Shown: positions 1-44,742, counted from the first letter of the stretch. The stretch: 44,742 nucleotides of DNA from Euzebya rosea (GCF_003073135.1 NZ_PGDQ01000027.1:1-44742), one strand, 5' to 3'. The notes: generated by a model from the sequence alone, not told the origin. Program-made: numbers and translations.

Positions 1-107
1 ACGAACTCGTCGCCGCCCCAAGGCGCTACATGGCCGCCGTCACCCTCGAACCCCTCCTCGACCGGCCCGACGACCAACTAGCATCCATCCCCGCAGTGAC
101 CAACTGA
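1..107 (+). CDS. 3' end of an unidentified protein (partial)
   Basis: From base 3 an open frame runs to a TGA at 105-107 and reads ELVAAPRRYMAAVTLEPLLD and then 14 more residues. Only 34 residues are visible and the 5' end lies outside the window. Third positions are mostly G or C, as in the genes of this genome, which is the main reason to call it coding. It converges on the restriction-modification operon that ends at 341. I do not recognise a family. It may belong to the same mobile island or may be the flanking chromosome. Confidence 0.4.
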   Translation, partial: ELVAAPRRYMAAVTLEPLLDRPDDQLASIPAVTN

Positions 108-340
108 ATCACGCGCACGGGCTTCTACACCACCCGATGGGACTCCATCAACGTCCATAGCTGATCTAGCTAGGGACGGAGACAACGCCGTCCAAGGACA
201 CGCAACCGCTTGGGCCGTCGTTCCCTTGGCCCACCGGGCCCTCGTTCATGACTCTCAAGTAGGTTCGCCGCCACCCCCGCTGAGGAAACAACGCCCGGCT
301 GGCAGGGACACTGACAGACGGCCCTGCCACCGTGGACGGT
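108..340. other. Intergenic gap between two converging genes
   Basis: These 233 bases separate the partial plus-strand gene ending at 107 from the minus-strand nuclease ending at 341. I see no convincing gene. There is a small inverted repeat TAGCT-GATCT-AGCTA at 158-172 and the larger hairpin listed at 301-328. Bases 39-57 vaguely resemble the T-arm of the tRNA at 9063 but do not match it, so this is not the missing attachment site. Confidence 0.5.
301..328 (-). terminator. Hairpin after the restriction operon
   Basis: A perfect 7-bp stem, GGCAGGG with CCCTGCC, encloses a 14-base loop just downstream of the last gene of the minus-strand operon (stop at 341). There is no clear U tract, only a T-containing stretch further on. 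It is a candidate terminator by position. Confidence 0.35.
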
Positions 341-1786
341 TCAAGGGTGTGGCCAAACGGCCACCCACGATAGGGAGGCCTTGTCCGGCGAGGCCTGAAC
401 AGCCTGAATCTTGGATTCTGCCGGACTGAACATCCGCGGAGCGGTGGCCGCTGTCACAATCCGGGCCCCTGTCACCTCCGTTGTAGCGCTCTTGTGGTGA
501 ACTCGGAGTCCCCACAAGTACTTGCTACCAGTCGTGGCGACGACACCTGGTTTCAGCACTGGATGTCTGGTGTCCTTAGCATCGACTACCACAATGCGTG
601 CACCTGACGCATCGGCGACGCAGACCAGAACATCAGGAACCAGTGTCGCGGTGATTGAGGACAGCTTCAGATCTGGGTCGCCGCACAAACTGCGCGACCG
701 GCGGTTGACTGCGAGCTGGCTCCATACCTCGATCCGCTGTCCTGCGCCTACCCAGCGCGCCACCCAGGTGTCGCCGGTCTTGTCAGCGGTGGAGCCCGAT
801 CCACTGGAGTTGAGGACGTTCACCTCGTCGGCCGGACGGCCGACAATGGCGGTGACCTGCTGGATCACGTTACACGTAACCCACGCCTCGTATAGATGCC
901 AAAGGTTTGTCAACGGTGCAGCACCCACACCCCGCATCCCTGCTGTTACGGACGCCAGCGCGGCGGTAGCCGCGAGCAGGAGGGCACGCAGCGGTTGAGG
1001 CCAGGTTGACGGCGGCGGGTCCCGCCTCGGGTGCGCCACGCTTGCTCGGGCAGCGACCTCCAGCAATGGTGAGGTGATGAGGTGTGAAGCGGGGCCTACG
1101 ACTTGTCCTGCCGTGAGCCGCCGTGCAAGCTCGGTTAGCACGACAGCGACTCGCTCGACCTTCCAGTCAGATGTCGCCCCGAAGTCACGCGCGGTCCGAA
1201 CAGGGACCACGCGGTCGCCGATCTCTGCAATGGGCAGCGTATGGAGATGGGACATCGTCGCACGTAGGGCTTCCCGCCCCCCTGGTATGTCGATGGGGCG
1301 CCACGCTCTGGCCACGGCCTCCGATTGCGGCCATCCGCGGAGTAGGTGCGAGCAACCGTCCAGCACGGCCGGGAGTTCGGGCGCGTAGACGGCGGAGGGG
1401 TGACTCCGTCGACTTGGGGCTGCCCCCTGCCAAAGTGCCCGCCGCGCCAAGTGGTGGCGCAAGGTGCTCGGCGAGTCGGCTAGGGCTGCCCACATTGAGT
1501 CGATGCCGTCGCGCGTGAAAGGGGCGGGCGTCGGCAACCTGACTGGAACGGTGACTATGCGCCCGGTCATGGGATCCACTGACAGCACGGGAACATCGCC
1601 GACGGGAACGTCCGGTGGGCCCTCGTCGGTGTCCGACCCGTGGCTGGCGCCGAGGCTCAGGGTCAGCTCGGTAGGGCTGACTGAGGAGATCTGGACCTCT
1701 CCGGTGGGCACCGCGTACCAGGCCGACTGCACGCGCGGGGCAGGTGTCGGCGTTATGTCCTGTCCACGCTGGTCCAGTAGGACCAC
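341..1786 (-). CDS. PD-(D/E)XK restriction nuclease, LlaJI R2 / McrC-like
   Basis: This 481-residue protein is the probable DNA-cleaving subunit of a methylation-linked restriction system. The visible nuclease signature lies at about residues 380-403: LVPDVLVCV, then after a short loop RIVVVDAKD, which matches the P-D ... D-x-K core of PD-(D/E)XK endonucleases. The first 150 residues are beta-rich and the middle is helical, as in McrC/LlaJI-R2-like proteins, though I cannot align it fully. The start is GTG at 1786, 17 bases after the stop of the AAA+ gene, with no strong ribosome site, so translational coupling is likely. It is the last gene of the operon. G+C is lower than in the later part of the window, which suggests transfer. 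Assignment to the LlaJI family rests on operon order plus motif and is an inference. Confidence 0.7.
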   Translation of the reverse strand: MVLLDQRGQDITPTPAPRVQSAWYAVPTGEVQISSVSPTELTLSLGASHGSDTDEGPPDVPVGDVPVLSVDPMTGRIVTVPVRLPTPAPFTRDGIDSMWAALADSPSTLRHHLARRALWQGAAPSRRSHPSAVYAPELPAVLDGCSHLLRGWPQSEAVARAWRPIDIPGGREALRATMSHLHTLPIAEIGDRVVPVRTARDFGATSDWKVERVAVVLTELARRLTAGQVVGPASHLITSPLLEVAARASVAHPRRDPPPSTWPQPLRALLLAATAALASVTAGMRGVGAAPLTNLWHLYEAWVTCNVIQQVTAIVGRPADEVNVLNSSGSGSTADKTGDTWVARWVGAGQRIEVWSQLAVNRRSRSLCGDPDLKLSSITATLVPDVLVCVADASGARIVVVDAKDTRHPVLKPGVVATTGSKYLWGLRVHHKSATTEVTGARIVTAATAPRMFSPAESKIQAVQASPDKASLSWVAVWPHP

Positions 1787-1803
1787 GCGTAGCGTCGAGC
1801 CTG

Positions 1804-3108
1804 TCAGGACAGCCTCTCCCAGAAGTCCAGTGCGTCGCCCCCAGGAAGCGCGGCATCGCCAGAGCCCCCTAATCGCACCACACGATCGCCCAGAACCGGC
1901 CCCACACCATCGGCAGCGGTCCCAGCGGTCAATAGAAGTCCGGCCGTGGAGAGCTGGCGGAGAACGCGACCCAGGTCCAATCCGGGAACGTTGGGCAGGA
2001 CAAAGTGCAGCAGCGCATTCTCAGCCCCCATCCGGTACAGCTCATGGCTGACCGCCGGCGGAGATCCCCGACCGTCTTCAGCCTGGAAGAGCAGGGCGAA
2101 CCAGGCTACGTAGAGAGTCATCTGCTGCAACTGCCGGCGAGGAACGCGAAGTGATGGCCCCGACGGTCCTTCTGCCGCATCAATGATCGCGGTGATCGCG
2201 TCTCCAAGCTGGGTGTGGTCCACCGCATGCTCGGCTAGCGCAGCGCAAGGGTCACCGACCAACGGTGCCCCCGCCGCGACCATGTGGCCCGTCCTAGATG
2301 CCGGGACTGCCAAGGACGCGATGGCCCCCCCAACGTCGGCGTCAGGACCAGCCTCCAACAGCATCACGGAGGCCCGAGCGGTGACCTTTGGGGCTGGGGC
2401 ATGCGCGGTCGAGTCAATGTTGGTAGTGCCTAGCAGCCGTGGGTATGGCCTGAGCACAAGGGCCTTAGGGACCATCGTGGTCGACCCAGCATGAAGCTCC
2501 CAGCGGACCTGATCGTTACTGGTCCCGCTTAGGCCATGCACCAGCGGCGCGAGGTAACCCTCGATAGGCGAGAGGTTCATCTCCTCCACAAGGAGCGCGG
2601 GGCTACCACCGCCAGGACTGGCAAGCTGGCGCAGCGGCTCCAACGTTCGCGCGGAGAAGAAGGTCCCGGGGACGAGCGGGCTCTCATAGCCTGTGACGTC
2701 CTCCGGCCCGATGAGCTGGCGCCGGGCTTCAATGACACGAGTGCTGTCAGGGTGGCAGAAGAACGTCGTGAGCGCCCGGGCGAGCGTCGACTTGCCGGTC
2801 CCACTCGGGCCTGCAAAGAGCAGCAACTGGCTCGATAGGTACGCGGCGAGCGCGTCGATCACCGTCGACCGGCTCGCCGCGACCCCCTGATCAAGCAGGT
2901 GTTCATCGAAATCGTCCAGAAGCCCCTGCAGACGCACGACGGTTGGCGGCTCGGGGATCACAGGCGTTCGAGGCGACGGGATGGCACCCACAACCCCACC
3001 CTGAACAGGAGCCGGTCCGACGACGTCGTCTAGAGGTGCACCAGTCGCAGCCGCCAGCGCCCCGCCGACGTCGTGAAGCGCATCCGCCACCCTTGGGTCC
3101 AGTTCCAT
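1804..3108 (-). CDS. AAA+ ATPase/GTPase, McrB-like (LlaJI R1-like)
   Basis: A 434-residue motor subunit. Walker A is FAGPSGTGKSTL near residues 98-109, the Walker B region is ALLVEEMNLSP near 170-180, and a sensor-1-like GTTNIDSTA lies near 229. This spacing and the EEMNLSP and GTTN motifs are typical of McrB-family proteins, which assemble as hexamers and drive a McrC-type nuclease. The N-terminal part before the ATPase is only about 80 residues, short for a DNA-recognition domain, so specificity may come from another subunit. The start ATG at 3108 overlaps the upstream TAA by one base (TAATG), a translational-coupling arrangement. Whether it uses GTP, as McrB does, cannot be read from sequence. 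Confidence 0.8.
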   Translation of the reverse strand: MELDPRVADALHDVGGALAAATGAPLDDVVGPAPVQGGVVGAIPSPRTPVIPEPPTVVRLQGLLDDFDEHLLDQGVAASRSTVIDALAAYLSSQLLLFAGPSGTGKSTLARALTTFFCHPDSTRVIEARRQLIGPEDVTGYESPLVPGTFFSARTLEPLRQLASPGGGSPALLVEEMNLSPIEGYLAPLVHGLSGTSNDQVRWELHAGSTTMVPKALVLRPYPRLLGTTNIDSTAHAPAPKVTARASVMLLEAGPDADVGGAIASLAVPASRTGHMVAAGAPLVGDPCAALAEHAVDHTQLGDAITAIIDAAEGPSGPSLRVPRRQLQQMTLYVAWFALLFQAEDGRGSPPAVSHELYRMGAENALLHFVLPNVPGLDLGRVLRQLSTAGLLLTAGTAADGVGPVLGDRVVRLGGSGDAALPGGDALDFWERLS

Positions 3109-3554
3109 TAGTCGCCTGCGGGGATCGTCCGCACTACCTCGTCCACGTCGGCGTAGCTGACACGGTCGACGGCGACGATCTCGGTCCCGTCGATCAAGAC
3201 GACCAACCGCAGCCGAGGCTCGGCCTGGTGATAGACCGGGTAATCACACACATACTCGTCGACCTTCCGGCGCAGGTAAGGCAGACTGACCCCTTTCATC
3301 CCGCTGTCGAAGTACACCAGCATCACCGCCGGATTGACCCAGCCGCTCTCGTACAGCATCCGGTTCGGAACGTTTTTCTGGTCGGTGATCCTTGCGATCC
3401 TGATCAGGTCTGCCTCGATCTGCAGCAGGTCGCCTACCGCCTCCCGGAGGGAGTCCTTGGTGGCCTTCTTGGTATTCTCCGCAAAGGCGGTGGTGATTAG
3501 CTTCGAAAGCTCGGCGATGTTCTCGGTCTGCACGGGCGCCTCCACCCAGATCAT
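3108..3554 (-). CDS. 148-residue protein of unknown function inside the restriction operon
   Basis: I do not recognise this protein. The N-terminal half looks helical (IAELSKLITTAFAENTKK, then a long amphipathic stretch to about residue 60). The second half alternates short beta-like and helical segments, with LRLVVLIDG near residue 120. It has no signal peptide, membrane segment, Walker motif or obvious nuclease motif. It begins with ATG at 3554, 30 bases after the second methyltransferase, and its TAA overlaps the ATG of the AAA+ gene. Such tight coupling suggests it is a stoichiometric component of the system. The four-gene LlaJI plan (two methyltransferases, R1, R2) has no such gene in my recollection. 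A separate DNA-recognition or control subunit is one possibility. Confidence 0.75.
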   Translation of the reverse strand: MIWVEAPVQTENIAELSKLITTAFAENTKKATKDSLREAVGDLLQIEADLIRIARITDQKNVPNRMLYESGWVNPAVMLVYFDSGMKGVSLPYLRRKVDEYVCDYPVYHQAEPRLRLVVLIDGTEIVAVDRVSYADVDEVVRTIPAGD

Positions 3555-3584
3555 GGTTACGGACAGCAGCGTACGTGACGGCGG

Positions 3585-4715
3585 CTACGCGGCCTCCGCA
3601 CTCATGAAACGGTGATGGTCTGCCACCGCGTCAAGGAATCCATCCTCGAAGCGCAGGCTGCCCCTCCGACATCGGCGCAAGAAGCCGGCGGAGGCCCGTG
3701 CGGACAACGGCGCGAGTGGTTTCTCTAGGAAGTCGAGCAAGGATGGGCGCGGCAACCAGACTGGGTCGGTGCTCACGTCTACCTGTCGGACCAGCCCACC
3801 TGGCATACGGAACGCAGCCTTAGGCCAGCTGTCGCCTGCGGGGCCTGCGTCCACATCAATGGGGTCGCCGGGCTCCAAGAGCCGCTGTCCAACCCATTCG
3901 GCCATCGGGACCGCAACCGCGTTGCCGACGAGTCGCCACCGGTGACGGGTCGCGACCACGCTCTCTGCTGGTCGAGTCCATCCGGCAGGGAAGCCCTGCA
4001 GGCGCTCTGCGTCCTCCAGATGTGGTGTTCCGACGAAGCCATCGGGACGAACGATCGCAGGCGGTGACGGCACGCCGACGCTGCTCCCGCCCTTGATTGG
4101 TGGCACGGCATCTACAGCCCATCCCAACGCCCGTGTGCCCTCGGTCCAGTAGAACCCACGGGCGGCACCGTCTCCGGGACGCTCTGGACGCGTGACGTCG
4201 TCGGCGAACAGCACGGGGCGTGGGTCATGCGTTGGGCTGGCGACCAGCACCACACGGCGTCGCCGCTGGGGCAGCCCGAACGCTTGTGCGTCCACCACGC
4301 GGTACGCCCAGGCGAACCCGAGTTCCTCAAGCGCCTGTGTGACGACGAGCATCGCCTTCCCGCGGTCCAAGTGAAGCAGGAATGGAACGTTCTCGAGCAC
4401 GACCCATTCAACTGAGGACGTGGCCAGAAGCCGGAAGACGTGACCGACAAGGCTTGAGCGAGCTCCAGTGATCCCTTCCTTGCGACCGACCGAGCTGAGG
4501 TCCTGACATGGGAACCCAGCTACGACAACCGAGGTGCTTGAAGGCAGCGCTGTGAGGTCCGCGATGTTACCGACCACATCCGCGTCGAAGCGCTCACGCA
4601 ACACGGACTGCGCGGCTGGTATGAGCTCGCTGAGAAGGTCGGAGCGCCAGCCTGCGCGGCGCAGGCCCTCCTCGATGCCGCCGATCCCGGCGAACAACCC
4701 AGTGACACCGGTCAC
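3585..4715 (-). CDS. C5-cytosine DNA methyltransferase (second of two)
   Basis: A 376-residue enzyme transferring a methyl group from S-adenosylmethionine to cytosine C5. Motifs appear in order: motif I GLFAGIGGIEEGL at residues 6-18, motif IV GFPCQDLSS with catalytic Cys70, motif VI VLENVPF near 110, motif VIII QRRRRVVLVAS near 150, and motif X GNAVAVPMAEWVG near 265. About 100 residues follow motif X, so this protein has a C-terminal extension rather than ending there. The start GTG at 4715 overlaps the TGA of the upstream methyltransferase (GTGA). Two distinct C5 enzymes in one operon are expected when the recognition site is asymmetric and each strand needs its own enzyme, as in LlaJI. 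The target sequence cannot be predicted here. Confidence 0.9.
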   Translation of the reverse strand: MTGVTGLFAGIGGIEEGLRRAGWRSDLLSELIPAAQSVLRERFDADVVGNIADLTALPSSTSVVVAGFPCQDLSSVGRKEGITGARSSLVGHVFRLLATSSVEWVVLENVPFLLHLDRGKAMLVVTQALEELGFAWAYRVVDAQAFGLPQRRRRVVLVASPTHDPRPVLFADDVTRPERPGDGAARGFYWTEGTRALGWAVDAVPPIKGGSSVGVPSPPAIVRPDGFVGTPHLEDAERLQGFPAGWTRPAESVVATRHRWRLVGNAVAVPMAEWVGQRLLEPGDPIDVDAGPAGDSWPKAAFRMPGGLVRQVDVSTDPVWLPRPSLLDFLEKPLAPLSARASAGFLRRCRRGSLRFEDGFLDAVADHHRFMSAEAA

Positions 4716-5995
4716 CTGAGGAGCTCCACAGCTACCGAGTAGGAAAGCCTCGGAGGAACGGCGTTGGCGACGGCCAAGGCGAGGGCGCCCCTTGAGGTGA
4801 TCTCCGACCAGTCAAATGAATCGGGGAAGTGCTGCAGCCTTGCAGCCTCATGAGCGGTGATCGTCCGCCGCCGAGTTGGGTGGACGTATCGCCCCATGCA
4901 CATTGAGTAGAAGCCCCGTGTGATGGTCTGCGCGGGGCGGTCAAGGTGCATCCGTCCGTAGACAGACTTGTACGAGTGCGAACCTTGGTGGCACGCAGGG
5001 CGCTGCTCGTTTGGAAGGTCGTGAAGGTTGTTCCGAAAGAGGTAGTCGATGCGACGCCGGGTGGCACCAGCCGAACGCGCTTGCTGATCCAAGAGGCTAT
5101 CGGGGGCCTGCCCGTCAAGATCCCCAATGGCCCAACCGACAGAGCGCGTGGGGCGCCTATGGGCTGCCACGGTCCGTGCAAGGGAGGGTCGCTCCAGCCG
5201 TGAGGCGACCACTACGAATCGCCGGCGCCGCTGGGCCACACCCAGGTCGGTGACGTCGACCACACCTTCGTCGATCTCGTAGCCGGCTTGGACAAGAGAG
5301 TCGGTGGTCCGGCGAACAACATCGCTTCTATCGCTGGTCGCTCCGGGAACGTTTTCTATGATGACGTGTGTCGGCTGAAGGACCTGGGCCGCGCGTGCCA
5401 TGACCGTGTAGAGCGCATTCCGTGAATCAGCATGGCGCGTGCGGTTATTGAACGCGGAGTGCCCTTGACAAGGTGGCCCACCAACCAAAAAGTCGATGCT
5501 GCCGAGCTCAGCACGGAGTTGTCGCTCGCGGGAGGAGAGCGGCGAATCGAGCTCGCTGTCGAGCAAGGTCCTGACGTCGCCCACGAACGTGCGAGCCTCA
5601 GAGCGATTTCGCCGGAACGCGCGGGCCATCTCATCGTTGGAGTCAACGGCCAACGCAACGTGAAGCTGCCGGCCCACGGCGCGGGCTGCCTCGGCCAAGC
5701 CCTCGGAGAGACCGCCAACGCCGCAGAAGAGGTCCACTGCGTGCAAGGCAGGCGACGAACGGTCAACGGTCGGCGCCGACCTGCGCTGGAGATAGAGCCT
5801 GTCCGCCGTGTCGGGCGTCACGGGCCCATCGGGGAGCGATGCCTGGCCCGCGTGCGGCGATGCGACGAGCGACGACGTGACGGTCCCGTCGGCTCTTAGC
5901 AACCTTCGGTACAGGGAGCCTCCGGCAGCGAAGAAGCTCTCAGCTGCCGCGACTGGGGGTCGCGACAGCACCTGTGAGTCATCCTGATCAATCAT
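4712..5995 (-). CDS. C5-cytosine DNA methyltransferase (first of two)
   Basis: A roughly 427-residue C5-cytosine methyltransferase and first gene of the restriction operon. It has an N-terminal extension of about 85 residues, then motif I DLFCGVGGLSEGL, motif IV GGPPCQGHSAF with catalytic Cys176, motif VI IIENVPGATSD, motif VIII QRRRRFVVVASR, and the closing motifs IX-X ending ALAVANAVPPRLSYSVAVELLR-stop. I chose ATG 5995 because a TATAGG -10-like hexamer at 6005-6010 sits just upstream and would give an almost leaderless message; an in-frame GTG at 6025 would lie upstream of that -10. The protein diverges strongly from the second methyltransferase, so this is not a recent duplication. Its stop overlaps the next start. 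Confidence 0.88.
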   Translation of the reverse strand: MIDQDDSQVLSRPPVAAAESFFAAGGSLYRRLLRADGTVTSSLVASPHAGQASLPDGPVTPDTADRLYLQRRSAPTVDRSSPALHAVDLFCGVGGLSEGLAEAARAVGRQLHVALAVDSNDEMARAFRRNRSEARTFVGDVRTLLDSELDSPLSSRERQLRAELGSIDFLVGGPPCQGHSAFNNRTRHADSRNALYTVMARAAQVLQPTHVIIENVPGATSDRSDVVRRTTDSLVQAGYEIDEGVVDVTDLGVAQRRRRFVVVASRLERPSLARTVAAHRRPTRSVGWAIGDLDGQAPDSLLDQQARSAGATRRRIDYLFRNNLHDLPNEQRPACHQGSHSYKSVYGRMHLDRPAQTITRGFYSMCMGRYVHPTRRRTITAHEAARLQHFPDSFDWSEITSRGALALAVANAVPPRLSYSVAVELLR

Positions 5996-6004
5996 TTGTG
6001 CGAG

Positions 6005-6027
6005 CCTATAGTCAGTGTATGACACTG
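6005..6027 (-). promoter_or_regulatory. Promoter and operator-like inverted repeat of the restriction operon
   Basis: A TATAGG -10-like hexamer (6010 to 6005, minus strand) lies 9 bases before the ATG at 5995. Directly upstream, at 6013-6027, is an inverted repeat CAGTGT-ATG-ACACTG, which would fall in the spacer between -10 and -35. No good -35 is visible. A site in this position would suit repression, but no control-protein gene is recognisable in the operon. Confidence 0.4.
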
Positions 6028-6061
6028 GTGGAGTTCCATCCCGGGAAGTAACGCCCCATCT

Positions 6062-6358
6062 CTAGGCCCGCGGCCCGCCCCAGGGTCTGCGGAACGCTTC
6101 AGCTCGCTCCGCGACAAGGCGCTCAATCACCTCCTGTCGCTGGTGGGCCAGCGCCCCGATGAGGTCCATCAGCGCAGAAACGGATAGGCCGTAGGCAGCG
6201 CCGAGCTGGCGAAGCGCATCCCGGTGACACGTCTCGATACGTGCCGAGATTCGGACCCGCTGGTTGTTGGCGGCCGCTCGCTCAGCCGCGTGTTGGGTAC
6301 GAGGAATCCCCGCCGCCGCTCGTCGCGCGATGACGCTCGCTCGCTTGCGATCGACCAT
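6062..6358 (-). CDS. Small ribbon-helix-helix-like partner of ParA
   Basis: A 98-residue protein starting at ATG 6358, which overlaps the ParA stop (ATGA). An in-frame extension up to 6445 exists but lies wholly within parA, so the coupled ATG is preferred. The centre, VRISARIETCHRDALRQLGA followed by YGLSVSALMDLIGAL, has the strand-helix-helix pattern of MetJ/Arc-type DNA-binding proteins, and the N-terminus is very basic. Small DNA-binding proteins just downstream of a short ParA are the usual centromere-binding and autorepressing partners in type Ib plasmid partition cassettes. Here it probably stabilises the mobile island or its excised form. Role by context; the fold is a visual call. 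Confidence 0.6.
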   Translation of the reverse strand: MVDRKRASVIARRAAAGIPRTQHAAERAAANNQRVRISARIETCHRDALRQLGAAYGLSVSALMDLIGALAHQRQEVIERLVAERAEAFRRPWGGPRA

Positions 6359-7227
6359 CACGGCCTCCTCAGCGTGTCGAGCTCGGCCGCGACCGAGCGG
6401 TAGTGCTCGAGCGCGTCCCGCTGGATCGCGCTGCCCTCCGCCCACGCGAAGACCTCTCGGAGCGGGACCTCAGTGTTCAGCACCGCGACTCCTGAGGAGT
6501 CCAGGGCCTCGCGGTACGCCGTGCGCGCGATAGTTCCCGCCCGGGTCTGAGTGAGAAGCACCGCGAGGGAGACGTCGAGGTCGTGCTCGGTGGCCAGCTC
6601 GACCACCAACTCGCGGGTCGGTGCGACACGGCGCGTGTCCGGGGCTGTTGGTCGACACGGAACCACGATGCAGTCGGCTGCACGGATCGCGGATCGGACG
6701 ACGCGGTGGTCGGCTGCCGCGGGCGGGCAGTCGATGACCACGACGTTCCAGCCCGCCGCCAGCGTCGGCTTCTCGCTGTGCAGCGTGCCTGAGGCTCGGC
6801 CCAAGACCGGCCACGGCAGCGGCGTCCCCGTCTCGGCGCAGTCCGATGCCCACGCGACAGCCGACCCCTGAGGATCGGCGTCGATGACGAGCACGCGCTC
6901 GCCCGCGTCGTGCCATGCCGCCGCCAAGTGCATCGGCGTTGTCGTCTTGCCCGAGCCGCCCTTCAGGTTGACGACCGCCACCACCCAGGCCAACGCACGT
7001 GCAGGCGAGCCAGTAGGCGCATGGCGTGCGTCATGCGCATCTGGCGCAAGAGGCGCCACATGCGCGTCATGCGCTTCTCGCGCGTCTGGCTCCATCCAGG
7101 TCTCCATGAGGGCCGGCGACACGGCCACGGCACCATCACCGGCGGCATGGGCGGCTCGAGCTCGCCGTTCCTCTCGTTCGACGCGGTGGGATGCTGCCAC
7201 TCGCACGTCTTGCGCATGTCGCGCCAC
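6358..7227 (-). CDS. parA: ParA-family partition ATPase
   Basis: A 289-residue deviant-Walker ATPase. The motif KGGSGKTTTPMHLA lies near residues 89-102, DADPQGSAVAWA near 118-129 and VVVIDCPPAA near 160-170, the classic ParA/MinD set with both signature lysines. It would form ATP-dependent dimers on DNA and move or anchor a partition complex. The first 80 residues are an unusual extension rich in Ala, His, Asp and Arg (AREAHDAHVAPLAPDAHDAR). They are encoded by DNA full of GCGCAT/CATGCGC repeats, so the extension may result from a centromere-like array rather than from protein selection. The start is GTG 7227, without a ribosome site. ATG 7107 is an alternative that would still leave the ATPase core intact. 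The gene is divergent from the excisionase. Confidence 0.85.
   Translation of the reverse strand: MARHAQDVRVAASHRVEREERRARAAHAAGDGAVAVSPALMETWMEPDAREAHDAHVAPLAPDAHDARHAPTGSPARALAWVVAVVNLKGGSGKTTTPMHLAAAWHDAGERVLVIDADPQGSAVAWASDCAETGTPLPWPVLGRASGTLHSEKPTLAAGWNVVVIDCPPAAADHRVVRSAIRAADCIVVPCRPTAPDTRRVAPTRELVVELATEHDLDVSLAVLLTQTRAGTIARTAYREALDSSGVAVLNTEVPLREVFAWAEGSAIQRDALEHYRSVAAELDTLRRP
7028..7074. repeat. GCGTCATGCGC repeats within the 5' part of parA
   Basis: The 11-mer GCGTCATGCGC occurs exactly at 7028-7038 and 7064-7074, 36 bases apart. Related GCGCAT and CATGCGC words occur at about 7017-7040, 7059-7075 and 7210-7216. The repeats are partly palindromic and make the repeated AHDAH/DAHDAR residues of ParA. 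The spacing of about three and a half helical turns and the location in a partition gene suggest a parS-like binding array, but this is inference. Confidence 0.35.
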
Positions 7228-7259
7228 TTGGGTCGTGATGGGGCCCTTTGCTTAGATGG

Positions 7260-7293
7260 TTGACAACTCGTCTAGACGAGTACACGTTAATAT
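7260..7293 (+). promoter_or_regulatory. 16-bp perfect palindrome between -35 and -10-like elements
   Basis: A consensus TTGACA (7260-7265) is followed immediately by the perfect palindrome ACTCGTCTAGACGAGT (7266-7281) and then TAATAT (7288-7293). The spacing between the hexamers is 22, longer than the usual 17. The site lies in the divergent gap between parA (minus) and the excisionase-integrase pair (plus), so a bound dimer could control both. The GTCTAGAC core resembles HutC-type GntR sites. The ribbon-helix-helix protein is another candidate binder. Confidence 0.5.
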
Positions 7294-7296
7294 GCC

Positions 7297-7443
7297 ATGA
7301 GGTGCCAGCCACCCGTCATCCACAGCCGCCCAACTCAACCCGACGGCAATGAGTCTGCGTGGCGCACCCTGATCTCCAGCGACCAGCTCGCCACATCCGA
7401 CCTGCACCCGCGACCGCGACGACGAAAGGGAGGGCGCAGATGA
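7297..7443 (+). CDS. Possible 48-residue leader ORF before the excisionase
   Basis: An ATG at 7297 opens a 48-codon frame ending KGGRR and stopping at TGA 7441-7443, which overlaps the ATG of the excisionase gene at 7440 (ATGA). It begins three bases after the TAATAT element. The composition is Pro- and Arg-rich with no recognisable domain, so it may be a translated leader that couples translation into the excisionase gene, or chance. Confidence 0.2.
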   Translation: MRCQPPVIHSRPTQPDGNESAWRTLISSDQLATSDLHPRPRRRKGGRR

Positions 7444-7715
7444 ACGACATCGACCAAGGGACGGTGCTTGACCGCGAACCGGCCACGCTGCTGGGCGACG
7501 AGCTCCCGCTGACCATCACCGTGGAGGAGGCCAGCGCCCTCCTCGGTATCTCCCTCCGCTCGACCTACCGGGCCGTGAACGCCGGGCACATCCCCTCTAC
7601 CCGGATCGGCCGGCGGTTCCACGTCCTGATCCCGCGGCTCCGCGAGCAGCTGGGCCTGACCGAGCCCGAACTCGTCCATGCACTCACCTGCGTCCGAGAG
7701 AATGCCGCGACGTGA
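7440..7715 (+). CDS. Excisionase-like helix-turn-helix protein
   Basis: A 91-residue protein with a MerR/excisionase-type winged helix: TVEEASALLGISLRSTYRAV, then AGHIPSTRIGRRFHVL from about residue 27 to 70. This HTH_17-type module binds DNA and in integrative elements acts as directionality factor or as a regulator. The start ATG 7440 is preceded by a strong ribosome site (AAAGGGAGGG, about 6 bases upstream), whereas longer in-frame starts upstream have none. Its TGA overlaps the GTG of the integrase (GTGA), the usual xis-int coupling. Confidence 0.8.
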   Translation: MNDIDQGTVLDREPATLLGDELPLTITVEEASALLGISLRSTYRAVNAGHIPSTRIGRRFHVLIPRLREQLGLTEPELVHALTCVRENAAT

Positions 7716-8959
7716 GGGGCACCGTCTTCAAGCGGTGCGGCTCGTGCAACCGCCGCGTCACGCAACGCCTCTGCGAGCACTGCGAGGCCTCCACCGTCTC
7801 ATGGGGCTACCGCCTGAAGGTCGCCAAGAAGCCCGGCGGGACCTGGCAGGAGCAGTGGAAGTTCGGTTTCCCCACCAAGGGCGCCGCCAACGATGCCCTC
7901 GCCAAGCAGCAGGCCGCCATCCGCGAGAACCGGCACGTCGTCCCCTCGACCATGACCGTCGAGGACTACCTCACCACCGTCGGGCTCGAGGCCACCAAGC
8001 CCCCGCGCGTCCGGCCGCAGACCTGGAACGACCGCGCCGCGAAGATCCGACTCCACGTCGCCCCGCACCTCGGCCACCTCCGCCTGCAGGAGCTCACCCC
8101 CGGCGACCTGACCGAGCTCTACAACCACCTCCTGATCGACGGGAACCAGCGCGACGGCGGGGGACTGTCGGTCACGTCGGTCCGCAGCCTGCACCGGATC
8201 CTCCGCAAGGCGTTCAACGACGCGATGCGCTGGGGCCACCTGCCCCACAACCCCACGGCCCTCGCTGACCCACCGCCCGCCGCCAACGAGCGCGCGTCCC
8301 GCCGCCGGTCGATGAAGATCTGGACGCCCGAGCAGCTGGGCACCTTCCTCGCCGCCACCGAAGGTCAGCCCCACCACGTCCTCTGGAGCCTCGCCGCCTT
8401 CACCGGCATGCGCCGCTCCGAGCTGCTCGCCCTCGCGTGGAACGAGGTGCGCCTGGACACCGGCCGCATCCACGTCCGCGCCAGCATGGTCACCGAGCCC
8501 GACGGCACCTACGTTCGCAGCCACGAGCTCAAGAGCGCCACTTCGGCCCGCACGATCGAGCTGGACCCCGACACCGTCCAGCTGCTCGTCCAGCACCGCG
8601 CCGACACCCGACCCCTCCACAACCCGCTGGACCTGGTGTTCCCCGGCACCGCCGGCGACGGCTGGCTCAGCCCGCCCGCGATCAGCATTGCGTTCCGTCG
8701 CGCCGTCCGGTCCGTCGACGTGCCGATCGTGCGGTTTCACGATTTGAGGCACACACACGCGTCGCTGCTCCTGCAATCCCGCGTCAACCCGAAGGTCGTG
8801 AGCGAGCGCCTCGGCCACTCCTCGGTCGCCTTCACGCTCGACACCTACGCCCACGTCCTGCCCGGCATGCAGGCCGACGCGGCGACCCAGCTGCGGGCCC
8901 TCGTCAGGGACGGCAGGACCACCTCGACAGCCACCCCGATGACGGAAAGGAACGCCTGA
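7712..8959 (+). CDS. int: Tyrosine recombinase (integrase) of the tRNA-Gly island
   Basis: A 415-residue site-specific recombinase. The N-terminus has a Cys4 zinc-knuckle (CGSCNRR then CEHCEA, residues 9-28), followed by an arm-binding AP2-like region and a core-binding domain with SVRSLHRILRKAFNDA. The catalytic residues are all present: Arg234 (FTGMRRSELL), His343 and Arg346 (HDLRHTHAS), His369 (RLGHSS) and Tyr379 (TLDTYAHV). The enzyme should be active by sequence. The gene ends about 100 bases from the 3' end of the tRNA-Gly gene, the normal position for integrases that target tRNA 3' halves. The start GTG 7712 overlaps the excisionase stop. Confidence 0.95.
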   Translation: MRGTVFKRCGSCNRRVTQRLCEHCEASTVSWGYRLKVAKKPGGTWQEQWKFGFPTKGAANDALAKQQAAIRENRHVVPSTMTVEDYLTTVGLEATKPPRVRPQTWNDRAAKIRLHVAPHLGHLRLQELTPGDLTELYNHLLIDGNQRDGGGLSVTSVRSLHRILRKAFNDAMRWGHLPHNPTALADPPPAANERASRRRSMKIWTPEQLGTFLAATEGQPHHVLWSLAAFTGMRRSELLALAWNEVRLDTGRIHVRASMVTEPDGTYVRSHELKSATSARTIELDPDTVQLLVQHRADTRPLHNPLDLVFPGTAGDGWLSPPAISIAFRRAVRSVDVPIVRFHDLRHTHASLLLQSRVNPKVVSERLGHSSVAFTLDTYAHVLPGMQADAATQLRALVRDGRTTSTATPMTERNA

Positions 8960-9062
8960 TGCACGACACGTGCCAGAACAGCTGGGAGCGAACTGGGAGC
9001 GAATGGCCCCTCCGCCGCCCGCACCGGGAGGAGCCAAATGCCCTCTCACCTGCGGTTTTGTA

Positions 9063-9136
9063 TGGAGCGGGTGAGGGGAATCGAACCCCCGTATTCAGCT
9101 TGGGAAGCTGATGTTCTGCCATTGAACTACACCCGC
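9063..9136 (-). tRNA. tRNA-Gly, anticodon CCC
   Basis: On the minus strand the gene begins GCGGGTG at 9136 and closes with CACCCGC at 9073-9067, a perfect 7-bp acceptor stem. It is followed by discriminator T and an encoded CCA. The anticodon arm reads TCAGC-TTCCCAA-GCTGA, giving anticodon CCC. The T-arm GGGGGTTCGATTCCCC is intact. The integrase lies on its 3' side, so this is the likely insertion target of the island, with the tRNA kept functional. Confidence 0.95.
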
Positions 9137-9147
9137 GAGAGACCGGG

Positions 9148-9176
9148 ATCCTAGCCGAGGCGCGGTGGGGGTTCAA
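9148..9176 (-). promoter_or_regulatory. Sigma-70 promoter of tRNA-Gly
   Basis: On the minus strand TTGAAC (9176-9171), a 17-base spacer and TAGGAT (9153-9148) stand 11 bases before the first base of the tRNA. Spacing and hexamers are close to consensus, so this is a strong promoter. Confidence 0.75.
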
Positions 9177-9186
9177 TCGGGAAGGC

Positions 9187-9221
9187 TTGCACAGGATTGG
9201 TCTAGCCCACTAGCCTTCTAG
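9187..9221 (+). promoter_or_regulatory. Promoter and CTAG-repeat operator of the GntR operon
   Basis: TTGCAC (9187-9192) and TAGCCT (9211-9216), 18 bases apart, precede the GTG at 9224 by only 7 bases, so the message is probably leaderless. CTAG occurs at 9202, 9210 and 9218, exactly 8 bases apart, across the -10 and up to the start. HutC-type GntR regulators often bind GT-N-TA-N-AC sites, so this is a likely autoregulatory operator. Confidence 0.5.
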
Positions 9222-9223
9222 TC

Positions 9224-10039
9224 GTGACTGACCGCCCGCTCCCGTTCTTCGCCGACTGCGCCATCGACGTCGACGGGCCAGTTCCGATCTACTACCAGCT
9301 GCAGGAGTGGCTGAGCGAACGCATCGCCGACGGCGACCTCGCGCCCGGCAGCCGCCTGCCCTCCGAACGCGACTTCGCCGAGCAGCTCGGGATCAGCCGC
9401 ATGACGGTCCGCCAGGCCGTGGACCGCTTGGTCCGGCAGGGCCGGCTGGAGCGGCGACGCGGGAACGGGACGTTCGTCACCCCGCCGAAGGTCACGGGCA
9501 CCCTCACCGATCTCCGCAGCGCCTCCTCCGAGCTCCGCGCACAGGGACGACACAGCGCCGTCACCGTCCTCGACGTGACCACCGAGAGCCCGCGCACCAG
9601 CATCCGCCGCCGCCTGAACCTCGACCCCGGAGCCGACACCGCGATCCGCCTCCGCCGCCTGCGCAAGGCCGACGGCGTCCCCCTCAGCCTCGAGACCTCC
9701 TGGCTGCCACGCCACCTCACCCAGCCGCTGCTGACCGCCGACCTCGCCACGCGATCCCTCAACGACGTCCTCCAGCAGGACTGCGGTCTGACCCTCGACC
9801 GGGCCACCGAACGCCTGACCGTGATCACCCTCGACGAGTACGAGGCCACCCACCTGCACTCCCAGCCCGGCGACCCCGCCTTCCTGCTGGAGCGCACGAC
9901 AACCGACGACGCCGGTCGCCCGGTGGAGTACGTCAAGAGCGTCCTGCGCGGCGATTTGTTCGCCTTCGAGACCGTCCGCACCGGCGCCGACGTGACCGCC
10001 TCCGCCCTCGCACACCCCACGCCGACCACGAACGGATGA
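9224..10039 (+). CDS. GntR-family (HutC subfamily) transcriptional regulator
   Basis: A 271-residue regulator. Residues 17-85 form the GntR winged helix (PIYYQLQEWLSERIADGDL, then LPSERDFAEQLGISRMTVRQ). Residues 95-260 form a UTRA ligand-binding domain of the chorismate-lyase fold, ending with PVEYVKSVLRGDLFAFE. HutC-type proteins usually sense a small metabolite of the pathway they control and repress their own operon. It leads the operon and its TGA overlaps the ATG of the next gene. The start GTG 9224 has no room for a ribosome site and follows the -10 by 7 bases, consistent with a leaderless start. The ligand is unknown; a nucleoside or sugar phosphate made by the downstream genes is the natural guess. 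Confidence 0.9.
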   Translation: MTDRPLPFFADCAIDVDGPVPIYYQLQEWLSERIADGDLAPGSRLPSERDFAEQLGISRMTVRQAVDRLVRQGRLERRRGNGTFVTPPKVTGTLTDLRSASSELRAQGRHSAVTVLDVTTESPRTSIRRRLNLDPGADTAIRLRRLRKADGVPLSLETSWLPRHLTQPLLTADLATRSLNDVLQQDCGLTLDRATERLTVITLDEYEATHLHSQPGDPAFLLERTTTDDAGRPVEYVKSVLRGDLFAFETVRTGADVTASALAHPTPTTNG

Positions 10040-11088
10040 CCATGCCACCCGCCCCCACCGACCTCGCCGCCATTCCCGGCACCACCGCCGACCGGGCCCT
10101 CGGCGCCCTCTACGGCGTCGCCCTCGGCGACGCGATGGGCATGCCCGGTGAGCTGTGGCCCCGCCGTCGGATCCTCGACCACTTCGGTTGGATCGACCGC
10201 TTCCTCCCCGGCCCCGACGGCCACTTCGTCGTCGACGGCTTCGTCGCCGGGCAGGTCACCGACGACACGCAGCAGACGATGATGCTGGCCGGCGCCATCC
10301 TGGCCGGCGGCGGACGGGCGCGGGGCGAGGTCGTGGCCGAGCACCTCGTCGCCTGGGCCGACCGCGTCGGTGCCACGGGCGGCAACTTCCTCGGCCCGAG
10401 CAGCGAACGGGCCATCGGCCTGCTCCGCTCCGGCGCACCCCTCGAGGAAGCCGGCGTCCGCGGTGACACCAACGGGGCGGCCATGCGCATCGTGCCCGTC
10501 GGCGTGCTCGTGCCCTCCGACGACCTCGACGACCTCGTCGACCAGGTCGTGGAGTGCTGCCGCCCGTCGCACTACACCGACATCGCCATCGGCGGCGCGG
10601 CCATGATCGCCGCCGCCGTCAGCACCGCGATCGACACCGGCTCGGTGCGCGACGCCGTCAGGGCGGCCGACCGGATCCTCGACCGGGCCGCCAACCACGG
10701 CAACCCCGCGCCCGGCGCGTCGCTGCGCCGCCGGCTGTCGATGGCGCTGTCCATCGTCGCCTCGGACTCCGACGACGATGCCGTCCTGCAGGAGCTCTAC
10801 GACGTCATCGGCGCCGGGGTGGCGACGACCGAGGCCGTCCCCACCGCCGTCGCGATCGCGCTGATGGGCGGCGGCGACCCGGTCCGCACCGCCGTCCTGT
10901 GCGCCAACCTCGGCGGGGACACCGACACGATCGGCGCGATGGCGACCGGCATCGCCGGCGCGGCGGGCGGCTTCGACGCCATCCCCGACGAGCTCGTCGC
11001 GACCCTCGAGTCCGCCAACGACCTCTCCCCCCTCCGCGACCTCGCCCTGGGCCTGGCATCGCACCGAACCGCCACCTCGACGTCGTGA
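10036..11088 (+). CDS. ADP-ribosylglycohydrolase-family enzyme
   Basis: A 350-residue member of the ADP-ribosylglycohydrolase (ARH/DraG) family of dinuclear-magnesium glycosidases. Visible motifs are GALYGVALGDAMGMPGE near residue 20, the metal-binding VTDDTQQTMML near 74, NGAAMRIVPVG near 147 and GGDTDTIGAMATGIAGA near 295, all expected for an active enzyme. The start ATG 10036 overlaps the GntR stop (ATGA). Family members remove ADP-ribose from proteins or nucleic acids, but several operonic members sit with sugar or nucleoside uptake genes, where a nucleosidase role is likely. Beside a nucleoside importer and a kinase-like protein, cleavage or processing of an imported ribosyl compound is the best inference. 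The substrate is not readable from sequence. Confidence 0.88.
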   Translation: MTMPPAPTDLAAIPGTTADRALGALYGVALGDAMGMPGELWPRRRILDHFGWIDRFLPGPDGHFVVDGFVAGQVTDDTQQTMMLAGAILAGGGRARGEVVAEHLVAWADRVGATGGNFLGPSSERAIGLLRSGAPLEEAGVRGDTNGAAMRIVPVGVLVPSDDLDDLVDQVVECCRPSHYTDIAIGGAAMIAAAVSTAIDTGSVRDAVRAADRILDRAANHGNPAPGASLRRRLSMALSIVASDSDDDAVLQELYDVIGAGVATTEAVPTAVAIALMGGGDPVRTAVLCANLGGDTDTIGAMATGIAGAAGGFDAIPDELVATLESANDLSPLRDLALGLASHRTATSTS

Positions 11089-11158
11089 CCCGACGGCCCG
11101 TCCACCAACGACGCCATCCCGCGCCACCCGCCATCCCGAGCCGAAAGAAGTCCATGCC

Positions 11159-12322
11159 ATGAACGGCCAGACCACGACCAGCCCGACACGCCCGACCCGC
11201 CTCCACGCTGCCCTGCTGCTCGTCCTCGCCTTGGTGCTGGCCGCCTGCGGCGCCAGCGAGCCCACCGACACGACCGACACCGCCGACGCCCCGGACACGC
11301 CCGACACCGCCGACACGCAGGACACGGCCGACACTCCCGACACGCCCGACACCGATGACCCGCAGGCCACCGCGGACGACGCCGGCGACATCAGCGTCGC
11401 CATCGTGCTGAACGGCGAGCTCGGCGACGAGGCCTTCTTCGACTCCGCCGCCCGCGGTGCCGCGATGGCCGAGGAGGAGCACGGGGTCGAGGTCCGGGTC
11501 ATCGAGGCGGGCCTGGACGCCGCCGGGTGGGAGCCTGCCCTCCGCTCGGCCGTCGCCTCCGGCGACCACGACCTCGTCATCACCGGCACCCAGCCGATGG
11601 CGGAGATCCTCGGCCCCATCGCCGAGGAGTTCCCCGACCAGCAGTTCGTCTTCTACGACGCCGCCCTCGACGCCCCCAACATCCACTCCATCACCTACGC
11701 CCAGCACGAGGGGTCGTTCCTCGCGGGTGCACTCGCGGCCCTCACGACCACGTCGGCCGAGATCGAGGGCACCAACCCCGACGCGACCATCGGGTTCATC
11801 GGCGGCCTCGACCTGCCGGTCATCAACGACTTCCTCAACGGCTTCACCCAGGGCGCCCAGTACGTCGACAGCTCCGTCGAGGTGCTCAGCGCCTACGCCG
11901 GCGACTTCGGTGACCCCGCCCGCGGCCTCGAGCTCGCCTCCACCCAGATCGCCCAGGGCGCCGACGTCATCTACCAGGTGGCCGGCGGCACGGGCGCCGG
12001 CGTCTTCCAGGCCGCCACCGACGCCGGCACCTACGCCATCGGCGTGGACACCAACCAGAACGGCATCGCACCGGGCACGATCCTGTCCTCGATGATGAAG
12101 AACGTCGACGTCTCCCTGGCCGCCGCGATCGGTGACTTCGCCGCCGGGGACCTGGCGTTCGGCACCACCGAGGTCTACGGCCTGGCCAACGGCGGCGTGG
12201 GCCTGGCCACCGACGAGCTCTACGAGGACCACGTCCCCGCCGACATCCGCGAGCGCATCGAGGAGATCACCCAGGAGCTGCTCGCCGGCGAGATCACCGT
12301 CGAGTCGATCCTCGGTCAGTGA
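11159..12322 (+). CDS. BMP-family nucleoside-binding lipoprotein of an ABC importer
   Basis: A 387-residue extracellular substrate-binding lipoprotein. A signal peptide (LHAALLLVLALVLAACG) ends in the lipobox LAAC, so Cys33 would be lipidated. An acidic linker of about 40 residues built of repeated TDT/DTPDTAD units follows, and then a periplasmic-binding fold of the BMP/PnrA type from about residue 78 (ISVAIVLNGELGDEAFFDSA; GFIGGLDLPVINDFLNGF; IYQVAGGTGAGVFQAA). BMP proteins bind purine and pyrimidine nucleosides. The start is ATG 11159 with only a weak GAAAGAAG ribosome site. It is followed directly by the ATPase and two permeases, completing the importer. The long DT-rich spacer is typical of a cell-wall-spanning tether. 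Confidence 0.92.
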   Translation: MNGQTTTSPTRPTRLHAALLLVLALVLAACGASEPTDTTDTADAPDTPDTADTQDTADTPDTPDTDDPQATADDAGDISVAIVLNGELGDEAFFDSAARGAAMAEEEHGVEVRVIEAGLDAAGWEPALRSAVASGDHDLVITGTQPMAEILGPIAEEFPDQQFVFYDAALDAPNIHSITYAQHEGSFLAGALAALTTTSAEIEGTNPDATIGFIGGLDLPVINDFLNGFTQGAQYVDSSVEVLSAYAGDFGDPARGLELASTQIAQGADVIYQVAGGTGAGVFQAATDAGTYAIGVDTNQNGIAPGTILSSMMKNVDVSLAAAIGDFAAGDLAFGTTEVYGLANGGVGLATDELYEDHVPADIRERIEEITQELLAGEITVESILGQ

Positions 12323-13848
12323 CCCCCACGACCGACTCGACCACACCCCCCGCGCTGCAGGTGCGGGGGGTCAGCAAGACCTATCCCGACGGCACCGTCG
12401 CCAACGATCGCGTCGACCTGATCGTCACCGCCGGGCACATCCACGCCGTCATGGGGGAGAACGGCGCAGGCAAGTCGACCCTGATGCGGGTCGTCCACGG
12501 CCTGGAGACCCCCGACGCCGGCGACATGGTCCTGCACGGCCGTCCCTTCACCCCCCGGGACGCCCGCCAGGCCATCGCCGCCGGCGTCGGGATGGTCCAC
12601 CAGCACTTCCGGCTGGTCGACGAGCTGACCGTCGCCGAGAACGTCACCCTCGGCCGCGAACCACGCCGCGGGCCCTTCGTCGACCGTGACGCCGCCCGCC
12701 GACGCGTCGCGACGCTGGCCGTCGACCTGGGCACCGACATCGACCCGGACCGGCCGGTCGGCGAGCTGTCGGTCGGGCAGAAGCAACGCGTGGAGATCCT
12801 CCGCGTGCTCGACCAGGGCGCACGGCTGATCGTCCTCGACGAACCCTCCGCCGTGCTGACCCCACAGGAGGTCGACGGGCTGTTCACCGCGCTGCGCCGC
12901 CTGGCCGACGAGGGCCGCACCGTCGTGTTCATCACCCACAAGCTGCGCGAGGTGCTCGACCACGCCGACGCCGTCACCGTGATGCGCGACGGCCGGACCG
13001 TGGGCTCTCGCGCTGTCGCCGACGTCGACGAGGCCGCCCTCGCCCGGCTGATGGTGGGCCGCGACGTCGTGCTGACCGGCACGCGAACCCCTCACACCCC
13101 GGGGGAGGAGGTGCTGGCGGTGGAGGGGGTCACGGTCCACCACGACGGCCGGACGCTGCTCGACCACGTGACGCTGTCGGTGCACGCCGGCGAGGTCGTC
13201 GGCATCGCCGGCATCGACGGCAACGGCCAGGACGAGCTGGTCGACGTCGTCACCGGTCTCCGCACCCCGACGGCCGGCCGGACCCGCATCGGTGGCATCG
13301 ACCTGCCGAATGACCCTGCTGCCGTGCGGCGCCTCGGCGTCGGCCACATCGCCGCCGACCGCACCGATCGCGGCACCGCCGCGGCCAGCAGCATCGCCGA
13401 CAACCTGGTCGTCAGCCGGCTTGGCGACGTCGCCCGCCACGGGGTCCTCGACCGTCGGGCCGTACGCCAGCACGCCGAGGACGCCATCACCATTCACGAC
13501 ATCCGCGGCGGCACCCCCGACACCCCCGTCGCCAGCCTCTCCGGCGGCAACGCCCAGAAGGTCGTCATCGCCCGCGAGCTGCACGGCGACCCCCGGCTGC
13601 TCGTCGCCGCACAACCGACCCGCGGGGTCGACATCGGCGCCATCGAGCGCATCCACGACGAGCTCCGCCGCCGCCGTGACGACGGCGCGGCCATCCTGCT
13701 GGTCTCCACCGAGCTGTCGGAGCTGCGCAGCCTGGCCGACCGCCTCGTCGTCCTGCAGGGCGGTCGGGTGACCGCCCGCTACGACGACCCCGACACCGTC
13801 GACGACGAAACGCTCGGCCGCGCCATGGCCGGCGAGGTCTCCGCATGA
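12319..13848 (+). CDS. Double-domain ABC ATPase of the nucleoside importer
   Basis: A 509-residue protein with two fused ABC domains. The first has Walker A GENGAGKST (about residues 47-55), signature LSVGQKQRVEIL and Walker B LIVLDEPSAVLT. The second has a degenerate Walker A region (GIAGIDGNGQDEL), signature LSGGNAQKVVIAREL and VAAQPTRGVD in place of a normal Walker B. This asymmetry is normal for the RbsA/NupO-type ATPases of sugar and nucleoside importers, where only one site hydrolyses efficiently. The start GTG 12319 overlaps the lipoprotein stop (GTGA), and the end overlaps the first permease. Confidence 0.95.
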   Translation: MTPTTDSTTPPALQVRGVSKTYPDGTVANDRVDLIVTAGHIHAVMGENGAGKSTLMRVVHGLETPDAGDMVLHGRPFTPRDARQAIAAGVGMVHQHFRLVDELTVAENVTLGREPRRGPFVDRDAARRRVATLAVDLGTDIDPDRPVGELSVGQKQRVEILRVLDQGARLIVLDEPSAVLTPQEVDGLFTALRRLADEGRTVVFITHKLREVLDHADAVTVMRDGRTVGSRAVADVDEAALARLMVGRDVVLTGTRTPHTPGEEVLAVEGVTVHHDGRTLLDHVTLSVHAGEVVGIAGIDGNGQDELVDVVTGLRTPTAGRTRIGGIDLPNDPAAVRRLGVGHIAADRTDRGTAAASSIADNLVVSRLGDVARHGVLDRRAVRQHAEDAITIHDIRGGTPDTPVASLSGGNAQKVVIARELHGDPRLLVAAQPTRGVDIGAIERIHDELRRRRDDGAAILLVSTELSELRSLADRLVVLQGGRVTARYDDPDTVDDETLGRAMAGEVSA

Positions 13849-14897
13849 GCGCCCAGCCGGGTGCGACGGCGCCACCCCGAACCGCCTCGACCGTCGCGGT
13901 CGCCGCCGGTGCGATGGCCCTCGGGGTCGTGCTGATCGTCCTGGTCTCCGACCAGCCCGCCGCCTCGGTCCGCGCCTTCCTCCTGGGCCCCTTCGACGGC
14001 ACCTTCCAGATCGGCACCATGCTGGCGCGAGCGGTCCCCTACACCTTCACCGGCCTCGCCGTGGCCCTCGGGTTCCGCGCGGGGGTGTTCAACATCGGCG
14101 CAGAGGGACAGCTGTACCTGGGCACCCTGGCGGGCACCGCCGTCGCGCTGACCGTGTCGCTGCCCGGTCCCGCGCTGATCGTCGCGGCCCTCCTGGCCGC
14201 CGCGGTGGCCGGCGGCCTGTGGGGCTTCGTCCCCGGGATCCTGCGGGCGCGGTGGGCGACCAACGAGATCGTCACGACGCTGATGCTCAACTTCGTCGCC
14301 GTGCTGCTCGTGTCGTGGGTGGTCAGCGGCCCGCTGCTGGACCCCGGCGGCCTCGGGTTCCCCCAGACGGCGTTCCTGCCCGACAGCGCCCGGCTGCCCC
14401 GGTTCCTCCCGCCGTCAAGCGCCCACCTGGGGCTGGTCATCGGCATCCTCGTGTGCATCGCCGGACACTGGCTGCTGACTCGCACCACCCTCGGCTACGA
14501 CATGCGCATCGCCGGGGACAACCCCGCCTTCCTGCGCTACGGCGGCCGGTCACCGCAGCGGGCCATCACCGCCTCGATGGCGCTCGGTGGTGCCATGGCC
14601 GGCCTCGGCGGCATCGCGGTGGTCATGGGGGAGCAGGGACGACTGATCGACGGGTTCTCCACCGGCTACGGGTTCGTGGGGATCCTGATCGCGTTGCTGG
14701 CCGGCAACCGGCCGCTGGTCATCCCGATCGCCGCGCTGTTCTACGCCTACCTGACGTCGGGAGCAGCGGTCATGGAGACCGTCACCGACGTGCCGCGCGA
14801 GGTCGTCACCATCGTGCAGGGCACGCTGTTCCTGTTCGTCACCGTCACCGTCCTGGCCCGCACACGGACCCGCCCGGCCCGGGAGGTGGAGGGGTGA
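13845..14897 (+). CDS. ABC permease 1 of the nucleoside importer
   Basis: A 350-residue integral membrane protein of the BPD_transp_2 family with about ten hydrophobic segments. The family motif GVFNIGAEGQLYLG (about residues 80-93) and RWATNEIVTTLMLNFVAV (about 138-155) are the coupling and pore signatures of BMP-linked permeases. It starts at ATG 13845, inside the end of the ATPase gene, and overlaps permease 2 by a GTGA. It pairs with permease 2 as a heterodimer. Confidence 0.93.
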   Translation: MSAQPGATAPPRTASTVAVAAGAMALGVVLIVLVSDQPAASVRAFLLGPFDGTFQIGTMLARAVPYTFTGLAVALGFRAGVFNIGAEGQLYLGTLAGTAVALTVSLPGPALIVAALLAAAVAGGLWGFVPGILRARWATNEIVTTLMLNFVAVLLVSWVVSGPLLDPGGLGFPQTAFLPDSARLPRFLPPSSAHLGLVIGILVCIAGHWLLTRTTLGYDMRIAGDNPAFLRYGGRSPQRAITASMALGGAMAGLGGIAVVMGEQGRLIDGFSTGYGFVGILIALLAGNRPLVIPIAALFYAYLTSGAAVMETVTDVPREVVTIVQGTLFLFVTVTVLARTRTRPAREVEG

Positions 14898-15838
14898 GCG
14901 TGCTCGACCTCGTCCTCGACGCCGGGTTCGCCTTCGCCGTCCTCCGGGCCGCCTCGCCGATCCTGCTGGCCGCGATGGGTGGGGTCCTCACCGAACGCGC
15001 CGGCGTCCCCAACATCGGGGTGGAGGGGATGATGCTGACGGGCGCGTTCGTCGCCGTCGTCACGACGCTGGCGACCGGCAGCCCGTGGGTCGGCCTCGGC
15101 GCCGCCGTCCTGGCCGCCGCGGTCGCCGGTGCGCTGCTGGCCTGGGTGGCCGTCGACCTGCACGCCGACATCATCGTCGCCGGCTTCGCGATCAACACCC
15201 TCGTCGGCGGCAGCACCCTGTTCGCGATGAGCGAGCTGTACGGGACCCGCGGCTCGATCGTCGACTCGTCCCTCGTGACGTTGCCCCGCATCGACCTGCC
15301 CATCGTCGCATCGGTCCCGGTCCTGGGCGAGGCGGTGTCGGGCCACAACGTCCTCGTGTACGTCGGCTGGCTGTCGGTCCTCGCCGTCGCCGTGGTGCTG
15401 CGGCGTACCCGCACCGGGGTGCACCTGCGTGCCGTCGGGGCGTCACCGGAGACCGCGGCCGCCGTCGGGATCGACACCCGCCGGGTCCAGTACGGCACCC
15501 TCGTCGTCGCCGGGGCCCTCGCCGGGCTGGGCGGCGCCAACCTGTCCATCGGCTACCTCAGCTCGTTCACCCGCGACATGACCGCCGGGCGAGGGTTCAT
15601 CGCGCTGGCTGCCGTCCTGTTCGCCGGCGCCCGCCCCGGCCTGACCGTCGTCGCGACGCTCGTGTTCGGCATCGCCGACGCCCTCGGCAACGTCCTGCAG
15701 CGCACCGACGTCCCGTCACAGGCCCTGTTGATGCTGCCGTACCTTGCGACGTTCCTCGCCATCACCGTGCACAGCATCCGCACCAGCCGGCGGCAGGGCA
15801 GCCCGGCCCCGACGACGACCCCGGAGGCAACCTCGTGA
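14894..15838 (+). CDS. ABC permease 2 of the nucleoside importer
   Basis: A 314-residue membrane protein of the same BPD_transp_2 family, with GGVLTERAGVPNIGVEGMML near residues 28-47 and eight or more hydrophobic segments. The start GTG 14894 overlaps the stop of permease 1; longer in-frame extensions upstream run inside permease 1 and are not real. Its own stop overlaps the GTG of the CblS-like gene, so the kinase-like protein is translationally tied to the transporter. Confidence 0.93.
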   Translation: MSVLDLVLDAGFAFAVLRAASPILLAAMGGVLTERAGVPNIGVEGMMLTGAFVAVVTTLATGSPWVGLGAAVLAAAVAGALLAWVAVDLHADIIVAGFAINTLVGGSTLFAMSELYGTRGSIVDSSLVTLPRIDLPIVASVPVLGEAVSGHNVLVYVGWLSVLAVAVVLRRTRTGVHLRAVGASPETAAAVGIDTRRVQYGTLVVAGALAGLGGANLSIGYLSSFTRDMTAGRGFIALAAVLFAGARPGLTVVATLVFGIADALGNVLQRTDVPSQALLMLPYLATFLAITVHSIRTSRRQGSPAPTTTPEATS

Positions 15839-16614
15839 GCGTCCTGACCGACCGGCTGTCCGCCGCCACCCCGTGGGCACCGATCCGCCATCGCGACCTG
15901 CTGTACCTGCGGACCGACGGGACCGAGGTCCTGGTCATCGCCTGCGACTCCGACGGGGGCATCGGCCCCAAGCCCCACGACGTCGTCCCCATCGGCGGCT
16001 ACTCGCTGGGTCGGACGGCTGCCCGGGTCCCGCTGCTCGAGCTGCTGGCCGCGGGCGCGGTCCCGGTCGCGGTCAGCGACACGCTGGCGGTGGAGATGGA
16101 CCCGACCGGGCGCGACATCATCGCTGGCGTCGTGGACGAGATCGCCATGGTCGGGCTCGGGCCGGACGCGCTGACGGGCAGCACCGAGGACAACGTGCCG
16201 ACTGTCGCAACCGGCGTCGGCGTCACCGTCATCGGCCGGGCGTCGCTGGACATGCTGCGGGTCGGCACCAGCCGGCCGGGCGACCGGCTGGCCCTGGTCG
16301 GGCGTCCCAAGTCCGCACCGGCCCACCGCTTCGACCACACCGACGCCGAGATCCTGCACCCCGGGGTCGTCCGTGACGTGCTGGTCGTGCCCGGCGTCGT
16401 CGAGGCGCTGCCGATCGGCTCGCGTGGCCCCCGGGCCGAGGCCGACGACCTGGCCGCCGGTGTCGACGCCACCTGTCGGATCCCCGAGTGGCCCGTGCCC
16501 CCGCAGGACTCCGGCGGCCCGTCCACCGCGATGATCCTCACCCACCGCACCGACATCGAGGCGATCCGGGCGGCAACCGACCGGCCGGTCTGGCCTCTCG
16601 GCGCGCTCACCTGA
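15835..16614 (+). CDS. PurM-fold (AIR synthase-related) protein, alpha-ribazole kinase CblS-like
   Basis: A 259-residue single-domain protein resembling the N-terminal half of the PurM/ThiL/SelD/HypE superfamily. Diagnostic stretches are CDSDGGIGPKPHDVV (about residues 39-53), TARVPLLELLAAGAVPVAVS (62-81), LAVEMDPTGRDIIAGVVDEI (84-103) and LTGSTEDNVPT (111-121). From memory these match the family of CblS, which phosphorylates alpha-ribazole so that 5,6-dimethylbenzimidazole can be salvaged into cobamides. The Asp/Glu/Asn residues that bind Mg-ATP in PurM-like kinases are present. The start GTG 15835 overlaps the permease stop. If correct, the upstream BMP importer would carry alpha-ribazole, in place of the CblT transporter of Firmicutes. 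The family call is moderately sure; the substrate is inference. Confidence 0.65.
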   Translation: MSVLTDRLSAATPWAPIRHRDLLYLRTDGTEVLVIACDSDGGIGPKPHDVVPIGGYSLGRTAARVPLLELLAAGAVPVAVSDTLAVEMDPTGRDIIAGVVDEIAMVGLGPDALTGSTEDNVPTVATGVGVTVIGRASLDMLRVGTSRPGDRLALVGRPKSAPAHRFDHTDAEILHPGVVRDVLVVPGVVEALPIGSRGPRAEADDLAAGVDATCRIPEWPVPPQDSGGPSTAMILTHRTDIEAIRAATDRPVWPLGALT

Positions 16615-16629
16615 CCGGCACGGCCGGTC
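16613..16629 (+). terminator. Hairpin at the end of the nucleoside operon
   Basis: A perfect stem GACCGGC-ACG-GCCGGTC starts within the stop codon region of the CblS-like gene. There is no U tract, which is common in actinobacterial terminators. It marks the likely operon end. Confidence 0.45.
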
Positions 16630-16722
16630 TCCTGTCGGGTCGGCCGTCCCCTCGCACCGCTGGGTTACCCTGCCGTTCACCATCCGGTCACCCGAGCCCC
16701 CCGGACGAACAGGCAGCGTGTC

Positions 16723-18618
16723 GTGGCAGTCACCCGCAGGCAGTTCCTCTCCCTTGTCGCGAGCGTGGCCGCAGCCACCGGCCTGCCCCGGGAGGTGGTC
16801 GCCGCCGAGCTGCTGCAGGCCGATGGCGAGGCCGCGGTCGCCGCGGCCCGTCTGACGACGCTGGCGCGCACCCTCCGGCAGGGCACCCCCAACGACCTGG
16901 GCTACGCACCGGTCGCCCTCGGCGACGGCGAACCCCACCTCGTCCGTGACGAGCTGGCCACCCCCCGGGCCGACCGCGACCAGCGACGACGCAGCCTGCT
17001 CTGCTTCGTGCACCTCACCGACCAGCACATCATCGACGTGCAGTCACCCGCCCGGGTGGAGTTCACCGACCGGTTCGTCAACACCGCCTGCCCACCGCCG
17101 TTCGAGTCCGCCCACCGCCCCCAGGAGGCCGCATCGGCACGGATCGCCGATGCCATGATCCGACGGGTCCGCGAGATGGCCAGCTCACCCGTCACCGGCG
17201 CGCCGATCGCCGCCGCGGTCTGCACCGGCGACAACATCGACAACCAGCAGGCCAACGAGGCCGATGTCTTCCTGGCCGTCATGGACGGCGGCACGGTCAC
17301 GCCCAACTCCGGTGACCCCGCTGTCTACGAGGGCGTCCAGGCCAGCGGTGACCTGCAGTACTGGCATCCCGACCCCGCCATCCAGGACCGCTACAAGACC
17401 ACCTACGGCTTTCCCGACGCCCCCGGCTTCCTGACCGACGCCCTGGCCAGCTTCACCGCCCCCGGCATCGGCCTGCCCTGGTACTCCGCCTACGGCAACC
17501 ACGACGGACTGCTGCAGGGCAACGCCCCGACCAACCCGGTCCTGGAGGGCATCGCCACCGGACCGGCCAAGGTGATGAGTCCCGGTCCGTTCAACCCGTG
17601 CCTGCTGGGCGACGGCGAGGTGCCCATCGCACCCGTCGGTGCACCGGTCGCGGCGGTCACCGCCGATCCCGAGCGGCGGATCATCGACCGGGCCGAGTAC
17701 GCCCGCAAGCACCTCGAGTCACCGGGCCTGCCGGCGGGCCACGGGTTCACCCGGGCCAACGTCGACAACGGCATCGTGTACTACGCCGCCGACGTCGGGC
17801 CGCTGCGGTTCATCGTCCTCGACACCGTCAACCCCGGCGGGTTCGCCGAGGGGTCCGTCGGCGACGTGCAGCTGGCCTGGCTGGACGCCGAGCTGCAGGC
17901 CTGCGACGACGCCCAGCGGCTGGCCGTCGTGTTCAGCCACCACGGGCTGCGGTCGTTGACCAACCCGATCGTCACGCCGGATCCGGCCGACCCCCAGGGT
18001 GGTGACCTTCCGCGCCACCTCGCCGACGACGTCGAGGCGGTCTGCACCGCCCATCCGAGCCTGATCCTGTGGGTGAACGGCCACACCCACTCCAACACCG
18101 TCGGGTTCCGGGGCGAGGGGAGCGGCGCGTTCTGGGACGTCGGCACGGCCGCCCACATCGACTGGCCGGCGCAGGCCCGCGTGATCGAGGTCGTCGACAA
18201 CGCCGACGGAACCCTGTCGATCTTCACCACGATGATCGACCACGACGACAGCGACCCGACGGTGGTCCTGGCCCGCGAGCTGATGGGCAACGACCCGCAG
18301 GGTGGTTTCGCGGGGACCGGGCCGGGTGAGTTCAACGACCGCAACAACGAGCTGCTGATCGCCAACCCGTTCAGCGCGACCGGTCCGGCCCCGACGCCCG
18401 GGCCGACCCCCACGACCACCCCGACGCCCACGCCGACCCCCACGAGCCAGACCGGGACGGGCGGCTCGACGACCGGCAGCAGCGGTGGCTCGACGGGCGG
18501 ATCGACCGGTCAGCGGCTGCCCGCGACCGGGCCCACCTCACCCAACCTCACCATCGGCGGTGCTCTGCTGCTCGCTGGCGCGGCAGGCCTGCGGGTGGTG
18601 CGCCAACCCCGACGCTGA
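16723..18618 (+). CDS. Tat-exported, LPXTG-anchored metallophosphoesterase
   Basis: A 631-residue calcineurin-like phosphoesterase. The N-terminus TRRQFLSLVASVAAATGLP is a twin-arginine signal. Metal-binding motifs follow in order: VHLTDQHIID near residue 96, GDNIDNQQ near 169, YGNHDG near 258, VVFSHHGL near 404 and VNGHTHSN near 450. This set and the length fit the PPA1498-type family (TIGR03767, from memory). After the catalytic domain come a Pro/Thr/Gly/Ser-rich linker (about 548-596), the sortase motif LPATG at residues 599-603, a hydrophobic segment and a final RQPRR. The enzyme should therefore be exported folded with its metals and covalently attached to the cell wall. GTG 16723 is the start that exposes the Tat signal. 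The substrate is unknown. Confidence 0.9.
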   Translation: MAVTRRQFLSLVASVAAATGLPREVVAAELLQADGEAAVAAARLTTLARTLRQGTPNDLGYAPVALGDGEPHLVRDELATPRADRDQRRRSLLCFVHLTDQHIIDVQSPARVEFTDRFVNTACPPPFESAHRPQEAASARIADAMIRRVREMASSPVTGAPIAAAVCTGDNIDNQQANEADVFLAVMDGGTVTPNSGDPAVYEGVQASGDLQYWHPDPAIQDRYKTTYGFPDAPGFLTDALASFTAPGIGLPWYSAYGNHDGLLQGNAPTNPVLEGIATGPAKVMSPGPFNPCLLGDGEVPIAPVGAPVAAVTADPERRIIDRAEYARKHLESPGLPAGHGFTRANVDNGIVYYAADVGPLRFIVLDTVNPGGFAEGSVGDVQLAWLDAELQACDDAQRLAVVFSHHGLRSLTNPIVTPDPADPQGGDLPRHLADDVEAVCTAHPSLILWVNGHTHSNTVGFRGEGSGAFWDVGTAAHIDWPAQARVIEVVDNADGTLSIFTTMIDHDDSDPTVVLARELMGNDPQGGFAGTGPGEFNDRNNELLIANPFSATGPAPTPGPTPTTTPTPTPTPTSQTGTGGSTTGSSGGSTGGSTGQRLPATGPTSPNLTIGGALLLAGAAGLRVVRQPRR

Positions 18619-18631
18619 CCCCGCCTCGGGG
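18619..18631. terminator. Short hairpin between convergent genes
   Basis: CCCCG-CCT-CGGGG directly follows the metallophosphoesterase stop and faces the end of the cation exporter gene at 18663. It is a small candidate bidirectional terminator. Confidence 0.3.
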
Positions 18632-18662
18632 TGGCCCACAGCCCACCCACGCAGGACCGTGA

Positions 18663-19238
18663 TCAGCCGGTCAGCGCGTCGACCAGCAGCACGACCCCGA
18701 CCACCAGGAACAGGCCGCCGGACACGAGCCGGACCGTCCGGGGTGACAGGCGGGTCCACAGGGCCCCGCCGATCACGACGCCGATGGCGCCCGCAAGGGC
18801 CATGCCGGCGGTCGCGCCGATCCACGTCCCGACCGCCGAGCTCGCCGCCGCCAGGGCGAACGTGGCCACCATCGTCTTGTCGCCGAACTCCGCCAACGAC
18901 AGCGCCGCCACGATCCCGACGAACCCCGACGAGGACGCGTCCCCCGCCTCCTCCTCCCCTTCCGCTCCTTCTTCCTCGCCGCCCCGCAGGGTCAGCACGC
19001 CGAAGGCGACGAACAGGATCGCCGCCGCGGCGGTGATCGCACGGGTCGGCAGCAGCTGGCCGACGAGGTTGCCGACCGTGACCGACACGGCCATGGTGAC
19101 CGCGCTGGCCGTCAGGACAGCCAGCAGCAGGACCGACCGGCGGTACCGGGCGGACAAGGACAGGGCGAGCAGCTGGGACTTGTCCCCCAGCTCGGCGAGG
19201 AAGACGGTCGCGAAGGCGACCCCGATGGCATCGAGCAA
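18663..19238 (-). CDS. GDT1/UPF0016-family divalent cation exporter
   Basis: A 191-residue membrane protein with two inverted halves, each bearing the family signature E-x-G-D-K-(S/T): AELGDKSQLLAL near residue 16 and AEFGDKTMVATF near 115. There are six predicted membrane helices and an acidic cytosolic loop between the halves (EEEGAEGEEEAGD). Bacterial members export manganese, and eukaryotic ones move Mn and Ca with proton exchange. The frame has no nearby ATG; a TTG at 19238 is the only reasonable start, 39 bases after the HEAT-repeat gene, so the two may be co-transcribed. No Mn-responsive riboswitch fits in the short gap. Confidence 0.85.
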   Translation of the reverse strand: MLDAIGVAFATVFLAELGDKSQLLALSLSARYRRSVLLLAVLTASAVTMAVSVTVGNLVGQLLPTRAITAAAAILFVAFGVLTLRGGEEEGAEGEEEAGDASSSGFVGIVAALSLAEFGDKTMVATFALAAASSAVGTWIGATAGMALAGAIGVVIGGALWTRLSPRTVRLVSGGLFLVVGVVLLVDALTG

Positions 19239-19277
19239 CTGCGGATCCAGATGGTGGCGGGCGGCGGGACCACCACG

Positions 19278-20495
19278 TTAGACCGTCGCTCGGCCGACCT
19301 CCCTGCCGGCGAAGTCGACAACATGCACCTCGGTGCCGACGAGGAGGTCCTTCACGAGGCGGCCGGGCTCGACGACGCTGCACTGCTCCAGCAGGACGGT
19401 CTCGTGAACGAACTGCTCGACCGCCCCGGCCGCGACACGCCCGGCCACACCCTCGGGAAGGCCATCGGCGAGGGCCTGCTCCAGGGCCGCAGCCCCGACC
19501 GCGTCGAGCACCTCCGCGGGGACGTCCCCGCGTGCGAGCCACCGCGGTCGGCCGACCTCGACCTGGCGGGCCAGCGGTACCACCAAGCCGGACTTCCACG
19601 GGCCGCCCTCGAGGGTCACCAGCGACGGGTCGGGTTCCGGCCACGACATCGGCGGCGGACCGAGCCGCGCCTCGGGGTCGTCGAGGTCCGCCAGGGTCGA
19701 GGGGATCTCCCCCGACGCAACACCACGGCGGACCACCACGGCGCTGGGTCGTCGTTCGAGGAGCCGGCCGGCAAGCAGCCGCAGCCGGGGGTCGGAATGG
19801 GCCACCGTGTCCTCGATCACCGCCCACACCGCGGGTGAACGCAAGTACCCCAGGGCACTCAGCCCTCCCACCCGTACGTCGCCGTCGTCGTCGGACAGCG
19901 CCTCCACGAGGGCGACGGCCGCCGGCTCGGCGAGGGGTGACCCGAGGCCCCCGAGCACATCCGCGGCGTGGCGACGAACGGTCGCGGTCGCCCCGTGGCG
20001 CAGCGCCCCGACCACCTCCGGCACCGCGTCCGCGCCGAAGTGTCCCAACGCGACGTACAGGCTGTTGCGGTCCTCGGCGGACCCCCGGCCGAGCTGGGCG
20101 ACCAGCGCCGGGACGACCTCGGGATCGCCGCACTGTGCGACCGCCCACCACGCCCGCGACGCGACGGAGGCCACCGGGTCGGCGACGAGCGGCAGCAGCC
20201 GGGTCCCGTCGGCCGGGTCGCCGAGCTTGCTCAGGGTGTGCGTCGCCTGGAGTCGGGCGATCCACCGCGGGTCGTCGAGGGCGTGGCGAACCATCGGCAT
20301 CGCCGTGTCCCGCATGCGCAGCACCGCCCAGGTCAGGGTCTCGCGCACCCCGAAGTCGGGCTCGACGCCGAAGCGCGCCACCAGCGGGCCCGCTGCGTCC
20401 ACGACCCGTGCCTGGCCCAGCTCGAGCGCCATCCGCAGCCGGACATCGGCCTCGGCGTCGCCCAGCAACGCGATGCGTGTGCGGTCGTCGTCCAC
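19278..20495 (-). CDS. HEAT-repeat protein with an EF-Ts-like C-terminal domain
   Basis: A roughly 405-residue protein. Residues 1-260 are tandem HEAT/PBS-lyase-type repeats ([55 protein letters not shown]). Residues of about 290-405 resemble the C-terminal half of elongation factor Ts: [16 protein letters not shown] parallels the P-x-Y-x-x-x-x-x-V-P-A-E-V of EF-Ts, and [14 protein letters not shown] parallels its hallmark F-x-x-E-x-C-L-L-E-Q. The N-terminal UBA and TDFV core that contact EF-Tu's nucleotide site are absent, so nucleotide exchange is unlikely; binding to EF-Tu or a related partner is possible. I chose GTG 20495 because TGGAG lies 7 bases upstream; GTG 20540 is an alternative. 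The gene is divergent from dcd. Confidence 0.7.
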
Positions 20496-20606
20496 GTGAA
20501 CTCCAGTTCTCCAAGCAGCCGGCCACCGTACAGCGACCACGTCGGGTCGTCACGTGAACATCTCCTAGACTCCCCGCGAGACCACAACCCACCCGAGGAC
20601 CTCCCC

Positions 20607-21173
20607 GTGATCCTGTCCGACATCAGCATCCGAGCCGCCCTGGAGGAGGGCCGCATCGTCGTCGACCCGATCGGCCCCGACGCGGTACAGCCCTCCAGCG
20701 TCGACCTGCGCGTCGACAGCGAGTTCCGGGTGTTCAACAACCACCTGTACCCCTACATCGACGTGCGGGACGAGCAGCCCGACCTGACCGACCCCGTCGA
20801 GGCCACCGACGAGCAGCCGTTCATCCTGCACCCGGGCGAGTTCGTGCTCGGGTCGACGCTGGAGAAGGTCACCCTCCCCAAGGACCTGGTCGCCCGTATC
20901 GAGGGCAAGAGCTCGCTTGGCCGCCTCGGCCTGCTGGTGCACGCCACCGCCGGGTTCGTCGACGCCGGCTTCTCCGGCTGGCTGACCCTCGAGCTGTCCA
21001 ACGTCGCCAACCTGCCGATCGCCATCTACCCGGGCATGAAGATCGGCCAGCTGGCGTTCTTCCAGCTCGACCGCGCGGCCGAGCACGCCTACGGCGACGC
21101 CGAGCTCGGGTCGAAGTACCAGGGCCAGCGCGGCCCGACAGCCAGCCGGTACTACCGCAACTTCGACGAGTAG
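20607..21173 (+). CDS. dcd: dCTP deaminase, probably bifunctional (dUMP-forming)
   Basis: A 188-residue enzyme of the dCTP deaminase/dUTPase fold. [20 protein letters not shown] and [16 protein letters not shown] match the mycobacterial enzyme closely in the motifs and in length (about 190). Actinobacterial Dcd converts dCTP directly to dUMP, combining deamination and diphosphatase activity for thymidylate synthesis. The start GTG 20607 follows a GAGGA ribosome site, and TAGACT at 20566-20571 is a possible -10. Single-gene unit with a good hairpin afterwards. Confidence 0.95.
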
Positions 21174-21182
21174 GCCGACCTT

Positions 21183-21198
21183 CGTCCCTACGGGGACG
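21183..21198 (+). terminator. Hairpin with TACG loop after dcd
   Basis: CGTCCC-TACG-GGGACG is a perfect 6-bp stem with a very stable UNCG-class tetraloop, 10 bases after the dcd stop. No U tract follows. Confidence 0.45.
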
Positions 21199-21246
21199 GG
21201 CCGGACGCCCTGACCGCGGCCGGGCATCCCAGCGGATGCTGCGGTC

Positions 21247-21897
21247 GTGGACACCGCGATCCCCTCGACGACGGCCGCGCCTCCGGTGCGGTCGCTGCGA
21301 CGCGAGTGGACTGGGGCGTTCGTCGTGGCCGAGCTCGTCGGGTTCCTGCCGCCGGTGCTGGCCGGCACGACGCTCGTGGCCCTCGACGCCGCGGAGCCGT
21401 TGCTGGTCCTCGGGCTGACCGCAGCGGGGCTGCTGGAGGGGCTGGCCATCGGCAGCGCCAACGCCTGGGTGCTGCATCGGCACGCCCCTGCGGTGGACGG
21501 TCGGGGGTGGATCGGCGCAACGGTCCTCGGTGCCGGCCTGGCATGGCTGGCCGGGATGGGCGGCAGCGCGCTCCTCGGTGCGCCGGGGGCACCCGTCGGC
21601 CTGCTCCTCGTGCTGATGGTGCCGGTCTGGATCGCGGGGCTGCTGGCCATGGGGTTCCTGCAGTGGCGGGTCCTGCGACGGGTCGTCCCGCGGTCGGGCC
21701 GCTGGGTCGGGGTCAGCGCCGGGGCATGGCTGGTCGGTGTGATGATCCCGGTCGTGGCGCTGTCGGTCGTGCCCAACGCCTGGCCGCCCGTGGCCCACGG
21801 GATCGTCGGTGTGCTCGCGGCGGGGGCGATGGGGCTGGTCGTCGGCCTGCTCACCGGCCGAGCCCTGGACGGCCTGCTGCGCCGGGACGCCGGTTAG
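21247..21897 (+). CDS. Small integral membrane protein of unknown function
   Basis: A 216-residue protein with about six hydrophobic stretches separated by short Arg-containing loops (for example FVVAELVGFLPPVLAGTTLV; LLVLMVPVWIAGLLAMGFL; GVMIPVVALSVV). The first 20 residues are polar, without a cleavable signal. It has no recognisable transporter or enzyme motif. The start is GTG 21247. It lies 70 bases before the hydrolase gene on the same strand and could share a transcript, but I see no functional link. Confidence 0.75.
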   Translation: MDTAIPSTTAAPPVRSLRREWTGAFVVAELVGFLPPVLAGTTLVALDAAEPLLVLGLTAAGLLEGLAIGSANAWVLHRHAPAVDGRGWIGATVLGAGLAWLAGMGGSALLGAPGAPVGLLLVLMVPVWIAGLLAMGFLQWRVLRRVVPRSGRWVGVSAGAWLVGVMIPVVALSVVPNAWPPVAHGIVGVLAAGAMGLVVGLLTGRALDGLLRRDAG

Positions 21898-21967
21898 GGT
21901 GACCGCCGACGGCCGGGCCCCCGCGCCCGCAGCCGCCCCGCACGACGAACGACGACGAGGGACGACG

Positions 21968-22798
21968 ATGGCGAGCAGCATCCCGGCGATGGAGATCCAC
22001 CGCGACGAGGGGGAGGGGGACGCGGTCGTGCTGCTGCACGGCTTCCCCGACACCGCGGCCACGTGGGACGGGATCGCCAACGCCCTCGTGGCCGACGGGC
22101 ACCGGGTGGTCGTGCCGCACCTCCGCGGGTACACCGCCGCGTCGATCCGGCCGGACCGGCCCTACGACGCCCGCACCCTGGCCGAGGACGTGATCGGGCT
22201 GCTTGACGACCTCGGGCTGGACAGCGCCACCCTCGTCGGCCACGACTGGGGCGCGTCCATGGCCTACGGCACGGCGTCGCTGTCCCCGGACCGCGTCGAC
22301 CGGTTGGTCGGCGTGGCCATCCCGCACCCCCGGACCCTCCGGCCGACCCCGGCGCTGCTGTGGAAGGCCCGGCACTTCGCCACGCTGCGGCTTCCGGGGG
22401 CGGCGCAGGTGTTCGCGCTCGGGAACCTCCGCGGGGTCGACACCCTCTACCGCCGGTGGGCACCCGGCTGGTCGGGGCCGGATCGCGACGCCTGCGTGGC
22501 CAACGTCAAGGCGGCGATGGCCGACCGGGACGTGCTCGACGCCACCCTGGCCTACTACCGGGCGCTGTCCCCGCGGCCGGACCGGGCCCTGTCGCATCGG
22601 CTGGGCATGCCGTCATTGGTGGTGGGCGGCACGCGCGACCTCGTGCCCCCGGAGGCGTTCGAGCACAGCCGGTCGGCCTTCACCGGACCGGTCGACGTGC
22701 TGATCCTGGACGGCGCCGGCCACTGGCCGCACCGCGAGCGGGAGCCCGAGTTCGTCGACGCCCTGCGCGCGTTCCTGGACCGCACCCGCCTCGACTGA
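21968..22798 (+). CDS. Alpha/beta hydrolase, epoxide hydrolase/dehalogenase type
   Basis: A 276-residue alpha/beta hydrolase. HGFPDTAATWDG (about residues 24-35) forms the oxyanion loop. GHDWGAS near 94 places an Asp at the nucleophile elbow, as in epoxide hydrolases and haloalkane dehalogenases rather than Ser esterases. GTRDLV supplies the acid and GAGHWPHRE the catalytic His. The cap region contains TLAYYRALSP. The start is ATG 21968 after a GAGGGA site. It is likely a cytosolic detoxification or catabolic enzyme. The substrate cannot be chosen from sequence. Confidence 0.88.
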   Translation: MASSIPAMEIHRDEGEGDAVVLLHGFPDTAATWDGIANALVADGHRVVVPHLRGYTAASIRPDRPYDARTLAEDVIGLLDDLGLDSATLVGHDWGASMAYGTASLSPDRVDRLVGVAIPHPRTLRPTPALLWKARHFATLRLPGAAQVFALGNLRGVDTLYRRWAPGWSGPDRDACVANVKAAMADRDVLDATLAYYRALSPRPDRALSHRLGMPSLVVGGTRDLVPPEAFEHSRSAFTGPVDVLILDGAGHWPHREREPEFVDALRAFLDRTRLD

Positions 22799-22835
22799 CC
22801 CGCCCGGGGCGTTCGGGCCGTCGCGCCGAAGCGGA

Positions 22836-23309
22836 TCAGGCGTCGGTGCCCGCGGGGAGGTAGGGCTCGACGATGGCGTGGTCGAACGGCTGGCTCAGCA
22901 CCAGGGAGGTGTTGGACGGGCCGTACTCCATCACGCCGTCCAGCAGGTGGTGCAGCTCGGTCGGGCCGCTGACCGCGACGACCATGTGGTAGCAGTCCTC
23001 GCCGGTCACCCGCCAGCAGCGCAGGACCGACGGTTGGTCGGCCGCCCACGCCTCGAGGCGGTTGCACTCCTCCTTCGTGGTCGGCCCCACGCGGACCGTG
23101 GCCATCAGCGGCCGCCCCACCTTCTCCAGGTCGATCACCGCCCGGTACCCGACGATGACGCCTGCTTCCTCCAGCCGCTTGACTCGGTCGGCGACCGCGG
23201 GCGGGCTCAGGCCGACGAGGTCGCCCAGCTCGCGATAGCTGGCGCGACCGTCCCGTTGAAGCGCAGCCAGAAGTTGGCGATTGGTTTCGTCAAGAAGGCG
23301 TTCGTCCAC
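22836..23309 (-). CDS. Lrp/AsnC-family transcriptional regulator
   Basis: A 157-residue feast/famine regulator. The N-terminal helix-turn-helix spans about residues 7-55 (LLAALQRDGRASYRELGDLV, then PPAVADRVKRLEEAGVI). The RAM ligand-binding beta-alpha-beta domain follows from 68 to 150 (VLRCWRVTGEDCYHMVVAVS). Such proteins form octamers and respond to amino acids. The start is GTG 23309. It converges on the hydrolase gene and diverges from the 53-residue Zn-ribbon-like gene, 103 bases away. The C-terminus is normal for the family. Confidence 0.93.
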   Translation of the reverse strand: MDERLLDETNRQLLAALQRDGRASYRELGDLVGLSPPAVADRVKRLEEAGVIVGYRAVIDLEKVGRPLMATVRVGPTTKEECNRLEAWAADQPSVLRCWRVTGEDCYHMVVAVSGPTELHHLLDGVMEYGPSNTSLVLSQPFDHAIVEPYLPAGTDA

Positions 23310-23349
23310 TCAGACCCACACATTCGATGGCTGTACGAGGTGTGCCTGC

Positions 23350-23355
23350 TATTCT
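23350..23355 (+). promoter_or_regulatory. Extended -10 of the small Zn-ribbon-like gene
   Basis: TATTCT preceded by TG one base upstream (TGCTATTCT) forms an extended -10 in the gap between the divergent Lrp gene and the gene at 23413. No -35 is evident, as is usual for extended -10 promoters. Confidence 0.4.
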
Positions 23356-23412
23356 ATGGCGTTGAGGACGACTCACCGTCGTTTCGTCAGCCGATCAGCC
23401 AAGGAGGTTGCG

Positions 23413-23574
23413 ATGTTCACCGTTGACTGCCCCACCCACGGCGGCCGGACCCTCATCTGGCCGTCCGGTATCGATGCCGTCCACAACACGCCCGACGGCA
23501 TCGAGGTGCGCTTCCACTGCACCTGCGGTCACCGCGGGATGTACGTGACGGGCCGCCAGGTGCTGGACCAGTAG
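23413..23574 (+). CDS. 53-residue Zn-ribbon-like protein
   Basis: A very short gene with a perfect ribosome site (AAGGAGG, 5 bases before ATG 23413) and an extended -10 upstream, so it is very probably expressed. The sequence has two metal-ligand-like clusters, VDCPTHGGR near residue 5 and HCTCGHRG near 38, which suggest a small zinc-ribbon fold with Cys/His ligands. The middle carries NTPDGIEVRF. Short proteins of this shape occur widely in actinobacteria as uncharacterised ORFs. No function can be assigned. Confidence 0.75.
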   Translation: MFTVDCPTHGGRTLIWPSGIDAVHNTPDGIEVRFHCTCGHRGMYVTGRQVLDQ

Positions 23575-23589
23575 CACCAGTCGCCGGCG

Positions 23590-25857
23590 TCAGCGATCCT
23601 GACGCCAGCGGTCCAGGTCGTCGGCGACCGCCGAGCCCGCCCGGGCCCAGGCCGGCGGGCGGCCCAGGGGCGCCGCGACGGTCTCCTCCTCGACGGTGGT
23701 GCGGGACACCTCGACCTCCTCGCCGGTCCAGATGTCGACCCAGACCCCGATCGGCAGGGTGACCCGCCGGTCGGTGGCGCCCTCCTCCAGCACGGGCGCG
23801 ACGAAGAGGTCCTCACCCAAGAAGAAGACCTCCGGCTGGTAGGCGACCTCGGGCTGCTCGGGGACCACCAGCACGGGATGGCGGACGAGGGGCAGCGCGC
23901 GGCTGTCGAACCCACGGTCCAGCCGCCCGCGTTCGTCGGCCAGCGCCGCGAAGAGGCCGACCAGTCCGGCGAGGTGGTCGAGGACCCCGTCGTCGGTGAT
24001 CGAGGCCCCCAGGTCGGGTCGGGTTCCCGGTGCCGACCGCATCATCGAGGTGAACGCCGACAGCTCGGCGGAGCGGACGATCAGCTCCTCGGAGCGCAGC
24101 AGGTCGGGCAGGGGGCCCGGCAGCGCCACAGTGGTACTGGCGCCGATGTCGACGTGGGACCGCGTCAGGCCGCTCACGCCTCCCGCCAGCAGGCCGTCGA
24201 GTCCGCTGGCGAGCCCGTCGGTGTGGGAGAAGTCCACCAGCTGGTCGCCGGCCCGCAGCAGCCCCGCCTCTCCGGCGGTCCCCGGGCCCACGGCGGTGTG
24301 CACGGTGAGGCCGTCCTGGCCCAGCCCGGCCAGCTCCAGCGCCCGCCGGGTCGTCGCCGCCCAGCGGGTGGGGTAGGCCCGGCGCAGGTCCTCCACGGGG
24401 CCGGCGGCCGTGACGGCGTCCAGCGGTGGCCCCTCGCCGTCCAGCGCGACCAGCCCGGCAGCGCCTGACCCCAGCGCCTCCTCGGCCAGCACCCGGGCGT
24501 ACCAGGACTGCGCGTCGGGGTCGAACAGGTCGACCCACCCGACCCGCACCCCGGAGACCTCCACGACGTAGGGTTCGCCCTCCTCGTCGAGCACCAGCCA
24601 TCCCGCCTCGACGGCCTCCTCCCAGAGGTCGCGGGCACCGTCGTGGGCGGCGTCGGGGGACACCATCGGGCTCGCGGTCGTCAGCACACGGATGTCGTCC
24701 TCGGCGAGGTCGTCGACGAGCCCGGCCAGGTCGGGATACCGGGTCTCGTCCACGGTCGCGGCCAGCCCCGGCCCGTCGCCGAACGGGACGGGGCGCAGAC
24801 CTGCCCAGTCGCTGAGCCACACCGCGGTGACGTCGACGTCGGCCTCGCGCAGCAGGGCGAGGCGTTCCCGAACCTCCGTGGCGCCGTCCGACACGCCGAG
24901 GACCAGCCCCGTCCCGACCCACTCGGGCACGCGGCGGGGCACCCCCTCGGCGGCGGCGTGGGCGGCCACGTGCGCCGCCGGGGTGGCCCCGACGGCCATG
25001 GAGACCTGCATCTCCTCGCCCCAGACGGTCATGGCCAGGCGATCGTCCTGTCGCAGGTCGGCGACGACCACGTCGGGGCCGTGGACCCACATCGATCGGG
25101 GGGCGGAGGTGACCACGTGCGGCAGCGGCGCGCCGGTGGTGTCGGCGGCCCCCGCGGCTCCGAGGACGAGGTCGACCAGCAGCGACAGCGGCTGGGCCCC
25201 GCGACCGACCCCCTGTGCCCGGGGGATCAGCGGGTAGGCGCGGCCACGCAGGTCGAAGTCGGAGAACTGTGCGCCCAGCCCGTGGACCAGCTCGCCGGGG
25301 TCCAGCTCAGAGACCAGCGACAGGCGGTCGACCTCCTCGAGCACGGCGACGTCGATGTCCAGCCCGCCGGTGCGTCTGCCGGACGTGGCCACGAAGACCT
25401 GGTACTCCAGCCGCTCGTCGCTCTCCTCGTTGCCGAGCAGGCCGGTGATCACCAAGCGGCCGGTCGTGTCGACGTCGGCCCCCTCGACGGTCTGCTCGCC
25501 GAAGACCTCCTCGATGTGCTCGGACAGCCGCAGCATGCCCCGTGGTTCCGGGGTGTCGACGGTGCCGGTCGCCGCGACGAGGAACGCCCGTCCGCGGGGT
25601 GACGCCCAGACCGCCCGGGGGGACGCGGGGTGGCTGATCGTGATGCCGTCCGCGGCGATGAGGACGGTGTGCTCGCCGACCCGGTAGGTCCCCCGGGCAC
25701 GTTCGCCCACCTCGATGCGGTCGGGCAGCAGCGGCGTGACCGACGCCGTCGACGGCGGGCCGACCAGCCGGACGATCCCGACCGCCGCGACGATGGTGAG
25801 GACCACCGACACGGCCGTGACCCGCAGCAGGCGGGGCAGGTGCAGGCGATCAGCCAC
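23590..25857 (-). CDS. Membrane-anchored GH31 (sulfoquinovosidase-like) protein with displaced nucleophile
   Basis: A 755-residue protein with an N-terminal membrane anchor (VTAVSVVLTIVAAVGIVRLV, residues 13-32) and a GH31-type body outside the cell. Landmarks resemble the YihQ/SQase branch: VWLSDWAGLRP near 345, RAGDQLVDFSHTDGLASGL near 535 with candidate acid/base Asp538, and SHVDIG near 567. The usual nucleophile motif is of the form ADFGE, but here it reads VALDGEG (470-476), so the expected Asp position holds Leu472 and an Asp sits one residue later. The enzyme may be inactive, altered, or use Asp473. The start GTG 25857 overlaps the lipoprotein stop by 8 bases. C-terminal beta domains (GVWVDIWTGEEVEV) are normal. 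Confidence 0.75.
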   Translation of the reverse strand: MADRLHLPRLLRVTAVSVVLTIVAAVGIVRLVGPPSTASVTPLLPDRIEVGERARGTYRVGEHTVLIAADGITISHPASPRAVWASPRGRAFLVAATGTVDTPEPRGMLRLSEHIEEVFGEQTVEGADVDTTGRLVITGLLGNEESDERLEYQVFVATSGRRTGGLDIDVAVLEEVDRLSLVSELDPGELVHGLGAQFSDFDLRGRAYPLIPRAQGVGRGAQPLSLLVDLVLGAAGAADTTGAPLPHVVTSAPRSMWVHGPDVVVADLRQDDRLAMTVWGEEMQVSMAVGATPAAHVAAHAAAEGVPRRVPEWVGTGLVLGVSDGATEVRERLALLREADVDVTAVWLSDWAGLRPVPFGDGPGLAATVDETRYPDLAGLVDDLAEDDIRVLTTASPMVSPDAAHDGARDLWEEAVEAGWLVLDEEGEPYVVEVSGVRVGWVDLFDPDAQSWYARVLAEEALGSGAAGLVALDGEGPPLDAVTAAGPVEDLRRAYPTRWAATTRRALELAGLGQDGLTVHTAVGPGTAGEAGLLRAGDQLVDFSHTDGLASGLDGLLAGGVSGLTRSHVDIGASTTVALPGPLPDLLRSEELIVRSAELSAFTSMMRSAPGTRPDLGASITDDGVLDHLAGLVGLFAALADERGRLDRGFDSRALPLVRHPVLVVPEQPEVAYQPEVFFLGEDLFVAPVLEEGATDRRVTLPIGVWVDIWTGEEVEVSRTTVEEETVAAPLGRPPAWARAGSAVADDLDRWRQDR

Positions 25858-26515
25858 CGAGGGCGAGGCGGGTCAGGGACTCGGCGGCAGCCATGGCGTT
25901 CAGCGGGCCGTCGACGTAGACGATCCAGTAGGTGGTCCCCTGCAGGGCGTGGACGTAGACGCCGATCTCGCCGTCCAGCAGGTACGCCTCGTCACCGAGC
26001 CCCGGCATGGGGTCGGCGACGCCGTCGGCGTCCAGCGCCTCGGCCTGCGGGCCGACCACGTCGATCAGGGGGAACGCGGCGGCGAGCTCGGTGCGCGTGA
26101 TGGTCGCAACGGTGATGTCGCTGCCGTCGACCACGGTCCAGGTGCACGAGTCGGGGGTGATGTCCTGCACCCCGGCGTCGGCCCCGAGGATGTCGCGCAC
26201 GCCCTGGGTGGGCACCTCGTCGCACAGCCGGCCCCCGGAGGACTCGACCGTCTCCACGACCTCGCCGCCCGGCAGGACGAGCGCCGGGACCTCCTTGTCG
26301 TCGCTGACGGAGAGGTCGCCGCCACGTGGCCCGCTCTTGTCGTCCTGGGCGGCGTCCCCGTCCGCTGCGGCGCTGCCCTCCTCCACCGTGTCCTGCTGCA
26401 GCGGCGTGCCGTTTGCGGGGTCGTCGGCGGGGTCGTCGGCGATCGCGACCTCCCGGCCGTCGCCGCCACACGCGGTGGCGGCGACCAGCAGCAGGACCAG
26501 GAGGAGGCGCCGCAC
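25850..26515 (-). CDS. DUF3558-like lipoprotein
   Basis: A 221-residue lipoprotein with signal LLLVLLLVAATACGG and lipidated Cys16. An acidic low-complexity linker runs to about residue 75. A compact domain with two Cys (LCDEVPTQGVRDILG, then DSCTWTVVDG) resembles the DUF3558 family of actinobacterial surface lipoproteins, which have a C-x-x-(V/L) ... C-x-W pattern. The start GTG 26515 lies just past the TGA of the Fe-S oxidoreductase gene, and the stop overlaps the GH31 start. The two surface proteins may therefore act together. Confidence 0.7.
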   Translation of the reverse strand: MRRLLLVLLLVAATACGGDGREVAIADDPADDPANGTPLQQDTVEEGSAAADGDAAQDDKSGPRGGDLSVSDDKEVPALVLPGGEVVETVESSGGRLCDEVPTQGVRDILGADAGVQDITPDSCTWTVVDGSDITVATITRTELAAAFPLIDVVGPQAEALDADGVADPMPGLGDEAYLLDGEIGVYVHALQGTTYWIVYVDGPLNAMAAAESLTRLALGG

Positions 26516-26516
26516 G

Positions 26517-28760
26517 TCAGTGGGCGGGTTCGGGCTCCGGGGCGCCTGCCGCCTCGTCCGCTCCGTCCCCCGGGTCGGCGTCGGGCAGGAAGTTCATCGC
26601 GAGCACCTGCGAGACGTCGAGCACCTGGACCGACCCCTCGGCGATCGAGCCGTCGGAGACCCGGTCGTTGGTGCCGTCGTCGAGCATGTTCTTGCAGAAC
26701 GGGCACGCCACGGCGACGACGTCGGCGGTGCCGTTGGTCGACGGGCCGGCGCCCTGCAGGGTCTCGATCGCCTCGTCGATGCGGTTGAGGTTGACGCGTT
26801 CGCCGACCTCCTCCATGAAGAACTTGGCACCACCGGCACCGCAGCAGAAGCCCTGGTTCCGGGACCGCTGCATCTCGATGGTTTCCATGCCCTCCACCGA
26901 CGACAGCAGCGACCGCGGCTCGTCGTAGATCTCATTGTGGCGACCCAGGTAGCAGGGGTCGTGGAAGGTGACCCGCTGGCCCTCGGAGGACCGCTGCGGC
27001 GACAGCTTCCCGTCCACGATCAGCTGGGCGAGGATCTCGGAGTGGTGGATGACCTCGAAGTGGGCGCCGAAGTCGGGGTACTCGTTCTTCAGCGTGTTCA
27101 GGCAGTGGGGGCAGGCGGTGATGATCCGCGTGCCCTTCTGCTCCGGTGAACCCAGGTCCGCGCCGGCCTCCTTGAACGTCTCGACGTTCATGTCGGCCAT
27201 CATCTGGAACAGGTACTCCATGCCCAGGCGGCGGGCCGGGTCACCGGTGCACGCCTCGCCCTCACCGAGGACGGCGAAGGACACGCCGGCCGCCTGCAGC
27301 AGCTGTGCGGTGGACACGGTGGTCTTCTTGGCCCGGTCCTCGAACGCGCCGGCGCAGCCGACCCAGAACAGGTAGTCGACCTCGGCGATGGACTCGACGT
27401 CCTGGCCGAGGACGGGGATCTCCATGCCCTGTGCCCACTCCAACCGCTTCATCGCCCCGGCACCCCACGGGTCGCCGGAGTTCTCGATGTTGCGCAGCAT
27501 GGCGCCGGCCTCCTGCGGGAAGCTGGACTCCATCTGGGCCTTGTAGCGGCGCAGGTCGATGATCTGGTCGACGTGCTCGATGTCGACGGGGCACTCCTCG
27601 ACGCAGGCGCCGCAGGTCGTGCAGGACCAGAGGACGTCGAAGTCGATGACGGCGTCGGCCTGGCCGGGCTCGTCGCCGACCAGCATCATGCCGAGGACGT
27701 CGACGTCGGCGTGCTTCTCGTTCTCGCGGCCGCCGTCGAGCAGGTACGGACCGGTCTCCCACAGGTGGTCGCGCAGGTCCATGATCAGCAGCTTGGGCGA
27801 CAGCGGCTTGGCGGTGTTCCACGCCGGGCACTGCGACTGGCAACGGCCGCACTCGGTGCAGGAGTAGTAGTCGAGGAAGCGCTTGAAGCCGAACTGCTCG
27901 ATCTGGCCGACACCGAGGATGTCGTCCTCACCCATGTTCTCCACGTCGATGCGCTCGGCCTCGAGCTTGCCCAGGGCCTTGGGGGTGCGGCTGAACGCGA
28001 CCTGGGGGGCGATGGCCAGCACGTGGAGGTGCTTGGAGTACAGCGTGAAGACGAGGAACCCGCCGAACACGGCGATGTGGACGAGCAGGGCGACGAGGCC
28101 GATGACCTCGAGGGTCTCGTGGGGGAGGGACTCCAGGCGACCACCGACGAAGGAGGACACGAACGCGCCGTCGGGGTAGGGCAGCGTGCCCTCGGCGGCG
28201 CGGACGCCACGGAGGATCAGCACGGAGTACAGCAGGCCGAACTCGAAGAACAGCGTGTACCAGCCCTGGTCCAGGTTGGAGCCAGCGAAGCGGGACTCCC
28301 GGCCGTCCCGCGAGGGGGCCTGGGAGAAGCGGATGAGGGCGAAGCCGACGACCGCCACGAGGACGAGCAGGCCGACGAAGTCCTGCATGAAGCCGAGCAG
28401 CTCGGTCCACCAGTGACCCGGCCCGAAGAACGGGATGTGGAACTCGGCGTCGAAGACCTCGCCGAGGGCCTCCAGGGTGAGGGTCTGGTGGACGATGAAC
28501 GCCCAGAAGATGAAGGCGTGGAGCACACCGGGGGTGGTCCACTTGAGGAGCTTCTGCTGCGCCAGGATGTGCTGGACCTGGTAGCGGAGGACGTGGCCGA
28601 ACGTGGGCCGGCCGTCACCCTCACCGGGGATCCTGCTGGGCATGGGCTGGGCGAGGCCGACGAGGTCCACCAGGTACTTGACCCGGCGGCCGGCGACGGC
28701 GAACGCCGCTGCGAACAGCGCCAGCCCCACGACGAGGCGGATGATGCCGATTGTGTCCAT
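26517..28760 (-). CDS. Membrane Fe-S oxidoreductase, HdrDE/Rv0338c-like
   Basis: A 747-residue fusion. The first 270 residues carry about six membrane helices with conserved His residues, like the NarI-type cytochrome b subunit (VLHAFIFWAFIVHQTLTLEA). Two 4Fe-4S ferredoxin clusters follow (CTECGRCQSQCP near 300 and CTTCGACVEECP near 378). Two CCG domains come next (CPHCLNTLKNEYP, HDPCYLGRHNEIYDEP, GFCCGAGGAKFF, CPFCKNMLDDG), which bind a non-cubane cluster in heterodisulfide reductase HdrB. Such proteins, including Rv0338c, probably pass electrons from acyl-CoA dehydrogenase/ETF to menaquinone. The start ATG 28760 follows CAGGAG; the longer frame upstream lacks a site. All cluster cysteines appear present. 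Confidence 0.9.
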   Translation of the reverse strand: MDTIGIIRLVVGLALFAAAFAVAGRRVKYLVDLVGLAQPMPSRIPGEGDGRPTFGHVLRYQVQHILAQQKLLKWTTPGVLHAFIFWAFIVHQTLTLEALGEVFDAEFHIPFFGPGHWWTELLGFMQDFVGLLVLVAVVGFALIRFSQAPSRDGRESRFAGSNLDQGWYTLFFEFGLLYSVLILRGVRAAEGTLPYPDGAFVSSFVGGRLESLPHETLEVIGLVALLVHIAVFGGFLVFTLYSKHLHVLAIAPQVAFSRTPKALGKLEAERIDVENMGEDDILGVGQIEQFGFKRFLDYYSCTECGRCQSQCPAWNTAKPLSPKLLIMDLRDHLWETGPYLLDGGRENEKHADVDVLGMMLVGDEPGQADAVIDFDVLWSCTTCGACVEECPVDIEHVDQIIDLRRYKAQMESSFPQEAGAMLRNIENSGDPWGAGAMKRLEWAQGMEIPVLGQDVESIAEVDYLFWVGCAGAFEDRAKKTTVSTAQLLQAAGVSFAVLGEGEACTGDPARRLGMEYLFQMMADMNVETFKEAGADLGSPEQKGTRIITACPHCLNTLKNEYPDFGAHFEVIHHSEILAQLIVDGKLSPQRSSEGQRVTFHDPCYLGRHNEIYDEPRSLLSSVEGMETIEMQRSRNQGFCCGAGGAKFFMEEVGERVNLNRIDEAIETLQGAGPSTNGTADVVAVACPFCKNMLDDGTNDRVSDGSIAEGSVQVLDVSQVLAMNFLPDADPGDGADEAAGAPEPEPAH

Positions 28761-28833
28761 TGGCTCCTGAGCCTTCCTTGCTCGGTCCGAGCGGCCCGCC
28801 GTGACGGACCGTGCCCTCGCATGTGTCCGCCGC

Positions 28834-28896
28834 ATGATAGGGAATGCGCTGGGCCGGCCACGATTCCGTGTGACACCGGCTGGTGGCTCGTGTCAC
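28834..28896. promoter_or_regulatory. Divergent control region with -10 and inverted repeat
   Basis: On the minus strand TATCAT (28839-28834) is a possible -10 for the Fe-S oxidoreductase. GTGACAC (28870-28876) and GTGTCAC (28890-28896) form an inverted repeat with centres 20 bases apart, two helical turns, suitable for a dimeric regulator between the two divergent genes. No regulator can be assigned. Confidence 0.35.
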
Positions 28897-28932
28897 GCGA
28901 GCGACCGTCACGCCCGCTGGGAGGTCAGGGAC

Positions 28933-30360
28933 ATGGACACCGATGTGCTCGTCGTCGGGGCAGGGCTGTCGGGGCTCTCGGCCGCCGACGCGTTGGCTGC
29001 GGTCGGCCGGGACGTGGTCGTGTGGGAGGCGCGGGACCGGGTGGGTGGTCGGACGCTGACCGAGGACGTCGACGGGGCCGCCGTCGACCTCGGTGCCCAG
29101 TGGCTGGGGCCGACGCAGTGGCGGATGCACGGGCTGGTCCAGCGCTTCGGGTTGGCCACGTTCCCGACGCACACGACCGGCCGGTCGGTGCTGGTCGACG
29201 GCGACCGGCGGCGGACCTACCGCGGCACGGTCCCGCTGCTGGGGCCGCTGCAGCTCGGCCGGATGGCGCTGGGCCTGACGACGTTCCGCCGACTGGCACG
29301 GCAGGCGGATCGTGCCGATCATCGCCCCGGCGCGACGCAGGCCCCGATCGCGCCGATGGGCGCCCCGGACGGCCGAGCGGATCGTGCCGATCATCGCCCC
29401 GGCGCGACGCAGGCCCCGATCGCGCCGATGGGCGCCGTCGACGACCGCACCCTCGCGACGGTCCTCGACGGGCCGCTGGGCGACGGGACCGCCCGAGCCG
29501 TGGTCGACGCGGCCATCCGCGTGATCTTCGGGGCCGACCCCGGCGAGCTGTCGGCGGACTGGGTGGCCGCCTACGCCGCCGCAGCCGGTGGGGACCTGCT
29601 GGACCTCGCCGCCGTCGACGGTGGGGCACAGCAGACCCGCTTGGTCAGCGGCACCCAGGCCATCTCGACGCGGCTGGCCGAGGGGCTCGACGTCCGGCTC
29701 GGGCGCGAGGTCGTCGAGGTTCGGCACGACGACGACGGGGTCACGGTCCGCGCCGCGTCCGGCGAGACGATCAGGGCCGCCCACCTGGTCATGGCCGTCC
29801 CGACCCCGCTCGTGGACACCATCACCTTCGACCCGCCCCTGCCGCCGGCCCGCCTGGCCGTGCAGCGCCGCATGCCGATGGGGGCCACCGCCAAGGTCGT
29901 GGCCACCCACGACGAGCCGTTCTGGCGGGCCGACGGGCTGACCGGTGAGGCGGTCCTGACCGACGGGCCGGTGCAGGTGGTCTTCGACAACACCTCCGCC
30001 GACGGGTCGGTCCCCGCATTGCTGGCCTTCGTCACCGGGTCCCCTGCCCACGTCGCCGCCCGTGGCACGGAGGAGGAGCTGCACGACGCCGCCGTCGAGG
30101 CGATGGTCCGGGCGTTCGGTCCTCGCGCGGCCGCACCCACCCGTATCGTGTCAAAGCAGTGGGTCCACGAGCGGTTCACCGGCGGCTGTCCGGTCGCCAA
30201 CCTGGCCCCGGGTGCGGCGATGCACGCGGCGGCGCTGACCCGACCCGTCGGGCGCATCCGCTGGGCGGGGACCGAGACGGCGACGGAGTGGACCGGCTAC
30301 ATGGAGGGGGCGGTCGCCGCCGGCCGCCGCGCCGCTCGGGACATCGTGGCCGGTCGGTGA
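28933..30360 (+). CDS. Flavin monoamine oxidase-family protein with an in-frame duplicated insert
   Basis: A 475-residue FAD oxidoreductase. The dinucleotide fold is VLVVGAGLSGLSAADAL (residues 5-21) with EARDRVGGRT at 33-42. AAVDLGAQWLGPTQ near 52 and the C-terminal RIRWAGTETATEWTGYMEGA, the second FAD-binding motif, match amine oxidases. It would oxidise an amine to an imine or aldehyde with release of hydrogen peroxide. Residues 125-168 contain two copies of ADRADHRPGATQAPIAPMGA, encoded by a 60-bp exact repeat, between a family helix and the conserved DDRTLATVLDG. This is an insertion that keeps the frame, probably forming a surface loop. The start is ATG 28933 with AGGTCAGGG upstream. 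Confidence 0.88.
   Translation: MDTDVLVVGAGLSGLSAADALAAVGRDVVVWEARDRVGGRTLTEDVDGAAVDLGAQWLGPTQWRMHGLVQRFGLATFPTHTTGRSVLVDGDRRRTYRGTVPLLGPLQLGRMALGLTTFRRLARQADRADHRPGATQAPIAPMGAPDGRADRADHRPGATQAPIAPMGAVDDRTLATVLDGPLGDGTARAVVDAAIRVIFGADPGELSADWVAAYAAAAGGDLLDLAAVDGGAQQTRLVSGTQAISTRLAEGLDVRLGREVVEVRHDDDGVTVRAASGETIRAAHLVMAVPTPLVDTITFDPPLPPARLAVQRRMPMGATAKVVATHDEPFWRADGLTGEAVLTDGPVQVVFDNTSADGSVPALLAFVTGSPAHVAARGTEEELHDAAVEAMVRAFGPRAAAPTRIVSKQWVHERFTGGCPVANLAPGAAMHAAALTRPVGRIRWAGTETATEWTGYMEGAVAAGRRAARDIVAGR
29305..29436. repeat. Two 60-bp exact direct repeats inside the amine oxidase gene
   Basis: Bases 29305-29364 and 29377-29436 are identical, with a period of 72 bases including a 12-base spacer. 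Each copy holds an internal inverted repeat, GGCGCGA and TCGCGCC, around a 12-base loop, so it could fold like a REP/palindromic element. Both copies keep the frame. Confidence 0.9.
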
Positions 30361-30365
30361 CCGGC

Positions 30366-30403
30366 GGGTTCCCCGTCCCCCCCCCCGGGTCGAGGGGGAA
30401 CCC
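30366..30403 (+). terminator. Large hairpin after the amine oxidase gene
   Basis: GGGTTCCCC (30366-30374) pairs perfectly with GGGGAACCC (30395-30403) around a loop containing a run of ten C (30377-30386). It lies 6 bases after the stop and is the strongest terminator-like structure in the window. There is no U tract. The C run may vary in length between isolates. Confidence 0.55.
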
Positions 30404-30563
30404 CCGGCCGCCACCGTGACGCCACCCCCCATGGATTGCGCTACGGTGACGGCCGTCGACTGCGTCGTACCTCGGTCTGGATCCGAGATGCAGAACGTAT
30501 CGACGTCCCTATCTTGGGTGGCGGCACGTTCCGAGTCGACCGTGCTGGCCAGTCACTTCAGAA

Positions 30564-30581
30564 GGTGGTGCTAGCACCACC
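30564..30581. promoter_or_regulatory. 18-bp perfect palindrome upstream of the response regulator
   Basis: GGTGGTGCTAGCACCACC is a perfect 18-bp palindrome 22 bases before the response regulator start. Its size and symmetry suit a dimeric DNA-binding protein, for instance autoregulation by the regulator itself. It also argues that the in-frame extension upstream is not coding. Confidence 0.5.
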
Positions 30582-30603
30582 ATCGACCCGGGGCGGGGTT
30601 CGT

Positions 30604-31269
30604 TTGATCAGGGTTGCAGTAGCCGAGGACGACTATCTCGTCCGCAACGGGATCGAGACGGTCCTGAGCCGCAGCACGCGGATCGAGGTGTGCGGCACCG
30701 CCGGCGCGCCCGAGGAGCTGCTGACCCTGCTGGAGCATGTCGCCGTCGACGTGGTCGTCCTCGACATTCGCATGCCCCCGACCCACACCACGGAGGGCAT
30801 CACGCTTGCCCGCACCCTGCGGGAGCACCGGCCCGAGCTGGGCATCGTGATGCTCAGCCAGCACCACGACCCGGAGTACGCCCTGGAGCTGCTCGGCGAC
30901 GGCAGCGAGGGCAAGGCCTACCTGCTGAAGGAACGCCTCGGCGACGCCGACGAGCTGGTCAAGGCGGTGGAGGAGGTCCACGAGGGTGGCTCGATCCTGG
31001 ACCCCAAGATCGTCGACGCGCTGCTGACCGCGAAGTCCCGCCGGTCCCACGGCCGGCTGGCCGGGCTGACCCCCCGCGAGATGGAGGTGCTGGCCCTCAT
31101 GGCCACCGGCAAGGGCAACTCAGCCATCGCCGACGCACTCGTCGTCGGTGAACGCGCGGTCGAGAAGCACTCCAACGCCATCTTCCAGAAGCTGGGCCTG
31201 CGCGACGCCGACGACCTCAACCGGCGTGTCGCGGCGGTGCTGTTCTTCCTGCAGCGCTCCCACGACTGA
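30604..31269 (+). CDS. NarL/LuxR-type response regulator
   Basis: A 221-residue regulator starting at TTG 30604, which places the receiver domain at the N-terminus (LIRVAVAEDDYLVRNGIETV). The phospho-acceptor Asp is in VVVLDIRMPP near residue 56, the switch Ser in VMLSQHH and the Lys in AYLLKERLGD, all expected for a working receiver. Residues 155-215 form the LuxR helix-turn-helix (LTPREMEVLALMATGKGNSA, then RAVEKHSNAIFQKLGL). A longer frame exists from 30436 but would include the palindrome. The gene converges on the histidine kinase and overlaps its 3' end by 150 bases, so the two are the probable cognate pair despite opposite strands. Confidence 0.92.
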   Translation: MIRVAVAEDDYLVRNGIETVLSRSTRIEVCGTAGAPEELLTLLEHVAVDVVVLDIRMPPTHTTEGITLARTLREHRPELGIVMLSQHHDPEYALELLGDGSEGKAYLLKERLGDADELVKAVEEVHEGGSILDPKIVDALLTAKSRRSHGRLAGLTPREMEVLALMATGKGNSAIADALVVGERAVEKHSNAIFQKLGLRDADDLNRRVAAVLFFLQRSHD

Positions 31270-32931
31270 CTCGGGTCCGAGCGGCACGACCACGGCGACC
31301 GCCGTCCCGACGCCGGGCTGTGACCTGATCCCGGCCAGCCCGCCGAGGGCCGCGGCCCGGTCACGGAGGTTCTGCACGCCCGACCCGCGTGTGCGCACCG
31401 CGGGGTCGAAGCCGACGCCGTCGTCGCAGACCAACAGCGTCAGCAGCGCGCCGGCTACCTCGACGTTGACCCGCACCTCTTCTGCCTCGGCGTGCTTGAC
31501 GCAGTTCGTGATGGCCTCGGCGACCATGAAGTACACGCCGCCCTCCACCGGCTCGGCGAAGCGCGGCAGCGGGTCGGGCGTCAGCGCCAGGTCGATCGGC
31601 AGCGGGGAGGTGGCGGCCAGGGAGTACAGCGCACCGGTCAGCCCGCGGTCGGCCAGGATCGAGGGGTAGATGGCCTGACCGGTCTCGCGGAGCTGCTCGA
31701 TGACCGCCTCCACGGACCGCCCGATCTCGGCCAGCTCCTCGGAAGTGACATCGCCGTCCAGCAACCGGACGCGCAAGCGCAGCATGACCAGCTGCTGCTG
31801 CACGCCGTCGTGCAGGTCACGGGCCAGCCGTCGCCGCTCGACGTCCCGGACGGTCGCGATGCGCTGCGAGGCGCCCTGCAGCTCCTCGGACTGCCGGGAG
31901 ATGATGCCGACCTGCTCCTGCAGGGTGGCGCGCATGTTCTCCAGCGTGGTCGCCAGCTCGCCGATCTCGTCACGGCCACCGGTGGGGAACCGCTTGCCGG
32001 CATCGCCGCGCCGCACCGCCTCGGCGGTCTCCGCCAGCCTGGTCAACGGGCGGGTGAGCCGGCGCAAGTAGGCGTAGCCGACGACCAGCGCGACCACGAG
32101 CACGACGAGGAAGGTGGCCACGCCAGCAGAGGTCAGGCTTCGCTCGAGGTCCTCCAGCAGCCGGGGCGTCACGACGGCCACCCAGGTGTCCTCCCCGACG
32201 CGGGCGAACCCCACCAGCGACGTGCCCTCGGGCCGCATGATCTCGATCGCGTCGACCATCCCCTCCTGACCGGCGGCCGCAAGCGCGTCCCGGACCAGCG
32301 ACCCCTCGGCGATCGTGGCCCCGGCCACCTCCCCGTCGTGCAGCAGGACGACGTCGCGGCCGATCAGGCGACGCAGGGCGAACGCGCGGGCGTCGTCGAT
32401 GGCGACGACCATGGTCAACCACAACCCGTCGGCCACCCGGACCGACAGGACCTCCAGGACCTGTCCCTCCCGCCCCGTGACGTATCGGGGCACGGCGGCG
32501 CTGCCCTGCGTCAGGGGCCCGATCGCCCCGTCGGCGGGCGCAGCACCCGCTTCCGCGAGGACCGTCCCCTCCTCGGAGGCGAACAGCACCCCGTCCACGC
32601 CGAGGTTGCGCTGCACCTGCCCGGCCATGCGTTGGAGGTCGATCGGACCGGTCGACCGGGACACCCCGTCGACCTGCAGGCTCTGCGCGTTGAAGCGCAA
32701 CGAGGTCATCAGCCGACCCCGGTCGTCGGCCAACGACCGGGCCGCGACGTCGAGGTCGTTGGCCAGCAGCTGCTCGCTCTCCGCTCGGACACGGCTGGAC
32801 GTGATCTGGCGGTCCACCAGCATCGACACGAGCGATGCCGCGGCGAGCGTCAGGCCCAGGGCCAGCAGCACCCTCGTACGCAGGGACCGGGGCCGTCCGG
32901 AGGCCGCCATCAGCGCCATCTCGGCGGGCAC
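31120..32931 (-). CDS. NarL-type sensor histidine kinase
   Basis: A roughly 603-residue membrane kinase. A first helix (about 20-38) and a second (SAGVATFLVVLVVALVVGYAY, about 267-290) flank an extracellular sensor of about 225 residues. A HAMP linker (RRLTRPLTRLAETAEAVRRGD), a coiled-coil segment, HisKA_3 with ERRRLARDLHDGVQQQL (His near 372) and a HATPase (VAEAITNCVKHAEAEEV, CDDGVGFDP, GSGVQNLRDRAAALGG) follow. After the normal family end at VVVPLG the frame continues about 50 residues to 31120, antisense to the DNA-binding domain of the response regulator. GTG 32931, four bases from the upstream stop, is preferred; ATG 32919 is possible. It is the last gene after the ABC importer, so it may sense the solute or its binding protein. 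Confidence 0.9.
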   Translation of the reverse strand: MPAEMALMAASGRPRSLRTRVLLALGLTLAAASLVSMLVDRQITSSRVRAESEQLLANDLDVAARSLADDRGRLMTSLRFNAQSLQVDGVSRSTGPIDLQRMAGQVQRNLGVDGVLFASEEGTVLAEAGAAPADGAIGPLTQGSAAVPRYVTGREGQVLEVLSVRVADGLWLTMVVAIDDARAFALRRLIGRDVVLLHDGEVAGATIAEGSLVRDALAAAGQEGMVDAIEIMRPEGTSLVGFARVGEDTWVAVVTPRLLEDLERSLTSAGVATFLVVLVVALVVGYAYLRRLTRPLTRLAETAEAVRRGDAGKRFPTGGRDEIGELATTLENMRATLQEQVGIISRQSEELQGASQRIATVRDVERRRLARDLHDGVQQQLVMLRLRVRLLDGDVTSEELAEIGRSVEAVIEQLRETGQAIYPSILADRGLTGALYSLAATSPLPIDLALTPDPLPRFAEPVEGGVYFMVAEAITNCVKHAEAEEVRVNVEVAGALLTLLVCDDGVGFDPAVRTRGSGVQNLRDRAAALGGLAGIRSQPGVGTAVAVVVPLGPESVVGALQEEQHRRDTPVEVVGVAQAQLLEDGVGVLLDRAFTDDECVGDG

Positions 32932-32932
32932 G

Positions 32933-34177
32933 TCACTGCACCTGTGCCTGCTCGGCGAGCTGCTGTGCGAGGCCCAGCGCCTCGGCCGCCGACATGCGTC
33001 CCGACAGGACGTCGTCGACGGCGTCGGCGAACGCATCCTGCGCCTCGGGGAAGGCGATCAGCAGCTGGGGCGTCGCGGTGGCGAGCTGGGCGGCGACCGT
33101 CTCCAGCACGGCCGGGTCCAGCCCCGCCTGTTCGAGGAGCGCCGGCTGCGTGGGCAACCGTCCCTCGGTGCGGGCCAGGTCCAGGGCGGCGTCATCGGCG
33201 GTCAGGGCGAGGATGAAGTCCACGGCCTCCTGGCGATGGGTCGACCCCACGCCGACCAGCAGGCTGGACCCGCCCATCGCCGACCCGCCGATCGGGTCAC
33301 CGATGTCGCTGGGCATGGGGGCGGTCACGAAGGCGCGGCCGGGATAGACGGTGTCGAGGGTGGTCGTGTCCCACGTGCCGGAGGTCAGCAGCGACGTCCG
33401 GCCGAGCCCGAACAGCTGCACCTGATCGTCGGCCACGTTCCGGGTGGTCGGTCCGTGGGCCAGCCCGTCGTGGATCAGTCCCGCCAGGAAGTCCAGGGCC
33501 CGGACGTTCTCCTCCCGTGCCAGGGTGAACCGCGCCGTGCCGTCACGGTCGACCTCGACGATCTCGCCGCCGAACGCCCGGATCCAGCCGTAGGTCTGCC
33601 ACGCGCTGGCCCCGATCGACAGCGCTCGTTCCCCATCGGTGGAGGCCGCCTCGGCGAAGGCACGGACCTCCTCCGGTGTGCGGGGAACCCCGGCCCGATC
33701 CACGACCTCGGCGTCGAGCACCATGAACATCGCGTTGATGTCCAGCGGCACGCCGTAGACGGTGTCGCCCCACGTGACGTCCTGCATCGCGCCGGGGAAG
33801 AAGTCGTCGGGGTCCAGCCGCTCGGCCCACAGGTCGTCCAGGGGTTCGGCCTGTCCGCGTGCGGCGGCGGCGAAGGCGTGGCTGTGCACGACGTCGATGG
33901 GGTCACCGCTGGCCACGGACGCGGCGAGCTCACCGTCGATCTGGCTGAACGGGCGGCCGACGAGGCTGACGGTCACGTTCGGGTGGTTCGCCTCGAACCG
34001 GCGGACCACGTCCAGGACCGGCCGGGTGTCGGCCCAGTCGTCGGCCATCAGGACCTGCAGGACGATCGGCTCGATGGGGTCCTCGCCACCGCAGGCGGCG
34101 GTCAGCAGCGTGGCGGCGACCAGCACGGCGGCCACCCCGGCGAGGGGCGGCATCCGGCTCGTGCTGCGGCCACGCAT
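32933..34177 (-). CDS. Extracellular solute-binding lipoprotein (family 1)
   Basis: A 414-residue lipoprotein with signal PPLAGVAAVLVAATLLTAACG and lipidated Cys. The binding-protein fold follows (VLDVVRRFEANHPNVTVSLV; ASGDPIDVVHSHAFAAAARG; YGVPLDINAMFMVLDAEVVD; RTSLLTSGTWDTTTL), typical of carbohydrate-binding MalE/UgpB-like proteins. The start ATG 34177 gives a proper signal; the longer upstream frame runs into the permease gene. It sits between the permease and the histidine kinase. The real substrate is not readable: the associated ATPase and permeases are of the PotABC/FbpBC type rather than classical sugar type. Confidence 0.88.
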   Translation of the reverse strand: MRGRSTSRMPPLAGVAAVLVAATLLTAACGGEDPIEPIVLQVLMADDWADTRPVLDVVRRFEANHPNVTVSLVGRPFSQIDGELAASVASGDPIDVVHSHAFAAAARGQAEPLDDLWAERLDPDDFFPGAMQDVTWGDTVYGVPLDINAMFMVLDAEVVDRAGVPRTPEEVRAFAEAASTDGERALSIGASAWQTYGWIRAFGGEIVEVDRDGTARFTLAREENVRALDFLAGLIHDGLAHGPTTRNVADDQVQLFGLGRTSLLTSGTWDTTTLDTVYPGRAFVTAPMPSDIGDPIGGSAMGGSSLLVGVGSTHRQEAVDFILALTADDAALDLARTEGRLPTQPALLEQAGLDPAVLETVAAQLATATPQLLIAFPEAQDAFADAVDDVLSGRMSAAEALGLAQQLAEQAQVQ

Positions 34178-34218
34178 GCCGACAGTCTCGCATCCACAGC
34201 CGGCGCCCGGGAGGAGTG

Positions 34219-35016
34219 TCACACGCGCTGCCGTCGCCACAGCAGCCACGCCACACCGGACGCGACGAGGGCGATCAGCAGCAGCAGGCTGGACGCGGCG
34301 GCCACGTCGGGACGAACGGCATGGCGGACCTGCGGCCACACGACGGTGGGCAGCGTGCGCACCCGGCCGCCGGCGAGGAACAGGCTCATGACGAGCTCGT
34401 TGAGGCTGGCCACGAACGCCAGCAAGCCGCCGACGGCAATGGCCGGGCCGAGCAGCGGCACGGTGACCTCCCAGCCGGCGCGCCAGGCGGATGCGCCGAG
34501 CGACCGTGCAGCCTCCACCAGGCGTGAGTCCAGCCGGTCGTGGGCGGCCACCAGGACCAGCAGCGCCAACGGCAGGCCCCACATCGTGTGGGCGGCCACG
34601 ATGCTGAGCAGGCTGCCGCGCAACCCGGCCGCCTCGAACGCCACGAGGCTCTGCATGCCGAGGACGACGGTGGGGACGGTGGCGGGGATCACGACCAGGC
34701 CGCTGAGCCTCCGCAGACGTGGGACCCGGGCCATGGCGACGATCAGCGGCAGGGCGAGCGCGACGGAGGCCACGGCCACCAGCACGCCGACCACCAGCGA
34801 GGTCGTCAGGCCCTGCCGGTAGAGGCCGTCGCCCAGCACGACCCGGTACCACTCCAGCGTCACGCCGGTCGTCGGGGTGGGCACCCCGATCGAGCGGCCC
34901 GGGTTGAACGACACCAGCAGGCTGATCACGAACGGCGCCAGCACGAACGCCAGCACGGCCACGGCGAACAGGTGGAAGGCCACCACCCCGGCGCGCCGCC
35001 CCACCCGCGCCATCAT
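34219..35016 (-). CDS. ABC permease (PotC-like)
   Basis: A 265-residue BPD_transp_1 permease with six hydrophobic segments. The EAA loop EAARSLGASAWRAGWEVTVP near residue 175 contacts the ATPase. The N-terminus VVAFHLFAVAVLAFVLAPFV is the first helix. It pairs with the PotB-like permease 58 bases upstream. The start is ATG 35016, with a second ATG immediately after. Confidence 0.92.
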   Translation of the reverse strand: MMARVGRRAGVVAFHLFAVAVLAFVLAPFVISLLVSFNPGRSIGVPTPTTGVTLEWYRVVLGDGLYRQGLTTSLVVGVLVAVASVALALPLIVAMARVPRLRRLSGLVVIPATVPTVVLGMQSLVAFEAAGLRGSLLSIVAAHTMWGLPLALLVLVAAHDRLDSRLVEAARSLGASAWRAGWEVTVPLLGPAIAVGGLLAFVASLNELVMSLFLAGGRVRTLPTVVWPQVRHAVRPDVAAASSLLLLIALVASGVAWLLWRRQRV

Positions 35017-35074
35017 CGTGGCACCCCCCGACCGGTCGGCCCGACGGGGTCGACCGCTGACCGCGACGCAGCGG

Positions 35075-35944
35075 TCACGACGTCGTCGCCCGGCGGAGGA
35101 GGAGCTGGGGCAGGCCGAGGACCAGGCCGAAGGCGGCCACGCCGAGCACGGCCCAGCCGGCGGCCTCGACCCAGGCGAGGTCGACCAGCGCGCGGTCGTA
35201 CACCTCCACGGCGACCGTCCAGTAGGGCGGGTTGCCCATCACGAGCGGGCCGACGAACGCGCCGACACCCCAGACGGCCGACACGATGGCCGCACCCACG
35301 ACGGCCGGCCATGCCGGTCGCAGGACCGTTTCGACCCAGGCCCGGACCGGCCCCGCGCCGAGCGAACGGGCTGCCTCCATCTGCGCCGGGTCGGCCGCGT
35401 GGAACGCCGCGACCAGCAGCAGGACCGGATAGGGGAGGATGACCAGGACCTCGGTGAACACCACCGCGAAGAGGTTGCCGAACATCTGCAGGGGCCGATC
35501 GATGATGCCGGTGCCGACCAGCACGTCGTTGATGACCCCCTGCCGTCCGAGGACCAGCAGCACCCCGTACAGCAGCACCAGCAGGTTGACCAGCTTGGGC
35601 AGGGCGATGGCGCCGATCAGCGCCGCCCGGAGCCGGGGGCCGCGGGTGTGCACGTAGGCAGCGAACGGCACGGCGATCAGCATGCACACGGCCGTGATGA
35701 CGACCGCGGTGCGGACGGTGACGCCCAGCACGCTGCGGAACAGCGACGTGGACGCGACCGTGCGGAGGCTGTCGAGGGAGAGGACCGACAGGTCGACGAA
35801 CGACCCGGTGCCAGGCGGGGGGTCACCGGCCAGGGCCACCCGGACCACGCCGAGGAACGGTCCGACGAACACCGCGAGGACGAACGCCACCGCGGGCACC
35901 GCGAGCCAGCCGGGGTGATGCAGCCAGGCCAGCCGCCTACCCAC
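35075..35944 (-). CDS. ABC permease (PotB-like)
   Basis: A 289-residue BPD_transp_1 permease with six membrane segments and the EAA loop MEAARSLGAGPVRAWVETVL near residue 195. It is longer at the N-terminus than its partner, as PotB usually is. The start at 35944 overlaps the end of the ATPase gene by 8 bases, so the two are translationally linked. Confidence 0.92.
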   Translation of the reverse strand: MGRRLAWLHHPGWLAVPAVAFVLAVFVGPFLGVVRVALAGDPPPGTGSFVDLSVLSLDSLRTVASTSLFRSVLGVTVRTAVVITAVCMLIAVPFAAYVHTRGPRLRAALIGAIALPKLVNLLVLLYGVLLVLGRQGVINDVLVGTGIIDRPLQMFGNLFAVVFTEVLVILPYPVLLLVAAFHAADPAQMEAARSLGAGPVRAWVETVLRPAWPAVVGAAIVSAVWGVGAFVGPLVMGNPPYWTVAVEVYDRALVDLAWVEAAGWAVLGVAAFGLVLGLPQLLLRRATTS

Positions 35945-37031
35945 GGGTCGACCCGTCCGCCGGCAGCAGGCGGACCGCGTCGACCAGCACCCGCACCGCC
36001 ACCCGGTCGCCGACCGCCAGCACCGGCAGCCCGTCGGGCTGGGCGGTCCGGACCGTCAACCGCGTGCCGTCCACGTCGATCCGGTGGGTCGTGGAGCCTC
36101 CGGCGTAGGCCACCGCCACGACCGTGCCCGGCCCGTCGGGGTCGGCCAGTACGTCGAGGGCCTCCGGCCGCACGCAGGCCAGCACGCCGCCGTCGGGCAC
36201 ACCGCTGTCGGGCACACCACCGCTCGGTCCAGTCGGTACTCCACCGCGGACGGCAACCGGGGTCGGCAGGCCCGTCACCACCACACCCCCGTCGACGACC
36301 CGGGCAGGCAGCAGGTTCATGTCGCCGAGGAACGTCGCCACGACGGTGCTCACCGGGCTGCGCCACACCTCGGCGGGGGTGCCGACCTGCACCAGACGGC
36401 CGTCGCTGAGCACGCCGATGCGGTCGGCGAAGGACAACGCCTCCTCCTGGTCGTGGGTGACCAGCACGGTGGTGATCCCGACGGCGTCGGTGATGGTGAC
36501 CAGCTCGTCGCGCAGGCTCTCGCGCAGTCGGCGGTCGAGGTTGGCCAGCGGTTCGTCGAGCAGCAGCAGGGAGGGATTGGGCGCCAGGGCACGGGCCAGC
36601 GCCACCCGCTGGCGCTGGCCGCCCGACAGCTGGTCGGGCCGGCGGTCGGCCTCGCGGGTCAGGCCGACGAGCTTTAGCAGCTCGGCCACCCGGGCCCGAC
36701 GGGTCTCGCGGTCGACCTTCCGCATGCGGAGGCCGAACGCGATGTTCTGGGAGACCGTCCGGTGGGGGAACAACGCGTAGTCCTGGAAGACCACGCCGAC
36801 GCTGCGGCGCTCCGGCGGCAGGCCTACCACGTCCTGTCCGGCCAGCACGACCCGTCCCTCGTCGGGTCGTTCGAACCCGGCGACCAGCCGGAGGATGGTG
36901 GTCTTGCCCGACCCGGACGGCCCCAGCAGCGCGAACCGTTCGCCGTCGGCCACGGCGAGGTCGACCCCGTCGACCGCCCGCACGTCGCCGTACCGGCGGT
37001 GCAGACCGCGGAGCTCCAGCGCGTCGGACAT
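35937..37031 (-). CDS. ABC importer ATPase (PotA/FbpC-like)
   Basis: A 364-residue ATPase. Walker A is LLGPSGSGKTTILRLVAGF near residues 35-53, with Q-loop VFQDYALFPHRTV, signature LSGGQRQRVALARAL, Walker B LLLLDEPLANLD and H-loop VLVTHDQEEALSFAD. The C-terminal TOBE region (about 245-364) contains repeated PDSGVPDGG residues. The start ATG 37031 fits the family; a GTG six bases upstream (37037) is possible, and GAGG lies directly before the ATG. It energises the two permeases downstream. Confidence 0.93.
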   Translation of the reverse strand: MSDALELRGLHRRYGDVRAVDGVDLAVADGERFALLGPSGSGKTTILRLVAGFERPDEGRVVLAGQDVVGLPPERRSVGVVFQDYALFPHRTVSQNIAFGLRMRKVDRETRRARVAELLKLVGLTREADRRPDQLSGGQRQRVALARALAPNPSLLLLDEPLANLDRRLRESLRDELVTITDAVGITTVLVTHDQEEALSFADRIGVLSDGRLVQVGTPAEVWRSPVSTVVATFLGDMNLLPARVVDGGVVVTGLPTPVAVRGGVPTGPSGGVPDSGVPDGGVLACVRPEALDVLADPDGPGTVVAVAYAGGSTTHRIDVDGTRLTVRTAQPDGLPVLAVGDRVAVRVLVDAVRLLPADGSTRG

Positions 37032-37084
37032 CCTCACGAGCGTAGTTCGCGGCGCCGCCCGCTGCGGCTTGCGGTGAAGTCCGC

Positions 37085-39025
37085 TCAGCGGTCGATGCCC
37101 CCGACCAGCTGGGTGGTCAGGACCAGCCGGCGGCTGAGCATCCGCAGCAGGCCGACCGCCACACGGGGGTGGCGGTCGAGCAGCTCGGCCAGCACGGCGG
37201 TCGGCAGCAGCCACGTGCGCACGTCGGTCCCGGCGGTGCACATCGAGGTCGCCGGGCCGTCCGTCAGGGCCGACAGCTCGCCGACGGACTCGCCGGGGCC
37301 GAAGGCGAACAGGGGGATCTGGCCGTCACGCCTGGTCTGGCTGACCACGACCCGCCCCTCGACGATCAGGTGGATGCCGTCGGACCGTGCACCCTCCTCC
37401 ACCAGGATCGACCCAGCTGGGTAACGCCGGGCCTGCAGGCGGTCCGCCACGCGCAGCAGGTCGTCGGTGGCGACCTCGGTGAACAGTGCGGTGGACCGCA
37501 GGAACAGCACGCGGTCGATCAGGTCGTCCATGGCTCCGTCTCTCTCCGGGTCTCGTTCCGTCCCCGCCATCCGGGACGCACACGTGCGCACCCACGGATC
37601 CGGGTGCACGGCCAGCAGGGCACGGGCCTCCTCGGCGGTGGCGGCGCCCACCGTCCTCGGCCGGAGGGTGCGGCCGACCCGTTCCCCGAGCGCCACGGCG
37701 CGGTCGCGGTGGTCGCGGAGGGCGGCGGACAGCTCCGGCACGGCAGCCACCTCGGGCACCGCAACGCACCGCTCCGCGTCGTCGACGCCTGCCTGCCATC
37801 GCTCCACCAGCGCGGCCATCGGCCCCCGGGGAAGCTGTCCCGGGGGGACCGTCCGGTCCTCCACCACCGTCTCCAGGACTGCCAGCTGGCGGGGACCGCG
37901 ACGGTCGAGCCACCGCGTCAGGTCCGCCCGCCGATGGCGCGGCGACTCCGACTGGACCACCGCGACGAACTCGGCGGCCAGGTCGTCACGATCCGCGTCG
38001 AGCAGGGCGTCGAGGATCCTGCCCGGGTCGTAGCCGGCGAAGGCCAGCTCGCGCAGGGCCAGCTCGCCGACGACGGGGTTGGTGCACGCCATGTCGACCA
38101 GGTGGTCGCGGGTGGCGTCGGGCATGGCGACCGCCGCCGCCCACTCCTGCTCCTCGCCCCGGTCCGTCCAGTCGGCGAGGCCGTCGGCGATCTCCCGGGG
38201 GTTGAGGCTGAGCACGTCGACCAGGTCGGCGTGCACGGCGGCGTAGGCGTCGATCATCCCGGCGACGGCGGCACGCCGCAGGTCGGTGCGAGCGTGGATC
38301 AGCAGGGTGGCGTGCGCCCACGCCCGGTCGCGGGCGTCCATCAGCAGCCGCTGTCCGAGCGCGGCGGTGACGCGGCTGACCAGCTTGTTGCCGAGCTTCA
38401 GCACCGAGGCGAACTGTCCGAGCACCGTGTCCTGGATGACGGGGATGGCGTCCCAGGCGATCTGGTTGATGACCAGGAAGTCGAGGTGCCGCACGTCGGG
38501 CACCCCCGTGCGTGACACCGACGTCCAGCGGTCCGACAGGCCGTCGAGGTCGCCGGCGGCGCGGCACGACCCGAGGGTGACGAACGCCAGGTCGTAGTGG
38601 ATGTGGGCGTTCATGCCGAGGAACATCGCCTGCAGGACGTTGGCGTCCCCCGACCGGGCATCACCGAACGCCCGCGACCACGCTCGGCACTGGGTCGGGT
38701 CGCCCTGTGCCCACCGGCGCGACTGCAGCAGGTAGGCGTCGATGAACCGACACGACATGTCGGCGGCGAAGGCGACGTCGCTGAACCTCCCCTCGTCGAA
38801 GCCCTTGCGGACCTGCCGCGAGAAGGCCAGGTACGTCAGGTGGAACACGCCGCGACGGTCGCGGCTGGCGACCAGGCGTTCCTGCTCCTCCGCGAGCGCG
38901 TCGATCCGGGCGTCGAACCCCCGCAGCGTGTACCCCTCGGGTGGAGGGTCCTGCTGGCAGAAGCCGTTGAGGGCGTCGGCCACGCCGGGAGGCGTGGTCG
39001 CCACGCCCCCGAACGGGTTGTCCAC
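37085..39025 (-). CDS. DUF5995-like / HEAT-like / cNMP-binding-domain protein
   Basis: A 646-residue cytosolic protein. Residues 40-270 resemble DUF5995 (FSDVAFAADMSCRFIDAYL and the hallmark FLGMNAHIHYDL). A helical, HEAT-like middle includes VHPDPWVRTCASRMAG. The last 130 residues form a CRP-type cyclic-nucleotide-binding barrel (FTEVATDDLLRVADRLQARR; ILVEEGARSDGIHLIVEGRV; FGPGESVGELSALTDGPATS). The phosphate-binding cassette lacks the Arg usual after Pro (PR-x-A), so cNMP binding may be lost or altered. No helix-turn-helix follows, so it is not a CRP-like DNA-binding regulator. The start is at 39025. It stands between a solute-binding lipoprotein and the ABC ATPase, with gaps of 61 and 53 bases, and could modulate the transporter. 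Confidence 0.75.
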   Translation of the reverse strand: MDNPFGGVATTPPGVADALNGFCQQDPPPEGYTLRGFDARIDALAEEQERLVASRDRRGVFHLTYLAFSRQVRKGFDEGRFSDVAFAADMSCRFIDAYLLQSRRWAQGDPTQCRAWSRAFGDARSGDANVLQAMFLGMNAHIHYDLAFVTLGSCRAAGDLDGLSDRWTSVSRTGVPDVRHLDFLVINQIAWDAIPVIQDTVLGQFASVLKLGNKLVSRVTAALGQRLLMDARDRAWAHATLLIHARTDLRRAAVAGMIDAYAAVHADLVDVLSLNPREIADGLADWTDRGEEQEWAAAVAMPDATRDHLVDMACTNPVVGELALRELAFAGYDPGRILDALLDADRDDLAAEFVAVVQSESPRHRRADLTRWLDRRGPRQLAVLETVVEDRTVPPGQLPRGPMAALVERWQAGVDDAERCVAVPEVAAVPELSAALRDHRDRAVALGERVGRTLRPRTVGAATAEEARALLAVHPDPWVRTCASRMAGTERDPERDGAMDDLIDRVLFLRSTALFTEVATDDLLRVADRLQARRYPAGSILVEEGARSDGIHLIVEGRVVVSQTRRDGQIPLFAFGPGESVGELSALTDGPATSMCTAGTDVRTWLLPTAVLAELLDRHPRVAVGLLRMLSRRLVLTTQLVGGIDR

Positions 39026-39086
39026 CTTCGCTCCTCCTTCGTGTCCGGCGTCGACCGCCAGACCCTACGCCGAGAGCGGTTGGGAG

Positions 39087-40283
39087 CTAGCGCAGCACCT
39101 CGTTGTCCCACACCTCGGCGATCCGGTCGGCGTTGGCCGCGTAGACGTCGTAGGGGTAGTACTTCAACGCCTCGAACTGCGCTTCTGTCGACGGGAAGGC
39201 GGCCGCCCACAGCTCGTCGGTGGCGGCGTACTCCTCGGCGATGTCCTGCACCGCGCAGGCGTACTCGCCGGACTCCGCCAGGGTCTGCTGGTACTCGCGG
39301 CTGCAGATGTGGTCCAGCGCCGCCAGGGACAGGTCGAGGTTGCGGACGCCCTGCGGCACCCCGAAGAACAGCTGCACGTACGCCTCGGTGCCCGTCGGCA
39401 CGGTCCCGGTGACGGGGGCACCGTCCCGGATGGGTGCGAGCAGGCCGTTGCCGTGGATGTTGCCCGCGGCGACCTCGCCGTTGACCAGCGCGTCCACGCC
39501 TGCGGACGTCGACGGCCAGTAGAAGCCGACCTTGTCGCCGTTGGCTGCGGCGAAGGACAGCACCCCCTCGAGGTCGCCCTCCAGCAGGTCACGGCCCTGG
39601 CCGGGATCCATGCCCTCGGCCTCGGCCATCATCTCCGCGAAGGTGTACAGCGACATGTAGGACAGGCTGTAGAGCATGAAGCCCTGCTCGGGCGTCCGGG
39701 TGAGCAGCTCGTTCCAGGTCGTGAACGGCTCGGCGAGCTCGGTGTTGGTGGCAAGGGTCATCGCCGAGGAGATGAAGGGGATCCCGTAGCCCTGGTCGTA
39801 GACCGTGGTGTCGAGCAGGCTCGGATGGAAGTTCGCGGCGGCGTTGGGCACCCTGCCGGTGTCGAACTGCTGGAACAACCCCTGCTCGATCGCCGGCAGG
39901 CCCTGCGTCGGGTCGGTCAGGACCACGTCGAAGGGCGGGGCGTCGTCGGGCGCGGCCTCCAGGCGGGCGATCCCTTCGGTCCACGCCGAGTCGATCGTCA
40001 CCGTCGCCCCCGTCAGGGCCTCGAACTGCGGGACGAAGTTGGCGCGGTACAGGTCCTCGGTCAGCCCCGAGTAGACCAGCAGGGTGATCTCCTCACCCGC
40101 GAAGTCCCCACCGCCGGCGGGCGACTCCGCGGCGGTCGCCCCGGTGGTCGCCGTGGGGGTGGTTGCCGTGGCGACCGGGTCGTCGTCGCCCGCGCAGGCA
40201 CCGAGGAGGGGGATGGCACCGGCCGCACCGGCCAGCATGCTGCCGTGCCGCAGCACGTCTCGTCGGGACAGTCGGGATCGCAT
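39087..40283 (-). CDS. Tat-type solute-binding lipoprotein (iron/thiamine/spermidine type)
   Basis: A 398-residue binding protein. The signal has twin arginines (SRRDVLRHGSMLAGAAGAIP) and a lipobox LLGAC, so it is a probable Tat lipoprotein. The fold is of the AfuA/FbpA/ThiB-like class 2 family: LLVYSGLTEDLYRANFVPQF, then FDVVLTDPTQGLPAIEQG and GIPFISSAMTLATNTEL. No permease adjoins it directly, but the ABC ATPase and two permeases lie two genes downstream on the same strand. The transporter may therefore use two binding proteins. ATG 40283 follows TGGAG. It is divergent from the hydrolase at 40407. Confidence 0.85.
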   Translation of the reverse strand: MRSRLSRRDVLRHGSMLAGAAGAIPLLGACAGDDDPVATATTPTATTGATAAESPAGGGDFAGEEITLLVYSGLTEDLYRANFVPQFEALTGATVTIDSAWTEGIARLEAAPDDAPPFDVVLTDPTQGLPAIEQGLFQQFDTGRVPNAAANFHPSLLDTTVYDQGYGIPFISSAMTLATNTELAEPFTTWNELLTRTPEQGFMLYSLSYMSLYTFAEMMAEAEGMDPGQGRDLLEGDLEGVLSFAAANGDKVGFYWPSTSAGVDALVNGEVAAGNIHGNGLLAPIRDGAPVTGTVPTGTEAYVQLFFGVPQGVRNLDLSLAALDHICSREYQQTLAESGEYACAVQDIAEEYAATDELWAAAFPSTEAQFEALKYYPYDVYAANADRIAEVWDNEVLR

Positions 40284-40392
40284 CGGGGCTCCAGTCAGGG
40301 AGAGGTCGTCGTGTCGTTGTTCGGCACTGCCGGCCTCGCGGTTGGGCACTGCATGCACCGTCGACGCGAACCGCACCACGCCGCCGAGCCGT

Positions 40393-40398
40393 TAGCAT
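40393..40398 (+). promoter_or_regulatory. -10 element of a leaderless hydrolase gene
   Basis: TAGCAT ends 8 bases before the GTG at 40407, so transcription would start at or next to the start codon. No ribosome site is present. The -35 is not evident. Confidence 0.4.
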
Positions 40399-40406
40399 CC
40401 CACAAC

Positions 40407-41282
40407 GTGAGCGACGTTCGGGTGTGGCGGGATCAAGGGCGGCATCGCCTGCTCGCAGGCCGGCGGATATTCACCGTCGACCGACCTGCGGTGGAGGGGG
40501 AGGACGGACCGCCGTTGCTGCTGGTCCACGGCTTCCCCACGTGCGGGGCCGACTGGCGCCACGTGATGCCGCTGCTCGACCGACGCCGTCGGGTCCTGGC
40601 CCTCGACCTGCTGGGCTACGGGTTGTCGGAGAAGCCCGACATCGCCTACCCGCTGGACCTGCAGGCCGACATCGTGGAGGCCTTCGTCGACGACGCTGGC
40701 CTGTCGGGCACGCCGATCGTCCTGGTCACCCACGACATGGGTGACTCCGTCGGCGGCGAGCTGCTGGCCCGGATCATCGAGGGCCGGTCGTCGGTCGTGG
40801 TGGACCGCCGGGTCCTGGCCAACGGCTCGATCTTCATCGAGGACGCCGACCTGCGGGTCGGCCAGAAGCTGCTGCTGGCGGTGGGTGACCGGGCAGTGTC
40901 GCTGCCGGCCGTGCGGGCCATGTTCCGCCGAGGGCTGCCGGAGGTGTTCGGCCCGACGACCCAGCCGACGGCTGAGGAGATGGAGCTGCAGTGGGCCCTG
41001 CTGTCCCACGACGGCGGCCAGCGGCTGTACCCCCGGTTGATCCGCTACCTGCCGGAACGACGACGGCGGCAGGACCGGTGGACCGGGGCGATCGTGGACC
41101 ATCCGAGCCCCCTCACCGTGGTGTGGGGCGCGCTGGACCCGGTCGCGGGGCTGGGGATGGCCGTGCGGCTGCAGCAGCGCCGGTCCGACCTGGACCTGGT
41201 CGTGCTGGACGACGTGGGGCACTTCCCGATGATCGAGGCGCCGGAGGCGTTCGCCGGCGCGGTCCTGGCCGCGCTGGCCTGA
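40407..41282 (+). CDS. Alpha/beta hydrolase, Asp-nucleophile type
   Basis: A 291-residue alpha/beta hydrolase. LLLVHGFPTCGADWRH gives the oxyanion loop, THDMGDSVGGELL puts an Asp at the nucleophile elbow, VVWGALDPV supplies the acid and DDVGHFPMIE the His. The combination is that of epoxide hydrolases and haloalkane dehalogenases. It is not closely similar to the hydrolase at 21968, so they are not recent copies. GTG 40407 directly after a -10 suggests leaderless translation. Confidence 0.87.
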   Translation: MSDVRVWRDQGRHRLLAGRRIFTVDRPAVEGEDGPPLLLVHGFPTCGADWRHVMPLLDRRRRVLALDLLGYGLSEKPDIAYPLDLQADIVEAFVDDAGLSGTPIVLVTHDMGDSVGGELLARIIEGRSSVVVDRRVLANGSIFIEDADLRVGQKLLLAVGDRAVSLPAVRAMFRRGLPEVFGPTTQPTAEEMELQWALLSHDGGQRLYPRLIRYLPERRRRQDRWTGAIVDHPSPLTVVWGALDPVAGLGMAVRLQQRRSDLDLVVLDDVGHFPMIEAPEAFAGAVLAALA

Positions 41283-41324
41283 CGGATCCCGGGATCCGGA
41301 CCCGGCCCCGGCCCCGGCCGGGGG
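41283..41324. terminator. Palindromic region between convergent genes
   Basis: A perfect 16-bp palindrome, CGGATCCCGGGATCCG (41283-41298), begins at the hydrolase stop. It is followed by a GC-only inverted stretch made of CCGGCCCC units. It separates two convergent genes and is a candidate bidirectional terminator. Confidence 0.4.
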
Positions 41325-41327
41325 CGG

Positions 41328-42773
41328 TCAGGCCTGGTCGTCGACGACGACGAACCGGACCTCGCCCAGGACGTCGGCCTGGCCCGCACGGGTGAACTGC
41401 AGCACGTGCTCGCCGACCGGCCAGCCACCCTCCAGCGGCACCTGGCGGCTGAACCGGCTGGTGTGGTCGCCGGCGACGAGGTCGACCTGCTCGGTGCCGA
41501 AGGGCCCCCCGTCGACGGTCCAGTTGGCGATCAGGGCGTCGCCGTCCTCGGCGCCCGTGTAGGACACCACGAAGGAGATCGGGTCGAACGGGGTGGCCTC
41601 GGGGACCGCCACGTCGGGATCGGGGTCGGCGCCGAGGCCGACCGCCACGCCGGTCTCGACCAGCGCGACGCCATCTGTGGCCGGGGCGTCGGGTTCGTCG
41701 GGTTCGGTGGCTGGTGTCTCCGTGACCGGCGCAGCCGCGTCGGTCTCCGTCGCGGCCGGGGTGGCCTCGGGGTCACCCGTTTCGGTCTGCGTGGGTTCGG
41801 AGGCCACCACGTCCGGTTCGCTCGGGTCGACGAGCGGGTCGTCGTCGGTGGTGGCGTCGTCCTCGACGGTCGGCACCTCGAGGGTGGGTTCGTCGGTCCG
41901 GTCGCCACCGGGCAGCGCATCGTCCCCGCGGCTGAACAGCAGGAAGCCGACCGCGGCGATGAAGGCCACGCCGACGATCACCCAGACGAGGCTGCTCGAC
42001 GTCCGCGGTGCACCGAGGGGCATCTGGACGTCGCCGACCTGGCTGGACAGGTCGACCTCCTCGGCGTCCGCGTGGTCCATCGGCGCCGAGGGCTCGACGT
42101 CTGCAGGTGGCGACTCGACGTCGGTCAGCACGACGGGGATGCTCGCGAACGGGTCGCCGTCGTCGCTGCGCTCCCCCCGGTCGCCGACGTCGTCGGACGC
42201 GGCCCCGTCCGAGGCGGGGGACACCGGCTCGATGGACGATGCCTGGTCACGCCCCCGGCGCACGACCTCGAGGACCTCCTCGGGGACCTCGATCCGCGAC
42301 ACGTTGACCAGCTCGTCCCGGCCCTGGAGGATCAGCCGGCGCAGCTCGCCGAGCGCCGGGTTCTGCCGGGCCGCGGCGACGTCCGCCGGGTTGCCGACCG
42401 CCAGTCCACCGAGCCGCTCGGGCTCGACGACGTTGACCTGGTCCTGGGCGCCGAGCGCCTCCAGCCGGCCGTGGGCCAGCTCGGTTCGTGCCTCGCGGGA
42501 GTCGATCATGGCCAGCCCGGCCGCGGAGTCCAGCGCCAGGCCCATGCCGTCGTGCAGCAGCGCCAGCTCCGACGCCGGACACATCGTCGGCTGCTCGATC
42601 GCGGCCGCCCGAACCCGGCGGAGGAGGATCTCCACGCGCAGGGCGTCATCGGCCCCGGGCACCTCGGGACGGGCGACCGCCGCGAGGACGGCGGCTCTCG
42701 CCCGTGCGTCGTCCCCGGTCAGCCACCACGCGTAGGTGTAGGCGAGCTCCGCCTCGTGGTCCTGGATGATCAT
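41328..42773 (-). CDS. Single-pass membrane protein with Thr/Glu/Asp-rich stalk
   Basis: A 481-residue protein of unknown function. Residues 1-175 are cytosolic and helical, starting ELAYTYAWWLTGDDARARAA, which has the look of the first helices of ECF sigma-factor region 2 but lacks a clear region 4. A polar acidic linker precedes one membrane helix (VWVIVGVAFIAAVGFLLFS, about residues 266-284). Outside lie about 110 residues of Thr/Glu/Asp/Pro-rich stalk (VVASEPTQTETGDPEATPAA) and a C-terminal beta-rich domain of about 100 residues (FVVSYTGAEDGDALIANWTV). The layout, a cytosolic helical domain joined to an extracellular sensor or adhesin-like domain, resembles membrane anti-sigma-like proteins. 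The start is ATG 42773. It lies downstream of the secreted metallopeptidase gene. Confidence 0.75.
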   Translation of the reverse strand: MIIQDHEAELAYTYAWWLTGDDARARAAVLAAVARPEVPGADDALRVEILLRRVRAAAIEQPTMCPASELALLHDGMGLALDSAAGLAMIDSREARTELAHGRLEALGAQDQVNVVEPERLGGLAVGNPADVAAARQNPALGELRRLILQGRDELVNVSRIEVPEEVLEVVRRGRDQASSIEPVSPASDGAASDDVGDRGERSDDGDPFASIPVVLTDVESPPADVEPSAPMDHADAEEVDLSSQVGDVQMPLGAPRTSSSLVWVIVGVAFIAAVGFLLFSRGDDALPGGDRTDEPTLEVPTVEDDATTDDDPLVDPSEPDVVASEPTQTETGDPEATPAATETDAAAPVTETPATEPDEPDAPATDGVALVETGVAVGLGADPDPDVAVPEATPFDPISFVVSYTGAEDGDALIANWTVDGGPFGTEQVDLVAGDHTSRFSRQVPLEGGWPVGEHVLQFTRAGQADVLGEVRFVVVDDQA

Positions 42774-42822
42774 GATCGACCGCAGCGTACCGACTTCGTG
42801 CCCAGAACCGCAGCGGCGCCCA

Positions 42823-42837
42823 CCGCCGGCTCGGCGG
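42823..42837 (-). terminator. Hairpin after the metallopeptidase gene
   Basis: CCGCCG-GCT-CGGCGG, a perfect 6-bp stem with a 3-base loop, lies 2 bases after the stop of the minus-strand metallopeptidase gene. No U tract is present. Confidence 0.35.
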
Positions 42838-42839
42838 GT

Positions 42840-44742
42840 TCACGAACCGATGGTCACCAGCACGCCGGTCTCGTCGGCGTCGGGGATCGTCACGGGGGTG
42901 CTGCCGGCACGTCGTTGCCCGTCCGGCCCGCGCAGGACGAACGACCGCACCTCTCCGACGTCCTGGCTGGCGTTGTCGACCACCCGCAGGGCCCAGGTCG
43001 CCCCGGGACCGGGTGGGTAGTGGGCGGCGCAGGCGGACAGGTCCGCGGTCACCACCAGGTCGTCGCTGGCGTCCTCGGGGTCGGGCGTGGCCACGTCGAC
43101 CCGGCACAGCGCCGTGCCGTCGGCGTCGAGCACGCCGACCTGGACCAGCAGGTCCCCGACGTAGGTGTGGGCGATGTCGATGTCGACCTCGACGCCGGAG
43201 GCGGTCGCGGGGGCGGCGGGAGCCCCCTCCTCCTCCGCCATGGGCTGGCTGTCGGAGCCGAGGTCCGCGCCGACGGTCGCCACGATGCCCTGGGGGTCGG
43301 CGTCGGGGATGGCCAGCGGCAGCCCGCCGGCGGCGTAGCGGGTGCCGTTGTGGAGCACGGCGAACTGGAAGAGGGTGCCGACGTCGAGGTCGAAGGCGTC
43401 GACGACCCGCAGGACCCAGACGTCGTCGGGTCCGGGCGGCAGGTGCGCGGCGCAGTCGGTGTCGGTCACGTCGTAGCGACCGGTGATGTTGTCCGCGCCG
43501 TCGACCCCGTCGGGGCTCTTCAGCTGCAGGGTGCACTGCAGCTCCCCGCTGGCGTCCACCACGCCGAGGTCCACCTGCAGGTCACCACGGAACGCGTGGA
43601 CGATCTTCAGGGCGACCTGGGCGTTGGTCCGGTCGAGGTCCATCAGGTCGTCGGGCCGCATGACCTGCACGCCGCTGGACCCCTCGGCGGTCAGGCCGTG
43701 TGCGGCGAAGGCGTCCAGGATGATGGTGGCGTTGCGTCCGTCGTTGAACGTCGCGTCGCTCGCCGCGAAGGCCGCTGCGGCGTCGTTGAGGTCCAGCGCC
43801 GGGGTGAGGAAGGGCAGGCTGCCCAGCAACGTGCCGTACACCTCGTCGCGCACGGCGTCGCACGGATCGGCCTGTCGGTCCTGGCAGTCGCTGGGGACGA
43901 GGCCCGTGTCGCGGGCGAGGACGGCCTCGAAGACGTCCCAGACCGCGCCGGTGTAGATCTCGGCGTCGCGGTGGACCTCGGCGACCAGGTCGCGCGGGTA
44001 GGCCTTGTCCGTGTCGATGCGGCGGATGCAGCTGCCCCGCTCGGCCCAGTGGAACAGGCAGCCGATGTCGCCGTTGCGGAACTCCAGGGTGGTGAAGACG
44101 CTGACCAGGTCCGAGAACCCCTCGTGGAAGGCCCCGCCCTCGTCGCTGACGATGTTGGGAACCGCCGCCTGCAGCAGCGCATGCCCGTACTCGTGGATGA
44201 TGCCCTGGGCGTCCTCGGCCTCGGTGACACCGTCAGCTCCGCCGCCCATGTGGATGGTGTCGTCGGTGAACAGGTAGAAGGCGTTGTCCTGGAACTCGTC
44301 GTCGATCGGCACGAACTCGACCGGGTCGTCGGCGTGGTAGTCGTAGCCCAGCCCCTGCACGAGCTGCTGGGTGTAGTCGATCCAGTAGTAGGTCATGCCC
44401 GCCTCGAAGGTGGGGTCCTGCCCACCGCGACCGCCCTCGCCGAAGACGTTGTCGGGGTCCCGGTAGGTCGCCGCGACGTCCGGATCGATCGCGGCGTAGC
44501 GGCCGACGAGGTTCCCGTCGCCGGGGTTGTCGAGGTTGGCCAGCGGGACGCCGACGAGGGTCTGGTTGGCCTGCCCGGGACTGATCGTCGTGGTGCCGCT
44601 GGCGTAGAACGGGTCCACGACGAAGATGCAGGCGCTGGGCGGGGCGGGTGCGTTGCAGCCCCCGCCCTGGGCCACCTCGACGGCCCTCGGGGTGGCGGTG
44701 TGCCCGGCGTGGGCGTCGGTGTGCCCGGCGTGGGCGTCGGTG
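42840..44742 (-). CDS. M36-like secreted metallopeptidase with two P-domains (5' end missing)
   Basis: The frame is open to the right edge, giving 634 visible residues; the start, signal peptide and any propeptide lie outside the window. A zinc-protease core shows HEYGHALLQAAVPN (HExxH) and, further on, EGFSDLVSVF, which supplies the third ligand Glu as in M4/M36 enzymes. MTYYWIDYTQQLVQGLGYDY before it is typical of fungalysin-like M36 proteins. Two P-domain-like beta modules follow (IVHAFRGDLQVDLGVVDASG near 385 and IAHTYVGDLLVQVGVLDADG near 533 of the visible part), each ending in a Cys-containing PPGP-x-x-x-W-x-L-R-V-V-D motif. At the edge, TDAHAGH repeats are encoded by a 21-bp tandem repeat. 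Confidence 0.85.
   Translation of the reverse strand, partial: TDAHAGHTDAHAGHTATPRAVEVAQGGGCNAPAPPSACIFVVDPFYASGTTTISPGQANQTLVGVPLANLDNPGDGNLVGRYAAIDPDVAATYRDPDNVFGEGGRGGQDPTFEAGMTYYWIDYTQQLVQGLGYDYHADDPVEFVPIDDEFQDNAFYLFTDDTIHMGGGADGVTEAEDAQGIIHEYGHALLQAAVPNIVSDEGGAFHEGFSDLVSVFTTLEFRNGDIGCLFHWAERGSCIRRIDTDKAYPRDLVAEVHRDAEIYTGAVWDVFEAVLARDTGLVPSDCQDRQADPCDAVRDEVYGTLLGSLPFLTPALDLNDAAAAFAASDATFNDGRNATIILDAFAAHGLTAEGSSGVQVMRPDDLMDLDRTNAQVALKIVHAFRGDLQVDLGVVDASGELQCTLQLKSPDGVDGADNITGRYDVTDTDCAAHLPPGPDDVWVLRVVDAFDLDVGTLFQFAVLHNGTRYAAGGLPLAIPDADPQGIVATVGADLGSDSQPMAEEEGAPAAPATASGVEVDIDIAHTYVGDLLVQVGVLDADGTALCRVDVATPDPEDASDDLVVTADLSACAAHYPPGPGATWALRVVDNASQDVGEVRSFVLRGPDGQRRAGSTPVTIPDADETGVLVTIGS
44698..44742. 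repeat. 21-bp tandem repeat at the right edge
   Basis: Two full identical 21-base units (44698-44718 and 44719-44739) and the start of a third run into the window edge. In the minus-strand peptidase frame each unit encodes seven residues (TDAHAGH pattern). The array is coding, not a CRISPR. Confidence 0.85.

Follow-up and report, generated by a model that had tools for sequence, protein, structure and literature searches.

A predicted riboside uptake and processing operon in Euzebya rosea that pairs a CblS-family kinase with a YegU-type glycohydrolase

Introduction

What is the function of an operon that combines a kinase resembling the alpha-ribazole kinase CblS with a nucleoside-type importer and a glycohydrolase? 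This question is raised by a seven-gene locus within the window, by which we mean the whole 44,742-nt stretch of DNA that was analysed. The initial annotation had described the locus as a candidate alpha-ribazole uptake and cobamide salvage operon. The family of the kinase and the context of the host genome bear out part of this description, whereas dedicated cobamide salvage did not hold up as the general role. From protein families, folds, a conserved gene partnership and genome context, we infer the substrate, the order of steps, the regulation and all activities of a system that would import a riboside under regulation, phosphorylate it with a CblS-type kinase and cleave it with a YegU-type enzyme. 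We judge the chances of this proposal to be evenly balanced. As substrates, alpha-linked ribosides are the most probable, with alpha-ribazole ranking first.

Operon architecture and regulator

All seven genes of 9224-16614 were confirmed (Table 1). Five of the six gene junctions are 4-base overlaps, in agreement with the initial annotation, and the junction between the glycohydrolase and BMP genes is a 70-base gap. The complete BMP-type importer that had been proposed was likewise recovered by Pfam, with a binding lipoprotein, an ATPase and two permeases; Lbp and TmpC are among the solved relatives of the lipoprotein. The usual cargo of BMP importers is purine or pyrimidine nucleosides. An Acidimicrobiaceae MAG (locus L013) carries the identical seven genes in the identical order, and the arrangement is thus no chance array.

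Table 1. Position and assignment of the operon genes and the upstream operator-like site.
Feature	Position	Strand	Details
Operator-like palindrome TGGTCTAGCCCA (GntR/HutC type)	9198..9209	+	14 bases ahead of the regulator start codon
GntR/UTRA (HutC-type) transcriptional regulator	9224..10039	+	Pfam UTRA 5e-35, GntR 1e-20
YegU-type ADP-ribosylglycohydrolase (ARH) family enzyme	10036..11088	+	Pfam ADP_ribosyl_GH 3e-61; PF03747 208 bits
BMP-family substrate-binding lipoprotein, lipobox LAAC	11159..12322	+	Pfam Bmp 2e-58
Double-domain ABC transporter ATPase	12319..13848	+	Pfam ABC_tran 2e-45, two stretches
ABC permease 1	13845..14897	+	Pfam BPD_transp_2 4e-40
ABC permease 2	14894..15838	+	Pfam BPD_transp_2 7e-38
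CblS-family PurM-fold kinase (proposed alpha-riboside 5'-kinase, alpha-ribazole-type)	15835..16614	+	Pfam AIRS 2e-5; cob-linked CblS profile

The operator-like palindrome has one mismatch to TGGTCTAGACCA and is the sole one-mismatch site within the 44,742 nt. Counterpart sites were found at -31 in L013 (GGTCTAGACC) and at -56 in locus L021, which has a perfect ATATGTCTAGACATAT. Acting at the palindrome near 9198, the GntR protein would, we hypothesise, keep the operon repressed as long as substrate is lacking. The regulator shares 27% identity with E. coli YegW, also named GgaR. A response of E. coli YegW to ADP-glucose has been reported (PMC10819704), an observation that counts against the riboside system proposed here.

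CblS family membership of the kinase

With a profile made from 37 cob-linked CblS proteins, the product of 15835-16614 scored 209 bits. None of the PurM family models in Pfam and NCBIfam came near this score: Pfam AIRS reached 25 bits and the sole NCBIfam match 17 bits. By its sequence, the protein is a member of the CblS (alpha-ribazole kinase) family, and the resemblance seen initially is confirmed. A tblastn search led to Listeria and Lactiplantibacillus proteins that directly adjoin cobU-cobS-cobC or cblT-cobS, neighbourhoods that we take to be the setting in which the known alpha-ribazole kinase occurs. Over approximately 195 residues, the window kinase is 35% identical to the Listeria homologue adjoining cobU-cobS-cobC and 42% identical to an L. 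plantarum homologue adjoining cobS. The Listeria protein is presumably CblS itself, judging from its position directly upstream of cobU-cobS-cobC and from the 2010 work of Gray and Escalante-Semerena, which reportedly described CblS/CblT alpha-ribazole salvage in Listeria innocua (cited in PMC6461909).

The predicted structure of the kinase (pLDDT 90.6) aligns along almost its entire length with selenophosphate synthetase, HypE, PurM and ThiL. Superposition with SelD (3u0o) yields a Z-score of 21.4 and an rmsd of 3.2 over 233 aligned residues, indicating a PurM/ThiL-type fold. Within the window operon, no cblT, cobU or cobS is linked to the kinase gene.

The glycohydrolase and its YegU relatives

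The glycohydrolase, which had been left without a place in the pathway, turned out to be a YegU homologue and a recurrent partner of CblS. Its identity with E. coli YegU is 46% over 326 aa with one gap, both proteins contain the motif GDAMGMPxELWPRxRxxxHFGWIDRFLPGP, and its PF03747 score compares with a cut-off of 26.2. In the structural comparison, the model (pLDDT 91.7) has MJ1187 as its top match, followed by ARH3 and DraG, and the matches include a human ARH3 mutant structure with alpha-NAD+. The metal-site residues T75, D76, D77, D295, D297 and T298 are intact and invariant among the CblS-linked ARHs. Motif alignment places E39 at the position of the ARH3 catalytic Glu. Several linked ARHs have a Ser there, a point against the proposed riboside cleavage. 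The ARH tree is poorly resolved, both in the order within the YegU-type group and in the grouping of the CblS-linked copies.

Family and fold place the enzyme with DraG and ARH3, and it could in principle strip ADP-ribose from protein and thereby regulate the transporter or the kinase. This is highly improbable, and we rejected DraG-like protein de-ADP-ribosylation as a role: the scores lie far beneath the family cut-offs (DraG 77 of 337 bits, Tri1 41 of 490), the nearest relatives are YegU proteins from metabolic operons, and the operon showed no ADP-ribosyltransferase gene.

In E. coli yegTUV, YegU is encoded together with a PfkB kinase and a transporter of nucleoside type, and the gene for the GntR regulator YegW lies next to the operon. 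YegU relatives in Pantoea, Plesiomonas and Lactiplantibacillus are accompanied by a PfkB kinase and by a permease for nucleosides or cytosine, and one in Enterococcus directly follows a PTS transporter, which phosphorylates its substrate on import. Since a phosphorylating activity accompanies the YegU-type ARH in nearly every neighbourhood inspected, this distribution suggests that the substrate is a phosphorylated riboside or glycoside. The relatives with PfkB kinases need not have the same substrate as the CblS version.

Alpha-ribazole is an alpha-N-riboside. ARH1 and ARH3 cleave ribosyl bonds in the alpha but not the beta configuration, among them the N-glycosidic bond of alpha-NAD+, and do not hydrolyse beta-NAD+ (PMC9738213). 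This specificity of ARH enzymes for alpha-ribosyl bonds makes alpha-ribazole, or a relative of it, the most probable substrate. Our searches of the yegU literature yielded nothing beyond a genome announcement and the paper on GgaR. According to PMC10819704, yegTUV has no known function.

CblS loci with and without a glycohydrolase

A species-genome scan with three relatives yielded 18 loci, many of them from Bacillota, to which approximately 98 Bacillota CblS loci were added. Further statistics were taken from Bacillota because a sample of 396 Actinomycetota genomes returned, at strong E-values, just three already known CblS genomes and no additional ones. An ARH gene accompanies CblS in 18 non-redundant loci, that of the window included, from at least three phyla (Bacillota, Actinomycetota and Neomarinimicrobiota, plus an unplaced lineage) and with three kinds of transporter.

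The version in Bacillota and Micromonospora reads GntR-CblT-CblS-EcfAA-EcfT-ARH and includes a homologue of CblT, the established component of alpha-ribazole transport. Arthrobacter has BMP ABC-GntR-CblS-ARH. In loci L026 and L027, GntR-CblS-ARH is followed by a TonB receptor, for which a B12 receptor is the best match, and further on by a BtuF-like protein; a Neomarinimicrobiota MAG has CblS-ARH and then the start of a similar TonB receptor.

All 18 ARH-linked kinases fall inside one clade of 25 in the CblS tree (support 100/97), and this clade contains no cob-linked CblS. None of the 18 ARH-linked loci contains cobS, cobU or cobC. Conversely, cobS or cobU was found in 37 other CblS loci, 0 of which has an ARH. 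Clade members L007, L022, L025 and L028 have no ARH beside the kinase, and the contig ends in L012 and L116; ARH-less members count against the proposed partnership. We know of no activity for any member of the ARH-bearing clade, or for YegU.

Two loci are nucleoside-degradation settings. In L077, kinase and ARH come after genes for ribokinase, for a BMP importer and for two nucleoside hydrolases of the RihA type. L086 reads GntR-ARH-PfkB-BMP ABC-CblS, the PfkB kinase thus adjoining the glycohydrolase, and continues with a ribose-1,5-bisphosphate isomerase-like and a PsuG-like protein. This PfkB shows a weak, general PfkB kinship to YegV.

An alternative is that common beta-nucleosides are imported and that the kinase has shifted its specificity to uridine, adenosine, pseudouridine or similar. 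The usual cargo of BMP importers fits this idea, as do the nucleoside hydrolase adjoining the kinase in L012 and the pair in L077. We nevertheless consider it unlikely: the kinase remains within the CblS family, other versions employ a CblT homologue, alpha-linked ribose is the target of the studied ARH enzymes, and a PsuG-PfkB pair on another contig of the host provides a separate pseudouridine route. A main role as pseudouridine kinase was rejected because the host genome has this pair of its own (contig C9). Since the kinase is of the CblS type and other versions use a CblT homologue, we favour alpha-ribazole or a related alpha-riboside.

Cobamide genes in the host and in related genomes

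The initial annotation had pointed to the cobamide genes of the host. The host genome (G000) departs from most of those with an ARH-linked CblS: it encodes CobS on contig C3 (9.7e-48), no CobT was detected in it, and no BluB above cut-off. Among same-class relatives with full CobS, 19 of 20 have CobT. The L013 genome also has CobS and lacks CobT, with cobU-cobS adjoining a BtuFCD-like set. In the window and L013 hosts, with CobS and without CobT, the kinase product could feed cobamide assembly via CobS.

These genomes fit a system dedicated to cobamide salvage, in which imported alpha-ribazole would be phosphorylated solely for CobS and the glycohydrolase would be an accessory that discards wrong alpha-ribosides. 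A one-contig genome, G094, adds to this picture with CblS and CobS, no CobT and no linked glycohydrolase. The wider sample argues against dedicated salvage, which we regard as doubtful. CobS is present in 5 of the 17 genomes with ARH-linked CblS and absent from 12, compared with 78 present and 3 absent among the 81 other CblS genomes (Fisher 3e-9, a value that overstates independence given the kinship among the genomes and the incompleteness of several). Many of them are incomplete MAGs, so that the absence of CobS is uncertain genome by genome; the CobS-less genomes include the isolates Bacillus litorisediminis and Arthrobacter sp. Soil762. No cobalamin riboswitch reached gathering threshold in either the window or the ARH-linked loci L015, L016, L018, L019 and L023. 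The ARH-bearing CblS clade mostly occurs where cobamides cannot be assembled. Together with the lack of cob genes in the ARH-linked loci and the nucleoside-degradation settings of L077 and L086, this distribution speaks against the initially proposed cobamide salvage as the general role.

Discussion

In the riboside system that we propose, the BMP ABC importer would bring in a nucleoside-like riboside, and the CblS-family kinase would phosphorylate its 5'-hydroxyl. The YegU-type glycohydrolase would then cut the glycosidic bond of the phosphorylated riboside and so release the free base and ribose 5-phosphate. In this host, some of the kinase product may go to CobS instead and be used to finish cobamides. 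Judged by its genes, the operon looks like a CblS-kinase variant of yegTUVW. More tentatively, the CblS-clade kinase and the YegU-type ARH may together form an alpha-riboside breakdown pathway, spread over several phyla and coupled to interchangeable transporters, of which E. coli yegTUV might be the PfkB version.

If this is true, a CblS gene alone is no proof of cobamide salvage, and an entire clade of CblS would serve catabolism, or two purposes at once. Genome-based predictions in which CblS is used as a marker (PMC6461909) would be affected. Marine microbe exometabolomes and marine dissolved organic matter have been reported, on the basis of molecular formula, to contain alpha-ribazole, and added alpha-ribazole affects communities (PMC9296465). 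The literature searched contained no breakdown route for alpha-ribazole and nothing relevant that pairs it with an ADP-ribosylglycohydrolase, and a broader search on the operon returned nothing in point by title and abstract. From the suggested route, uptake and splitting of unusual (alpha-linked) ribosides, follows a concrete hypothesis on the biochemistry of yegTUV, the orphan operon of E. coli. Two questions can thereby be tested directly: what becomes of alpha-ribazole in the environment, and what yegTUV does.

The operon is reminiscent of the CblS/CblT salvage system of Listeria innocua in its CblS-family kinase, its nucleoside-like uptake and its host, which has CobS and lacks CobT. It differs in that a BMP ABC importer takes the place of CblT, a GntR regulator and a YegU-type glycohydrolase are added, cobU, cobS and cobC are missing, and the kinase belongs to a separate clade. 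With E. coli yegTUVW it shares a GntR/UTRA regulator, the YegU-type glycohydrolase, a nucleoside-type transporter and one kinase. Whereas the window kinase is a PurM-fold CblS, YegV is a PfkB protein, and whereas the window transporter is a BMP ABC importer, E. coli has a nucleoside-proton symporter.

The proposed order, phosphorylation first and cleavage of the phosphorylated product second, would parallel the PsuK/PsuG pseudouridine pathway, although the enzymes of the two routes are unrelated and PsuG and a PfkB kinase are encoded on a different contig of this host. Finally, the importer resembles the PnrA/BMP nucleoside ABC importers in its lipoprotein, double ATPase and two permeases; its nucleoside-like ligand is putative, and its operon partners are different.

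Genes flanking the operon

The metallophosphoesterase gene downstream lies 108 bases 3' of the operon on the shared strand, and no such gene was seen adjoining the operon in the relatives read, so we excluded it from the unit. At the other end, the tRNA gene separates the operon from the genes for the tyrosine recombinase and the ParA-family ATPase, and together these three features probably mark one end of an integrative element that used the tRNA gene as its insertion site. Elsewhere in this genome, the cobamide assembly protein CobS is encoded back to back with another, divergent CobS-like protein (L169:15011-16539).

Flanking features of the window operon and a related locus
Feature	Position	Strand	Remarks
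ParA-family ATPase	window 6358-7227	-	beyond tRNA gene, seen from operon
Tyrosine recombinase	window 7712-8959	+	beyond tRNA gene, seen from operon
tRNA gene	window 9066-9136	-	just upstream of operon
TIGR03767-family metallophosphoesterase	window 16723-18618	+	secreted; C-terminal LPATG-like anchor
GntR, ARH, PfkB kinase, BMP ABC importer, CblS, ribose-1,5-bisphosphate isomerase-like, PsuG-like	L086:5953-16588		one operon; Bacillota

CblS and glycohydrolase loci in other genomes

The genome carrying the Bacillota operon has a second CblS within an ECF-type ARH operon (L071). Several Bacillota CblS matches contain an in-frame stop (G555, G478, G524, G558, G664, G799, G733 and G687), perhaps reflecting a match that starts 5' of the start codon, decay or recoding. 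In two further loci (L026 and L027), GntR-CblS-ARH is followed by TonB receptors that most resemble the B12 receptor, and also by a BtuF-like protein, a gene content that hints at import of corrinoids or corrinoid fragments.

Among public records of YegU-type glycohydrolases (L168:1822-5782; L173-L177), the transporter varies between a nucleoside permease, a cytosine permease and a PTS, and the phosphorylating partner is a PfkB kinase or the PTS itself. The combination of YegU-type glycohydrolase, transporter and PfkB or PTS thus looks like a modular system, broader than the CblS version.
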